Shown piece after piece: positions 1-64,000 of a stretch of DNA of 64,000 nt. This DNA comes from Aotearoamyces nothofagi (taxonomy: Eukaryota > Ascomycota > Leotiomycetes > Leotiales > Tympanidaceae). Both the position numbers and the translations under genes were made by a program. The stretch is from positions 124,001-188,000 of the forward strand of contig JADDTR010000023.1 of the NCBI GenBank assembly GCA_015345905.1. The letters are read 5' to 3'. The notes below the pieces were generated by a model. It was given only the letters and a program-made list of their open reading frames with translations. It was not told the DNA's origin and searched no databases. How positions within the stretch are numbered: the stretch's first letter is position 1; each line of letters opens with the position of its first letter.

Positions 1-1552
1 GAGTCAACCAGCGATGATCAATCGTACCATCCGTCAAATCCCTCCTCCGATGCAAATCGGTGCTGTGTGATCTCCTTGACCGAAAGAACGGCATCGGCCA
101 AGTCTTGCTAGAGAATATACTACGGTAGCTGGCATAAATGTTGCAACAGAGCGTTATAGTTACTTTATTATACAAGGAGAGACCGACCAGCGACCGTTCT
201 TTGCATTGCTGAATGTTGTGGTATCAAGTAAAGCGCGACCTAATTGATATGTGCTTGAGTTACAGCTATTATACCAAATACCACACTCCATCCTCCCACA
301 ACCCATCGTCCGATCTAAAGCACCAACCCCCCTCCCCAATAACCCCCCCCCCGCCCATCCACCCCTCCAGTCGCAACCCACTCCAGTCTCAAAAACCCCC
401 TCCCAATCTCTCCACCTAGCCCAGCCATGTGCTTTCCATCCCCAAGCCGCACCAACAAGATCCCACAGACTCGTGAACCACCACCACCAACAACAACAAC
501 AACACGCCTGCGATGAACTCCAGCGGGGATACGACGACCTGGGGGCATGAGTTCTCCACGGGGGGGAGGGGGTGTGCATGAACGAGTGGCTCTCCGGGCT
601 GAGATTAGGGATACGGGCTAAGGATCGTCACGTCCCGTCAACGCATGACGGAGATGTCGCAGAAGACATGGCGGCGAGAAAGATGGCGGCTTGGGGCTCC
701 ATCCTGAAGAGGGAAAAGAATCATGCATTTGATGCTTTGCTGCTTTGCTGCTACTTCTCTTCTGCTTCCGCCTGGATGATGTGACCGCTTTTCAACACAT
801 GTTGATGGCCCAACTCACGTCCACCCACCATCCACCGTCCGCCCTACCAGTATCAAGCGCCAGCAGTCTCCCCGGAGCATTCTATATAGAAAGGAAAGCC
901 ATCGCCTACCTTATTCAAAAGCCCAGCTCAACATGACCAGACCGAGAGATCACCAAGATGCATGCACACTCCTCCCCAGCCAGCCTCTAGCATTTGTCGA
1001 TCCTCGGCCGGGAGGTGCTCGGCCACTCTATGTGAGGATTCAATCCCGGTATCATGAGGATGTACTCCGATAGGTCTAGTAAGAGATTGAGAAGCTCGGG
1101 ATGCCTTGTTGAGCTAGGCCGTCAGAGAGTGTGCCTCTTTACGGTCTTGTATGCAGAGCAGAGCATTAGACTCTTTATGTATGACCTGAGCTCGATAGTC
1201 AATGCGCCCCTCCCATCGACTTGCATAGAATCTAGAGAATGGCATAATTCGGAGCAACTCGCACCCATTGTATTCGCAGGTCACTGGATGACAAAATTCC
1301 CGAGTCCCACCGCTGTCATCGAATGTCTGTAAAATCTTCGATATAAGTACATAAAAGAAAGATATATTAATCAATAGTAAGTGGAGTCTATTCAAACCAA
1401 GCTAAAAACTTTTGACCACCGATTGAACGGAACCCGAATATTCGAGCTTAAGTCATGGCATTCATCGAGAGTAATTAAAAGATCTCTCAAAATTTCCCAA
1501 CCCATCTTCTAGTTTTAGGTAGCTATCCATTCGACAGCCCGCATTCCATTCA
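1..1552. other. Intergenic stretch, no supported gene
   Basis: No open frame here resembles a known protein. Positions 300-420 are a C-rich, low-complexity run of CCCC and CCACC, and 481-505 is a CAA/CCA-rich run. These give spurious Cys/Trp- and Pro-rich frames on the two strands. A TATA-like TATATAG lies near 885, but no coding start follows it. Confidence 0.5.
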
Positions 1553-2451
1553 CTACCGAGACTTTTTACTCTGCTTCCTCGCGTTTGTGATACTCGCAGC
1601 GATGACGCTATTTCGGATGTTAAATGCATTGCTGATGTCTGCATATGAAATGTATATCGCATAGAGTGGGAAGAAGACCCATAACATATTGAAGAACACC
1701 AAATAAACCCATCTAAATTTCCCACATCAGTATGGTTGAGCGATTATAGATTGAATGAATTCAGAAGTGACGTACAAATGCATAAAGTTGCTCGAATCAA
1801 GGCTAAGGTTTCCTGTCAGCCACTCCGGGCAGAAAGTCATAAAGCCTGTGCACCAGATTAGCCAAATATATTTCAACCCATCATCCCAGCAAGAGACCCA
1901 CCACCATAGAGCTCTCCAGTAGCCAGAATAATCATCCATATGTCAGCACGAGGGTCTCTTTTCGCAATCAGAGAGCACACCCACACCGCGAGCGGGCCGG
2001 CGCCTAACACGGTCAAAAGCTCCAGGCTGACCACTGTTGCATCTGCACCACCCCATCTCTGGTCTGCTCTAGCATAAACCTGCCATAATTTGGCAAAATA
2101 GTTATCTTCGGCGCCGTAGTAACTGCCATATAATCTGTCCGTGTGGCCAAGCCAATTCGTTGCCGTGAGTGATGCGGGGTGCGGATAGTCGGAGGCGGCA
2201 CTCTTATCCACGTACGTGAAGATCGTGTTATAGAGAAAGGAACCTTCGAAGATAAAGTGGATGAGAGCATCGAACGCGTGCCATATGAAAAGAATGCGGA
2301 GTGAGGATGGTGTGGATGAGGTCAACAGCTTCAGGGAAAGACCGTAGGCTGCCCCAATTAATACAACGACGGCAAAGAGGGAGATTATTGTAGTAGCATC
2401 AATTATAGGATGCGTCACGAGCGTCTCGACTGGTTGCACTGGAATTGACAT
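1553..2451 (-). CDS. EBP-like sterol isomerase (EXPERA domain), 3 exons
   Basis: This 259-residue membrane protein belongs to the emopamil-binding / EXPERA family, whose namesake is the 3-beta-hydroxysteroid delta8-delta7 isomerase of the ER. The exons, read on the minus strand, are 2451-1902, 1845-1776 and 1712-1553. All junctions are GT-AG and in phase. They restore the family motifs LYGGFMTFCPEW and SNFMHLWVYLVFFN across the two introns of 56 and 63 bases. Four hydrophobic segments are visible: residues about 20-43, the stretch with the HAFDALIHFIFEGSFLY motif, the LELLTVLGAGPLAVW stretch, and the final VFFNMLWVFFPLY. The family's conserved His and Glu (HAFDALIHFIFEGS) are present, so an active enzyme is possible. 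Fungi normally carry out this ergosterol step with ERG2, which is unrelated, so the substrate here may be a different sterol or a secondary metabolite. The family call is firm; the substrate is unknown. Confidence 0.85.
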
Positions 2452-3128
2452 TGTGTGTGGCTTCCTGAGTATATGTTATTTGATGGTGATGGGCACTGGA
2501 GGTAAAAGGAGCGGCGGAGCATATAAGCTTAACGTACCCTGGCTTAGACAGAAGGTCAGAGCTTCCACAATGACGAAATTAGTAGCCGACCACATTAAGT
2601 GAACCAGTGTCGGTCGAACACCATAAAAGACAAACTACAAATGATTGCAGTACAAGACCAACATAGCCAAACAATTTGATTCCAGTAGTCAAAGAGTTTC
2701 AGATCAACTAAAATTGAGATTGCCTAGAATGGACTGACCTTTTGATGCTCAAGTCGAGCGCCTCGGACGCCTTGGCAGCACTAAGCCGCTAGCTAGTCAA
2801 TGAGCAAACAAGCATTTCTCTCCCTATCTGATGTGAATATATGTGGGCTAAACCGCGACCAGACATATTTTGTTAATCGTCTTTCTACTATCGTGGAGCT
2901 CAACGCGCTATGTGATATCTCCATTCGTGATTTCAGATCTCATCACCACGTCACGCATTTGGACGGAAAACTTGATGGCCAAGCCAATTTTCATTCCTAA
3001 GCTAGTTCGCGGGCATTATAACCACCACTACACAATGAACCCAGGGCGAAGACATTCTTCTGAAGCTCCTATTGACGCCGTTGTGGTATTCCTGGATCCC
3101 CATCCTTCACTCGTGGTAACTGGAGCAT
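2452..3128. other. Intergenic stretch upstream of the EBP-like gene
   Basis: About 680 bases lie between the start of the EBP-like gene and the 3' end of the GRG-1 gene. The part next to 2452 must hold the EBP-like promoter. Small open frames at 2800-3139 resemble nothing known. I see no RNA gene or repeat. Confidence 0.45.
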
Positions 3129-3509
3129 CTAGTGCTTAGAGGCCTCCTTGTGGACATCGGCTGGTTCGGTAACGTGTTAGCAGGTGTTCTATTCACCAAG
3201 GACACGTTAGCAACATACCCTTAGTGTTGTGCTGTTCCTCGCTGATCTTGTTGACAACAGCGTCCTTGCCAGCACTGAGGCGGGTAGACACGTTTGCCTC
3301 GGAGTCCTTGGCGACTGACTTGTTGGCCTCCTTCTGGACAGTGGCACTACCGCCCTGGATAGTCTTGAAATGTTGTTAGTATAGCATATAGAAGTCACAA
3401 GTTGAGTTTGAGGTACCTCAGAGACGTATCTATGATCGTGTTAGCAGAGCTCTCGAAGATGCAGGGTTTTGGTGGGTACATACTGTGCGGCGTTCTTGAT
3501 GCTCTCCAT
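3129..3509 (-). CDS. grg-1: Glucose-repressible GRG-1/CCG-1 family protein, 4 exons
   Basis: This is a 71-residue hydrophilic protein beginning MESIKNAAQYVSETIQGG and ending HNTKADVHKEASKH, the signature of the fungal GRG-1/CCG-1 family. In Neurospora that gene is induced by glucose starvation and by the clock; the protein's molecular role is unknown. The exons, read on the minus strand, are 3509-3484, 3429-3417, 3363-3219 and 3160-3129. The second exon is only 13 nt and supplies the end of Gln plus Tyr-Val-Ser-Glu. Its use is supported by a canonical gtatgt donor after CA at 3484 and by restoration of the conserved AQYVSE. No other splice choice keeps the frame open. The protein has no membrane segment, is rich in Lys, Ala and Glu, and is probably disordered or stress-related. 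The leader is pyrimidine- and CA-rich, as in highly expressed fungal genes. Confidence 0.93.
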
Positions 3510-3557
3510 TATGAAGTTTGGATGTTGAAATGTTTGAAAGGTTTGGATTTGTATGTG

Positions 3558-3583
3558 TTGAAAGGTGATGTTGAAAGGTGATG
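3558..3583. repeat. 13-bp tandem duplication in the grg-1 leader
   Basis: Two perfect head-to-tail copies of a 13-bp unit (ttgaaaggtgatg) begin at 3558, about 50 bases upstream of the grg-1 start codon. On the coding strand this places CATCACCTTTCAA twice in the presumed 5' leader. A TATA-like CATAAA lies further upstream near 3630 on the coding strand. Confidence 0.8.
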
Positions 3584-5532
3584 TTGTTTCGTGGATGAAG
3601 GAGACAGGAAGAGAGGGGAAGGAAGTCTTTATGTACTGCTTGCTCTCAGGCACCCAACCATGTATCCAGGCACCCCAGGCCACTACATTCACATTTCTAA
3701 CTGCGTCATATTCACTCTGTCCAGCTTAGAGTTGGCATGTCTGGCCCGGAAGCGTTTGGACCGCGGATGTAGCGCCCAAGTCACCTGCCTGCTCTGCGTC
3801 GAATTTAGGTAACCTGAGCTCTATCCGCAAGGAAGTCACCGCCACCAGGCCCACCATTCGTCCACATGGAGAAGCACAGCCAGATGGGAAAGGGGTGTTG
3901 GCATCGTTTTCGGTGGCTGAATACATGGGGATTGCCGCTTGCAGGGAGGTAAGGGTGATCCACAGCTAAGAGTGGACTTGCGAACAAAGCTTCCCGAGCT
4001 CTACGAGCAACTCTACGAGGTGCTACTAAGGTCCTGTCACCGCTACGCAGCTCGCGGATGGCATTTACAGCACTTGCAACATTGACAAAGAGAGGCATGA
4101 GAAGAGAGCGGATATGTCGAAATGCTCCGCTTCACAAGGTGCACGCAAATCCCTCCATCTCCCAGGCAGCTGCCTCGTGCGCCACAAGGGTCTCCAAGGG
4201 GTCCTGTTATTCCGCTGAGCCACACCTGTTCGGCAGATGCGGGGTAATTACGTCAACACTCACAGAACGGGGCTAGCCTATGATAGCGAATCTGATCAAC
4301 ACCAGGCAAGTCCATCTCTCAGGGACCAGACCCGCCAGGCACCGCACGCATCACGGGACCTTGCTCGAAGCACAAAGGCCACGCAGGCCACAGACAGGGA
4401 ATGCCCTATGGGCATCCTGGTGAGCAGGACACGTACACACGGTCCTTACTGTATCGCCACACACGTGACGGAACAAATCCTTCGGTGTATGTGCACTCAA
4501 GAGTAACAGGACACCGCTAACGACGTCACTTGGCGAGCTGCACTGAAATTCAGGTTATTCGTTAGCGCAAGGTACCCTGCCACGTCTACCGCCTGCCACA
4601 GTGGCTAGCTCGCGTAGCTGTCACAGGTCACTGCAGGTACGCAACCCCACTTAATCGCACCTCTCAGGAAAATCCGAATGCTGGAATCCTCCGGGGCACC
4701 ACGTCAGGCCTGGATCTGGCTGGATGGAGGCTGACGCGCATGGGCCCGCAGTCCCGGCCATGCTCCGTCAACGAACGAGACAACTGGATGCCTAAGGTAG
4801 GGAGGTAAGGTACGTAGGTATGGCATGTATGGCCCTTATCGATCAAGGATCGAGCATGTGCAGAAACCTGGCTCTTGGACCTTATGCCATATGCGGTTCT
4901 GCTGGCCACCGTATGTAAGGTACGGATACCTGGTCTCGGCGGGGTAAGCATGCCAGTAGGCACTGCAAGTACTGGACTGTACAGTAAGATAAGGCAGGGC
5001 AGTGCCCACCGAGATCTTAAGAGTGCAGTACAGAGCAGAAGATCTAAAATCCATGGTGATCGTCATAGCCGAGGCCTGTCGGTAGGCACGTGACGGGGCA
5101 GGTGCTGTGGCTTATACTGCGCAAGGGCAAGGGCAGGGCAGGGGAGGGAGCACGTCTTGTGGCACAATCCCATCGCCATGCTGGTTGCGAGGGCACGAGG
5201 ACAGAAGAGCAGGCTGTACGGAGGACATGTATAGTAGCCATCCATCACGTCCATCAAACAGTCCTCGAGCCCTGGGCACGCATGCATAGGCCCATAGACG
5301 TAGAGCAGATATCTGTGCGGCGGCGGATCGGACTTTGTATCGGACTTCGGAGGAGGAAAGAGCCGTCGTATCCCGTACTGTACTTGTCCTTGTACACGGA
5401 ACATGGGATTTGCTGCGACCTTGGATTCTGCCACGTTGGCAAATTCCCCATTCGAGAATTGCCATCAAGCCAGACCCGCAAGCCGCAAGCTGCATGTCTG
5501 GCAGGCCAGCGTGCATTCGCCCAGGTAAGGCA

Positions 5533-5552
5533 CAGTACAGTACAGTACAGTA
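5533..5552. repeat. (CAGTA)4 microsatellite
   Basis: Four perfect pentamers of CAGTA run from 5533 to 5552, flanked by the related words GTACCGTGCCGTACTG. It is the clearest tandem tract in the 4.5-6.1 kb motif-rich block. Confidence 0.85.
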
Positions 5553-5853
5553 CCGTGCCGTACTGCTCCGGACCTTGCGCGCTCTCTTTGGTAGGTAGCC
5601 CTGGTAGCGGCTTATCACGCCTATGGCCATTGGTCGCTTGTCGGCAAAACTAGCAAAATCGCCCAAGAAAATCGTCAAAACCAATCTCCGATCGACGACA
5701 CTTGGCGACGCTTCAAATATGCAGATTGTTGCCTACCCACCTTAGGTAAGGTAGTGAGGGTATTCAGAGCTGAACATGGCTTGCAGGATTCCGAGGGTGT
5801 GTATGTGTAGTTGGCCAGCCATGGTATACTATCCGTGCAGTACAGACACATCG

Positions 5854-5873
5854 AGGTACTTGTACAAGTACCT
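5854..5873. repeat. 20-bp perfect palindrome
   Basis: Positions 5854-5873 read identically on both strands: AGGTACTTG, then TAC, reversing to CAAGTACCT, with its centre in TGTACA. The match ends at the next base on each side. It sits in the motif-rich non-coding block about 590 bases upstream of the fucosyltransferase-like gene. Confidence 0.85.
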
Positions 5874-6461
5874 ACCTAAATATACAGCACCGTCTGTCGT
5901 ACTCCCTGGGGGTCCTAGCAGCTTGTTTGGTATCTCAGTATCTCGGTGCTACTGTACAGTACGTGGGTACTGATAGGCACCAGGTACTGTGTTCGCTCGC
6001 TCGCCGGGGCTCACGTGGGTCTGCCATTCCCGTCCAGGTTTTCCCAGCGGCCCTAGGTACGCTAGGTTACTGAGATGCCCTCCCCTCCCCACCCCACCAC
6101 ATCTTAGATTCCTTCATCCACAGCAACTATGCTTCAAAGGTGCTCACTAGGGAAATACCTACCAAGTCACCTACCATGCTACCAACCTACCTTACATTGC
6201 TATCCATGGTGCTACTCACTGATGTCTTCTTGCTACCCCCCAGTCAGCATAGCTGCCATCACTGCCGGCTTATCTTCTGAAGTAATTGACCTAGGCTTGG
6301 CTCATCTTATGTTCCTACTACTGCCTTTCTCTTGGTGTTTTCCGTGAAGATGGAAAACTCGTATCTCTTCTCCGTCCTGATCTTATACCCAGCCGCGTCC
6401 TGCACCTGTTCTTGTTCTGTCTGATGGCGTTGCTGGTATATCATATGCCCGTCTAAAAAAG

Positions 6462-8254
6462 ATGATATCGACACGCGCTCATCGCCAGCTCCTTGCCGCT
6501 GTCTTCTTCGTTTTTCTGTTTTTCCTGGGATTTCATTGGAAACTTACGCAGGATACCACACTTGAGCCGCATTCCCAAATCGTGGAACTGGTATGCAGAA
6601 CCCTATTAGATATCACCGAAGCACAAACTTACAGATATCTCTTCAAGTCCCTCAAATCGCCAACGAATAACCCCATAATAACATCGGCGTCAGACCATGG
6701 TAAGCTTGATAACCTCATGCGAGGAACCTTGAAGACGACCTGTCAAAATACGAGTTACAAGTTGAAATTAAGCACTAACAACTGTACTTCAGATATCGGC
6801 AATGGCAGAACTGAATCTGCTACGGACCAAGAGGAGGAAGATGACCATCCAGTGTCTACCGACACGCAATTGTCGCTCGAGTATTTTATTACAACAGCAA
6901 TGAACGTAGCCATTGACGGGCCTTATAACGGAACTGCATTGAAGGAGATCTGCGGTAATGTGACCGCATGGCATGAAGACGTTGTGATGGAAATTCTCAA
7001 ACTTCGTGGCGGAATTGGTATAGTTCAGACTCTTACGGGTGGCTTCATTCTTAGCAGCAACACTGACGCCTTGTAAGGGAATATCCGCAACGAGATACTC
7101 TATTTCCTTCGTTTCGCAATCAGCTCTGGCTCCAGCATCATCCTCCCGCGCATTCATATAAGGTCGCCAACGGATCTTAGCAATCTCAGCCTAATTGATA
7201 CCAAAGGCATCGAATATTTCTTTGATCGCTTCGCGTTTATCTCTCAACTCCGCGAAGCATGTCCGCAAATGCGCGTGTATGAAAATATCGAAGAGTTGCG
7301 ACACGAAGTAGCTCCCCGAGGCGTCAAGAATACGCGTCTTGTTACGCCACACTGGCTGCCTTGGTGGAAGCAGGATGAGTCTGCTCTCCATTTATGGAGC
7401 AAGTGGGTTGAAGGCGCTCGGCTGAAACAAACCGTCAACGACACTCCATCTGGTAATATCACTGTGGTCAAATTCGATGCTGCGCTCGGCCGATTGTAAG
7501 TCCGCTCTCGTCCCTATTGATCTTATCACTAACCACATAAAGTCCCGTCTGCTCTGATCCGTTTACCTTCACCTCAACGTTCGGACGTCTTATTCCACTC
7601 AGCCCAATCATTCGTCGACTCTCTGCTAGCGTTCTCTATTCCCTCTCTCTCACTCTTTCCGAGCCTGCCACCTCTCCAGCCCAGATCCCGGCCTCAGCTG
7701 CCTCCCAATTTTCCCTCCGGAATAAAGCTCCCATCAATCCCGCTCACGGCATAAATACTGGCTCCTACCTCGGCGCTCATTTGCGTGCCGATGCTGACAG
7801 CAATGCCCTGAATTGGACCTCGCTCGAGACGCAAACTACGCACTATATTTCACTCGCGTTAGCCTCCGACCTCAGCACCATTTATCTCGCATCGGGTTCC
7901 GCTAACTCGACGTTGTTTTTCACTGCTGCAGCAGAGAGACATAACATTTCCGTCGTCACGAAAAACAGCCTCCTTTCCTACTCGCCCTTAGAGACACAGG
8001 AGCTCGAGACACTCTCCTGGGATCAACAGGCGTTGGTAGACTATCTCATGCTGCAGAAATCGTCTGTCTTCGCTGGTGTTTCTGAGAGCAGCTTCTCGTG
8101 GAATGTAGCATTGAGTCGTCGCGTTGTCAGTGAGCAACCGCTTTGCTACAATCTGACTGAGGAGCAACTGCCTCAAGGCACGGTGTTTAAGGACGAGCTG
8201 AGCGAGCTCGTGGGTCAGAGTGAAGCGGATTTTGCCAGGGGTTTATGGCCTTAG
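6462..8254 (+). CDS. Putative O-fucosyltransferase-like glycosyltransferase, 3 exons
   Basis: The model encodes 561 residues, with exons 6462-7017, 7078-7495 and 7543-8254. All junctions are GT-AG and in phase. An N-terminal signal anchor (about residues 8-25, LLAAVFFVFLFFLGFHW) is followed by a low-complexity acidic stem, which fits a type II Golgi or ER protein. The first intron removes a frame break and restores GGIGIGNIRNEILYFLRFAI followed by SSGSSIILPRI. This resembles the N-terminal Rossmann segment of fungal proteins distantly related to GDP-fucose protein O-fucosyltransferases. Further on come NTGSYLGAHLRADADS, matching the family's H-x-R-x-x-D substrate-binding motif, and TIYLASGS and SVFAGVSESSFSWNVA near the C-terminus, the usual second nucleotide-sugar half. 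The start is the first ATG ahead of the anchor. Exon 1 could hide a further small intron around 6590-6790. The fold call is fairly firm; donor and acceptor are unknown. Confidence 0.72.
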
Positions 8255-8782
8255 ATACGCATGGAAGAGATCGGACGTGGGAGTAATGATGGCATACCAA
8301 ATGGATTTTGTTTGCTGCGCTGGTGTTTGAGTATATGGTTAGCTGGTTTGTATAGGTAATATACCCGGGCCGCAGAGGCATGGAAGGCTGGTTTCGAGGC
8401 CGGTGTTCTGCCACGGGACAGGGAGTAAAGGAGAAGGCAGGGCCTCTTATATGAGAGATGGGCATTGGTAACATATTAGACGAGACGTTGTCTCTGGCAG
8501 TTTTAGATCGTCCACAAGAACACATCTTGAAAGTTGCATTGCAAGGTTGGGCCAGTTATAGACAAGGCTATTTAGTTCTAAGTCTATCATAATGCGTATG
8601 CAGGTAAGGCAGTCTGGGCTTGCCAAAACTCGCAATGCTACCATGCGATCGATGTGATATATCCAATGCTCCAAGCGCTACGCAATGCTAAATTCCGAAA
8701 GAGAAAAAAAACCCCACCCGTCTTCTCTAGACGAGTAGCATGTGTATGTATCATGAGGATCATACCATCTACAGCACATCCC
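8255..8782. other. Convergent 3' region, no gene seen
   Basis: About 530 bases separate the stop of the fucosyltransferase-like gene from the stop of the RBR ligase gene on the other strand. It should hold both 3' UTRs and terminators. No coding signature is seen. Confidence 0.5.
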
Positions 8783-10894
8783 TCACCTAATAGGGATCTC
8801 CCAGGCGCCCATATCTTCTTCATCGTCACTATCCCACTCCACGAGATCTTCTTCGTCATTCAACGCCATCTGGACGAAATTCTGGACCCAAGCACGATTA
8901 TGTGCTTCTTGGATTTCGGCGGCACCAATCGCATTGTCTTGTACGTGATCACCGTGCGGGTCATGCGGGCCATGCGGCCCATCCGGACGGCCTGCGTTGA
9001 GACGGGGTCTGGGTTGGTGACGTGCAGGTTGTGCATCGGCTGCACGCCGAGCTGCGATAGCTGCAGCATGCCTCCGTCCTGGTGGTCGCTCAGCAAAACC
9101 TCTAGCTCCCCGCTGATCAAGTCGATGATGATGCTGTTGTTGAGGTGGTCCTGGGTGAATACGAATATGATGCTGCTCGGGTGGAGCAGCTGGCCGAGCG
9201 GGGAGGTGAGCAATGCGAAGAACAAGCGGACCTTCTCGAGCGACAGGCTCTACTTGCTGCTCTATTCGCGCAGGAGCGTCTGCAGCCGCTGGAGCTCCCA
9301 GAACTGCTGGAGCTTGATGTATTTGCTCCTCCTCAACCTCGTTGATCTCATCGTCACCATCAGCAAGCTCTAGAGCCTCTCTCTCCCGCAAGTGCTCCAT
9401 ATTGTCGCCACCTACGAAACCATGGCCTACATCATCACCATCGCCACCTTCAAGCTCCCAGAGACGCATATAGCAGCTTGTGGTATCCGTGTTGTAATGC
9501 GTGTAAGGGTTACCGGGCTCAAGCCATGCCGAGCATAGATAGCAGAAGTGTGTGTTGCACCGAAAACAGATCATATGATTGCAGCCGTGAGACTTTTGGG
9601 CTGGTGCTGCACATGTTGGACACGGTGTGGTATGAAGTTTAAGGTACTCCAGAGAGGCTATATCCTCTTCTGTGAGCTCTCCAGTATCGGTACGAGGCGC
9701 ACAGAGGGTGAACTCGCCGTGCCAACCTTGAAAACATCGACTGCAGAAGGCGAAAGAACAGTCTTCACAGACACAGAGTCGATCTGATTGTGGGTCATAA
9801 GTCTTTTGGCTCGTAGGGTCCTGCTCATCATCTGACTCGTCACTGCTTTCCACCTCGAAGAAATGTCCAGGCTTCTTGTGTTTCCGGGATCGTGCAGCAC
9901 CCTGGCACCACGTACGCGGGCAGTAAATTGTATTCTTGTCGGACTCAAGTTCAGCCTTATGCTTCAAAGTTACATATCGCTTAACCATGTCATGCTCGAG
10001 TGGTATTTGTAGAAGTTCGCTTGGACTAATGTTTGTCTTTGGCTTTCGACGTTTCCGAGTAGGCGAGGTCCCTTCTTCGCTCCGTATCTTCGCACAATTC
10101 GGGGCAAGGCACCTGACTGCGGTAATATCACCTTCTGTGATAGCATTGTTATAGTAATCCTGAAGGCATTGGCAGCAGAAGACATGACCGCAGTCGAGCA
10201 TTCGATGGCAGACATTTCCCTTCTTTGGGTCTACGGTACTGATTAGCAGGCATCAACAAGAGAGCAGAGGTGTTGTACCAAGACAGATGCCACAGTCAAA
10301 AGTTTCTTTTTCGAAAGTGGCCCGCTTCGCCTTAATATCGTAGTCTAGCAGTGCAATCTTCATGTCGAAAGACATCCGCAAGTATTGGTTCCCATCAAGT
10401 ACATCAAAGGCATTTTCAGCGGCTTGTTGTAAGTGGTCGATATATGCAAATACTACCTGGTCATGCCCAAATTCCTCCCAAAGACGCTGGCCATCCATCT
10501 GAAGTCGGTCGAGAGTTTCTTCTGAGAGCCATTGTGGCGAAGTGGAAATGTCAAATATCGGAGGATTCTTGGCTGGGTAACCGTCGGGAAGTATCACTCG
10601 TAGGTGAAGGCATGGAAGATGGCTTAGATGGTGTATCTCGAGAGCTGCTTCGACTGTGCCAGTGGATGAGTTTGCTGGTAGTACAGCAGCAAGTGGGGCG
10701 CCATCTGAGGGCTCCGGGAACACAACTGGAAGCGGAGGTAAGGGAGTTATAGGTAAATCGATCGTTGCAGAAAACGGATAGGTCGAGTCTAAAGTGATCT
10801 CAGGGAAAATAGCAGATATTGAAGAGAGTTCGATATCACGCTCATCCTCTATAGCGTCCGTCTCGTCATCGGCCATAGTAACCTGTCCAGACAA
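8783..10894 (-). CDS. ITT1: RWD-RING-IBR (RBR) E3 ubiquitin ligase, RNF14/Itt1-like, 2 exons
   Basis: This 687-residue protein is read from 10894-10279 and 10230-8783. The 48-base intron splits the first RING Cys cluster and restores CGICLDPKKGNVCHRMLDCGHVFC in phase. The N-terminal RWD domain (about residues 15-150) contains the YPAKNPP hallmark. RING1 follows at about 200, then an IBR with CPRTWCQG, then CVCEDCSFAFCSRCFQGWHG. Last comes RING2/Rcat, CPTCAAPAQKSHGCNHMICF then CNTHFCYLC, which carries the catalytic Cys in the SHGCNHM motif. This order (RWD, RING, IBR, RING2) is that of human RNF14/ARA54 and yeast Itt1, which act in translation quality control. The C-terminal 200 residues are low-complexity (acidic, then Gln/His/Ala/Pro/Arg-rich) and are probably disordered. 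A second ATG seven codons in could be the true start. Confidence 0.92.
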
Positions 10895-11309
10895 GCACTG
10901 GAGATGCGGGCAATAACAAAACTGTCATGAGGACGAGGTACACGTGCTGGTATAAAAACGAAATATGTGGAAACGCTAGGAAATCGGTGGCGAATGGTTA
11001 TATATTTTGGTTCGATGAGGGTTGGCTGGTCGGGTTGACAATTGTTGCTCGGAAGAAAAGGCGCCGTTCCGATGAATGCGGCTAATCTGCAGCCTTGAGC
11101 TACGGGTTGCGATCTGATGATTCGCCTCTTGAGAATGTCAACTATGACCCCAAATTAATAAACATCATCTTGTCACAACTACAGTCGGCTAAGATTGATT
11201 ATGGTGGAGGATAATAGTACCATATAAACGTTTCCTAAATCCTAGGAAAACGCATACCTACTCGTCGTTCATCTCTCATCCGAACCAGCTTTCGTCATCG
11301 AATTTCAAG
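10895..11309. promoter_or_regulatory. Divergent promoter between the RBR ligase and dolichyldiphosphatase genes
   Basis: This 415-base spacer lies between two outward-facing start codons, so it must carry both promoters. The side next to 11310 has a TA-rich stretch (ATATAAACG near 11222) about 90 bases upstream of the start. No other gene is visible. Confidence 0.6.
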
Positions 11310-12070
11310 ATGAGCGACGATGCCCCTTTAGCATCACTGTCATTGACCCATGTTCACTATGTCAGTCATTCTATTCCTGGGATTGGAATTGACTAACGCC
11401 TCTTTTACAGGATCCGACTGATCCAATCTCCTATTTTTGTGCGTTTCTTGCCCTAGTACCACAAGGCCTATGCGTCGCATATGCGACCCTCATCTGGGCT
11501 ACACGAGAGGCTGAGATATGCCTGATGTTTGCAGGACAAATGGCCTGTGAGGCGCTGAACTTCGCTCTCAAACGGCTCATCAAGGAGGAACGACCCAGAC
11601 AAATGTATGGGAAGGGATATGGAATGCCATCTTCACATGCGCAATTCGTGGCCTACTTCTCCATAAGCTTGACACTTTTTCTGCTCCTAAGGCATACACC
11701 ACCGAAGCGCCCTACGGCATCCTATACGCCCTTGAGTCTTTTCTCGCGGAGTTGTCTCTCGATTCTAGCTTTGGCGGCTGCGGGTCTGGTGGCTTGGAGC
11801 AGGACATACTTAAATTATCATACACCTAAGCAGGTCCTAATTGGATGTGCTGCGGGTGCAGTCAGTGCCGTATTGTGGTTTGTGGCTACAGCAATATTGA
11901 GAAAGGTAGGCCTTTTGAAATGGGGATTGGAGTTGCCGCTCGCCAGGATCTTCCGTGTACGTGACCTTGTGGTGGAAGAGGATCTATGCCAGGCAGGTTG
12001 GGAAAAATGGGAAGAAAGGAGATTGCCGGCCAAGGGCAAGACGAATGGCCAGAAAGTAAAAGCGCGATAA
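11310..12070 (+). CDS. CAX4: Dolichyldiphosphatase (PAP2 family), 2 exons
   Basis: This 236-residue ER membrane enzyme recycles dolichyl diphosphate released during N-glycosylation. The exons are 11310-11360 and 11411-12070, joined in phase over a 50-base intron with a gtcagt donor and tttacag acceptor. PAP2 motifs are visible in order: K-x6-RP as KRLIKEERP, then PSSH, then SRTYLNYHTPKQV. The last motif has Gln where soluble PAP2 enzymes have Asp. The dolichyldiphosphatase branch typically reads HTxxQV, so this supports the subfamily assignment and is not a defect. At least four hydrophobic segments flank the motifs. The Lys-rich C-terminus (KGKTNGQKVKAR) looks cytosolic. The start ATG follows a TC-rich leader and is the only one upstream of the intron in frame. 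Confidence 0.92.
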
Positions 12071-14867
12071 CGTCAGAGGATCTTCTCTCAACCATATGGT
12101 AGAATCATACTCGCCGACGATATTATCACATGAACCAAGCCTGCTTGCCGCCGGTGGTGTATATCGAGGTGTAGTGGTGCTTGCAACTTGCTCGTCTGTT
12201 TGTCATGTATGTATTCCAAGGGCGCAAGCCTTGCAATTGCACATTGGGTGCGGCCTCACTAGATCAAGAACCGCCCTTGCTTGGACGTATAGGCCGATGG
12301 CGATATGCGAGATGCTCTTCGTGTGCGCAAAGGAATAGGAGCTCGACTCCGCCTCATTTCAGGTGTTTTATCTCAGCTCAGGAATACCGCAGTCAGCACG
12401 GCCAGCACCTAGGCGCACCTGCATATCTGGCCGCATATATCTGGCGGATGGACCTAGGCTAGAGCCTGGGCATGGGCGTCTGCCTCTGCGTCTGCCTCTG
12501 CATCCTTATTGTCGTCTTTAGGAATAGAATCACACGGAGCATTGCTAGACAAGGCCTCACACATCTGCGTGCTTATTCCTACCGGTTCTTTTTTATATCG
12601 CCGGCTCCTGCAAGATGCTCACACGAGTCAGGGCCTGCAGCAGCGTCGCTAGCTAGGTAGCCTGCCTTAGTCCTTAGAGCAGACCACAGGCGACAGGGCG
12701 CATGCGGAACTTGTCGCATTTCGGGCCATGCACCAACCGCGCGAACCCAAGATTGGGGCCCTGGCACGGTCCTGGAGCGCCAGAACAAGCCAAGCCAATC
12801 GCGGGAAAATCTACGGAAATCTATGCAATCTGCGCAATAATCTACGAAGTACATGTACTGTTCAGTGCTCCGTCGTGGTCAGTCTCCACTGCGGAGCAAG
12901 TTGCAAGCCTTACGGCCCATGCATGCATGTCTTCAGCCAGCATAGCCCTGCGTGGCAGCCCCTACCGCATGTGACGAACCAGAAGTCTCGAGTAGTCGGG
13001 CCACTCGTTCCAGAACAAACACCTCAAGCCATGCTCAACGCTCGACGAGACGCCATTTCCTTTGGGAGAGCCACGCCGGCACCACGTCTCCACGTGGCTG
13101 AAGGCCCCAGGGAGCTAGGGCTAAGAGCCATACGAAGTACGAATGCGCGCACCGGGCGCACTGGACCTATGCCTTCTTCTGTTCGGGGACAATGCCCGAG
13201 CCTATCAGGGATAACGAGGGGTTTCGAGCGTCCATGCCATGGTGTCGTCACGAAGTTGACGGCAGCATTTGTTTCGGTGGGGGCTACGAGTGCATGCTGT
13301 GCGACTGTGTTCATATGTACAGATGGCCCCATTTAAGCAGATAGACAGCATACTCTGGGTATGGAGTCTCCTTAAGCATCCTCGATATGGACTATACCCT
13401 GAGTTTACAGGCACCACACCCTCGAGAAGTGCCCTAGCAGTGCTCCGTCCGATATTAGCCACTACTGCCTACTCCACTCTAGGTATAGATGTGCCGACGG
13501 TACATGCTCCGTATGGATGGTGTGTATACCAGGGCCAGAGGCTAGAACCGCAAGAGCCTCGGAGTGGTCGAGTGACGTTAAGGGTACGGCACGCATCTTG
13601 GTTGACAGATGCGCTACTACTGTACGGGATACACCGTCGTCTTGGTAAGGATGTGGTAATCGCACCGACTCTTTCGCAGGGGCAGCTACAGTGATCACCT
13701 GGGCATCTTGCCTCTTGCCGGAAACTACTTATCCTACCCGATTTCCGCGCAAGTGCAGTATGAAGAGAGAGGACGAGTGCTTCGTGCCGTCGTGGGTACG
13801 GAAAGCAATTACCGTGACTACCGACGCCATGCTGCCTCGTTATCTTGACTCGGCATGGCCAACTTGGTGTCCAGGGAGTCGAAGAGCCATCCGAACACCC
13901 AGGCATGCAGAAGCCGTGGGGCCTCAGACAGCAGTTCCGTAAGGTGGTCCGAACCTTTGCAAGCCCGTACCCGATAGAGTCTCTCTGCATCGCTATTTCA
14001 ACGGTGCATCAGCAACGTATCTGCGGGGGAACGCCCACAGCTCCGGAGCCATTCCCGCCCGAGACACGAGGGGGGGCCGGTCCGCGGCATATCAAGTCTT
14101 CGATTCAGGATTTCCAATCCAGACAGGACTGCGGTACTGCAGAACTGCACAGTCTCGACGACTCTTGGCTCACGAGAGCGTGTCTTGTTTCTGCGTATAG
14201 GACTCGATGTGCCGCAGAGTGGGTACGCCTGGTAGACGTATAGTGCACATTATGGTAGGTATCGTGCGCAGTATGGCAGGTATAGTACACAGTACAGCGT
14301 ACACACCAATATTGGCACTGTCCTAGCTGCACAATAGCTGTTAGGACATAGCCATGTATGGAGGAAGGCAGCCAAGGTCATGCCCTCCCTGTATTGTGTG
14401 TATTTTGTATCCGGTATCCAGAATCCAGCGCCCGGCATCAGCCATCCACGCCCAACAAATCGAGCGAAATCAGCAGACGGTCAGACACTCGCCTACGCCA
14501 CGTCCATCTCCAGAACAAGGCCTATTCGGTTGACCGCACGTCCATCGACGTGGTTTGTTCTGCTTTGGGCTGCTCAACGCTCGGGTGATGACTGGGAAGG
14601 GGGACGAGGGAAGAACGATGAGGGGGTGGCGCCCACTTAGCGGACGGTGGAGGGAGGAAGAGCAGTCAGCGCACGGGAAGGGCTGGTAGGGTCGAGAGAC
14701 TTCTCGGCTCCCTTGCAAGGGCCTGTAAGTACAAGCAGGTGCAATGGTGCAGGGGCCCTCTCTCCGAAGCCTGCGGCGGAGCCGGCAGCGAGAGGGGCGT
14801 TAGGCTGTAGGCTGTAATTGCAGGCTGTAATTGCAGGCAGTATTGCAGGCAGTATGGTACTGCACAC

Positions 14868-14963
14868 CAGCACCGTACAGCACAGTACAGTACTGTACGG
14901 TAGGGCAGGGCAGGGTACGGTAGAGTACAGTAGAGTAGAGTACGGTAGAGTAGAGTGTGGTAG
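14868..14963. repeat. Pentamer minisatellite on GTACA/GTAGA/GTAGG
   Basis: About 95 bases are built from five-base words (CAGTA, GGTAG, GGCAG, GTAGA) with frequent single-base differences. It is a decayed pentanucleotide tract and gives a Tyr-Ser-Thr-Leu-Pro repeat frame on the minus strand that should not be taken as a gene. Confidence 0.75.
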
Positions 14964-15143
14964 GGTATTCACTCACTAGATCAGCCTCCCGGACGGTAGG
15001 ATACCGTTCTGGACTGTACAGTACAGCAGGTGCTCGCCGTCCTTGCTGTCTGTAGACTCTGCTGGGTTCTGCTGGGCTCCCCTGGACATGCCCTGGCCTG
15101 CAGGCCTGCGCTCCCCAGACCGGTACGGCAGCGAGCTGTACGG

Positions 15144-15288
15144 TATTCAGTGCAGTGCAGTCTAGGGCAGTCCAGGGCAGTCAGTGCAGTTCAGCGCTGT
15201 CCAGGGCAGTACCGTCCAGGGCAGTACAGGGCAGTCCAGTGCTGTCCAGTGCTGTCCAGCGCAGTGCAGTGCAGCACCCTAGCAAGCC
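15144..15288. repeat. Degenerate CAGT / CCAGGGCAGT minisatellite
   Basis: The unit AGTCCAGGGC and close relatives (CAGTGCAGT, CAGTACAGGG, CAGTGCTGTC) recur about a dozen times without exact periodicity. The frames over it are Gln/Ser/Arg-rich on one strand and Cys/Thr/Ala-rich on the other, and have no coding signature. Confidence 0.75.
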
Positions 15289-15615
15289 AGCACTTGTGCG
15301 GGAGGAGCGTGCACGCACGAGCCTGGACCGCCGGGGCTGCTGGAGTCGCCGAATCGGTCGATGGTCCCCCAGGGCGCGGCCGCGAGCTTTATTGCCTCCT
15401 GCTTGGGGCAACAGAACGAGACGGGGCGTGGCCGGGTCCGCAGCTCATTAGCGCTGCCTGCAGGCCCGTGCAGGCCCGTGCAGGGCCGTGCAGGGCGACA
15501 TCGACTCACCAGGGCGCCAAGCTCCAGGGAGGCCCAGGCAGGCGGGCGAGCCCCCAGCAGCCCCCAGCGGTCCTCGCACAGCAGTCGCAGCAGTCACAGC
15601 GCAGCAGTCACAGCA

Positions 15616-15648
15616 CAGTACAGCTCCAGTACAGCTCCAGTACAGCTC
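15616..15648. repeat. Three perfect 11-bp repeats
   Basis: Three exact head-to-tail copies of CAGTACAGCTC run from 15616 to 15648 inside the microsatellite-rich block. A fourth diverged copy follows as CAGCATAGCTC. Confidence 0.85.
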
Positions 15649-15840
15649 CAGCATAGCTCTCCCAGCGCCTGTTCTGGGGGGGGGAGAAAGCACCTGCTAG
15701 GCGACTGTACTATGCTGTGCTATACTGGGCTGTACTGTGACTGCCGTGACTGCTGTGACTGCTGTGCTGGTGGCCACTGCTGCTTCTGACAGCTGCGGTG
15801 CTGTTCCTGCTACTGTCCTGCCCTGTCCTGCCCTGCTACT

Positions 15841-15885
15841 GTCCTGTCCTGTCCTGTCCTGTCCTGTCCTGTCCTGTCCTGTCCT
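15841..15885. repeat. (GTCCT)9 microsatellite
   Basis: Nine perfect GTCCT pentamers run from 15841 to 15885, preceded by interrupted CCTGCCCTGTCCTG copies from about 15814. This is the purest tandem tract in the window and is strongly strand-asymmetric (pyrimidine-rich on the plus strand). Confidence 0.92.
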
Positions 15886-16320
15886 CTGTCCTGCTAGCTG
15901 CCCTACCGTGCTGCTTCTGGCTGCAGCTGTACGCCGCCAGGCTGCCCACCTGGCTGTTGCCCCGTCAGCGACCTGCTGCCTGCTAGCTACCTTGGGTTCG
16001 GTGCTGCTCTCGACTGCTCTTGATTGCTCTTGACTACTCTTGTTTCTTCGAGCTAGCACCCTAGCAGCCTCGCTCCATGCGTCGGTACTTGCCCTCTCTC
16101 TGCCTTTCTTCCTCCATATCAGCAAAGCTCAGTCTCGGCCTCAACGTGCTCACTGCTCACTTCTTAATGTGCCCACTGCTCGTTTCTTAATATGCTCACT
16201 GCTCGTTTCTTGCTTCTGGCTGCTCATTACTGCTCATTTCTCATTGCTCCTTGCTCCTTGCCCTTACCCCATTGCTCATCAAGTTCTGAGACTTATCAAT
16301 ATATCTAGAAAGCATGTCCG

Positions 16321-18240
16321 ATGTCCTACCCTACAGTGCAAGACATGAATCCGGTACACACTGGAAACATTAATTGGCAGTCTGACCGAGCTCCGCTCCC
16401 AATGCCTGCACGCTTGCCAAATTCATTTGATACGAGCTCTTCGTCGCCATCTTCGCCGTCGTCAGCGATCTCATATCACGGAGCTTCGATGAATAACCAT
16501 CACGTCCAGCAACCACAGCCACCGCACCATCCGCACCATCCGCACCATCCGCTTTCGCAGCCTACTATGAGTGAGCCTGTTGAAAATAGCTACCCAAGAC
16601 AGCGTCTGAGCTCGCATCATAGCTACCCATCTCTCAGGCGGCCCTACGATCGTCCCGGCCACTACGCCAGCCCAACTTACGGTGGTGCTGCGCATGAAGC
16701 CTACGAAGGCTTTCAGGACAATGGCACTGCCTCGGGGCTATCTGCTCCCCCAAATCATCAGCAGCTCTTATCATTTGGGCTATTACCAAACCCACATACT
16801 GTCTTGAACCAGTATGGGAGATCCGGGATGGTCGAGATTACAGCGCAGATCCATGGCATGTTTTTTCTATCAGATGTAGCCCAAATTCCCGGCGAGAGCT
16901 TGATAGCCCAGCAGCCTGAGCTGACCTGCTACCGACGGAATCTATTCCGAATTTCAGGGTCGGTGACAAGCCCAACAGGGCCGCTCTCTGTTATTAATGA
17001 CAGCGGAGTTGCTTTGGCTGTTGTTTCGCAAGAGCTGTCTATCTCTGCAATGGAAGCTGCTGATGGCCAGATGATTAAGCTGATCGTGATCCCTTGGAAA
17101 ACCCCCCCTCCCAACGCAGTGGAAGTCCCTCCCAACCAGGAACAAGAACCTCTACCCATCTCACTGGTTTGCCACGGAGAAGGCAGCCAGGAAAGGAATG
17201 GTGATTTGACAGTTCAACTAATTGCTTGGAAACGACTACAATTTCGGGTTGCCACGGGGAACAATGGGAGGCGCAAGGAGCTCCAACAACATTTTGTACT
17301 GCGTTTGAAGGTTACGGCAACCTTGTCAGACGACTCAAAACTCTGTTTATCCGAGTACACCACTGTCCCAGTAGTTGTACGTGGTCGCAGTCCTCGTAAT
17401 TTTCAGACGCGAAGGGAGATTCCGATTCATAACCTACCGACTTCGTCTAGAGGGCCATCATCCCAAGCGTCGCAGTCATTTTCGCTGGAGACAAATCCAG
17501 CAATGGAAGCTCCAAGACTGTTAGGGTCGAGATCCGAAAGTGCAGAGCTACCAAGGCCTTCTTATCAGGTTGATCCAGGAAGTCTTCAGCCGCCATCACA
17601 GCTTCTGCATGCTGGGTCAGTCCTCGTTTCTATTAAGTTATCTCGCGTGGCAAACAATATCACTCTTGCCGAAAGGCTTATTCCTATTGTGATGTAGCTT
17701 TCTTATTCAGGTTCTATATGCTAGAGTAGCTAGAACAGTTAAGTTTTTGATTTCCAGAACTGACTCATAAATAGAAGCTATTCCCAATGGAATGGGTCCC
17801 AGCAGCATTTTGAACAGAGTGCAGGTCCTAGCACTTCTACGTACCCTTCGATACAAATGCCTGCTAGCTATCTGAACGTTCAGTCTGGCCAGGACCACGC
17901 ACGTATGCACAATCCACCTGTACTGCCCTCATCACAGCTTCCATTAGAGTACATGGATGACAACCCGCCGCCAGCGAGCCCTCCACCGCATCCTTTGTCG
18001 CCTAGCCTTGAAGGCCTCCCTGAATGGGACAATTATGAAGATCGAGTTCCGCCACTTTACACAACTCAAGTCAATGGCCAGAATATCGCATCGCGGGAAT
18101 TTTTTCCTAATAATGTACAGCCCGATATGTGGACAACAGCAGGAAATGCACCGATGCTTCCACCCCCAGCACACCCCAACATTTTTCACAGGTTCGGGTC
18201 CAATTCCTCGCACAGCCTTGCATACCGAGCCGCTCGCTAG
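16321..18240 (+). CDS. Ndt80/PhoG-like DNA-binding transcription factor, 2 or more exons
   Basis: The long first exon starts at 16321 (MSYPTVQDMNPVHTG). Its N-terminal 110 residues are Ser-, His- and Pro-rich and disordered, including three HHP repeats near residues 68-77. The region from about residue 165 to 370 reads as an Ndt80/PhoG DNA-binding fold: VEITAQIHGMFFLSDVAQ, TCYRRNLFRISGSV, LQFRVATGNNGRRKELQQHF and VVVRGRSPRNFQTRREIP, the last being the family's Arg-rich contact strand. Fungal relatives (Ndt80, VIB-1, XprG and a third paralogue) control meiosis, protease secretion, nutrient response or incompatibility. Read straight through, the frame stops at 17697 after a non-coding-like tail. 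A Pro-rich continuation is open at about 17803-18240 (QHFEQSAG to SLAYRAAR). An intron from 17569 or 17627 to 17802 would join them in phase, but the donor is not certain. Function within the family is not resolved. Confidence 0.8.
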
Positions 18241-19610
18241 GTGTGGGGGTTGTTGTTGATGTCTAAAGGGAGAGGGACGGGTGCTCGTTTAGGTCTTTTC
18301 GGAATGGTTTTGGAGGCTGTTTGAAGCCGTGTTTGTGTGTTTCCGTTGCTCGACCTTGTGATGTTGTGATGATATTTTTGCGAGATTTTGGGCGCTACCT
18401 TGTTGCTTTAGAAGAGAGAAGGGGAGATGAATGCGAATGAAAGGGGACATGAATTAACGAGGCGTAGAGAAACTTGGGTTTATAGGCGTTCTGCTCTTTG
18501 CACCTTTGGATGCTTTTAAATTCGGCGATGGACTGTAAGTTTTTAATTTGTATAAATCGGGTACAGGAAACGTTGGTGGGTAGCGAAAGCTGAAGTGTAT
18601 ACAAAAATTGGCTTTTAACTTTGAAATTAAATAGCTCAGCGAGAAACTTACATAGTTATATAAACACAAAAGCAAGCATAGCTAATTAGCTTATTATTAT
18701 ATAGTTGACCTAGTTTTCTGCTTTCAATACTGTAATTGATCCATCTATATCTAAGCCTTGTTCCGAAGAGTCTGGGGGTGCAGATGCAGTTGCTGATGGA
18801 GGAGGAGGATGAGGAGGAAGAAGAGGAGGAAGGAAGAAGAAGAAGAAAAAGAAGAAGAAGAAGAGGACGGCGAGAACGCAGTCGGTAGCGGATACAGGGA
18901 CTGCGAAGAAGCGGCGGTGATACCTAGGGGAGGCAATTGCATGCATGAGTGTCGTCGCCGCGACGTCGCCAATACAGAGCCTCGCAGGTCTGATCTGGGC
19001 ATTCCCCTGCTCCGGGCACACTCCGGGCCACTTACCCTACCGCACACGAACTATAACGACCTGCCGCGCTATCGAGCCAGGAAGCAAGCAATCCCTCGGT
19101 CCCCAGCACAGCGCGCGTCTCCGGAGAGATATAATCGCGCCTCTACATGTCTTGTGTGCCGTGCCGACCACGGAACGCAGCCTCCCAGATCCTCACCAAG
19201 AGGTCCCGCTCCGGCCGAGACTTTCCATCTGTGGGAGAGCGCCAGCCGTCGTCTGTCTCGAGAGTCGCAGCTGCTGCTGCTGCACGGCAGTTCCGGCGTT
19301 GCTTTTTGGCGTGCGGTGCTGTAGCTGTACTGTACATACGTGGCGGCTCCTACACGGACGTGAAACAGCCTTCCTTTTCCCCGGATCCGTGGACTCTGCC
19401 GGCTGAGCCTGTTCGGCGGCGCGGCCCCCTTTTCCTCTTCGGCGCAGCCTGCGGTACGGGGCCGGCGGGCCGAGATCCCGCTAGGCTAGCTTAAGTCTCG
19501 CAGACGTCCGAGGAACTACCGGCAATCTTATCGGTGGAGAGCAGACTTTGTCTCTGCAGTCGAGACTGCAAGTCCGCCCCCCTCAGTTCTCAACAATAGC
19601 ATGCGCGAAC
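18241..19610. other. Intergenic region, AT-rich then GC-rich
   Basis: The first 500 bases are AT-leaning, as expected for the 3' UTR and terminator of the Ndt80-like gene (TTATTATTATATAG near 18690). After the purine tract at 18811 the sequence becomes GC-rich. The frames of 100-170 residues there (18710-19494) overlap on both strands and resemble nothing. The final 100 bases are the presumed promoter of the DUF2011-type gene. Confidence 0.5.
18811..18867. repeat. 57-nt uninterrupted purine tract (GGA/GAA)
   Basis: Every base from 18811 to 18867 is A or G, mostly GGA, GAA and AAG triplets. A shorter GGA run precedes it. The plus strand would encode poly-Glu/Lys and the minus strand poly-Ser/Phe, but no gene context supports translation. 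Confidence 0.9.
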
Positions 19611-20558
19611 ATGTTCGGGCTGCCTGAAGCAAAACGGTTCGTACATCTCCTGCTCCTGCTCCTGCTCCCAACCATGGCGCTCGCCGTACGACGGGGTGGA
19701 TAGAGAGAAGCTAACTCGGGCCTCGACGTGCACAGCGTGCGCCGCGCAGATCTCTGCTCGCCGCGCTCCTCTCCCGACGCTGAAGAGCCCGACGCGCAGC
19801 TCTCGGCCCTGCTGCAGGCCCGGCTTGCGCGCGTGTACGGCCCTACACTCGGCGACGGCGTGGACGAAGGAGACGAAGGAGACGAAGAAGCCGAAGAAGA
19901 AGAAGCCGCAGACGTCGGTGCCCAGGACGCCGACGGCGAGGAAGAGAAAGAGGAGGAGGAGGATGGGTTCGAGTTCCGCCTCTTCGCGAGCGCGAGCACA
20001 GCCGACGCGCCGAGCGCTGCGCCCGCGAGAGTCCTCCTCCGCGACGACGACGACGCCGGCGGCGACGGCGCCTTCGTGCGTCCGCGACGGCGCGACACGT
20101 ACTACTTCGCCACGCCGGCAGCCGGCCTGCGGAAGCGCCAGTTCCAAGACGCGGCCGTGAGCGGCGACGACGTCAAGGCGTACCTGCGCCTGCGATATAC
20201 GGGGCTAGAGGTGCCGTGGCGGGTGCGCGTCCTGCGGGCCCCGAGCGCGCCCGCTGCTGCTGCTGCTGCTGCTGCTGCTCTGGTGCTGGAGGAGGCCGGG
20301 GGCCGCGCCGAGGCCAGGAGGAAGAAGCCGGGGAAGAAGAGGCGGATCGAGCAGCGGCGGCGCAGGAGGAGGGACGAGGAGCTCGCGGCGCGGACGAGCA
20401 GGGAGGAGGCGCAGGAGGAGGCCGCGCATCGGGAGAAGAGGACGGCGAGGAACCGGGAGAGGAAGGTCAAGAGGAAGGCGAGGGAGAAGGCCAAGAAGGC
20501 CGGGGCTGCAGCGAGGGCTGCCGACGACGGTGGAGACGCGATGGGCGAGCGGGCGTGA
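19611..20558 (+). CDS. DUF2011-type fungal protein of unknown function, 2 exons
   Basis: The model encodes 292 residues from exons 19611-19636 and 19706-20558. The short first exon, MFGLPEAKR, matches the usual start of fungal DUF2011 proteins (MF-x-LP-x-AKR). The 69-base intron uses a gttcgt donor and the gatagag acceptor, which keeps the frame. Residues about 25-55 form an amphipathic segment (DAQLSALLQARLARVYG). They are followed by an acidic Glu/Asp-rich stretch, a conserved-looking FEFRLFAS motif, then RRRDTYYFA and YLRLRYTGLEVPWRVRVL. The C-terminal 90 residues are a basic coiled-coil-like run of Arg, Lys and Glu with nuclear-localisation character (KKPGKKRRIEQRRRRRR). Third positions are almost all G or C, unlike the neighbours. 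The nuclear or nucleolar role is inferred from composition only. Confidence 0.8.
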
Positions 20559-20765
20559 GCCGGCTTGCATTGTTCCGCGCTATCAGAGCCCCTGACATGC
20601 TCGCGGTTCAAGATGGAGTTAGATATTGGCCACAGAGGTAGAGAGGCTGAACCGTACTCATACCTATCGTGAATAGAAGAGATTAACGAGTCCGTCTGAA
20701 ACCGAGTGCAGAGTGCGTGTGATGAGGCTGTGATGGGAGATTCATTTGGGTATACGGTGCTATAG

Positions 20766-20795
20766 TACACAATCCTATAATACACAATCCTATAA
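20766..20795. repeat. 15-bp tandem repeat overlapping the leuS stop codon
   Basis: Two perfect copies of a 15-bp unit (tacacaatcctataa) occupy 20766-20780 and 20781-20795, with a partial third before and after. The stop codon of the mitochondrial leucyl-tRNA synthetase (20790-20792, minus strand) lies inside the second copy. Confidence 0.85.
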
Positions 20796-23737
20796 TACAA
20801 AATTTACAGTTCGTCCACCCTTTACGACGATGACCTTCTTAGCCTTCTCCCGCAAGCGACTCCGGCCCTCCTCGGTGGCCATGATCTCCTCCACGATCCA
20901 CTCTGTGAGATCCGAACCCGTCAGCTCCGCAGGAGGCCTGGGGATCTGAGCTGTGAATCTGAGCTTGCCGTTGATCTGCACGGCGCAGACCTGGCTTCTG
21001 CTCTGTAGGATTCCCAGGGTGCCGTCGGGGGCGGGGAAAGGCTGATCAAATACCGAGACGGATGTATCTGATGAGTCCTGGAGGACTTGCCAGCATTCCT
21101 CTGCGAAGGCGGGTGTGATTGGTGCCATCATTCGAATGAGCGCAGATAGGGCATACGGGTGGATCTCAGAGGTGCTTTTCTCTCCATCGATAATCGAATT
21201 GGTGAGCCCCATCAGATCAGACACAACAGTGTTGAGCGAATATGTTTTGCTTAGAGACTCTGTCACTGAAAGTATCGTTCGTTGTGTGGCATGCCAAAGT
21301 TGTACCTTTTGGTCCCATGCCTTCGAGTCTACATCGCTGAGGGATACGCGCTTTGAAGGTCCTTTGCTAAAGAGGCTACTTGGATAGTCGTCTTGGCAAG
21401 ATGCCAGGCACCCTCGACTGCGCTCAACAGATTCATAGAGCTTCTTCATCCAACGCGTTACACCAGATATCTTTTTTTCATCCCATTCAAGGACGTCAGT
21501 GGGTGGAGCTTGGAATAGCATATGTGCTCTAGTTGCATCGGCTCCGTATTGTGCTATACAGGTAGCGGGGTCCACACCATTGTACTTGGACTTGGACATC
21601 TTTTCAAAGCTAATACTTGGTGTTTCTCCAGTGGCGATAATCACCGGTTTAGAAGGGGTCGTAAGATCAACCTCTTCTGGCCTTAGGAACCGCGCGGTGG
21701 CAGGATCCTTATACGTCTTGCCATGAACCATACCTTGAGTTAAAAGATGTTTAAACGGTTCTCCACGCACCTCAGGTGCAGATCCAGCAGGCCAAAAAGG
21801 GGTTGTTGCCATAAATTTCGAGATAAAACGTGCATACAATAAATGAAGAATGGCATGCTCGACACCGCCAATGTATATATCAACTGGTAGTGTCGCATTG
21901 GCAGCTTCGGGTGAGAGTGGTTGAACACTGTTATGAGGGTCTGCAAATCTCATAAAGTACCAGCTTGAGTCAACGAAAGTGTCCATTGTGTCGGTATCAC
22001 GCTTTGCTGCCGAGCCACACTTTGGGCATGGAGTGTTGACCCACTCATGAGCGCCCTCGAGTGGGTTTCCGGCTTTGCCTGCAAGCCAGTGACCCTCCAC
22101 GGAAGGCAACTCAACAGGGAGTTGATCGATAGGCACTGGGACGGGGCCACATGAATTGCAGTGTATGATCGGAATAGGCGTACCCCAGTACCTTTGTCGA
22201 CTGACGAGCCAATCTCGAAGTCGCCATGTCTCAGAAGGCTTTGCAAGCCCTCCGTTAGCATGGAGCAGTTTGATAATACTTTGAGCTGCTTCAGCGGAGT
22301 TCATTCCAGCAAAGGCACCTGAATTCGAGGTCAAAATGCCTTCTTGAACGAAAGCTTCACTTACGGCCACATCATCTGGTTTGGTTGAAGGTGACTTGAC
22401 GACTGTTCGTACTGGTTGGCAATTACCATTCACCTTCCAGAAAGAAAAATCGCGATTATCATGACCAGGTACACCCATGACTGCCCCGTCGCCATAATCT
22501 CCAAGAACGTATGGTGCAATATATATAGGCAGAGGAGCTTTGGTGGCACCTGGAGTTGACTCGGCAAAGGCTAGCGGGTTTATAGCATGGACGCCTGGAA
22601 GAAGATATCCCGCTTTAGAATCCAGCGGCAACGTTGGCATGGCGTTTATGAAATCTCGAAGTTCGATATCGGTCTTCGAGAGCTCTACGACAAGAGGGTG
22701 ACTAGCGGCCAGTGCAATGTACTGAACACCAAACAATGTATCCGGCCTAGTTGTAAATACCTCGATGTTTGCCTGCTTTCCTCGACCATCTGCAACAATA
22801 GAAAATTGTATTCGAGCCCCTTTCGATTTTCCAAGCCAATTTCTTTGCATCGAAAGAACTCTTTCAGGCCAATGCTCATCTTTAGCCAAAAGCTCAAGGT
22901 CATCTAAAAGAGCGTCTCTAAAAGCTGAGATGCGCAGAAACCATTGCTTTAGCAATTTCTTTTCTACTTTGGCCCCCGACCTCCAGGAGCATCCGTTGGC
23001 ATCGACTTGTTCATTTGCAAGAACCGTCTTATCAACAGGATCGTAGTTAACAAAACTTTCGGCCTGATAAGCCAGCCCTTGTTCGAGTAGCATAAGGAAT
23101 ATGTGCTGCGTATGTTTGTAGTAATTCGGGTCGCATGTCGTAAGCTCCTAATATCTACGTTAGCCTCACGGCATATAATACCCAAGACCATGAATCTGCT
23201 TACTCTACTCCAGTCCCAGCTTCCATTCATTGCCCGCAGTTGACTCTTCATCTTCAAAATATTGCCTTTCGTCCAAACTGCAGGTTCAATGCCTCGCTCA
23301 ATAGCAGCGTTCTCTGCGGGTAGGCCAAACGCATCCCACCCCATTGGCAGAAGCACGTTGTAGCCTTGCATGCGTCTGAAGCGGGCGAGAACATCAGGCA
23401 TAATATAATTGCGGAAGTGTCCAAGGTGGAGGTTTCCCGACGGGTACGGAAACATAGGTAGCATGTACATCTTCTCTCCTAGAGCATTCGCTTTCCCAAT
23501 GCCCTTCTGAGTACGTTCCTCCCAGATTTCCTGCCATTTCCGGTCTAATGTAGGAAGTTCGAGCTTCGACTTGGATATTTCAACATAGCTTCGGCGAATA
23601 CTGTAACTATGACTTGCATTGTAAATCCGCTGTGAGACCGGCCAAGAAACACGCGCGCCAATTCCATGAGCCCATCTTTGACAGCAATTTGTTGGAAGCC
23701 ATCTCAGGCCAGTTCGAATTTTGATGGTCTTCTGCAT
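20790..23737 (-). CDS. NAM2: Mitochondrial leucyl-tRNA synthetase, 2 exons
   Basis: This 963-residue class I synthetase is read from 23737-23204 and 23147-20790, joined in phase by a 56-base intron (gtaagc donor) between WSR and [12 protein letters not shown]. The first 45 residues are basic and Ser-rich without acidic residues, which fits a mitochondrial presequence. The HIGH motif is [15 protein letters not shown] (HLGH at 104-107). The editing domain (CP1) contains [20 protein letters not shown] and the conserved [19 protein letters not shown]. The KMSKS loop reads [15 protein letters not shown]. An anticodon-binding helical domain and the C-terminal tail ([13 protein letters not shown]) complete the bacterial-type enzyme. 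In yeast the homologue Nam2 also assists splicing of mitochondrial group I introns; whether that applies here cannot be judged. The gene looks intact and full length. Confidence 0.96.
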
Positions 23738-24075
23738 TACAGCGCCTCATCATTATACTGTACCTAGAAGCTCCATTGAGTGTAAGCTTTGTGGCTAGCT
23801 ACATAAAGAAATCGCTTTGTTTAAATCTCACACGATCGCGAAATCTTGATGCACGGACCACACGATAACTCGTCGCACGGCGCCTCAATACTAGCTACTA
23901 CAAACAATCGTCTATTCATACCTTAATACAGCGCCCCTGCTTCAAACTTTATTGTATATTTGTTGACGAACGATCTCTGTATATTTCTTTTACGACTTCA
24001 TGCCCGACATGGACGATATATGATACCTTTGATGAGGACGATTGGCATGTGAGTGCTACCAAACTACCATATACT
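23738..24075. promoter_or_regulatory. Divergent promoter between NAM2 and the amino-acid transporter gene
   Basis: This 338-base spacer lies between two outward-facing genes. It contains AT-rich stretches (TTTATTGTATATTTG near 23950), but no motif I can name with confidence. A GTG-containing short frame just upstream of 24076 is not needed for the transporter. Confidence 0.5.
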
Positions 24076-25966
24076 ATGTCTCGATACACGCTGCAACCCC
24101 CCTCATTCTATGCTTCGCGCGACTCTTTGGAACTTGCATCTCTTGCGTCATCATCACCAGAGGATGGACACACGTCATCGGATTCAACATCATCACCAGG
24201 GGTGTCTTCCTCACGAAAGCTCTCACTTGAAGCAGAAGACCCCTTAGATGCCAACAACCCTGCCGCAAATGGGCGTCCCGGAGCACGCGACAGATCTTTC
24301 TCCGTGTCGTCTGCATTCGACTATACATCGAATCTGTTCCCTCTTTCATCTTCTGCTGGAAACGGATATGCTCGAATTGGTGAACACATATCAGCCTCTG
24401 GCCCGCATCAAGCTAGGGGGGGAGGCTCGCTGGAGAAGAGCAAGTCCTTGACATATTTGAACGGATTGTCATTAGTCGTAGGGCTTATTATTGGATCCGG
24501 AATCTTTTCTGCTCCTGGTCAAGTCATCGCGAGGGCTGGATCTCCAGGTGCTTCTTTATTAGTGTGGGCAATAGCTGGCATACTGGCTTGGACCGGGGCA
24601 GCGAGTTATGCCGAATTAGGCGGTGCAATACCCTTGAATGGCGGCGCTCAAGTTTATTTGTCGAAGATATTCGGAGAATTGGCAGGGTTTCTTTTCACAT
24701 GGTGCGCAGTGATGGTCCTGAAACCGGGGTCTACTGCGATTATATCGATCATCTTTGGGGAGTATCTGGTGAAGTCTGCCGTTGGTGCGGACGCCGAAAA
24801 TGTCAGCAACTGGATCAACAAAGCTGTTGCTTTAGCTGGCCTTTTTTCTATTACGCTTTTGAATTGCGTCTCTACGAAGCTGGGCACAAGGATGGGTGAC
24901 TTGTTTATGTTCTTCAAATTCATTGCATTGCTAGGTGTTACTGTCATAGGCATTGTTGTTGCGATTACTGGGTATTCTGCATCAGGGGCTGCAAATCGGG
25001 ATTGGAAAGATAATGGCTGGTTTGAAGGGACAAGTACGAGTGTCTCATCATGGGCAATTGCCCTATATTCCGGGTTGTGGGCATTCGATGGATGGGACAA
25101 TGTCAGTTCCCTTAACCATAGCTTGCATGACTTTTACTGACAAATTTCAGACCAACTATGTTGTCGGCGAATTTCGCAACCCAAGTCGAGATCTACCCCG
25201 AGTCATACACACAGCTATGCCTCTGGTAATATTGTCCTATATCATGGCCAACATAGCATACTTTTTTGTATTGCCACTCGATGCCATCAAGTCTACCAAC
25301 ACTGTCGCGGTGTTGTTTGGTGCGGAAGTATTTGGACCTATTGGAACCCTCATACTTGCCCTTATTGTCAGTGCAAGCTGTCTTGGTGCTCTGAATGCGA
25401 CAGCTTTCACAAGTGGTCGATTAGTTTATGCTGCTGGCAAAGAAGGATACCTACCAGAGATATTTGGGAGGATCGGAGTGGGCAATCATGCCGAACCATC
25501 TTTGTCAACTTTGCGAACACGGTCATGGGTATCAAAGCGCTTGGCCCAATTATTCGGTGACGCAGAGACAGGACTCTTCTTCACCCCTGTCAATGCCATG
25601 GTGCTAAACGCCGTCCTAACATCAGTATATGTGGTGGTTGGCGAGTTCAGTACTCTCCTCACATTTTACGGCGTAGCAGGATATACCTTTTACTTCCTTA
25701 CTGTACTTGGACTTATCGTTTTGAGAGTAAGGGAACCAAACCTGGAACGGCCATACAAGACTTGGATCTCGACACCTATTATATTCTGCTGTGTCAGCCT
25801 GTTCCTATTGAGCAGGGCAGTATTTGCTGAGCCTGTGCAGACGTTGATTGTCGTCGGGTTCGTAGTTGCTGGTGTGCCTGTATATTACTGGCGGATAAGT
25901 GGCAGAGACCAAGTACAAAAGCGGGAGGGTCAGGGTACCAAACCTTGGTGGAAGATTTGGGAATAA
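24076..25966 (+). CDS. L-type (APC superfamily) amino-acid transporter, 2 exons
   Basis: The model encodes 613 residues from exons 24076-25101 and 25151-25966, with the 49-base intron spliced in phase (gtcagt donor, ttcag acceptor). The N-terminal 130 residues are Ser-rich, hydrophilic and presumably cytosolic. About twelve membrane segments follow. Transport-site signatures of the LAT branch are visible: the unwound TM1 glycines in LIIGSGIFSAPGQVIARAGS, then WAIALYSGLWAFDGWDN in TM6, and NYVVGEFRNPSRDLPRVI at the TM6-TM7 turn. These match the Y-x-x-E-E/F-x-NP-x-R-x-LP pattern of LAT1-type carriers and methionine permeases. Substrates are probably large neutral amino acids or methionine, inferred from family. 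A polyadenylation-like AATAAA lies at 26026-26031. Confidence 0.9.
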
Positions 25967-26391
25967 TATGGGGGAGACCACAAGACCCCTGTATAATGAC
26001 ATTAGTAGAATTACTAGCATTAAGTAATAAAACTGAAGTAAGCAAACGAATTCGAGCGATTATTCAGCTCTATCTTACACTGTAATCGTTCATTCTGAGT
26101 CAACGATATCGACGATATACACACGTGGCTGGGGACCGCATTGCCCGTTTTGGCAGCACTAGAGAATGATGGAGGCACACCAATGAGAATATCATAATTC
26201 GTGAAGTGCTTTGCTATGTCATTTTCTAAGTGGCCAACGAGCTCTGTGCCTAGTAAATTGCCTTATCGAGATTGTATTCTTCAAAGGAGGTCCGAGTTCG
26301 TTATGTTTATATATCTCTTGCTCATTCTATCACTACATGAGAGTTATAGTGTTTCATATATTTATTCTTGCATTTACGTTCGGCATGAAAC
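25967..26391. other. Intergenic spacer before Rieske gene A
   Basis: This 425-base AT-rich spacer holds the 3' end of the transporter transcript (AATAAA at 26026) and the promoter of the next gene. No coding sequence was recognised. Confidence 0.5.
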
Positions 26392-27512
26392 ATGGGCTCT
26401 CTTACGAGAACCCTCCCAGCTTCTTGGTTCTGCAGTTCCGCACTATATCAGCTTGAGCGTCGTGCTGTTTTCCTCAAAGTAAGTATTCCGTCAAGTTAGG
26501 GTCTAAAACAACTTCTGACGACTTTTAAGTGTTGGCATCTATTGGGGCCAGTCACTCGCTTTCAGGAGAAAGGAGTTGAAGGCAGAGTATCATATGAGAT
26601 TGCGCAGATTAAGTTCTTCGTGGAAAACCAGAGCGCCGATGGGACCGGAATAAATTCTAACGGCATCGTGGTCTATGGAGAGGACAAGGTACCGCTACCT
26701 ACCATTGTATTATGTTCTCTCTGATATCGGCACCCAGTTGAGCAATATCCGAAGCCATCTTACACCCAGTGGATTGCTCTTTGCAGCTCTTTCAGATGAA
26801 GCTCCTAGCTTCGAAGAGTTCTTTGTTGGCCTCGAGTCCCTGCTTAGCAGGGTTGACTTTACCAAGCTTCCGCATCGCAGATCTATCTCTTATGAGGGCA
26901 ATTTCAATTGGAAAACCATGTACGTGTAACTCGACTAGAATATCGCCACATACTGACTATTCCAGGATTGACGGGTACCAAGAATGTCTGCACTGCCAGT
27001 ACACACACCCCACTTTCTCTAAATTCTATCCGCCAACCTTCTATGAAGTGCGTAGCTACAGCAACTTTTCTCAGCACATTGCAGATCCCAGAAAACCAGA
27101 TGACGGTCTCTTTCTGTATTTCTTTCCAATTTGTACATTGAACGTCTACGGCGGAGGTATGTCATCGTTCCGAACCTGTCCTACCTCAAACCCTGGGGTT
27201 TCTCGCATGGAATTCGATTACTACCACCAAGGAACGGATGAAGAGTTTGAGGAGTACTTCAAGTTCGTGAGACAAGTCGCAATAGAGGACTACGAACTGT
27301 GTGAGAAAGCGCAGGCAAATCTAGAGAAGGGAATCTATGGAGAAGGAATCTTGAACCCAAAGAAGGAAAATGGAGTTGCATTTTACCAGCAACGCGTCAG
27401 GCAGATGGTGTATGAGCAACATGCAGTGGAAGTCGAGGCAGCAAAAACGGCGTCGGAGATGGATTCCACTGCAGGTGAGGTCTTGTCTGCTCAGGTTACG
27501 GTGTCATCGTGA
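26392..27512 (+). CDS. Rieske-oxygenase alpha-subunit relative without a [2Fe-2S] site (gene A), 4 exons
   Basis: The model encodes 324 residues from exons 26392-26478, 26530-26688, 26738-26919 and 26966-27512. All four exons join in phase with GT-AG introns of 46-51 bases. The N-terminus follows choline-monooxygenase-like alpha subunits (LPASWFCSSALYQLERRAVF, then WHLLGPVTRF and VSYEIAQIKFFV). Where the C-x-H and C-x-x-H cluster loops should come, it runs directly into GIVVYGEDKLSNIRSHLTPSG. No C-x-H / C-x2-H pair exists anywhere in the protein. The catalytic half is preserved: GNFNWKT, then IDGYQECLHCQYTHP with His152 and His157 as iron ligands, and EDYELCEK with Asp251 as the probable third ligand. 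Typical family members are near 400 residues, so the shortfall is about one cluster-binding domain. It is an intact, open gene and not a 5' truncation. It lies 563 bases upstream of gene B on the same strand. Substrate unknown. Confidence 0.82.
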
Positions 27513-28075
27513 TATAGCGAAGGATTGAAGCAGTATGAGAATATTTAGGCATATCCCAAATTTGGATTGGTTGACTGTCTATATGGATTACAACGCTGCG
27601 ATGCCAACTGGACGCATGGCATGGCGCGTATGCCGGAGATCCAGACGTTGACGTTAGCTATCTTATCTGCAATGCCACACGGCACCACACGCTCCATGGC
27701 AGCACGAATCAGGTGGCATTGGACCCAGCCACCTAATCCGGAATGCCGTCGATGGACCAATCTTCACTCGTGCTGACATTCATCAAGGATCTTGGTGTTC
27801 CTCCCTATCTAGCGATCCACCACCGCCGCCGTCATTTTAGACTCATTCAGGTCAATGCTTCCTTAGTCCAGCGTGCTCAACCACAGACTCATCAACGCCC
27901 AACTGTGTGACATGACCACTGGCAACGCTAACGTACTGGCTAGAGAGTCGTTATCGTGGAATTACTTCACGAGCTCACGTTGACGTATAATTATCGGTAA
28001 GTAAACTTCACGTAGGTGCTAAAGGAACATTCCCTTCGTGTGAAAGCTGGCACGTTTCTTATCTACCTGCTAATC
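27513..28075. other. Spacer between the two Rieske-family genes
   Basis: This 563-base stretch has no recognisable gene. It must hold the 3' UTR of gene A and the promoter of gene B. An in-frame extension upstream of 28076 (from about 28016) exists but adds nothing family-like. Confidence 0.5.
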
Positions 28076-29467
28076 ATGGCGAGCCTTGAATTTTCACTCT
28101 ATTCCATCATCATTACCGTCTTGCTCTTTGCTGCCTACTGGCTCCCTTCAATTTACTCTGTGCTAGTCAAGTTGGTGCCATTACCCACATGGTTTCGGCA
28201 CGATAGTACAGAAATCAAAATCCATCTTCTAGAGGAAGATGTCATATCATCCGATGAAGCAGGAGTGGTCGTTGAGAAAGAATCTCGATTCTCGTCTGCC
28301 TGGTGGACCGATGAACAGACCTATGATCTTGAACGGCGAGCAATATTTAGCAAGGTAAGATGTTGTCTAGGTAGCTGACATCAAGTGGCATAGACTAATA
28401 GCTGAAGTCATGGCATTATGCCACGCATCTTTCCCGCTTAACTAAGCCGGGTGACTACCTAACTCTTTCTATTGCTGGGCTGTCTTTCTTCCTCATCCTT
28501 GGCAAAGACCGTCAGCTTCGTGCCTTTCACAATGTCTGTCGGCACCGCGCGTATGAAGTAACACGTAGAGAGTGCGGATCGACAACCATCTTGGGTTGTA
28601 GGTATCATGGCTGGAGTTATGATACTTTGGGTAGATTGACAAAGGCACCCGAGTTTGACGGCATAGAGGGGTTTGAGAGGGCGAAAAATGGACTATGGGG
28701 CATTCATGTGAGGATAGCCAATCAGGGTTTAGTATTTGTGAATTTTGATGCTGCCAGAGTAGATATGTCAGCAGAGTCGGATTGGAAAGCCATCGAGGCA
28801 GAGACAAAGAAGTTGAAGATATCAGGGTCAGAAAAGGTTGCTCAGTGGAAAATCGACGGAAACTTTAACTGGAAGCTCCCAGGTGAGATCAAGTTTATCT
28901 TTTTATTGCTCTTACTAAGTTGTAAAGTTGGAAGCAATCTGGGAGCTTCAATCATTGCACCGGAGAGTGCGTCTTGGATCTCTTGGCTTGGTTTGGGTAC
29001 ATCGAAAAGACAGAAAAATGTACAGATGCAATTTTCAATGACAACTCGGATATGCAAGCTTCCGATGCAAGGAAGCTGGCTCTCTATCAGACTTTTACCG
29101 CAATCAGCAACCAAAACGTGCATCCAATGTGATCTTTACTCGAAACCATCGAAGAAACCCGTATCATTTGAGTCTTCAATCGAACAACTAAAAGCTAAGC
29201 TCTTAGATGAGATCTATAATCTCGACTTCAAACAACAGCAGTTAATCGAAAACAAGGCCACTCTCTCAGATGGTAGCTCCATTCCAAAATTCTTTACGAA
29301 AAGTCATGTAGCTAAGCCATACAGATGAAGCAGCACAGCAAGATGCTATCCAGGCCACCCTCAGAACTCATCTTAAGCTCGAGTGTCTGGAAGGACGAGA
29401 GATCCAACCGGCAGCACCACAGCAGCAAACACTGTCTGAAGAAGGGAAGGAAGATAATGACTGTTAG
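28076..29467 (+). CDS. Membrane-anchored Rieske [2Fe-2S] protein lacking the mononuclear-iron motif (gene B), 4 exons
   Basis: The model encodes 410 residues from exons 28076-28354, 28408-28882, 28928-29272 and 29334-29467, all in phase. Residues 8-30 form a single membrane segment (YSIIITVLLFAAYWLPSIYSVLV). WWTDEQTYDLERRAIFSK and SWHYATHLSRLTKPGDYL lead into a complete Rieske site: Cys137-Arg-His139 (VCRHRAYEV) and Cys157-x2-His160 (GCRYHGWSY). The oxygenase fold then continues through KIDGNFNWKLP. The expected E-C-x-H-C-x3-H iron motif does not follow; the sequence goes on as VGSNLGASIIAPESASWISW, then ATKTCIQCDLYSKPS and a helical tail (THLKLECLEGREIQPA). The protein can carry a cluster but shows no site for the catalytic iron. 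The last intron (29273-29333) uses gtagct and gaagcag and is the least certain junction. Function unknown; an electron-transfer role is inferred. Confidence 0.8.
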
Positions 29468-32400
29468 TTTGTGATTTTATCCTCCTACCTTATCTTTTCT
29501 CCCTCTCAGAAATGGAACACCAGTACGGTGAATTCATGTAGCATGCTGATATCTTCTAGTATGCCGCAAATTAGAGAAAGACGCAGCTGTTATGAAATTC
29601 CCAGCCATGGCCAGGAGCACACAGCAACTTACGCAGATTGCTGGATTGGATTGGTGAAATTGCATCAGTCTCTCTGTAAGTATGAGCCGGGAAATGAAAG
29701 CTTTTTGTCAACTTTAGAAGTACGAGTTAGAGAATAGGAGAAACAGATAGAGAGTTGGCCACAATATGGATTACTGGTCTGCGGGAGCTTTCAAATTGCT
29801 TCTAGTTTATTAAAACCAAGGAGTCTTGCTTTAGATTTCCTCCTAAGCGTCCACTGAGTTCATTAGCCAAGTGTGAGATCGTCTGCATTGAGGTTACCTC
29901 TGTTCTACCTCATATTTCCATGCACACCGCAGCTTCCCAAGACATTTGCCAAGCCGCATGTCCCATCATCAAAGCTCCCGATAACGCCGCCATAAATCCC
30001 TGGACGACGTGCAAGCGATAAAAGACAACGGCGGACATTTCTTCCCTTTCGGGAAGGCTTCCTAATCGGTACTATGACAAGACGGCATAACTAGTCGACC
30101 GGGATGCCTAGATAGCTATAAAAAGAAAATCGTAACCTCGCAGCTAATTAGGTATCAACAAAGCTTCTGCATACTTCGTTATTAATAACTGGATAAGTTG
30201 GCTCTCTAGGCTTTTCCTTATAATCTTGAGTCTTTACAAGAATGAACCCCCTTCGAGGCTGAAGTCCTCGCCTAAAAAGATTCCCCAACACCATATGTCA
30301 AAAAATATATAAAGAAAAGAATAGGAAAAAATTAGGTAAATCAAAATGGAAGAAGGACAAAAGAATAATATAAGGATATTAAAAAAAACCCATCTATCTC
30401 TCCAAAATAGCAAAAGAAACCATCATCGAATGATACTGTTGTACCACTCTAGGGAAGAAACTCGCACCGGGGCCCACTGTCGTAAATGGCCCCTTCGCTG
30501 GTTATCTTATTCCGTGAATTGTCATGCGGGGGCAGGCAGGAAGGCATTTCTAACATATCCGCATCAGCGTATACAGTATCATCGATCCTCTGTTGGCGTG
30601 TCCCCCGCTCGAGCAAGCCGGGTGGGAAGCGAGTCGTGTAGGATTAGTGATTTGGGTCACGTTCCTTGACCGCTGCACCACCAGCCCGGCTTGTTGGAGA
30701 AGGAATGGCTTATTTGGCGATATATGGTTGTGCTGAGCTGGCTGGGTTGAGTGAATTGATATTGAATGCGTTGCCGAAGAGGGCGGGTGTGCGAGGCGGT
30801 GGGCTGGCTGACTGGGAGTGGCACGTGATGAGGAAATGTTATTGGATACTGTTGGGACTTGGTACGGCGAGGATGCCGAGGATGCCGAGGTGTGAGCTCT
30901 GTAGCTACGCTACTATATACTATGAATTCCAGTTGCTGGGTTCGGTGAAAAGGGGCTGGTGTTTCTATTGTTGAGCTTCCTAAATCACAACGTCTACTCC
31001 TAGCCTATATCACACTCGAAACAGCTCGACATACTATGGCACAGGTGTCTTCGTACCTTCAAGTAATCAACTCCAAAACCCTCTCCATGCTTCCCTGAAA
31101 TATTATATACAGCGTACCAAAAGCCTAACATAGGATCCCAAAGGTAATATTATCTCTTCGCTATCATAATGAGTACATAGGAGTATTAAAGTTGTGCAGG
31201 TACCTACCCATCCAGTGTAATGGACCAAGGCTATTTCTTTTTTCTTGGCTGTGATCTAGCCTAGATCACCTTGCCCATATGTCATATATCCCCCTAAGAA
31301 CGTACTATTTGCATATGCAATATTGAAGCTCTGGAGTAGCGTGATTGGTTTCCTCAAGGCTATGATGTCCGCAGAAAGAAGGTCTCGACTGATGGCTCGT
31401 TTTGTAAGATATTTGTGCTCTGTTACGTGGAGAAGCCTCGCAACTACAACTATAATCACGACAGAAAGAATAGAAGTCATAGCGGAAGCATTTGGAAAAG
31501 ACATTATCAGTTTTTACTATGAAATTACAGGTCCAGGACATAGTTCAGAGAAGATTATAGAGAACATTAATGACGGACAGGGAATTAAAGGGAGTTGTAA
31601 ATGAGTACCTATCATATATGACATACACCTTGGCCTTGGTAACTGATCATCAATATGAGTCAAGGCTGCGACAACAATAGTCATATCGATGGTTTAAGCA
31701 TCATGCCTGTGCCGCCCACTACGAGCGGTAAAGCTACCCTCGGGCTGTAAGAATAGTGAAGGATCGTAGCTTATCAAAGCCTAAACATCATAAGTAATCT
31801 AATCCTCAGGTACCACATAATTGCTGAGTTAATAACCACGTGAAAGTAGTTGTTAACTCAACGATTACCATGAAGAACAATATTGAGCTCAACCAGAAGT
31901 TCGCTGAGAGGCAAGGGACTTGTGGAGCAACAGAACTGTCTGTAATCTGCTATTTTCATTAATAAACAAGTGCCTGCTATAAGTGACTGGTTCTGATCGG
32001 GAAGTCGTGTAGATGAGCCTGTTGAAAGCCTGAAACTAAAGGCTCAGCTGGGGCTTCATCGATATCGGGAAGGGGATCTGGGGACCAACTACGTACCACT
32101 GTACTGGATATGAAAGGGGGCCTTTAGGGGGGCCTATCTTTAGAAGAAGAGAAAAGCCAGATAGACTACACTATTCTGACAGAGCAGAGCTGAGCACACT
32201 GTAGCCGAGAGCAGTTGCGTGTTGGTGGATGGTCCGTTGCTGTTTCTTGGGGGCTCTCTAAGCAATCTTAGCGAGGACGGCGCGTCGCGCGTCAAGGGGC
32301 TGTGCTGTGCGCGCGAGAGGCAGAGGCCGAGGCCGAACGCAACAATATCAATGTATCTACCCGTCGTCTTTGTCCCTGCCAGTCGATCTGATATCCCTAA

Positions 32401-33261
32401 GGAAGGCGCGCCCACGAGGTTACGAGAGATCCAAGAGCAAGCACAGGCCGTCCCGCCAGGCCTTCTGTTTAGCGGGCGCTTAAGATGCCTTCTCGCGATG
32501 CCTTCATGTTGTTGGGATGGACGGTCGGTTAGAATACCCCAGGACACGCACACCGCCCTTACTGCTCTCACTTCACTGCTCCCGGATAAGCGCCATGTGC
32601 GGATCTCCCAACACCCACGAGAGACCAGTTCATATCAAAGACAGCGCGTGATTTGGCCTGAGCTTCTGTCCCACTTAGTCCACCGACAACTGCCGATTCC
32701 TAAAGAAAACGTGCGAGTTGGTCGATGATATTCTGTTGAAGCTATAGGATCTTGCTATAGCACAGCCTTTACAGGACTGGTTGCATCTGCTATGGCGGCT
32801 GGATTAGGTTGTCGTCGTTGCTGTATCTGCCTTTGAAGCCATAAAGAGGGTCTTTGGATAGCGCATCGACGCTGGCGTGTGCGTGGTTGAATACGCTAGA
32901 ATGGGCGATTTTGGGCCTCTCCGGATGGTTTACAGAGCGTGCTCCATGGCTTTGTTGGTGATTATCCTGCGTTGGGGATCGAAGTTTTGAGAATCTCCGT
33001 ATGGCAGATCACGTCTTGGTACGAGTTATGGTACGACGGTGAAGCGCCGGCGAGGGAAACATTAAATGGAGACGAATCGCTGAGTATAAGAGGGAAGCCC
33101 AGAAGGTGTTTTCGATTGTACTATCAGATAGAAAACTATACCTAGGTTTTCTAGCTTCACATATTCGAGGTAAGTAGTTATAGAGATGAATTATCCATAC
33201 TCGTTGAAATATTGAGCTGATTTGTCAATTTGTGTTAGAAGAGTTCTGTGTCGTTACAGCT
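29468..33261. other. 3.8-kb gene-poor interval
   Basis: I find no supported gene. Open frames at 30346-30974, 31256-31604 and 32140-32728 lack family signatures or overlap on both strands. The sequence is mixed in composition, with AT-rich parts near 30.1-30.4 kb. A possible gene remnant on the minus strand is listed separately. The final part is the promoter of the lipase gene. Confidence 0.5.
31256..31504 (-). other. Possible short membrane-protein frame or gene remnant
   Basis: A frame of 82 residues on the minus strand has one hydrophobic segment (SILSVVIIVVVARLL). After it comes a region that reads like real protein (RAISRDLLSADIIALRKPIT, then STFLGGYMTYGQGDLG). Stops close the frame just upstream of the ATG and no acceptor clearly extends it. 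It could be the last exon of an unrecognised gene, a relic, or chance. Confidence 0.2.
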
Positions 33262-34437
33262 ATGAGAGTCTCTACATTTATCCCGCTGGGCCTTTTGGCA
33301 TTGGTGCAGGCATCACCATTGAAGGAGGCTGAGAACAATATTGCTCGCCGAGGTAAGCTTCATTCCAATATCCTTACAATCGTCATGTATCTCAAGTACT
33401 CGCCTGCGTTTCTCTATATCTACTTTCATAACCTCGTCTCAATCCAATAAACCAAAATCTCGGAAACTCAGCATAACTAACATCCCCTAGCTGTGACAAC
33501 ATCCCAACTGGCCAACTTTCAGCTATTCGCCGAATACGCAGCTGCATCCTACTGTTCTAACAACGACGATGACTCCCCCAACACACTGATCACCTGTTCC
33601 TCCTCCGCCTGCCCTCTCGTCGAATCCGCTGCCGCCTTCTCCACCCTCGAATTCAACAACAGCATCTTCACTGATTCTGAAGGCTTTCTGGCAATTGACA
33701 ACACAAACTCCCTCATCGTGCTCTCCTTCCGTGGCTCGTCCAGCATCCGGAACTATGTCGCTGATTTCCTCTTCGCCAAGGTCTCAACTTCCATCTGCTC
33801 TGGCTGCAAGATCCATGAGGGCTTCTCTGACGCATGGACCGAGGCTTCCGATGACGTTTTGCCTGCTGTAGCAGCGGCTACCCTTAAGTACCCAGACTAT
33901 ACCCTCATCGTCACGGGCCATAGTCTCGGTGGAGCAATTGCAACCATCGCAGGTGCCACATTACGAAATGCAGGCTATCCATGCGACATCTATAGTTACG
34001 GTTCCCCACGTGTCGGAAACTCCGCCTTTGCCACCTACGTAACTAACCAAGACGGAGTCACCGCCCGTGTAACTCACCTCGACGACCCCGTGCCGCGATT
34101 ACCACCCATGCTACTCCTCTACCGACACACATCGCCCGAGTACTGGCTTAGTACCGGTAGTGCAACAACGATAGATTACACTATCGATGAGATCGAAGTA
34201 TGCACTGGAACTGCGAATGTGAAATGTAATGCTGGAACTGCGATATCATTGGATACGACGGCGCATCAGTATTACCTGGAGGCGATTACTGCGTGTTCAT
34301 CGAGCGAGACAGTGTTCAAACGCGATGCCGATACCTGGGGTACTGAATATAACAACACGCAGTTGAAGACTACGATGGCCATTGATGTCGCGTACGGTGC
34401 GGCGGTCACGGAGAACGAGGGTGATGACGAGGAATGA
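33262..34437 (+). CDS. Secreted fungal class 3 lipase / feruloyl-esterase-like hydrolase, 2 exons
   Basis: The model encodes 345 residues from exons 33262-33352 and 33491-34437, joined in phase over a 138-base intron. A signal peptide (residues 1-18, ending LLALVQAS) is followed by a short propeptide ending at ARR. The alpha/beta hydrolase core carries LIVLSFRGSSSIRNYVAD (oxyanion strand), the nucleophile elbow VTGHSLGGAIAT with Ser175, the acid in LDDPVPRLPP (Asp229) and His289 in the AHQYYL motif. This is the complete triad of the Rhizomucor/Thermomyces lipase family. At least six cysteines suggest disulfides. The acidic C-terminus (TENEGDDEE) is unusual and lies beyond the catalytic core. 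Substrate (triglyceride or feruloyl ester) cannot be settled from sequence. An AATAAA lies at 34506-34511. Confidence 0.93.
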
Positions 34438-34668
34438 TTTGTGGGTTTTGGGATAAGGAGTTGCATCGGGGGGGAGGAGGGAGGGGGGTAATAGGTAAGG
34501 AAAAGAATAAATGGAAAATAGTATGGGATTTAATACGTTGGAAATTTCCTCTCAAGTGGTGGTTTGTGGTACGGTGTTAGTGTTTAAAGTTTTAAGGCTA
34601 AAGCCTATACATATGTTGTGTATATCTATTAAGCTCTTAACTATTCATTCAACCCAAAACCGGTCTAC

Positions 34669-35786
34669 TCACGGCACTGCCTTACAAACCCCACCCCCGC
34701 TCAATCTCTCCCTCTCCCTCTCCCTCATCTCCTCTTGAATCCTCACCCTCTCGGGAACAATCCTCTCCCTCGGCCTGCTAATCTTCCACCCCCCCAGCCC
34801 CTCAGGCCTCCCTAGCTCTCTCAGCGTCTTCTGCTCCACCAGGCTATACTCGCTGACATCGCTCCTATCAAAGTTAAACGGCTCCCTTAAAGCCACCGGC
34901 GGATTCGTGATGATCCTCGGCTTCCGAAGCAGGTTCTTGGAAGCCGAGTGAAGCATCAGCGGATGCAGCAAGAAGACGTCGCCGACGTCGCCGGCGATCT
35001 CGTGGAAGCTCTCGTCGCGCGTCAGGGACGGGTCTCGGACTAGGCCTTTCCAGAAATCGGATCGGTGCCCCTTTTCGAGTGGGGGCTCGTCCCGGCGCTG
35101 CATCCAGGGTGTTACGCCTTCCGGGTTCTCGTACTGGAATCTCGTTACTACCGGGCTTTTCTCTTGCTCTCTTCTCTCTGCTCTCGCTTTTCCCCAAAAA
35201 AGAATATATAATATATATATATATATATGTGAAAAATAAACGATGATTAAGAATTTGAGAAACTCACTAGATGCTTTGCAACCCACCCCACCCCATCAGT
35301 ACAAACAACCGTGCCACCGCCCCTCTCCTCAATATCACTAAACAACGGGATAACCAGCAGCGCCTGCTCAGGACTATCCAAAAAATGCACAAAGAAATCG
35401 CCGTCCGTGTGCCAATTGTCCAGACGCCTAAAATCCACCACATCCGTCGGGCGGTACTCCTCCCTGCCCAGATTAACAATGAAGCTATCCTTCCAATCCT
35501 TGCTCCAGTCCGCGATCTTCGCCGCCCCGCCGACCAGCTCGCACATCGCGGACCAGGCTTTGGGCGCGAAGATCGACACGGGCGTGCTGCTGTGGGACGG
35601 CATGTGGATCCGTTCGGGACTCCAGGTTGAGGGCGCGCTGGGGGAGAGGCCGAGGCGGGTCCAGAGGGGGGCGGTGAAGGAGGCCGAGGCGGAGCGGCTG
35701 AAGCATTGTGGGATTTTTAGGAAGCCGTGGGTGAGGAAGTGGTCTTTTTGGTCTTGGGAGAGGGGGTGGGGGTATTTAGCAGACAT
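34669..35786 (-). CDS. Phytanoyl-CoA dioxygenase (PhyH) family Fe(II)/2-oxoglutarate oxygenase, 2 exons
   Basis: The model encodes 336 residues, read from 35786-35268 and 35160-34669. The 107-base intron contains a long AT dinucleotide tract (about 35203-35227) and ends at a purine-rich acceptor; both flanks are in phase. The iron-binding HxD is NWHTDGDF (His126, Asp128). The distal His and 2-oxoglutarate-binding Arg fall in FLLHPLMLHSASKNLLRKPRI. A double-stranded beta-helix core is suggested by the strands EQALLVIPLF and GGGTVVCTDGVG. There is no signal or peroxisomal C-terminus; the chain ends GGGVCKAVP after an Arg/Glu-rich helix. Fungal PhyH proteins include fatty-acid alpha-oxidation and secondary-metabolite enzymes, and the substrate here is unknown. 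The ATG chosen is the first in the frame. Confidence 0.88.
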
Positions 35787-36167
35787 GGCTGATTTGGGTT
35801 ATGAGAAGTAGGATGCGAGAAATCGGGTGTTGGATAAATGAATGGTGAATACTGAGTGAGGTGTTGTGGTAGAAGATGCGTCAGATGCTAGGTTGTACTT
35901 GAAACATTAACCCCCAGTATATGCATACTCGTTGTATGGTTGGAAATACGTTGCACAGCAATATCACCATGCATGTCGAACACGGACACCGAACAGTTAT
36001 CAGCCGGGAATTTCTATGACAATCTCATGGTTTGGATTATTTACTCATAAATGTAAGCTTAGGACATGTCCCGTCGACATGTTTTGGACCCTTGGTGTAT
36101 CATGCCCCGGCGACCTTCTTTATCGGTCGAATATCCCACCAACGCCAACGCTGTTAAAATAATACAA
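35787..36167. other. Spacer upstream of the PhyH gene
   Basis: This 381-base spacer lies between two minus-strand genes and should contain the PhyH promoter and the 3' end of the MMTAG2-like gene. No gene was seen. Confidence 0.45.
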
Positions 36168-37070
36168 TCAACTCCAGTCCCTCCGTCTCCCATCTCTATC
36201 TCTCCTTTCGTGATCTCTAATATCATGCTCCCTCTCCCTACTCCTCCTGGACCTTCGCTCCTCATCCCTTCTCCGATCCCTTTCCTCTCTCCTATCCCCA
36301 TGCCGCTCATCACTCTTACTCCTATGCCTCCTATCTCTCTCTCTATGATCGGGGCTTCGACTCCTCGCTCTCCGCTCTCGATGTCGCTCATCCTCATCCC
36401 GGTGTTTATGTCTCTCATCACCCCGCCTTCTGTGATCATGTCGTTCGCGATGGCGATGTCTTCTCTCTCTTCTTTCCCTCTCTCTGCTCTCGCTACCAGA
36501 GCTACGACTCCTATCCTCAACTTTCGTCCCCTTCTCCGCCCGCCCTACTCGTGCCGAATCTTTGCGTAATAAGCCACCAGTCTGCGGCGCATCATTATCG
36601 TGAATAGTCTCCTTCATGCCAGCAGCGCCGACTTTCCCTACAAACTCCCCGAAGCGTCCCACGGCCCCTTTCCCGACCTCATCAATATCATCGTCCCCAG
36701 CTCCAGCCTCCTTGATGGCTCTCTTAATCTCGCTGACTTCAATGGCATTTGCGCCCGTTACTCCTCTGTCTGGAACTGGCAATCCTAACGCCCTAGCCAG
36801 CGCATCTTCTTCTGCTTCCTTGATTCGCTTGATTTCTTCCCTTCTCTCTCTAACCTTCTTCTCTCCAGCTGTTTCCTCGCCAATTTTCGTCTCCTCGTCG
36901 TCGGCTTTTGCATACCAGTTTAGGTCGCGGTTCTTCTGCCATCGCCCTACTGGCGCCATAAGGGAGTGGCCGAGATAGTTTTCGCGATGTTGGGATGTCG
37001 AGACATCTGACCATTTAAAGTCCACGCCTCCGCGAGAGCCTTGCTTGCGGATTGACGAGAGCAGATCCAT
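36168..37070 (-). CDS. MMTAG2-like protein (kinase-phosphorylated nuclear protein family)
   Basis: This intronless gene encodes 300 residues. The N-terminal block GSRGGVDFKWSDVSTSQHR, then ENYLGHSLMAPVGRWQ and DLNWYAK, is the conserved domain of the multiple myeloma tumour-associated protein 2 family. A charged coiled-coil-like stretch follows (KKVRERREEIKRIKEAEEDA), then the conserved LARALGLPVPDRG motif. The C-terminal 110 residues are an almost pure Arg/Glu/Asp/His/Ser RS-like domain, as in proteins of nuclear speckles. The family's biochemical role is not established; a link to splicing is inferred from the RS-like tail. The first ATG is used and no upstream in-frame alternative is apparent. 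Confidence 0.88.
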   Translation of the reverse strand: MDLLSSIRKQGSRGGVDFKWSDVSTSQHRENYLGHSLMAPVGRWQKNRDLNWYAKADDEETKIGEETAGEKKVRERREEIKRIKEAEEDALARALGLPVPDRGVTGANAIEVSEIKRAIKEAGAGDDDIDEVGKGAVGRFGEFVGKVGAAGMKETIHDNDAPQTGGLLRKDSARVGRAEKGTKVEDRSRSSGSESRERERRERRHRHRERHDHRRRGDERHKHRDEDERHRERRARSRSPDHRERDRRHRSKSDERHGDRREERDRRRDEERRSRRSREREHDIRDHERRDRDGRRRDWS

Positions 37071-37424
37071 ATTGTGTGTACCAAATCCGGTATTGTCGGG
37101 AGAGAAAATGTGAGATATTATTGAGGGCCTGTTAGCGGAGGAGGTTTAGGTTCAGCATGTAATAATGGCAGGCTGGTAAAGTTCGAAAATGACAAGAGGT
37201 CGTTTGGGACGAAATATTTGGTTATCAGGCTAGTACGGCACGCGACATTCGCCGTATGTGCAATTGAAAACCAAGCAAGGAAACCCGGAGCAGAAGTAAT
37301 TTTTGGTGGTCTACGCTGGTTTGGAGGAATTGATTATTTTGAATCTGCTTTAGCAGCTCAATAAGTCTTCAAGCGACGACATTAATAACGCCAAATATTA
37401 CAATTGTACGGATAATTCACAGCC
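37071..37424. other. Spacer between the MMTAG2-like and GYP7 genes
   Basis: These 354 bases hold the promoter of the MMTAG2-like gene (minus strand) and the 3' UTR of GYP7. No gene was recognised. Confidence 0.45.
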
Positions 37425-40168
37425 TTACTTCTTCACAGTCGCTAAACCCTCTCCTTTCTTCTGCACAACCTTTCTTGGCAATACGTCAACTTTCCGGTCC
37501 AACAGAGCTCTTAACTCTGGGCCGATGTTCTTCTTTTGCACGGGAGTCTCTTCCAAAATTCTTCCTTTGCCTTTAGCACTTGGAGAAGACTGATTGGCTT
37601 GACTGGCCGAGGGTATTGAATCTGCTCCAGTGGAAGCTCCGCTAGTGGAGTCAGACCTCCCAGGTGCAGTAGTCCCCAAACTGGCATTCTGCACCGGTCG
37701 CTGCCGCAATTTTGGCATAGGGAAATTTTGCTTCTTGTCAATTGACTGGACTTTGCGTTGAAAGCGGCGGAAGAGGGCTTCGGCACGGATAAGAGTCGAT
37801 TCAAGATCAATCATATTCGATAATTCATTGACTATACCATAATTAGCATTGCAATATGATAGATGCTTTCACACTGACCATATTTGAGCACCTCATCAAA
37901 GTGCTTGAGGTGTTCCATGATAACAGTTCGATGCTTCTCCAAAATAGCTAGAGCAACGAACAAATGGAAACCACTCGTCAAATAGTCAGTCCATAAAACC
38001 TCCCAGAGATGGAGCACATCCAGCCATGGGAATTCCCGTTTGTACCATACCAAAAGCATTCGGAAAAAGAAAAAAAAGTTTGTGCTGTCAGCAGATTGGA
38101 GATGCAAGTACAGTTTTGGGTCCATAAGCTGGACAAGGTGATCTAAGGTCAGGAGCTGTGATCGCATGCCTGATTGGTCGCGTAGAAAATTTCGCTCCAT
38201 TCGTTCCATGAACTTAGTGAAGCCCCAGAACGCGATTGCATCATCTTGCATGACAGCATAAATAGGTGCGAGTAAATCAGACATTCCTTGGACATAACCG
38301 AGGTCTTGATTGTACTCATTGTATGTCAGAAGCATGTCCTTCATCTGCTCGAGGTGGACATTGGTGCCAACATCGGCGAATGGAGAAGAAGGGTCTGGAT
38401 GTGGCGTATCTTCGCCAGCGAAGATGGGAACCTGCCGATCTGTGCGGTGAACGTCTTTCTCTACATGGAGAGTCCCAAGAAATGGGATGCGTTAGCCAAT
38501 TGTCCTTATGAACTGAGAGAACAAAATCATATACCTATTCGGCTACGCTGTTCACGCCACCACTCTCCCTGTTCACCTTCTCCTCCTAGATCTTCAAGCT
38601 TATCCCACCATGCACCTTTGAGCCTTACGTATTCATCACGTAGACTAGCAATCTCTGCTTTCCGTTCATCTGCTGTGCTATCCCATTCGTAAATACCTAG
38701 CAGAAATAGCCAAGCCTCCTTTCTCACGCCATCTTCGGCGTCGAGTCCACCATGGAATATTCTTTCCTTGACTTCGTCGACCGTCATTTGGAGCCTGCCT
38801 GTCCGTGGATCAAAATAGCCGGCCCACTCTTGGGCCGTTACGGTTTTCCGCTGTTGTTTCATGCTCTGGCCCGTCATCTCTGTATCTAACAACTCAAACT
38901 CTCCCACATCTGTCTCCTCCATTTCAAGCACATCTCTTGCAGTCCAGATTCTTTGGCTTCGATCCCTCTCGCTCTGCTCTGCCATACCCATAGCCCATCT
39001 TGCAAGATATATTCTTGCACTGTCAAACTCTTCTTGTATAGTTTGAACCTCAGGGTTACGAAGTAATCGCCTTACCTGAGGCGGAATCTTTGGGTTCTCA
39101 ATAACATCGTCTGCTGTCCGCCTCGCAAATGTCGTAACTTTACTAAACTTCTCCATTATGTTCCAACTAGCCTCTTTCATAAACTTGGTGACGGGATCCA
39201 TGCTACCATCTCGTAATGCCCTCGAGTTTGAGCCGGATCCAGAGCCAGCTGCACCATTGATACGCATACCAGTATTCGACGATCTCCTTGCAGGCGTCCG
39301 GTCCGTTACTGGCTTTCCTCCGAACGCTGTTTTATCTTCCGCACTTGGCTCGACAAGATATATGTTAGGTTCCGCACCACTCCTTTCAATTTTGACGTAT
39401 CTCTTCAGCCATCTAAGGACTTCATCCCCGCCCCAGAACATCTCTCCATTCGCGCCAAATGGGTCAAATGTTTCCCTAGTCCTCCGTTTCTTCTGTAATA
39501 TAGTTGACTGGCATTCACTGTCATGGAAGAAGAGAGCAGGAAAACTGTCTCCAGCTCGGCTATTTATGATAACACTGCCAAACCACCATCCCAAGCTCGG
39601 GGGTCGAACAAGTAGAGAATATATGTCACAGACTGGAATAGCAAAGGCATAATGACCAATGGAATCGCTATGAGTTGTTGACGTCGGAGGTGGAGGAACC
39701 AAGTAAGTTTGCTTAGGTGGAGAGTCACCCTCCGAGAGGTCTACTTTTACATATATGTTGTGGGCATCGCCGAGAGAGTACTCGGGAAGCCAGGCGAGCA
39801 GGAGGGACGAGGATGTGTGTGATTTCGAGGAGGAGGATGCGGAGGAGGTCGGACGTGATGATGGGGGCGCCTTTTGTTGAAGTAGAGCAATATAGCCAGC
39901 AATATTATCTTTCGCGGAGGGAGTAGGGTGGATGTAGACCTGATCAAGGCGGGGTTAGACTTTAAAGCGGGGGATTGTGACAACAATGGCCAATGTTGCA
40001 TTGAAGGTCTGTGACTGGACGTACCTTGCTCTTTGAGTACAGAAGCTTCACTCCTTTACCGCTACTTGTATGGGTAATGGTGTTGTACTCGCCTTCCTCG
40101 TCGTCGCTCAAATCAAAGAACGAGGCTGATGGCGACGGTGGTGCCGCACTCGCCTTATCCGACGTCAT
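37425..40168 (-). CDS. GYP7: Rab GTPase-activating protein Gyp7 (TBC domain), 4 exons
   Basis: The model encodes 845 residues, read from 40168-40025, 39939-38535, 38460-37879 and 37831-37425. All junctions are GT-AG and in phase. The N-terminal domain (LLYSKSKVYIHPTPSAKDNI and SLGWWFGSVIINSR) is the Gyp7/TBC1D15-type Rab-binding region. The TBC domain has its Arg finger in RIEKDVHRTDR, whose codons are split by the second intron, and its Gln finger in LGYVQGMSDLLAP. NFFFFFRMLLVWYKREF and HLWEVLWTDYL are further conserved helices. Gyp7 stimulates GTP hydrolysis by the vacuolar Rab Ypt7, limiting fusion at the vacuole. The C-terminal 120 residues are Lys/Ser-rich and poorly conserved. Both catalytic fingers are present, so the gene looks functional. 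Confidence 0.95.
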
Positions 40169-40711
40169 CGCGGCGGTATATGTGGGAATTGTCGATGTTT
40201 GAACAGATTACGTTGGCGGTCACTGTACGTACGTATAGAACGATGGCGATATCATGTCGTGGTGAGACTCAATGTTTGCTCTGTTGTAGAAGGTGGATTT
40301 GGTGTGTGATGTTGCCTTGTGATGGGAGTGGCGGCAACCTCGTCAGCCGGCCGCATATTTGTCTTGGATCCTGCTATACGATTGCGCGTCCAACATTTTA
40401 TGTCAGAATACACGTCCACGTATTCGCCTTTGAAAAAAAGCAGCTATGCCTTATAATAAAAGAACAAGTGGCTGCTGCCTAATGATGGTAAGTATCATCG
40501 CCATGCTAATTCTCTCTTACAGGGCTTGAAACGGCTCAGCGATACAATCGTGACTATCCCGCCACTGACATAAGATATACACTCTTACCTACTTGTAGGA
40601 GAATGATGGTTTAACGGCCAGGTCATATAATTTCTTGGCGAAAACAATACGCAGGCATTCATTCATAGCTACAGCAAGAGTCGGCGTGCATATTCATTCT
40701 TCTGTCTTAAA

Positions 40712-40915
40712 TCATAGCCTTCCTGTGGGCCGAGGCTTGTTCTGATCAAATTTACTCGCCAATTCTGGAATCGGCCAATGCCACAGTGCTTTGCCGTCGT
40801 CGAATTGGCGAGTAAATTCGATCAGTTCTGACAGAGATCTTTTACCAAAGTCGAACATCCTTTCAAAGCGACACCTTGGCAGCCTTTTCTGTAGTGCTAT
40901 TCGGATTTTGTTCAT
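40712..40915 (-). other. Short open frame of unknown status (67 residues)
   Basis: This frame begins MNKIRIALQKRLPRC and ends KFDQNKPRPTGRL. It overlaps the inverted repeat: one arm encodes IEFTRQF and the other LASKFDQ. I cannot place it in a family, and no intron or neighbour supports it. It may be a fragment or chance. Confidence 0.15.
40743..40824. repeat. Inverted repeat, 23-bp arms, 36-nt loop
   Basis: The arm at 40743-40765 is the reverse complement of 40802-40824 with a single mismatch (TGATC[A/G]AATTTACTCGCC and on through AATTC). The loop is 40766-40801. A transcript of either strand would fold into a stable hairpin. The repeat is not AT-only, so chance is unlikely. Confidence 0.88.
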
Positions 40916-41446
40916 AATACGGATTGAATATAAGATAAAGCATTAAAGTCTTAGGCCATTGAAGTTGAAAATCTACTTTTAACAAGAACTATAATATCAT
41001 GGGTCTGTACTTGAGCGCTCAACGTAAAGGCTACCTAGAACGTAAGGTAGGTAAGGTAGGTATTCTCTCGTTTCAAATAGTATCGACCTGCCTTGGCCAG
41101 CGTCCTTTCCTGTTATAGGAGCTTGGATTATATTCTATTACCGTTCTTCTTGCAGTCATTTCCGGGTCTGTCAAACCTCGATATAGGATTATGAGAAAAA
41201 GGTATTAGCTACACGTAGTGAAGGGGCAGTAGACGCATATTCATGAGATCCGTATTCTACTGATGAATACGCATGAGATGTATTTAATACCCACTAGCTC
41301 GTGTAAACTACAGCATACAGCTTGTGACCCATCAGCGCAACCCCGCTAATTGGAAATATCATAAAATTCCCTTACACAAACGTGCCCCAACTCCACCGCT
41401 ATCAGCAGAATACTCCTTATAAACCAGATACGCCATCCCTATCACT

Positions 41447-42421
41447 TCATCTCATTCCCCGAGGCCCACTAGGCAAGCCTTGTCCAGGCGGAGGCCTTCT
41501 TCTGTCACCTGGTACAGGGGCACTTGGCAAACCACCCGCTCTCTGACCACGCCCGCCATACCCATTACCAGCCGAGAGCTCACTCTCATTTGATGCCCAT
41601 GGTGACGTAGATGCTATGAACGGACGATCTGAGCCACCAGACCTCCCACCACCCGCACTTGGAGCGTAAGGGTCTACATACCCACCCCCTCCGCCGCCAC
41701 TACCTGTGCCTGAACTGCCATAGCTATTCCCCCTATCATATGCCCCACTTCTACTAGACGCCAGTTCTGATGCCGGTGCTTGAGCCTGCACTTGTGCCAC
41801 TGTATTTGCTAAAGCTGGTGTGTTGGAAGGGCTCGCCGCCCTTGCAGCGCCCCAAAGCCGTGCTTTCAGTCGATCTTGTGCCGTTCCTCCACTTGCTGCC
41901 CCTGAGCCACTGCCCCCTGGTACGGTATTTGCTGTCTGATAACTCCCTGCACGTTGGCTGGGTAGGGGTCGTGCTTGTACTGCTGGCTCTTGGTTGTAAG
42001 GATCTCGAGACGCTGGTGCACCGCCACGTAACGAAGCTGATGAGACACCTCGACCTACCTGGCGGAGGCTCTGCGGTTGAGCTGCCGTATTGGATTGAGG
42101 CTGAGAGTCCCATAGACTGCCCAGCTTACTGCCTGTACTACCACTATTTGTAAGTCCGCCATAGCCTGCACCGACGGGTTGGGAATATTGGTTGTAGACG
42201 GGTTGGACGGCGACTTGTGGTGCTTTTGGGTCGGGAGGTAGCCAACCTGGAAACGGACGGCCTTTCTCGACATAATAAGCTCTTAAAACTCGGCATACGT
42301 GGGTGTCGTCTTCGGTGTCGCCATCGGCGTCAGAGCCACCTGTGGGGAGAAGGGCGCGCAGGGAGGCATACCGGCTACTCGAGGTCGCTGTTGTAAGAAG
42401 TGAAGAGAGATAAGAAGACAT
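41447..42421 (-). CDS. MSO1: Mso1-like Sec1-binding exocytosis protein
   Basis: This intronless gene encodes 324 residues from MSSYLSSLLTTATSSSRYAS. The first 70 residues carry the Sec1-binding domain of Mso1: RYASLRALLPTGG, then ADGDTEDDTHVCRVLRAYYV and EKGRPFPGWLPPDP. In yeast, Mso1 binds the Sec1-SNARE complex at sites of polarised secretion. The remaining 250 residues are low-complexity, rich in Gly, Ser, Gln, Pro and Ala, with a glycine run near residue 248 and Arg/Pro at the end, and are probably disordered. An upstream in-frame ATG at 42463 would add 14 residues, but the family normally begins at MSSYL, so I use 42421. Confidence 0.87.
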   Translation of the reverse strand: MSSYLSSLLTTATSSSRYASLRALLPTGGSDADGDTEDDTHVCRVLRAYYVEKGRPFPGWLPPDPKAPQVAVQPVYNQYSQPVGAGYGGLTNSGSTGSKLGSLWDSQPQSNTAAQPQSLRQVGRGVSSASLRGGAPASRDPYNQEPAVQARPLPSQRAGSYQTANTVPGGSGSGAASGGTAQDRLKARLWGAARAASPSNTPALANTVAQVQAQAPASELASSRSGAYDRGNSYGSSGTGSGGGGGGYVDPYAPSAGGGRSGGSDRPFIASTSPWASNESELSAGNGYGGRGQRAGGLPSAPVPGDRRRPPPGQGLPSGPRGMR

Positions 42422-42957
42422 TTCCGAGACTGGCGTTCTCAGTGGGCGTGTGTCAAAGCCCACTGGTGTCTGAATATCTAAAGTGGTCGTGTGTTGTCGC
42501 CTTTAAGGCTGTAGAACTGGCAGCGATGTGAGGGACACGGGAAGTATTGTGGGGAATGCGTGGAATTGGTAGTTTTGTTACTTCTGCATGCGCCAGTGGG
42601 CTGTTGAATTGACAGGTTCACCTTTCCTCTAGTATGTCTTGAAATTTATGAAGATATGTATGGGGGTTCGCCTGAGTCAAGGTGAGATCGTTGGCGTTTG
42701 ACGATGTTTCGGCAACATTTATGCCCCGCATTATGATCCAATCTGAAAGGCATTAGGAAGCAGGCCAGAGCGATTACAAAAGTAAGGCAATTCACAAAAT
42801 TTTGTAATAGCACTTTGATTAAAATCATAATAAACTCCATTCATTGATTTTTGGTTCCTCTATATTTCACAATTTTGCTTGAGCAAATTGTGACGGTATC
42901 ATGAACAGCCAGCCAGCTATTTCAAAGAAACATGATTTATACCATAATACGCCTTAT
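42422..42957. other. Spacer between the MSO1 and MAK16 genes
   Basis: These 536 bases lie between two minus-strand genes and hold the MSO1 promoter and the MAK16 3' UTR. The part near 42780-42900 is AT-rich. No gene was seen. Confidence 0.45.
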
Positions 42958-43966
42958 TTAAGCCGACGCCAGAGCACCGGGAGCTACCTCATGCTCCATC
43001 TCATATTCGATCTCCATTTTCGCAGCCTTCTTCGGTTTTGCCTTCGCTGCAGCTCTCTTTCGCTTCGCCCCAGCTACAGTCTTGAATTCGTCGTCGCTAC
43101 TATCACTGTCATCGTCGTCTTCCTCGTCTTCATCAGTTGCACCCTCTGCCTCGCTTCCTAGCCAATCCTCCAAATCTCCAAGGTCGTCTTCATCCTCGTC
43201 CAAGTCGCTAACGTACTCCACCATACCAACTCCTTCCTCTTCCTCCAACTCTTCCTCATCTTCTTCCTCCTCAATACCCTCATCAAGATCCTCATCTCTC
43301 GTACCCTCCCCTCCCCTTTCAAGTCCCTTCAGAACCTTCTTCCAGATGTTCTCACTGACGTTCAGTGGCTGGTCACCATAGGCACCGCTTCTCAGCCTCT
43401 CAATAAGCTCTCTCTCGATTGCTCTCTCTACCTTAGCAGCTGCCTCGGCTTTTCTCTCCCTTGTCTCCTCCCTCCTCCGTACCTTTGGTGCTAACTTTGG
43501 GACTATCCTCTCCCCCAGTCTCTCATCTTCTTTGGCCAATCGCCTCATTCTAATCCCAACCTGAGTCAATCTCGTAAGCCTCTGCTTGCATTTATGAATG
43601 AGAAATTTCGGCCAGTAGATCAGTCTTTCATCAACTTGCTCAAGCGCTTTGGCGTAATTTTGGGACAGCTTTATCCGTTCCCAGAGCTTCGAGGGCGTGT
43701 GGGCGCGCTCAATGGTCTTCATGTAGAGGTAGAGAGTGCCAGTCTCGGGGTTTGAGCGGACAGTTGCATAGCGAGAGTTGGCCAAGGGACAGGATTGACG
43801 ATTGCAGAGACCAGTGACATTATATTCATTGCGGCAGAAATTCTTTTCTTTTGTGGTTCTGAATTGTTAGCTAAGTTTGCCGATGGTTGCTTAAGAGATC
43901 TTACTTAAGTTTGAAAGAGCAGAACTGTTGGTTGATGACCTGCCAGACAATTTCGTCTGAGGCCAT
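42958..43966 (-). CDS. MAK16: 60S ribosome biogenesis factor Mak16, 2 exons
   Basis: The model encodes 320 residues, read from 43966-43905 and 43858-42958, joined in phase over a 46-base intron. The protein starts [21 protein letters not shown] and continues [20 protein letters not shown]. This is the strictly conserved Mak16 N-terminus, whose four cysteines are proposed metal ligands. [35 protein letters not shown] and [17 protein letters not shown] follow. The C-terminal third is acidic with a Lys-rich end ([16 protein letters not shown]), as is usual. Mak16 acts in early pre-60S particles with Rpf1 in the nucleolus. It is divergent from MSS1 with a 308-base shared promoter. Confidence 0.95.
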
Positions 43967-44274
43967 GTTGTAATTTTATTTCTGGGGGGTATATTGATCG
44001 CCAATAAGAAGATCGTCCTCAAGATCTCAGAAGCCTTATATTGGCTACGTTGAGTTGTTCTTGCGAAATCGAAGTTCTGTACGTTATCGTTGCTCCCACA
44101 ATTTACTTCGCAAAAAAAGTTAAGTTCCAGCGAAAGACGATTTGCACTAGCGACCGCATATTGTTTAAGCCTGAGGCATAACGTCAGCCTTATTTGATTC
44201 AAGCTCACTGGCTGGGATTCAGCCTCGTACCGTTTTCTATTCAATATCTATCATTCTGTGCGATATTTAAGCCA
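43967..44274. promoter_or_regulatory. Divergent promoter between MAK16 and MSS1
   Basis: These 308 bases separate the two outward-facing start codons and must serve both a ribosome-assembly gene and a mitochondrial tRNA-modification gene. No specific factor site can be named. Confidence 0.5.
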
Positions 44275-46158
44275 ATGCGGCAACATGTTACATTTGCGGC
44301 TAGTAGAGGCAGGCAATATCTGTCGCCCTATATACGGCATTGTTCCTGCGCTGTAATAAAGCGATCATACCTAGGAGTCGCAGCTACTAGCTGTAACTTG
44401 CCCCAGATAAAGCATCGAAAGCTCTCAACTCTTCCACCACATCAATATGCTGAAGTTGCCTCGTTTAGACCTCTACATGAATACGAAGATAGCACGATAT
44501 ATGCCCTCTCGACAGCTGCTGGCAAGGCCGGGATAGCAATTGTACGCATCTCCGGGCCGTCGTGTTCCGACGTAAGATATCTCACGGTTATACACCATCC
44601 AATTCTGACATTTCCCAGGTATATCGTGCATTGTGCCCTTCGATACCGCTTCCAAAGCCTCGCTATGCCTCTGTCAGAACACTATATGATCCCATTCGAA
44701 ACTCCTCAGATAACGTTCTTGACTCGAACGCACTAGTATTGAACTTCCCGGCTCCGAGAACGGTTACTGGTGAGGATGTGCTTGAACTACATATACATGG
44801 TGGCCCAGCAACAGTCAAGGCTGTACTTGCTGCTATCCCATCCTGCCCCTCCTCATCTACTATTCGATATGCCGAGCCTGGAGAGTTCACAAGGAGGGCC
44901 TTTCAGAACAATCGACTTGATCTCGCACAAGTGGAAGCACTTAGTGATACACTGTCAGCTGAAACTGAACATCAACGACGAGCTGCCGTTAAAGGCACTT
45001 CTGGAGCCCTAGGGCGCTCTTACGATTCATGGCGTCAAGAGCTGCTAGATGCACGAGGGGAGCTGGAAGCTATCATTGACTTTTCAGAAGATCAGGACTT
45101 CAATATCTCCAATCTGGAGCTCCTTAGGAATATCGAAACAGGGGTTAGATCTATACAAGCTTCTATAACCACTCATGAGGAAGCAAGTCGTCGAGGTGAA
45201 TTGCTTCGTAAAGGCATTAGAATCTCGATGCTTGGACCTCCCAATGTCGGCAAAAGCTCCTTGCTGAATCGCATTGTTGGCCGAGAAGCGTCAATTGTAA
45301 GCACAGAAGCTGGAACAACCAGGGATATTGTCGAAGTGAGCCTTGATATCGAAGGATATTTGTGCACCTTTGCCGATACCGCTGGCCTGCGATCTCCAGT
45401 CGCATCACTTCCGGGTGACCAGCCTCACGTCTTGGCAACTCCTATCGGTGATATTGAGCAAGAAGGAATTAGAAGAGCCAAGGCGAAAGCAAGAGACTCT
45501 GACATCATTATTGTCCTTGCATCTATTGAAAGGGCACCAGGGCGTAAAGAGCCCAAGTGGGAAATCCAATATGATGGCGATGCACTTAAGATTGCCTCAC
45601 AAGCAGACAAGTTTTTGGTTGTTGTTAATAAAGTGGACAACGTGCCTGCAGAAATTGTTCCAGAACTACTAGACATCCTGCAGTTATCCTTGTTACAACA
45701 AATTCCAGCATTTCAGCGCGATGATATGATCGCTATCTCATGCAAAAATTCCTATGATACAAGTTCAAAGGCACAGGATCCAGGCAACATCAAGAACCTT
45801 ATCAGTCATCTTGTCCAATCTTTTCATGGAATGACGACATTTGAACATGACGATCTGTTCGGCGTTACTGAAAGGCAGTGTCAACTCTTGACAAGATGTA
45901 AAGTGCACCTCGAGGACTACCTCCAGGAGACTTTGCTATCAGGCCTCCCTAACGCCGACTGCGATATCGTTCTAGCTGCTGAGCATCTCCGTTCGGCTGC
46001 CAACTGCCTGTCTCGTATCACTGGCCGCGGTGAGGCTAGTGATGTGGAGGAGGTGTTAGGCGTTGTATTCGAAAAGTATTAAACCCTATTCAAAATGTAA
46101 GAGATTCATGTCACAAAGCATCCACTAACACGAGTTTAGGTTCTGTGTTGGAAAATGA
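44275..46158 (+). CDS. MSS1: Mitochondrial tRNA-modification GTPase Mss1 (MnmE/TrmE), 3 exons
   Basis: The model encodes 590 residues from exons 44275-44571, 44619-46075 and 46140-46158. The N-terminal 55 residues are basic and lack acidic residues, fitting a mitochondrial presequence. The formyl-tetrahydrofolate-binding domain has STIYALSTAAGKAGIAIVR, LELHIHGGPATVKAVL and YAEPGEFTRRAFQNNRLDL. The G domain contains the P-loop GPPNVGKSSLLN, the EAGTTRDIVE switch, DTAG and NKVD. The last exon of 19 nt completes Lys and adds Phe-Cys-Val-Gly-Lys, the C-terminal C-I/V-G-K motif. Reading straight through the donor would end the protein at EKY without the catalytic Cys, so the small exon is strongly supported. 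With Mto1, Mss1 installs the (taurino/carboxy)methylaminomethyl group on U34 of mitochondrial tRNAs. Confidence 0.96.
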
Positions 46159-46530
46159 AGTGGAAATCTATAGTGATCTATTCTAGCTGCCAACAACGAC
46201 TCTATAACCTTCTAAACCCAAACGCATTTTTAACACCGACATATACGTCTAACCTTCTAGCCTCTCCGAGCGAAACATCTGCGATAAGGACAAGGATAAT
46301 ATCCTCACAAAAACAATAATCAAGCCTTGCGGCTACACTCTTCGTACTCCCCGCTATGCAATGCATGGAACGCTAGTGGTCGGTGCTCGAAAAACATGAA
46401 TGCACTTGATTCGATGTGGACGGAATGAACTGTATGCGAACCATCGTCCAGATGAGGAATGCACCGATCGAGAAAGCCGACTGAATCGAAACGAAATTAG
46501 AAACGATGAAACGGTACCGTCCAAGTCGAT
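46159..46530. other. Convergent 3' spacer, no gene seen
   Basis: This 372-base region follows the MSS1 stop and precedes the stop of the small GRGGYN-repeat gene on the other strand. It should contain both terminators. Confidence 0.45.
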
Positions 46531-46698
46531 TTAGTTGTATCCTCCGCGTCCATCCTCCTCCTCATCATCATCAGGGCCCTTGTTGTACCCTCCACGCCCT
46601 TGATTGTGCTCCGACTCATCGTCAGAGTCATCCTTGTTGTAGCCTCCACGACCGAAGCACAGCATGGCGGGTGAAGATTGGATGGTAGTGAGGGACAT
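46531..46698 (-). CDS. 55-residue protein with three GRGGYN repeats, function unknown
   Basis: This uninterrupted frame begins at 46698 (MSLTTIQSSPAMLCFGRGGY) and ends at 46531. It holds three copies of GRGGYN. The first two are followed by Lys (GRGGYNK) and the third ends the protein exactly at Asn. Between them are strongly acidic linkers (DDSDDESEHNQ and GPDDDEEED). There is one cysteine, just before the first repeat, and no signal peptide or membrane segment. The repeated phrase, the exact repeat at the stop and the regular spacing argue for real coding sequence despite the size. I cannot assign a function. A small stress or RNA-binding-type protein (RGG-like) or a repeat precursor peptide are both possible, the latter weaker because no secretion signal is visible. 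Confidence 0.6.
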   Translation of the reverse strand: MSLTTIQSSPAMLCFGRGGYNKDDSDDESEHNQGRGGYNKGPDDDEEEDGRGGYN

Positions 46699-48349
46699 TG
46701 TGGATAGAGATGTGTAAAACGAGCAGGATATGAATCGGAACGAGACGTTTGTCGTTGATTGAAAGCGGGATTAAAGATGATTATTAATTGATGAGATTGT
46801 ATGAAAATGCTGCAAGGAGACTGATTGAAAGTGGAAATGGAAGTGGATGCTTGATACTGAAAGAAAAGAGGCATCATCTCAGGAGATTCAAGACGTATAT
46901 ATACTTTTTCACCTCTCCAAGCCCCCAAAAGTACAGCACTTGAGATACACCGAAGCACTGGAATCCTCATCCATGCCGTATAATGTCCCGTCTATCTCAT
47001 CTCATCCCTCGTTAGCCACCTTCCTCGCACCATAGCTTTATGAGGCTTGAGCCAATCCCACGGTAGCAAATGCATCAGCCTAAATGCAGGTCCATCTCAT
47101 CCTGACGGCCTTATTCGCGGAGCCCGGCGATGAGAGCGTGGCGTATGTACCATGGGACTAATAAGTCTATTTCCGCCTTATGAGTATGATGGATATCCTT
47201 AGTGGTTCCACTGCGACCTCGAAAAACGGCCCCGGAGCAAACAACCGGATCATCGGGGGCCGTAGAAGACGCATAGAAGCAAGCTAGAATAATATATTTC
47301 AGGGATTGTGTCCTTGGTACACATGTGTAAGCAGGAACGGTCACACATTCGATACCATGACTCTATTTTAGCGAACGCCGACAGAGGCAAGTCAGCCACG
47401 TCCCAAAGCACGGCTACCGAGGTCTGTAGCGTGTCCTATAGGTGCGGCACTTGGGGGGATTCAGGTCCGAGTTGGGGATCCAACTAAGCAGGAAGGCGGA
47501 AGAGTGATATTAAGCTGGCCGGGGCTGTGTGCAGAGGGTGTGGTGGAGGAGCAGTGAGTGGGTGCAGAAGCGCAAGCGCTGACCGCGGGTAGCAAATCCT
47601 GGCTTATCGCGGGTCGGTCGGTAGGGGGCTATTTTTAGATCACAGGGAGACATGTGAATGCCAAGGCTGCCTGTCCGTTGATTACAGTACATCAGCTTTA
47701 CTGATGATTATCTCGACTTGATTTCAAAGGCGCATGCGGTGCGATGACTTGCATGCTTAGATGATCGGTCGTGTAGTCATCGGCGGCTCTAAGGGGGAGC
47801 AGTTTGCAGAGCTTCTGACGGTGATTACTGACCCGAATCTACGAGAAGGTATGTTGTTGTTCGGCGACAGCGTATTACTTCAGAGATGCGTCATGCACCT
47901 CATTGATCCCAATATCGTATTCAGTCTTGAAGTCATATGCTGTGACTGAGTCATACTATTTCATGCCTCTTCCTTATCAATGACGTCCCGCAAGCGGATA
48001 CGGTGGGAAGTGGTCTCTGCTTGAAGATATCACAGCCCGTGAAGAACAGGGCCGATTACTTGAAACGTCAGCATTATAAAGCCTTGCAATCAGTCTCACT
48101 ATTCATCGAGGACATAAACATCGTCATAACACTTGATGCGGTAATCCTTGGCCAGCCTTGACGGCTACGGGCATGGATCCAACACTGCATTCAATACGAA
48201 GGAAGAGCTCGTACGTGCTAGGAAGACCCTATCTCACAAGTTCCACCACATACTAGCCAGGCACCTTTGACCGTCCCATCGAAATCCTTTTTAGCTTTTT
48301 ATGATATACACATAATTTACAGCGCACTCATAACATGAACGTTCCATTT
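46699..48349. other. 1.65-kb interval with no recognised gene
   Basis: The part next to 46699 must hold the promoter of the GRGGYN-repeat gene. A CA/TC-rich leader on the minus strand and a TATATA-containing stretch near 46898 fit this. The rest holds only short frames (for example 47111-47344 and 47761-47949) without family signatures. Confidence 0.5.
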
Positions 48350-50932
48350 TCACAGCTCATCGTGCCCTGCTTTGCCGGCCTTGATATCGGGCATTCCCAT
48401 AATCTTGACAACCAAACTTGTCCAGCCAGTGAAATGTTGTGTCCGTTGGCCCTTTCCTGTCTCAGGATTGTACTGTTCCCATGCAAACCCTGTCTCAGAC
48501 CAGGAATTGAATACTGTATTCACAAGGTTTTGGCGTAGCCGCGTGTAGAGATCACCAGCCTTTGCAGCGTGAGGTCCTGAAGATTGCGCAGTACGCTACA
48601 GATATTATTAGTGCTTGACTCGAAATCGAGAATTAAATACTTACCAAGAGCTGGCTGACGGCAAGATAGTTCATGTTCATCCAGACAGGGCCTCTCCAGT
48701 AGTTCTCGTCTGTACCATAAAATTCATTAGACTTGCTTAAACTCCTAATACCATACTCGCTCCAGAGCTCATTCTCGTCACCCAGAAGGTCCAAAATAGG
48801 ACCCAAGCGTGGACTATCAGGTTCCAATAAGCCCAGCAAAAATGGGAAGATACTGATGTAGCCTTTATGACACACTAGGTAACTCTCTTCGTAGTCATCA
48901 ATTGAGGCATCGCAGAATGTCTTCTCCTTGTTAGACCAGTGCAGGTCATCAATATTCCGCAATATAGCATTCTCTGTAACTGCGAACCCAGCTGCATCGT
49001 CCTCAGCACCTATAAATGTGGCAATACGACGAAGAGACCTAGTCATCATGCCCATCCAGGAGATAAGATCGACATGCAATTCTCCAGGATGTGGTGGCTG
49101 GGGTCTTGGGTAGTCGTCCAGTCCAGATGTCAATATATGCTGAACAGTGCGGCCGCGCCAGCGATAAGCTTCGCGACTCGAGAAGGCATCGCGGTCGTAA
49201 GAGTTGAGGTCGCCTGATTGAGTACGTCTGAACCAGTGGTACTGACGCTTTAATAGGGGATAGATAGCCTGAAGGTACTGTTGGGCAACTTCGGGATTAG
49301 TGAGATGTGCCGTCTGCAAAGATGAGAAGTCGGAGTTTAGGTCATCTCTAGCGAGTGGTTGAGTTCCATTTGCAGCTGTTGCCAGACGGTCGATATAGGC
49401 CTCCAGGATGAAGAAAAGAGTGGGGGGATTGGCATAATGAGGATACTGAGTTTGAAACTCTTCAGGGACTTTGCTTCGAGCCTCTTCGCCAAGAATCTGC
49501 TCACGGCCGATCCATCCGTCTTCGTCCATAAGATTGAACCAGCTCTTGACGATCTCCAAAGTTACATCTATATCCCAATCCGCAATTGGGAGTAAGTGAA
49601 AGCCTTCATCCCACAGAAAGCCTCTCGGGAAGAATGGCCTTGAAGGGATACTAGTGAAAAGCTCTGATGGGCCTTCTGGCTTCTCTAGTTTTCTACCTCG
49701 TGCTTCAGCTGTCTCTTCCCAAAAGCTTTCGTTCTCTTCATCATACTCTGAAGCATATGATCGGTCCACAATCGATGTTCCGTAGAAGTAACCAATGCCG
49801 CCAAAAAGATTTGAAAACATGCTCTTTGCGAACTTTTGGTACTTTGGAAGATTGAAAGGTGCGCTCAGCTCGAAAGTTTTGCTGAATCTCTGAGCAAAAG
49901 ACTCCTTTATATTCTTGATCTCCTTAGTGAGAACGTCGCTTGTGATCTCTTTTTCTGCTGATATGCTGGAGAAGAGTATATCAAATTCGAATTCTCCCTC
50001 AAAAACCTTTTGAACGAAATGAAGATTTCCGGTACCAGGATCGTTCGAGATGGTGTAAACTTGGCACGGCGGTGGTGCATTTTCTTGTCCAAATTTGGCA
50101 ACGTAGGCATCTATCTCATCCTTCATATGTCTAAATAGCAATGGTTTAATCTGCCATAAGTGTTCCTCGGGGACATTCATTGAATGAACGATAGTCCTGT
50201 CTAAGGGCTTGTCTTTGTATGACGGGTGTATCATAGGCGGATGCTCTCCTTTGCCTTTTGTAATCACCAATTTATACTCCTCCAACTTGTCGGAATTTCC
50301 TTCAAGGACAACATCGCCGTCGTATCCAAGGGTGTCTCTCTCGTTAGCGACCTCCAGACTCCCAAAGCCTTCTAATGTTGCATAAAATATCATTGTTGTC
50401 TTCAGCTGGGGCGGCGCATCTTCTCGTGGCACACCTTTGACTCGAACGCCCCAGCTTCCGCCATTGGCTCCTCCTGGGATCTTAACGAAAGAAGTCGTGA
50501 TGTCTATGGCATTGCCGGCATCATGTATTGTTTGCTGGCCTCCTTCTCTTACATCGTACTCGTCCCAACCATACCCGGTCATACCCTCATTTTGTTCGCA
50601 GGTATGTCTAAAGTCTAGTGCACATGAGGAAATTAGCACAATACATATAGATAGGAGCTTTTCCAGCTAGGAGGCGTTTTGGTGCTTAAATGGCATTGGG
50701 ACGTACTGTGCTGAACATCCACGAAATTATCCACTTTCGCCCACAGCAATCCAGCTGACAGACTCTTTGGTATCCGTGGCCGAACTCCGAAGTACAAGTT
50801 TGGCTTGTAAGGACCCCATAGTAAACTTTGATTCGAAGCTCTACCGATCTCGTTGATCAGTATGGCGGCATCGTCAGCCGCGTATACGCAAGTTGCGAGA
50901 AGAAGCCCAAAGAGCGCAAGAAAGGGGGCCAT
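48350..50932 (-). CDS. CWH41: Mannosyl-oligosaccharide glucosidase (glucosidase I, GH63), 3 exons
   Basis: The model encodes 813 residues, read from 50932-50707, 50614-48645 and 48595-48350, all in phase. A signal peptide (residues 1-18, MAPFLALFGLLLATCVYA) directs it to the ER, where glucosidase I removes the terminal alpha-1,2-glucose from newly transferred N-glycans. Family motifs include SLLWGPYKPNLYFGVRPR, TCEQNEGMTGYGWDEYD, RPFFPRGFLWDEGFHLLPIA (containing the GH63 catalytic acid region) and ENYWRGPVWMNMNYLAVSQL. The last exon supplies GFAWEQYNPETGKGQRTQHF, then TGWTSLVV, which closes the (alpha/alpha)6 barrel. Unlike yeast Cwh41, no separate membrane anchor after the leader is obvious, so it may be a lumenal form or anchored by an uncleaved leader. 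The gene looks complete. Confidence 0.95.
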
Positions 50933-51366
50933 TGGGCCTTGCAGGCCAGGATTTTGCTATAATTTAAAATTAAATATATAGTTACTGGCTTTACTTCGCT
51001 CTAAAATTTGTTCGGAGCTCAGACTGTAGACATTGCTCATTCAATGACGAGCTGCTAGAGGGCCTTATTTATGAACACGTTTGGCGAAGTTATCCATAGC
51101 GAGATCTGCAGCCTTGCGCCCTTGTATTTTAGAGCCTTGTCGGGCAATGGAAATAACAGTCAATCACGACGGACTTATAACAAAAGGATTTACCAATAAT
51201 GTTTTTATAGGTTATCAATTACAGGCTGTTTGCAGAGCACTTATTTGAGGATTTTTCATGGTCTTTCTGTAATAAGGCTAGACCTCCAGTTTAGGTACGT
51301 GCCTGTTATTCCACAATTCTAGTGCATATCTATCTATACCTTAGACTTGTGGATATGAGGCTATCT
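50933..51366. other. Spacer between the CWH41 and SNRNP27 genes
   Basis: These 434 AT-rich bases hold the CWH41 promoter and the 3' UTR of the SNRNP27-like gene, both on the minus strand. No gene was seen. Confidence 0.45.
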
Positions 51367-52272
51367 TCACTCTCTGCTTGGACTGAGTGGCCTATTAAAC
51401 CCTCCCACTCTGTTCATGTATTGTCTGTATTCCGTCTTCTTCTCCTTCCTAACCGCCGAAATGTTATTGCCAGCCACCTTCTTCTGATGTGTAGTTCCAA
51501 ATCCACCGAAGCCCATCATCGCCTGCATTGAAGCCATAGAATCGTCCTCCTCAACTATAATGTCGTCATCTTCCTCCACATTCCGCTCCTCGACCACATC
51601 TTTGGCTCTCGATTTGCCCTTCTTGATGCCATCCATGGGTTCGCCTGCTGCAGTAACTTCTCGGGGTACACCGTGGTCCTTTGGGCCCGTTAGAGGACCA
51701 GAACTTCCAGCTCGATCGTTGTGGGGAATGTGAAATGCAACAGGTGGGGTCACTGTCCTACGCGCTGACCTGGCTGAGATATCTTCAGCTAACCTCGCAG
51801 GAGCATTCTCTGGCGCCGAATCTTGTTCTCTCTCTCTCTTTGGGCTGCGACTCCGACTGCTCGCAGGCCTCCTGTCCGCGTAGTCCTCTCTGCCACGGTT
51901 TCTCTCCCTGCCACTATCTCCTCCATCTCGCCCCCTACCTCTCGAATCCCGACCAATATCTCTATGGCCTTCCACATCTCTGTCTACATATCTTCCGTCA
52001 TCTCTCCGTCCTCCTCTACCACCGGCCCGGTCACCATTCTCCTCTCTACGCCCGCCACGCTCTCGTCCATCACGTCTGTCGCGGTCCCGTTCCCTCACGC
52101 GGTTTGGAGATCTAGACCTGTACCTCCTATGGCTGTCGCGATCACGGTCTTCTCGTCCGCCTCGCTCGCGTAGATCTCTTGAGTTTCTAGGATCGCGCGA
52201 GTCTTGAGAATCACGGCTGCGATCGATATCCAGATCAGAGCGCCTGGAGCGCTTGTATGGTGGTTCCGTCAT
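51367..52272 (-). CDS. SNRNP27: U4/U6.U5 tri-snRNP 27-kDa protein (SNRNP27) homologue
   Basis: This intronless gene encodes 301 residues from MTEPPYKRSRRSDLDIDRSR. The N-terminal 140 residues are an RS-like domain of Arg, Asp, Glu, Gly and Ser. After a less biased middle comes the family-defining C-terminus MMGFGGFGTTHQKKVAGNN, then EYRQYMNRVGGFNRPLSPS. This matches the SNRNP27 family (DUF1777), which acts in the tri-snRNP and influences 5' splice-site choice. The fungal protein is longer than the 155-residue human one because of the extended RS-like region and an acidic insert (EEDDDIIVEEDDS) before the conserved block. An in-frame ATG at 52362 would add 30 residues but gives no family match. 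Confidence 0.9.
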   Translation of the reverse strand: MTEPPYKRSRRSDLDIDRSRDSQDSRDPRNSRDLRERGGREDRDRDSHRRYRSRSPNRVRERDRDRRDGRERGGRREENGDRAGGRGGRRDDGRYVDRDVEGHRDIGRDSRGRGRDGGDSGRERNRGREDYADRRPASSRSRSPKREREQDSAPENAPARLAEDISARSARRTVTPPVAFHIPHNDRAGSSGPLTGPKDHGVPREVTAAGEPMDGIKKGKSRAKDVVEERNVEEDDDIIVEEDDSMASMQAMMGFGGFGTTHQKKVAGNNISAVRKEKKTEYRQYMNRVGGFNRPLSPSRE

Positions 52273-52509
52273 GCGCGATATATGCCAGACCTCGTAAGTT
52301 GGGCCGAGGAACTTGTATCGTAGACACTTTCCTGTCTCAGAAATAAGACTCTCCGTTAACATTCTTGCCTAATATCTCAGGCACGCATGTCTGTCAATAT
52401 ATGAACCAGGTGGCCTATGAACATATGATGCTGAATTGCAGGATAATTAAGGCATTACAAAATGTACAAGTACCCAGGGGCCTTTGAAATGTTCACTGTA
52501 TTTTCTAGA

Positions 52510-53820
52510 TTATATTTCGTCCTCTTCCTCATCCCAATCATCTTCTCTCCCCATCTCGTACAAGATCCTCCCTCCCTCTCCGCCACCTTCATCCTTCTGT
52601 GCGTCAAAATAAGGCAGTACGACTCCCTCTCTGTCTTTCCTTTGCTTTTCTGTCAACCCCAGACTGAAAGTAGTTTCCGCATCATCTCCTTCTTCTTCAT
52701 GCTCGCCTCCATCTCCTCCTTCACTCCTACCATCTGAACCTACCGATTTTGCGTATGCTGGGTGGTCATCAAGAAGACAGATTCTTCCTCCAACACCGAG
52801 ACCAGCTTTCGTGACCGTAGCATTGTTGCCTGCGAAGGATGTTGATGATGTTGACAGAACAAAGACCTCCCTTACACCCCTTCCGCTCTTCCTCCTCACC
52901 TCCATCTCCACTACTACTCCCTCTGCATTATGCCTGCCATTTTGACCGAGAATTATCCCATCTCTGCCCTCATCAAGACCAAAGCCTGGCTCTTCAAGAC
53001 TGCGGTCACGTGCTCGTTTCTTCGACACTGTGTGAAAGAGGCTTGAGACACGGAGGATAGCTGTTGCAAGGTAAATTAATGTCCGCAACGGATCTGGACT
53101 GTATACACCTGAGGAATTTGGAGAAAGAGGGACGTCAATGTGGTAAGTGGCAACGAGCGAAGACGCCGGGCTGAGAAGGCTAGAGAGGAAGGTAGGTAGG
53201 TGGGCGGATGATGTGGCCGCAAGAGGGATAAGGCTGTCAATTATTATGAGAGTTTCTACATATTCATTAGCACCAGATCTAAGGGAGAAAATCAAAAACT
53301 GAGAAAACTGAGCTTACTGGCACTGGATGCAGTGATCGGTGCTGCTGACGCCGGCAGCAACGCAACTATTTCTTGCCTGAGCGCCGGCAGCCTCTTCCCG
53401 TGACCTTTGATGAGTATATCCACACCTTTAGGTTTCCGTAAGGACTGAAAAGATACAAATATAACATTGCTTTTCGATGCCTAGGTACCGTTAGTCACCG
53501 TGCATCAAAATAGCTACATCTTGCTAGAAATAACGCAAGTAGAGTGCTAGTATGGAAATAACGCGATATCCTCATAGACAATGAATACAGCTTAAAACAC
53601 GAATATATTTAAAGCCTAATTGACAGATCAAGGGAGCAAGATTCCAAATACTTCGACCTACTTTTGCGCGTGCTATAAACTCGTCCACGACGGGCCTTGC
53701 AGATTGTTCCAACGTATCGAGCAGTAAAGTGAAAGGGCTCGCGCCATCTCGAAGATTAAGGAGCTTCTGAAACAATAATAAATTATGAGTTCGTCTTTGT
53801 GCAATCACTGAAGGAGCCAT
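52510..53820 (-). CDS. ELP5: Elongator complex subunit Elp5, 3 exons
   Basis: The model encodes 355 residues, read from 53820-53662, 53480-53318 and 53255-52510, in phase throughout. The first exon begins MAPSVIAQRRTHNLLLFQKL. The second gives ASKSNVIFVSFQSLRKP. The third starts at AAACTC after an acceptor at 53256, which restores SAKTLIIIDSLIPL, the beta-strand of the RecA-like core. The C-terminus carries the family signature TTFSLGLTEKQRKDREGVV, then LPYFDAQ and GGRILYEMGREDDWDEEEDEI. Elp4, Elp5 and Elp6 form a hexameric ring in Elongator, which builds the 5-carbonylmethyl side chain on U34 of cytosolic tRNAs. Elp5 lacks Walker motifs, as here. The first intron is 181 bases, longer than most in the window. 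Confidence 0.93.
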
Positions 53821-54927
53821 ATTCAATTGATGGTGGTCACCGTCAGTTGTGTTTGCGAATTTTGTTTTGAGATTTGAGGTTTCTTAATCTACTGCTACTT
53901 TCGCCGCTTCGGTCGATTTTAAGTTTCTTGATTTGGATTTTTCGTTTGCTGCTTAATTTGCATTTGGCCAGCCTCAAGAAAAAAGAAATACCTTTCAAAA
54001 AGAGAATACCTGTATACAAGCACGGTAAGGTCAGACATTTATTCCCACAAGCTCAGAAAAGAGATTGAATATCACAGTTTAAGCACTGAATTTATTTATG
54101 ATTGAATAAGAGTAACGCTCAAAACATCAATTTACTCGTTACGCTATGGTAAACTATCACTTCCCAGGGTATCACTTATCAGTAACAAATCATACTCGAG
54201 AAACTTAGACAGCAGAAGTGAGACAACACAGTAGTCAAGGTCTTTGTGGATGGGAAACTACCATAGAAAGAATTGAAGGAAAACTATTCATTGTCCGCAA
54301 GGTGTCCCAGATCCGATGATATTAAACCAGAGCATCCAGCTTCCACCAACCAGCCTTTTAAGAATCATCTTAGTAACCACCTCTATTAGCCTGAGCCACT
54401 TGAGGGCCGTAAGTGAGCCAGCAGGACCTGCCGTCTGCCTCTTTATCGTAGGGTATAGAAAGGGGCATTGCATTGCTTGCATCTCAAGTGAGGTGAAGTA
54501 TATCTGCATGTACTTGTGGAGCGCCATGCGATTGGCTTGTAGCGTGTTAAAATCTTAGGGGATAGAATCTGCCTATGTGAGTGTGTGCGTCTCGTAGTAT
54601 GTCAAGAAGTAGAGCTTAATCTCCAGAGTTGTAAGGGATTCTAGTACTATCATTCGGAGGAAATGGAGCAATAGAGGACCGTTGTTCAGAGGTTTACCAT
54701 CTTGCTGAGTCGTTGTCATTGGTTGGCACAAGACGGGAAGACTAAATTGTTGGCTAGAAATACCGGAACGGCATTCTCCGTTGTAGCATTGAGTGGAGTC
54801 CTATCGCTAGGATTGCAAATTGATGCTGCGCGAGTTAAGAGTATCGTGCCATGGCACCACTCGGTGGCCGACAATTGTCTTACAACAGGAAAAAGAGTTT
54901 CTAAGACTTAATGAAGCCTTTGAATGA
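53821..54927. other. 1.1-kb interval, no recognised gene
   Basis: The part next to 53820 holds the ELP5 promoter. Short frames at 54288-54558 and 54702-54911 overlap on both strands and lack family signatures. The end near 54927 should hold the 3' UTR of the DEUBAD-domain gene. Confidence 0.45.
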
Positions 54928-57592
54928 TCACCTTGACCATTTTTGGTTGATGTTATCACTTGGATAAGGTGAAGTAGCGTACCCAGGTTGAATACCTTCA
55001 TGGCCGCTTGGCAAGTCGGGGTACTGGCTTTGAGACAGTCCGCCATCCGTATGGTCGAACTGGTCATCACCGGCATTATGAATCGATGACGGCACCATGA
55101 GAGAAGTAGACTCATCTTTGAAGCCCGGATGGCTCTTATTGGACCAAGCGCGCATTGAGACTCCACTGTTAGATGTAGATGTCGCTGGGGAAGCTGTAGC
55201 AACGGTCACAGAAGGAGGTAAGACTGGACGTGGAGGTAGGGGTTGTCTTTGAACCCGCTCTTGAACTCGCTCCCACTGCTGCTGTAGATGTCGCAGATGG
55301 TTATCTTTCGCATCGGGTGGGTAATGCCCGTTAATGTCTAAGACTCGGCTCAGATGTGCCTCCATATCGGCTGGGGGCTGGGCACAAAATCTCGGGTTAT
55401 CAGTAAAGACCTGTTTGAGCCGTGCCACTTCATCAAGACCGACAAACAAAGCACCTTTATCTTGGTCAATGTTATCTACACCATGATTTGACTTGTTTCC
55501 ATCGCCAACCTCTTGAACTCTATCAGTTATGACAACGATTCCAGCGGGAAGGCGAGTTTTGGCCGACGGATTCATTGGCGGTAACTTGAGGGGAACGGCG
55601 CCTAGGTGTGCATGACCACCAGACCATCCTGGTCCAAAAGGGCGAGACAAGTTTCTAAGATGGGCAGTTGGAAAGGCATCAATGCCTACCCTCATGAACT
55701 CCTCGACTGAAATTCCATCAGGGGTAGGAAGACCAATGTCTCCTAGTGTGCGGAAATCGCACTTAAGGTATGCGAAGCCCGGCTTAGCAATGGCGTTCAG
55801 GGCCTCCACGAGATGATCGCTCGTGGGTAGGATGGAATTAGGACGCTGTTGAGTGATGTCAGATACATTCACTTTCTTAATTAACACGGTCAAATTGCCA
55901 ATCCAGGCGTAGCCGTGGCCCTTCTCTTTTTCATTTGCCCGTCGAGGGCGGGAAGGCGTGCCAAAAAGCGAAGAGTGGTAGTCACCTTCGTTCTGTCTAA
56001 AGTGGAAAGCCTGCCGGATGTCCCACAGTGTGCCAAGATCCGTGTTCTTGCGAAGAACACGAACGACCTTCCAACCGTTGCCGTTGGGAATTTTGCCATC
56101 TGTCGCAAAGTCTATTCCGAAGCGGGGATGACAGCTTGTCAAAACCTTCACGAGATATTCAGGGCCATTGACATTTTCTGCTAAAACATCTTCTCTAGCC
56201 TCGGGATTCGAGATCTTGTAGGCGCTAGGAGGATATGTGAAGCTTGGGTAGCCCAATTTCGAAACAGCCACTACCTAGGAAGAAGTTAGTAATACTGTAT
56301 ATAGTGGAACGGAATAGCAATATAACATACCGTGGCCTCCTTCTCGACCGTAACTGAGCTTTTACCACCATTTATATGGAAGTTGCGCTGGTAACTGAAG
56401 ACATCGCCGACCAACAAAATCTCTTTCTTGAATAGATGCTCCCACTTAATGCCACTGCTAAAGCCTGCAATGACATTATGGGATAGCTTTTGCTTCATCC
56501 CCCAGAACTCCTCGTATTCATTCTCTTTGAAAGAGTCAAAGTCGCCAGCTTGACGACGCTCGTGGGCAACTATAGCCTGTCTCTGCCAGTTAGGATCATT
56601 AGATCCGTTTGCGAGATCGCCCTGATAAGCGACAATGCCGTTACTCCAGTCTGCATTGTATTTAAGAAAGTTTGGATCAAAGTGAGGTAAGCCGTCGTCG
56701 GATTTGATGACAGCATGATCGGGGGCCATGCTGAGAATGGTGGCCTGCTGTTCAGGAGACAGAACGGAGAAAGCCTCAGGGTTTGCCATGATAGACTATC
56801 CGATCGGTTAGTCAGGTAGGCTAGCTAAGAAGTGCATCGTGACTTACCTTGAGGTTCACATCCACAAGCGGAGATCTTGTGTCAGTTGTGACAAATTTCG
56901 TCTCCCAGACATTTAGTTTAGGCTTTTTATTCTCTTGTGCGACCACACTGGTATTACGTCGCTTCGTATTACGTCGCTTCATAGTTGGAGAATCCTCGTC
57001 ATATGCTGCATTGATGCTGAGAGGGGGGCCGGCAATGAGGGCCTGACGAGAGCGGGTAGATCGAACGGAATCAGAGCTGAGTAGGAGTTGATTGGCAGTG
57101 TTCATGCCACCTGAAGTGGTGTCATGTGGTCGAGAGCTCTCTAGGATAGAAGTATGGTATTGTAACGCAGGCTCGGGCAGCTGATCCTCGGTATCCATCT
57201 TGCTAGTCTAATTTCGAGTCAGCGTGTGCAGATACATTGCATTAGAAAAGTGTAGTTGAAGGTCGTTGAGAAGAAAATCGTGGTGATTGTGGTGATTGTG
57301 GTGATATGTGAGAAGTAAATGTGAATTTGAAAGATGTATGAAGAAAGCAGCAGTGGCAATGGTGCATATGTGAGAGAAGTGAGGAGTGATATAAAGCTCA
57401 TTCAAATGCTAAACACTTGGCAGCGCTTGAAAACGCGTCTAATGAACCACTTACATCATCGACGGCATCCATCGCTCCGTAGCCCGGCCGAAGCTGCGGG
57501 TCAATAAGCGCCATCGACTTAGGCGAGACGCTACCTGTATATGGCATAGCGTATGTCGCTACGGGGCGGTTGGGGGTACCAGTGTTATCCAT
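54928..57592 (-). CDS. ASXH/DEUBAD-domain nuclear protein, 4 exons
   Basis: The model encodes 769 residues, read from 57592-57455, 57207-56848, 56795-56331 and 56274-54928, each junction in phase 0. The region around residues 145-270 reads as an Asx-homology (DEUBAD) domain: DTRSPLVDVNLKSIMANPEAF, then SVLSPEQQATILSMAPDHAV and LPHFDPNFLKYNADW. In animals this domain in ASXL proteins activates the deubiquitinase BAP1. In fungi such proteins are uncharacterised. Nuclear-localisation-like runs (MKRRNTKRRNT, KKPK) precede it. After it, the YLVKVLTSCHPRFGIDFA to AFHFRQNEGDYHSSLFG stretch is conserved-looking but unknown to me. The C-terminal 130 residues are Pro/Gln/Ser-rich. The first exon is joined over a 247-base intron because the frame continues; the gene could instead begin at MDTEDQLPEP (57198). 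The second intron splits the DEUBAD domain. Confidence 0.75.
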
Positions 57593-58052
57593 GATGAAGA
57601 TCAAGTTAACAAACAAAAGTGCTGTTTGAATTGTAAAAGTATTCAACCAAAGTATGATGGATGCTTGTTTGTGAATTAAGTTGGAACATTACGTGCCTTC
57701 GACTATTATTTTATACCCTAATTAATTTGGCGCTAGACCTTTTTCCATCGAGAGCGTACTCCAAGGAAACGTTCTTCCGGTCATAGGTTCTCCGGCCATA
57801 CGTTATTCCGTAGATACATACCTTCAAAGTTCAGTTGATAAGTACCTATCTCCGAAATCTGGCCTGTAGCGGTTCACAAGAGTGTCTAGCCCTCAGCAGC
57901 AATACCACTTTCTGGCAACTTTGATCAAAAGTCTTCGCGACTGAGACGACCCTTTGTTGATAATATCTACTACCCAATGTTAATCTCGACGTGGTAAAAG
58001 CCTCCTGAACGGTTACTATCGCAAGAGGGCTTCTTCGAGGCCAGGAGACAAG
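57593..58052. promoter_or_regulatory. Divergent promoter between the DEUBAD gene and SEC22
   Basis: These 460 bases lie between two outward-facing genes. A TTATTTTATACCC stretch near 57707 is TATA-like on the minus-strand side. No further gene was seen. Confidence 0.5.
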
Positions 58053-59278
58053 ATGATCAAATCTACTCAAATTGCCAGGCTTGATGGTATTGTTATATTC
58101 TTGTGCCCTAGATGCTGCCCTACACGTATACTGACCTTGTCGGTACAGGCCTTATGTTATGTGCCTCTGTTGATGACGAAGAGGTTAAGTTCGGCCTTTC
58201 CACAATCGTCTAGACGTCCCGCTGACACGAGTCTACTTTTCTAGACCGAGAGTTCTCTTTCGGAGATCAAGTCTCAAGTTAAAATGATACTTCGAAGACT
58301 CAATCGAAATTCAGAGCCGCAGGCGACCATTGAAAGCGGGCCGTATACACTACAGTGAGCATAGCTTTCACCATCCACCATTTCATTATATCCCAACATT
58401 ATGGACAATCGGTTCAAGAATTTCATCGGACTTATTCTAGTCACAATGAAGTTGCATTGAGTGGAAGAGCTGTGTAGAGAAATGGACAATGAGCATAAGT
58501 AAACACCCTAGGACGCCCTAAGCTGCTACAGACACGCAAGAGAGGCTGTCGATATTGACAGGACCACTATAATACATGACTTGAGGCTATAATATGCGGT
58601 CCTAGTGCGGTGTGCTTCATATTTATTTTGAAGAAAGATAACGAGCCTACTTTTACACGCTCCTTTAATCCCCATATCCATTCTTTCTGTTAGAATGATC
58701 GTCTTGCGAGATCTAACATCGAACAAGGCGAAAACTACCGTCTCAACATGTCGCCAACCAAGGTTCCATTTAAGAAAGGATGAATAGGCTAACATATTCG
58801 TGCGTACAGCTACCTCATCTCCTCTGAAATCATCTATGTCTGCATTAGCGAACGGTCATACCCTCGCAAACTTGCCTTCACTTACTTATCCGATCTTGCC
58901 GGCGAATTCAGCACTACCTATTCATCGCAACAGCTCTTGTCCCCTACCCTCCGCCCTTATGCCTTCATGGAGTTTGACACCTTCATTCAGCGCACTAAAT
59001 CTACATACTCAGACACCCGCGCAACACAGAACCTTGACAAGCTGAACTCCGAATTACAAGATGTTACCAAAGTAATGACTAAAAACATCGAAGATCTGCT
59101 GTACCGAGGAGATAGTCTCGAGAGAATGGGAGATATCAGCAGCAGACTTAGAGAGGATAGTAGAAAATATAAGCGTGCTGCAGTAAGGATTAACTGGGAA
59201 CTATTGCTGAAGCAGTATGGACCAATAGGGGGGTTGGGACTCTTCATCATCATTTTTCTCTGGTGGAGGTTCTTCTAG
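58053..59278 (+). CDS. SEC22: R-SNARE Sec22 (ER-Golgi longin SNARE), 4 exons
   Basis: The model encodes 215 residues from exons 58053-58086, 58149-58183, 58245-58354 and 58810-59278, all in phase. The protein begins MIKSTQIARLDGLMLCASV, the Sec22 longin domain, and continues with RRLNRNSEPQATIESG, YTLHYLISSEIIYVCIS and SYPRKLAFTYLSDLAGEFS. The R-SNARE helix follows (LDKLNSELQDVTKVMTKNI, then EDLLYRGDSLERMGDISSRL), with Arg at the zero layer. A C-terminal anchor ends the chain (GGLGLFIIIFLWWRFF). Length matches yeast Sec22 (214). The third intron of 455 bases is far longer than others here. It contains a minus-strand frame (58526-58795) with no family signature. Sec22 works in ER-Golgi transport in both directions. 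Confidence 0.95.
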
Positions 59279-59854
59279 GTTAAAAATTGAACTCTGGAAC
59301 GAAGGGGGAACGGGCAATCGGGACGTCAAAACGATACTTAAATGCACGATGTAGACTAGTTCTGCAATTAGAAAGCCGACTGGCTCAGTGCTGCATAATA
59401 TTCAATCTATTTGCACTTGACCTGATAATCATCCACTGGCCTATTTCGATTATCTTGCATTTTTATACTGCCGACAGTATTCTAGAATCATTCTCTTCTT
59501 TCCAAATTCCGCATTCCTATCGGCAGCCATTAAGTTTATATTTCCTGGAGCTCTTCAAAGGATATTTAGCCCACACTAGTAGGAGTACTGCAGGATCTAA
59601 GGAACGTGACAGCCTACTCTTTGTTTACGACATCCTGATTATTTCCGAAGAGATAAAATATTGCAGCATTGCAAAGCCGGCGATCCTGCATCCAGAAAGT
59701 CTTCACTGTACACTTGTGACTAACAGAAATATAACCGGACTGTAATGATAAAATCCCTGCTGAAGAAGTTTTGTAAGGTATATATATACTTTTGTCTAGC
59801 CCAAGGTGCCTACTAGAATCACTACATATCATACAATTACTGGCATTCATCTAC
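59279..59854. other. Convergent 3' region
   Basis: These 576 AT-rich bases lie between the stops of SEC22 and the CLPTM1-like gene. Frames seen here overlap on both strands and are not protein-like. Confidence 0.45.
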
Positions 59855-62051
59855 CTACTTCCTCTTCGTTGCTTTGCCCTTCTTGGAACTCCCTGAAGCC
59901 TTCGCAACTTTCTCTGCAGAAGCATTCAGTTCCTCGGCAACGCTATCCTTACCAACCTGTACAGTTGCATCGGCGCCTGCACTGGCCGATAACGGCTTAT
60001 TGGCAATTTTCTCCTCGAGGTCTTCTTCCCCACCACCCTGTCCAAACTCATTGACGCGCGTGTAATCAACCTTGTACTTGTAGCTCTGGTACAGATAGAC
60101 GAAGAAAATCACGTCATCTCTTAAGGTTGCGAGCCGATGTAGCGTCGGCATTTTGATAGTGAAAGCAAATAGGTCGTCAATGAAGGTGTTCAAGAACTTG
60201 TATGTCATGGCCTTCGCAGGCATGTGGGCTACAGACTTTAGGCGGTAATTGATATATAGGGATGGAACCATCATTAGGAAGCCGTAAGCGTACACCGAGC
60301 CGACGAGCGTTGCAATAATAAAGGAATACCAGGACTTATGCGTGTCGTAAACTAAAGAGTACGCAGCGTACGCAAGAAGAAGAGGAACAGCGACCATGTA
60401 GAGGTAGTTGAAAGCGACAGCATCGTATTCTTGGGTCTTCTGTTCTGTCTCTGAAAGCTGATGTTTGTCTTCAAAGGCGATTCTGTAAGGGATCAAAGCA
60501 CCGGGGGCTGCAGGACGGACACGGACATCAACCACTTTCGTGACTTTCCAGAATTCTAAAACGATACCCATGCCTACGGAGAGTTAGCGGACATATCGCC
60601 CATTGGGATGTATAAGAGAATGCGCTATGAAGAGACCTATGTCTTGATGAAGAACCTGAGATATGATCAAACGTACCTTGCCCGAAGAGAATCATCCAAC
60701 TAGTGTTTTCATTATTGTCAAGCAAGTAGAGGAAGATGACACCCTGCATAAAGACATTTCCTAGGATTGAGCGAACAGAAATTCCTACATTATCCTTCTT
60801 GTTCTTGAAATGAGACTAATTTTAGTTAGCATTTGAGCAATGTCATATCATAGTTTTAAAACTTACAATATCGCTCTTGAAGGCAAGCAGCTCAAAGAGC
60901 ATGTGCAAGATACTAACGAAGAACGTGGTAGCGAGTAGGTAGACATTGGTATCAAGTACAACCTCTTTAATCATTTCGATTTCGCTACCATCTCCACCAC
61001 CAGCAGGTAACGGTCCTCCAGCAGCAATTTGTCTCTGAACTTGCTTATTGTTCTCGTCAACAGTTGCGATAATATTGAAGAGCCAATTTGCTTGGGTGTT
61101 GAGATCAACGTGGAAATCTAGGTTTTCAACGGTTGAATTCAACTCAATCATATGCGTTCGGAGCTGCCAGAAAGTGTTAACAAAGAAGATTGGATAGTAC
61201 CAGCCATTCTGGCCTATTCCATCACGAGCTCCAGTGGTATCAAGATGGACCCATTGACGAATAGCTTGGGGGAGAGTTGGATAGGTTATAACCCCAGTTC
61301 CTGGAATGAAAGACATGGTAAAGTTTGGATGGTAGAAGGACCCGATGATAGGTCCAGTTGGCACTTCATCCTCTTCCTCCGCCTCTGCCGAATTACTAGC
61401 CGCCAAAAGATTCTTGGTCTTCTTGGCTTTCTTCTTGAGCAAGTACTGAGTCAAGGGACGCGCAAAGTGGAAGGCTTTTGTTGGATCAAATCCAGAAGCT
61501 GCAGGATCGAGGTTGCTGCCTGCAAGACCAATGTAGAAATGTCCCCAAAGAGTGCCATTGTTCTGGACTTCTTTCGGCACAGAGAAACTTGCGTCGACAA
61601 CTCGCTTCTCAGCTTTCCCACCAGTCTTGAAGGCTTTCTCATCTAGCACAATTCTTTCTTTCGGAACATTCGCAATTGGCTCGTGTACGAATGATGGTGA
61701 AACCACGATGGTAAGATCCAAATCAGGCTGATGATTCCATATTGGGGCGATGCGCTGAGGTGTTGGGTTATATACCGCTCCCTCCTTCAAAACGTCTGGC
61801 CGAGCATGATAAGGCGGGATGACTGCTGTATTAGTTCGTACAGTAACCACAGCTCCTGAAGCATCAGTCGCAGGACCGGCTTTCTTCTTTCCCAGAACCT
61901 GGGACATCAAAAACTGGATTCCAATGAATACGGCAAGCCCTTGGAGTCCAGACTTTATTATTGGCTTTCAGACAATCAGCTATCATCCTAACTATGCATG
62001 CGGGGGATTTACACTCAAGCCACCTTCCTCTGCTGCTGCTGCTGGAGGCAT
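59855..62051 (-). CDS. CLPTM1-family multi-pass membrane protein, 4 exons
   Basis: The model encodes 664 residues, read from 62051-62013, 61964-60867, 60815-60677 and 60573-59855, in phase at every junction. The 39-nt first exon gives MPPAAAAEEGGLS. An N-terminal membrane segment follows (GLQGLAVFIGIQFLMSQ), then a large lumenal domain (NNGTLWGHFYIGLAGSNLD, then SFYHPNFTMSFIPGTGVITY and NGWYYPIFFVNTFWQLR). After it come about five membrane segments with the conserved LLATTFFVSILHMLFELLAF, FLYLLDNNENTSWMILFGQG and MVPSLYINYRLKSVAHMPAK. This is the cleft lip and palate transmembrane protein 1 family of the ER, where animal members affect receptor assembly and glucosaminylphosphatidylinositol scrambling. 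The fungal role is not established. The C-terminus is Lys-rich (KKGKATKRK), a possible ER-retrieval-like tail. Confidence 0.93.
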
Positions 62052-62703
62052 TTTCTTTAGAGTGGAATAAAACGATTCCTTGTATCCTGGAAGGCGTTGC
62101 TGTCGCAAATGAAGAACTTAGTCCTCGTCGTCGCGCACAAGTGTAGAAGGACAGAAGTTGCTAGTTGGGAGGCCCATCAAGTTCCCTCGGGTTCCCTTGA
62201 AAATGTCCGGCTGATATCCAATTAACGGATATCGCCGAAGTACCTGGTGGACTACGATGCAACAAGTTAGGCAGCCTAGCGGCTTCGTGGGCGGTGATAA
62301 CTGGCCGGGGCTGATATGGCATTTACTTAATCCGTACCTGTCGCATTCTGACCGAGCCGAGCCATACACTATTTGTCTCTTGCTTGTCTTCCCGCCGTCG
62401 AGTGTGTCCTGTCTCCGTTGCTTAGCTTGCTTCTCCCAATTCGCGGTTTTGTCAAGGACTGTCTCTACATCTTCTTCCAATTAGATACCATTTGAAAACC
62501 CTCCGTCGTTATAAGCTTATCGTCTCCATCTCGTCTCCGTATCTTGTGACGTTGCTGTACAAGTACTCCGCCACGTCAGTATTGAAACACGGACCAAATA
62601 GAGCAAAGACTACCAATCTAGGTGCTCTATATAAACGTCGATACCGTCTTTGATATTTCTTTGAAAGGATCATTTCACAATTCGGTACAGCTCAACCGCA
62701 ACT
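62052..62703. promoter_or_regulatory. Divergent promoter between the CLPTM1-like and LOG-family genes
   Basis: These 652 bases separate the two start codons. A TATATAAA box lies at 62628-62635, about 70 bases upstream of the LOG-family ATG, with a pyrimidine/CA-rich leader after it. Frames within the spacer have no family match. Confidence 0.6.
62628..62635 (+). promoter_or_regulatory. TATA box of the LOG-family gene
   Basis: A perfect TATATAAA lies 69 bases ahead of the ATG at 62704, in the expected orientation and distance for a fungal core promoter. Confidence 0.65.
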
Positions 62704-63417
62704 ATGACATCTGGTGGATCATCTCCCGCCTTGTTCGCATATGACCCGGCAGCACCTCTTCGAACTACAATCTGCGTCTTCTGTGGCTCTTCTCCAGGGA
62801 AGTCTCCAGCACATGCGCAGGCTGCACGAGATCTTGCCAAAGTCTTCCACAAAAACAACATCTCGCTTTGTTATGGCGGCGGCACAGTCGGCCTTATGGG
62901 CGAGCTGGCAAGAACACTCGTATCTCTCTCGGGACCCGGTAGCGTCCATGGTGTAATACCCGCCCCTTTGGTGAAGTACGAACAAGGTCCCAATAGCGTC
63001 ACGGAAAGCAGTAATGCTGGCGAAGGCGGCCTTCCTGATGTCTCGGTATATGGACGCACAACGGTTGTCAAGGATATGCACACAAGAAAACAGATGATGG
63101 CGCAAGCCGTACTTGCTGGCGGACCTGGATCTGGATTTATTGCTTTGCCGGGAGGATACGGAACCTTAGAGGAGCTCATGGAGGTTGTGACCTGGAATCA
63201 GCTTGGTATTCATGAGCGAGGAGTGGTGGTCTTAAATGTTGAAGGCTACTGGGATGGACTTCTCACCTGGATTGATAACAGCATTAAAGCTGGTTTTGTG
63301 CAAGAAGGCAACAGGGGCATTATTGTTGAAGCGAAGACGGGCGAGGAAGCCGTAGAAGCATTAAAAGAATACAAGGTTACCCAGGGCCGGTTCAAGCTGG
63401 AATGGGGGAGCCAATAG
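62704..63417 (+). CDS. LOG-family phosphoribohydrolase (cytokinin-activating type)
   Basis: This intronless gene encodes 237 residues. The Rossmann-like fold opens with TTICVFCGSSPGKSPAHAQAA and NISLCYGGGTVGLMGELAR. The family's signature PGGxGTxxE is present as ALPGGYGTLEELMEVVTWNQL, together with the preceding Arg/Lys pair (DMHTRKQMMAQ) that forms the active site. LOG enzymes cleave the N-glycosidic bond of cytokinin riboside 5'-monophosphates, or of AMP-type nucleotides in older annotations as lysine decarboxylase-like. In some plant-associated fungi they contribute to cytokinin production together with an isopentenyl transferase. No isopentenyl transferase gene is visible in this window. 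A general nucleotide-salvage role is equally possible. The chain length is typical of the family, and the TATA box supports this start. Confidence 0.93.
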   Translation: MTSGGSSPALFAYDPAAPLRTTICVFCGSSPGKSPAHAQAARDLAKVFHKNNISLCYGGGTVGLMGELARTLVSLSGPGSVHGVIPAPLVKYEQGPNSVTESSNAGEGGLPDVSVYGRTTVVKDMHTRKQMMAQAVLAGGPGSGFIALPGGYGTLEELMEVVTWNQLGIHERGVVVLNVEGYWDGLLTWIDNSIKAGFVQEGNRGIIVEAKTGEEAVEALKEYKVTQGRFKLEWGSQ

Positions 63418-63648
63418 GTTTTGGCAAAATAAGGCTTTGGTTATTATGGCGTTCTACTTAAGTTTTTATGACTGGATTCGAGCATTTGCAAGTCGGTAGA
63501 ATTACCGCAACTCAGACATCTATCAGCATGGTGTAACATAGAGATTTCAATCAATTCCCATTCGCCATGACGCTTAAAATGACATAAATGCTATAATACA
63601 ACATGCCTCCTCTCTCAACTCTCCTTTTATCCTCCAATATTGAATGAC

Positions 63649-64000
63649 CTAAAACTCTTGCTCTTCCTGGAAGAACATGCCGAAGCTGACGATAGTGCCA
63701 TAGATGAGAAGCCCGCCGACAATGGACATGATCATGGCCGGGACAACTATGAGTTGAGAGTGTGCTAGGATAACCGGCAAGACTAAATCAAACTTGTTAG
63801 CTAGATGCTAGGAAACGCAACTATAGAAATGACGGGAGTCCAGTCCAGCGCGTTGCCCCGTCTGATCCAGCAAACCAACAAATTGGGGGGAGGAGTCAAA
63901 CACTTACCAATTCCCATGACTACGAGAAACCCAGTAGCAAACCTCCCAAAGTCGAGCACTGCATTTCCATATCCCTCAGCACCGAAATCATCCGGGTTTG
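63649..64000 (-). CDS. VPS55: Vacuolar protein sorting protein Vps55 (partial, runs off the window)
   Basis: Two exons are visible on the minus strand: the end of one at 64000-63908 and the last one at 63782-63649. They join in phase over a 125-base intron. The protein sequence reads NPDDFGAEGYGNAVLDFGRF, then ATGFLVVMGIVLPVILAHSQ and MIMSIVGGLLIYGTIVSFGM, ending FFQEEQEF. This is the C-terminal half of the Vps55/LEPROT family: two membrane segments and an acidic cytosolic tail. With Vps68 it acts in endosome-to-vacuole transport. The N-terminal half and start codon lie beyond position 64000. It converges with the LOG-family gene over a 231-base spacer. Confidence 0.93.

Follow-up and report, generated by a model that had tools for sequence, protein, structure and literature searches.

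Can an oxygenase whose working site lies between two subunits be divided over two genes, one of which keeps the catalytic iron and the other the electron-donating cluster? This question is raised by two adjacent genes, which we call A and B, in a window of 64,000 nucleotides (the whole stretch of DNA analyzed) at positions 124,001-188,000 of contig C23 in a 25.5-Mb genome of 55 contigs, whose many short introns and gene content point to a fungus. A Rieske oxygenase usually consists of three identical subunits arranged in a head-to-tail ring, in which electrons travel from the cluster of one subunit, over about 12 angstroms and via a bridging carboxylate, to the iron of the next subunit. Since every working site is thus formed between two subunits, it is conceivable that one copy of the subunit loses its cluster and another copy its iron.

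Complementary loss of metal sites in genes A and B

The two genes are arranged head to tail on the + strand, B starting 563 bp downstream of A, and have the following features:

26392..27512, + strand: gene A, 4 exons, 324 aa, iron-only Rieske-oxygenase relative
26392..26478, + strand: A exon 1, in the spliced frame
26530..26688, + strand: A exon 2, which by alignment still has strands from the base of the Rieske domain
26689..26737, + strand: A intron 2, 49 bp, near the site of the missing segment that bears the cluster in relatives
26738..26919, + strand: A exon 3, with GNFNWK inside
26966..27512, + strand: A exon 4, catalytic domain
26976..27008, + strand: A iron site, Y147-x-E149-C150-x-H152-C153-x3-H157
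27285..27290, + strand: A Glu250-Asp251, third iron ligand
28076..29467, + strand: gene B, 4 exons, 413 aa, cluster-only Rieske-oxygenase relative
28076..28354, + strand: B exon 1, in the spliced frame
28106..28162, + strand: B hydrophobic segment (residues 11-29), possible membrane anchor; Kyte-Doolittle 19-residue mean of 1.94 in the best window
28408..28882, + strand: B exon 2, Rieske domain
28537..28608, + strand: B cluster ligands Cys137, His139, Cys157 and His160
28928..29272, + strand: B exon 3, degenerate catalytic-domain half, with a weak coding signal
28930..28968, + strand: B residues 253-265, ungapped counterpart of the iron motif with its functional residues exchanged
29325..29467, + strand: B exon 4

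All introns of A and B are of the GT-AG type and 45-53 bp long; the exon boundaries were set by homology and reading frame, without transcripts, on a single assembly. Upstream of A, on the same strand, lies a gene that by eye resembles an amino-acid permease (24049-25966).

The only Pfam domain matched by A is Ring_hydroxyl_A (PF00848, 2e-25); the Rieske domain PF00355 is absent. Within the helix-grip domain, A contains a 2-His-1-carboxylate iron site made up of His152, His157 and Asp251, beside which Tyr147 and the Cys150/Cys153 pair are also kept. The bridging carboxylate is present as Glu149, which by motif corresponds to E205 of the oxygenase CntA; its column is conserved at 1.0 in 76 relatives, and those of Glu250 and Asp251 at 96% and 100%, although this invariance of the iron site is partly a selection effect because the relatives were fetched by an iron-motif pattern (built from 12 aligned sequences, A included). 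An AlphaFold model of exon 4 (181 aa, mean pLDDT 83.3, 53 of the 76 prepared alignment rows used) found CntA as its best PDB match (6zgp, E 1.9e-5, TM 0.69 by query length); folding was restricted to single contiguous exons as single chains, namely A exon 4 and B exon 2. On the other hand, no CxH plus Cx2H pair occurs in the forward frames of A or of the gap between A and B, and intron 2, at 49 bp, is too short to hide the cluster segment. The spliced frame, Pfam and the alignment therefore bear out the first-pass annotation of A as a protein of 324 residues with the iron motif (His152, His157 and, as probable, Asp251) and no cluster pair.

Gene B has the opposite composition. It matches the Rieske domain (PF00355, 2.7e-13), and its match to Ring_hydroxyl_A stays under the cut-off (12.8 bits, E 0.11). 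The AlphaFold model of exon 2 (158 aa, pLDDT 89.0, 46 of the 76 prepared rows used) matches biphenyl dioxygenase (1uli, E 5e-12) and CntA (6zgp_C, E 7.8e-12) in the PDB, so that the predicted Rieske domain resembles those of both enzymes. The iron motif has been replaced in frame by a segment of the same length, with no indels, the substitutions being E to G, C to A, H to I, C to I and H to S. The positions aligned with the iron ligands are occupied by I260, S265 and I347, and hence the 2-His-1-carboxylate site is absent; furthermore, no E/D-x-x-H-x(3-5)-H motif is found in the forward frames of B. A hydrophobic N-terminus is present in B and not in A. The cluster ligands and the missing iron motif had been recognized before and are corroborated by alignment, forward-frame search and Pfam, whereas the length originally given for B, 410 residues, has to be corrected to the 413 aa of the spliced model.

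The complementarity extends beyond the metal ligands. Protein scans with A and B over viral contigs, and with A over genome contigs, yielded no fungal relative. An alignment scan for relatives of A yielded 575 from genome contigs, of which the best 80 were taken, plus one from viral contigs. The cluster motif pair is present in 78 of these 81, the exceptions being L036, which is truncated at a contig edge, L037, a haloarchaeal iron-only protein, and L087, a protein of 281 aa on an alphaproteobacterial metagenome contig. Conservation was counted over 76 prokaryotic relatives (these three, L100 and L103 were left out), and conservation in at least 90% of them defined 35 columns, of which 13 fall in the Rieske half and the other 22 in the catalytic one. 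Gene A retains 2/13 of the former and 18/22 of the latter (Fisher p 0.0002); B retains 12/13 and 7/22, respectively (Fisher p 0.001), and three of its seven retained catalytic-half positions are those of NWK. Thus, the complementary loss of metal sites between A and B is confirmed.

Both genes contain the N-terminal LERRA segment and the GNFNWK segment, as had been noted earlier and as the alignment upholds; they are therefore not the two halves of a single broken gene. Neither word was found in any of the 76 prokaryotic relatives, which fits, without proving, a common fungal source of A and B, and the genes would then have a common origin. A recent duplication is not supported: in the two shared segments compared, prokaryotic relatives can be as similar to A as B is, namely 10 of the 76 in the first segment and 75 of the 76 in the second.

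In the genome as a whole, PF00848 matched A only, and PF00355 matched B and two other loci, one on contig C6 and one on contig C24, which we take to resemble an apoptosis-inducing-factor-type reductase and the cytochrome bc1 Rieske protein. These profile searches, made in six frames and exon by exon so that short exons may escape, detected no intact Rieske oxygenase elsewhere in the genome.

Split pairs in haloarchaea

A search of plasmids with A led to haloarchaeal proteins of 336 aa that contain an intact iron motif and lack cluster ligands. In Haloprofundus, Natrinema, Halocatena and Natronococcus an intact relative of 377 aa is encoded within about 4 kb of the iron-only gene; in Haloterrigena turkmenica no such relative is annotated within 6 kb of it. 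Among 292 genomes sampled from the class Halobacteria, 12 had the iron-only form, in all 12 with the iron motif and without the cluster ligands. A family search covered 125 genomes and a further class sample 391; over these three overlapping sets, the iron-only oxygenase was found in 19 haloarchaeal genomes, those matching plasmid records being counted once (working labels G001, G023, G057, G088, G131, G133, G165, G182, G193, G249, G265, G273, G320, G327, G328, G329, G332, G336 and G396).

In 19/19 of these genomes, the contig with the iron-only gene also encodes a cluster-bearing relative, at about 10-15 kb in four (G165, G182, G193 and G273) and within about 4 kb in the rest. This partner is intact in 12 genomes and cluster-only in six (G131, G133, G249, G327, G328 and G329); in G193 it consists of two contig-end pieces, one with the cluster motif and the other with the iron motif. 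In the six cluster-only genes the CAHR...CPYH cluster motif is present and E-C-x-H-C-x3-H is lost, and in all six cases the iron-only gene is 580-738 bp away on the same strand, which is the arrangement of the fungal genes A and B. Every locus read that has a cluster-only gene has an iron-only gene as well. Haloarchaeal genomes show an intact subunit alone, an intact subunit with an iron-only one, and a cluster-only subunit with an iron-only one.

Selection on the haloarchaeal genes agrees with such a division. For the cluster-only genes, 15 pairs give a median dN/dS of 0.16 over the N-terminal/Rieske part and 0.58 over the catalytic one, which become 0.154 and 0.579 when the bounds are set slightly differently. 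At the six split loci, the iron-only genes have medians of 0.35 for the N part (range 0.14-0.55) and 0.14 for the catalytic part (15 pairs); where the partner is intact, the medians of the 12 iron-only genes are 0.24 and 0.07 (66 pairs). Intact relatives (28 pairs each) give 0.14-0.20 in their Rieske part, their catalytic part lying at 0.06-0.13; all these pairs have common ancestry and hence are non-independent. Constraint on the lost half is therefore strongly relaxed in cluster-only genes and modestly relaxed in iron-only ones, and both types retain it on the half that is kept. A relaxed lost half next to a constrained kept half is predicted by a divided enzyme and not by simple decay. However, the modest relaxation of the N part in the archaeal iron-only genes (0.35 and 0.24, versus 0.14-0.20) counts against a divided enzyme, as does the distance of about 10-15 kb between the partners in 4 of the 19 genomes.

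The haloarchaeal pairs display the same complementary split between neighboring paralogues as A and B, although they are prokaryotic, their partners are more alike than A and B are, and a hydrophobic N-terminus was not noticed in them. By analogy, this parallel makes it more likely that the fungal pair, too, is one enzyme in two halves. From the evolutionary distance and the different forms of loss, the fungal and archaeal splits would be separate in origin.

A proposed mixed oxygenase and the known systems

As A has no cluster of its own and yet retains the bridging glutamate, a cluster borne by a partner would best account for its features. We lean towards B as this partner, that is, towards a mixed oxygenase derived from duplicated alpha subunits by complementary loss, in which the cluster of B feeds the iron of A. 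In such an enzyme, a reductase would first reduce the cluster of B, the electron would then pass from B to A via Glu149 of A, and the iron held by His152, His157 and Asp251 would activate oxygen on the substrate, perhaps a quaternary amine. One subunit would donate electrons only and the other would do chemistry only. Extrapolating from the architecture of CntA, a mixed ring of three subunits should contain exactly one productive B-to-A contact, whichever of the two A:B ratios applies. The complex of A with B is a proposal, and so are its stoichiometry, its reductase and substrate, its activity and its attachment to a membrane.

Two studies (PMC7948474, PMC10952381) describe that E205 of CntA links the cluster in one subunit with the iron 12.2 angstroms away in its neighbor and that its mutants are inactive, that Y203 serves in substrate recognition, and that a cysteine pair occurs in part of the Group V enzymes, whose substrates are quaternary amines. 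Gene A has equivalents of Y203, E205, C206 and C209, to which H208 and H213 can be added by counting along the motif. Its modeled catalytic fold is closest to CntA, and C150 and C153 form the Cys-x-x-Cys next to the iron site that is a trait of some Group V members. The difference is that CntA is a homotrimer with both sites in a single chain (PMC7948474, PMC10952381), whereas in the fungal pair the sites are on two genes.

The nearest functional precedent is the 7-methylxanthine demethylase NdmC/NdmD/NdmE of Pseudomonas putida CBB5, whose NdmC subunit, as stated in PMC10380055, lacks a Rieske domain and receives electrons from the Rieske domain of NdmD. The likeness lies in a Rieske-less catalytic subunit with the cluster on another protein of the complex. 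However, in NdmCDE the cluster sits on the reductase NdmD, whereas B is a relative of oxygenase subunits with a degenerate catalytic domain; we rejected an NdmD type for B, in which Pfam detects no reductase domain. In NdmCDE, then, the domains were separated by another route.

Two further groups of proteins are relevant. The fungal choline-monooxygenase-like proteins of cd08883 are presented in PMC6157903 as two-domain relatives of plant choline monooxygenase, biochemically uncharacterized. Unlike A or B, they are described as having both domains, and they may be ancestors of the pair. PMC12445004 reports oxygenases built from two different alpha subunits (alpha3-alpha'3). Among the matches listed in the open-access literature, no title or abstract dealt with a split Rieske oxygenase in fungi or haloarchaea, and no precedent was found there for complementary loss between paralogous alpha subunits.

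Alternative explanations and implications

The most serious alternative is that A and B were repurposed separately. Gene A would then use another donor, such as a Rieske-type or plant-type ferredoxin, or peroxide, B would be a membrane-bound Rieske carrier or a regulatory pseudoenzyme, and their adjacency would be due to duplication or chance. Such fates have counterparts, since CntA is reported to work with peroxide without its reductase (PMC10952381) and NdmC is a cluster-less subunit served by a reductase-borne Rieske domain (PMC10380055). The far-diverged catalytic half of B and the hydrophobic N-terminus that B has and A lacks point the same way. Against this, A has retained the bridging glutamate, B adjoins A in a genome with just two other PF00355 loci, and archaeal split pairs exist. 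We consider separate repurposing unlikely.

It is less likely still that one or both genes are relics of past oxygenases and that the complementary pattern is a coincidence. Decay is compatible with the weak coding signal of A exon 1 and B exon 3, which taken alone score no better than in another frame, and the failure to find an intact family member would suit a lineage that is losing the pathway. On the whole-gene level, however, both genes are free of in-frame stops across their four exons, and the true frame has the top score in each, the scores (0.043 for A and 0.026 for B) falling within the 95th-99th percentile of random windows and under most training genes. In addition, the signature of repeat-induced mutation is absent from both, the iron motif of B was exchanged in frame at equal length, and the site that is kept is complete in each gene.

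Finally, an artefact, in which a missing exon or collapsed duplicates conceal an intact gene, is very improbable in spite of the single assembly and transcript-free models, because introns of 45-53 bp leave no room for a hidden exon and the missing motif occurs in no forward frame of A, B or the 563-bp gap.

The mixed A-B oxygenase, as the first-pass annotation had proposed it, is partly supported by the bridging glutamate of A, by the reduction of B to the donor half and by haloarchaeal pairs that are divided in the same manner and under corresponding selection, while the degenerate C-terminal half of B leaves room for separate repurposing. A broader reading is about evenly balanced: at least twice, in this fungus and in haloarchaea, Rieske oxygenases may have gone from a one-gene homotrimer to an enzyme that needs two genes, each having lost the metal site that the other retains, the three haloarchaeal states being stages of that split.

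If this is true, the pair would be a clean natural case of a between-subunit active site divided over two genes, with the intermediate states still alive in haloarchaea. The cross-subunit electron path would then be testable by genetics alone, with no need for a mutant, as each half should be inactive singly and active jointly. For annotators, this carries the warning that Rieske relatives with a single metal site are not necessarily broken genes.

Genes around A in the window

Two further stretches of the window were identified by eye only, and the permease-like gene, next to the iron-only relative A, could be a substrate transporter:
24049-25966, same strand as A and immediately upstream of it, amino-acid permease-like gene
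34669-35786, minus strand, frames resembling a phytanoyl-CoA dioxygenase-type enzyme

Bacterial relatives of A

The iron motif of A, ECLHCQYTH, begins with ECLHCQ, which among the matches listed occurs only in three Cupriavidus loci (L052, L056 and L057), where the motif reads ECLHCQTAH. A Rieske-less oxygenase of 281 residues with an intact iron motif is encoded on an alphaproteobacterial metagenome contig (L087, 2968-3810); no partner carrying both motifs was seen within 3 kb, and this Rieske-less form may be an assembly error.

Haloarchaeal iron-only copies and their paralogues

In haloarchaea, iron-only relatives of Rieske oxygenases adjoin intact or cluster-only paralogues:
L019 (4143-6954), L020, L021, L025, L037: iron-only relative beside a paralogue
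L153-L156, L158, L159: split pairs (iron-only plus cluster-only gene)

At five haloarchaeal loci, a gene for a protein of about 120 residues containing Cys and His, possibly an accessory protein, lies downstream of the intact oxygenase gene:
L019 5380-5739
L021 5237-5596
L024 6721-7083
L025 4475-4834
L026 6644-6997

Intact and iron-only copies were compared in two haloarchaeal genomes, G265 and G273, where 198/212 and 207/212 catalytic positions, respectively, are identical, whereas N-terminal agreement is lower (63/92 and 59/92). This is the pattern to be expected if the catalytic half had undergone gene conversion.
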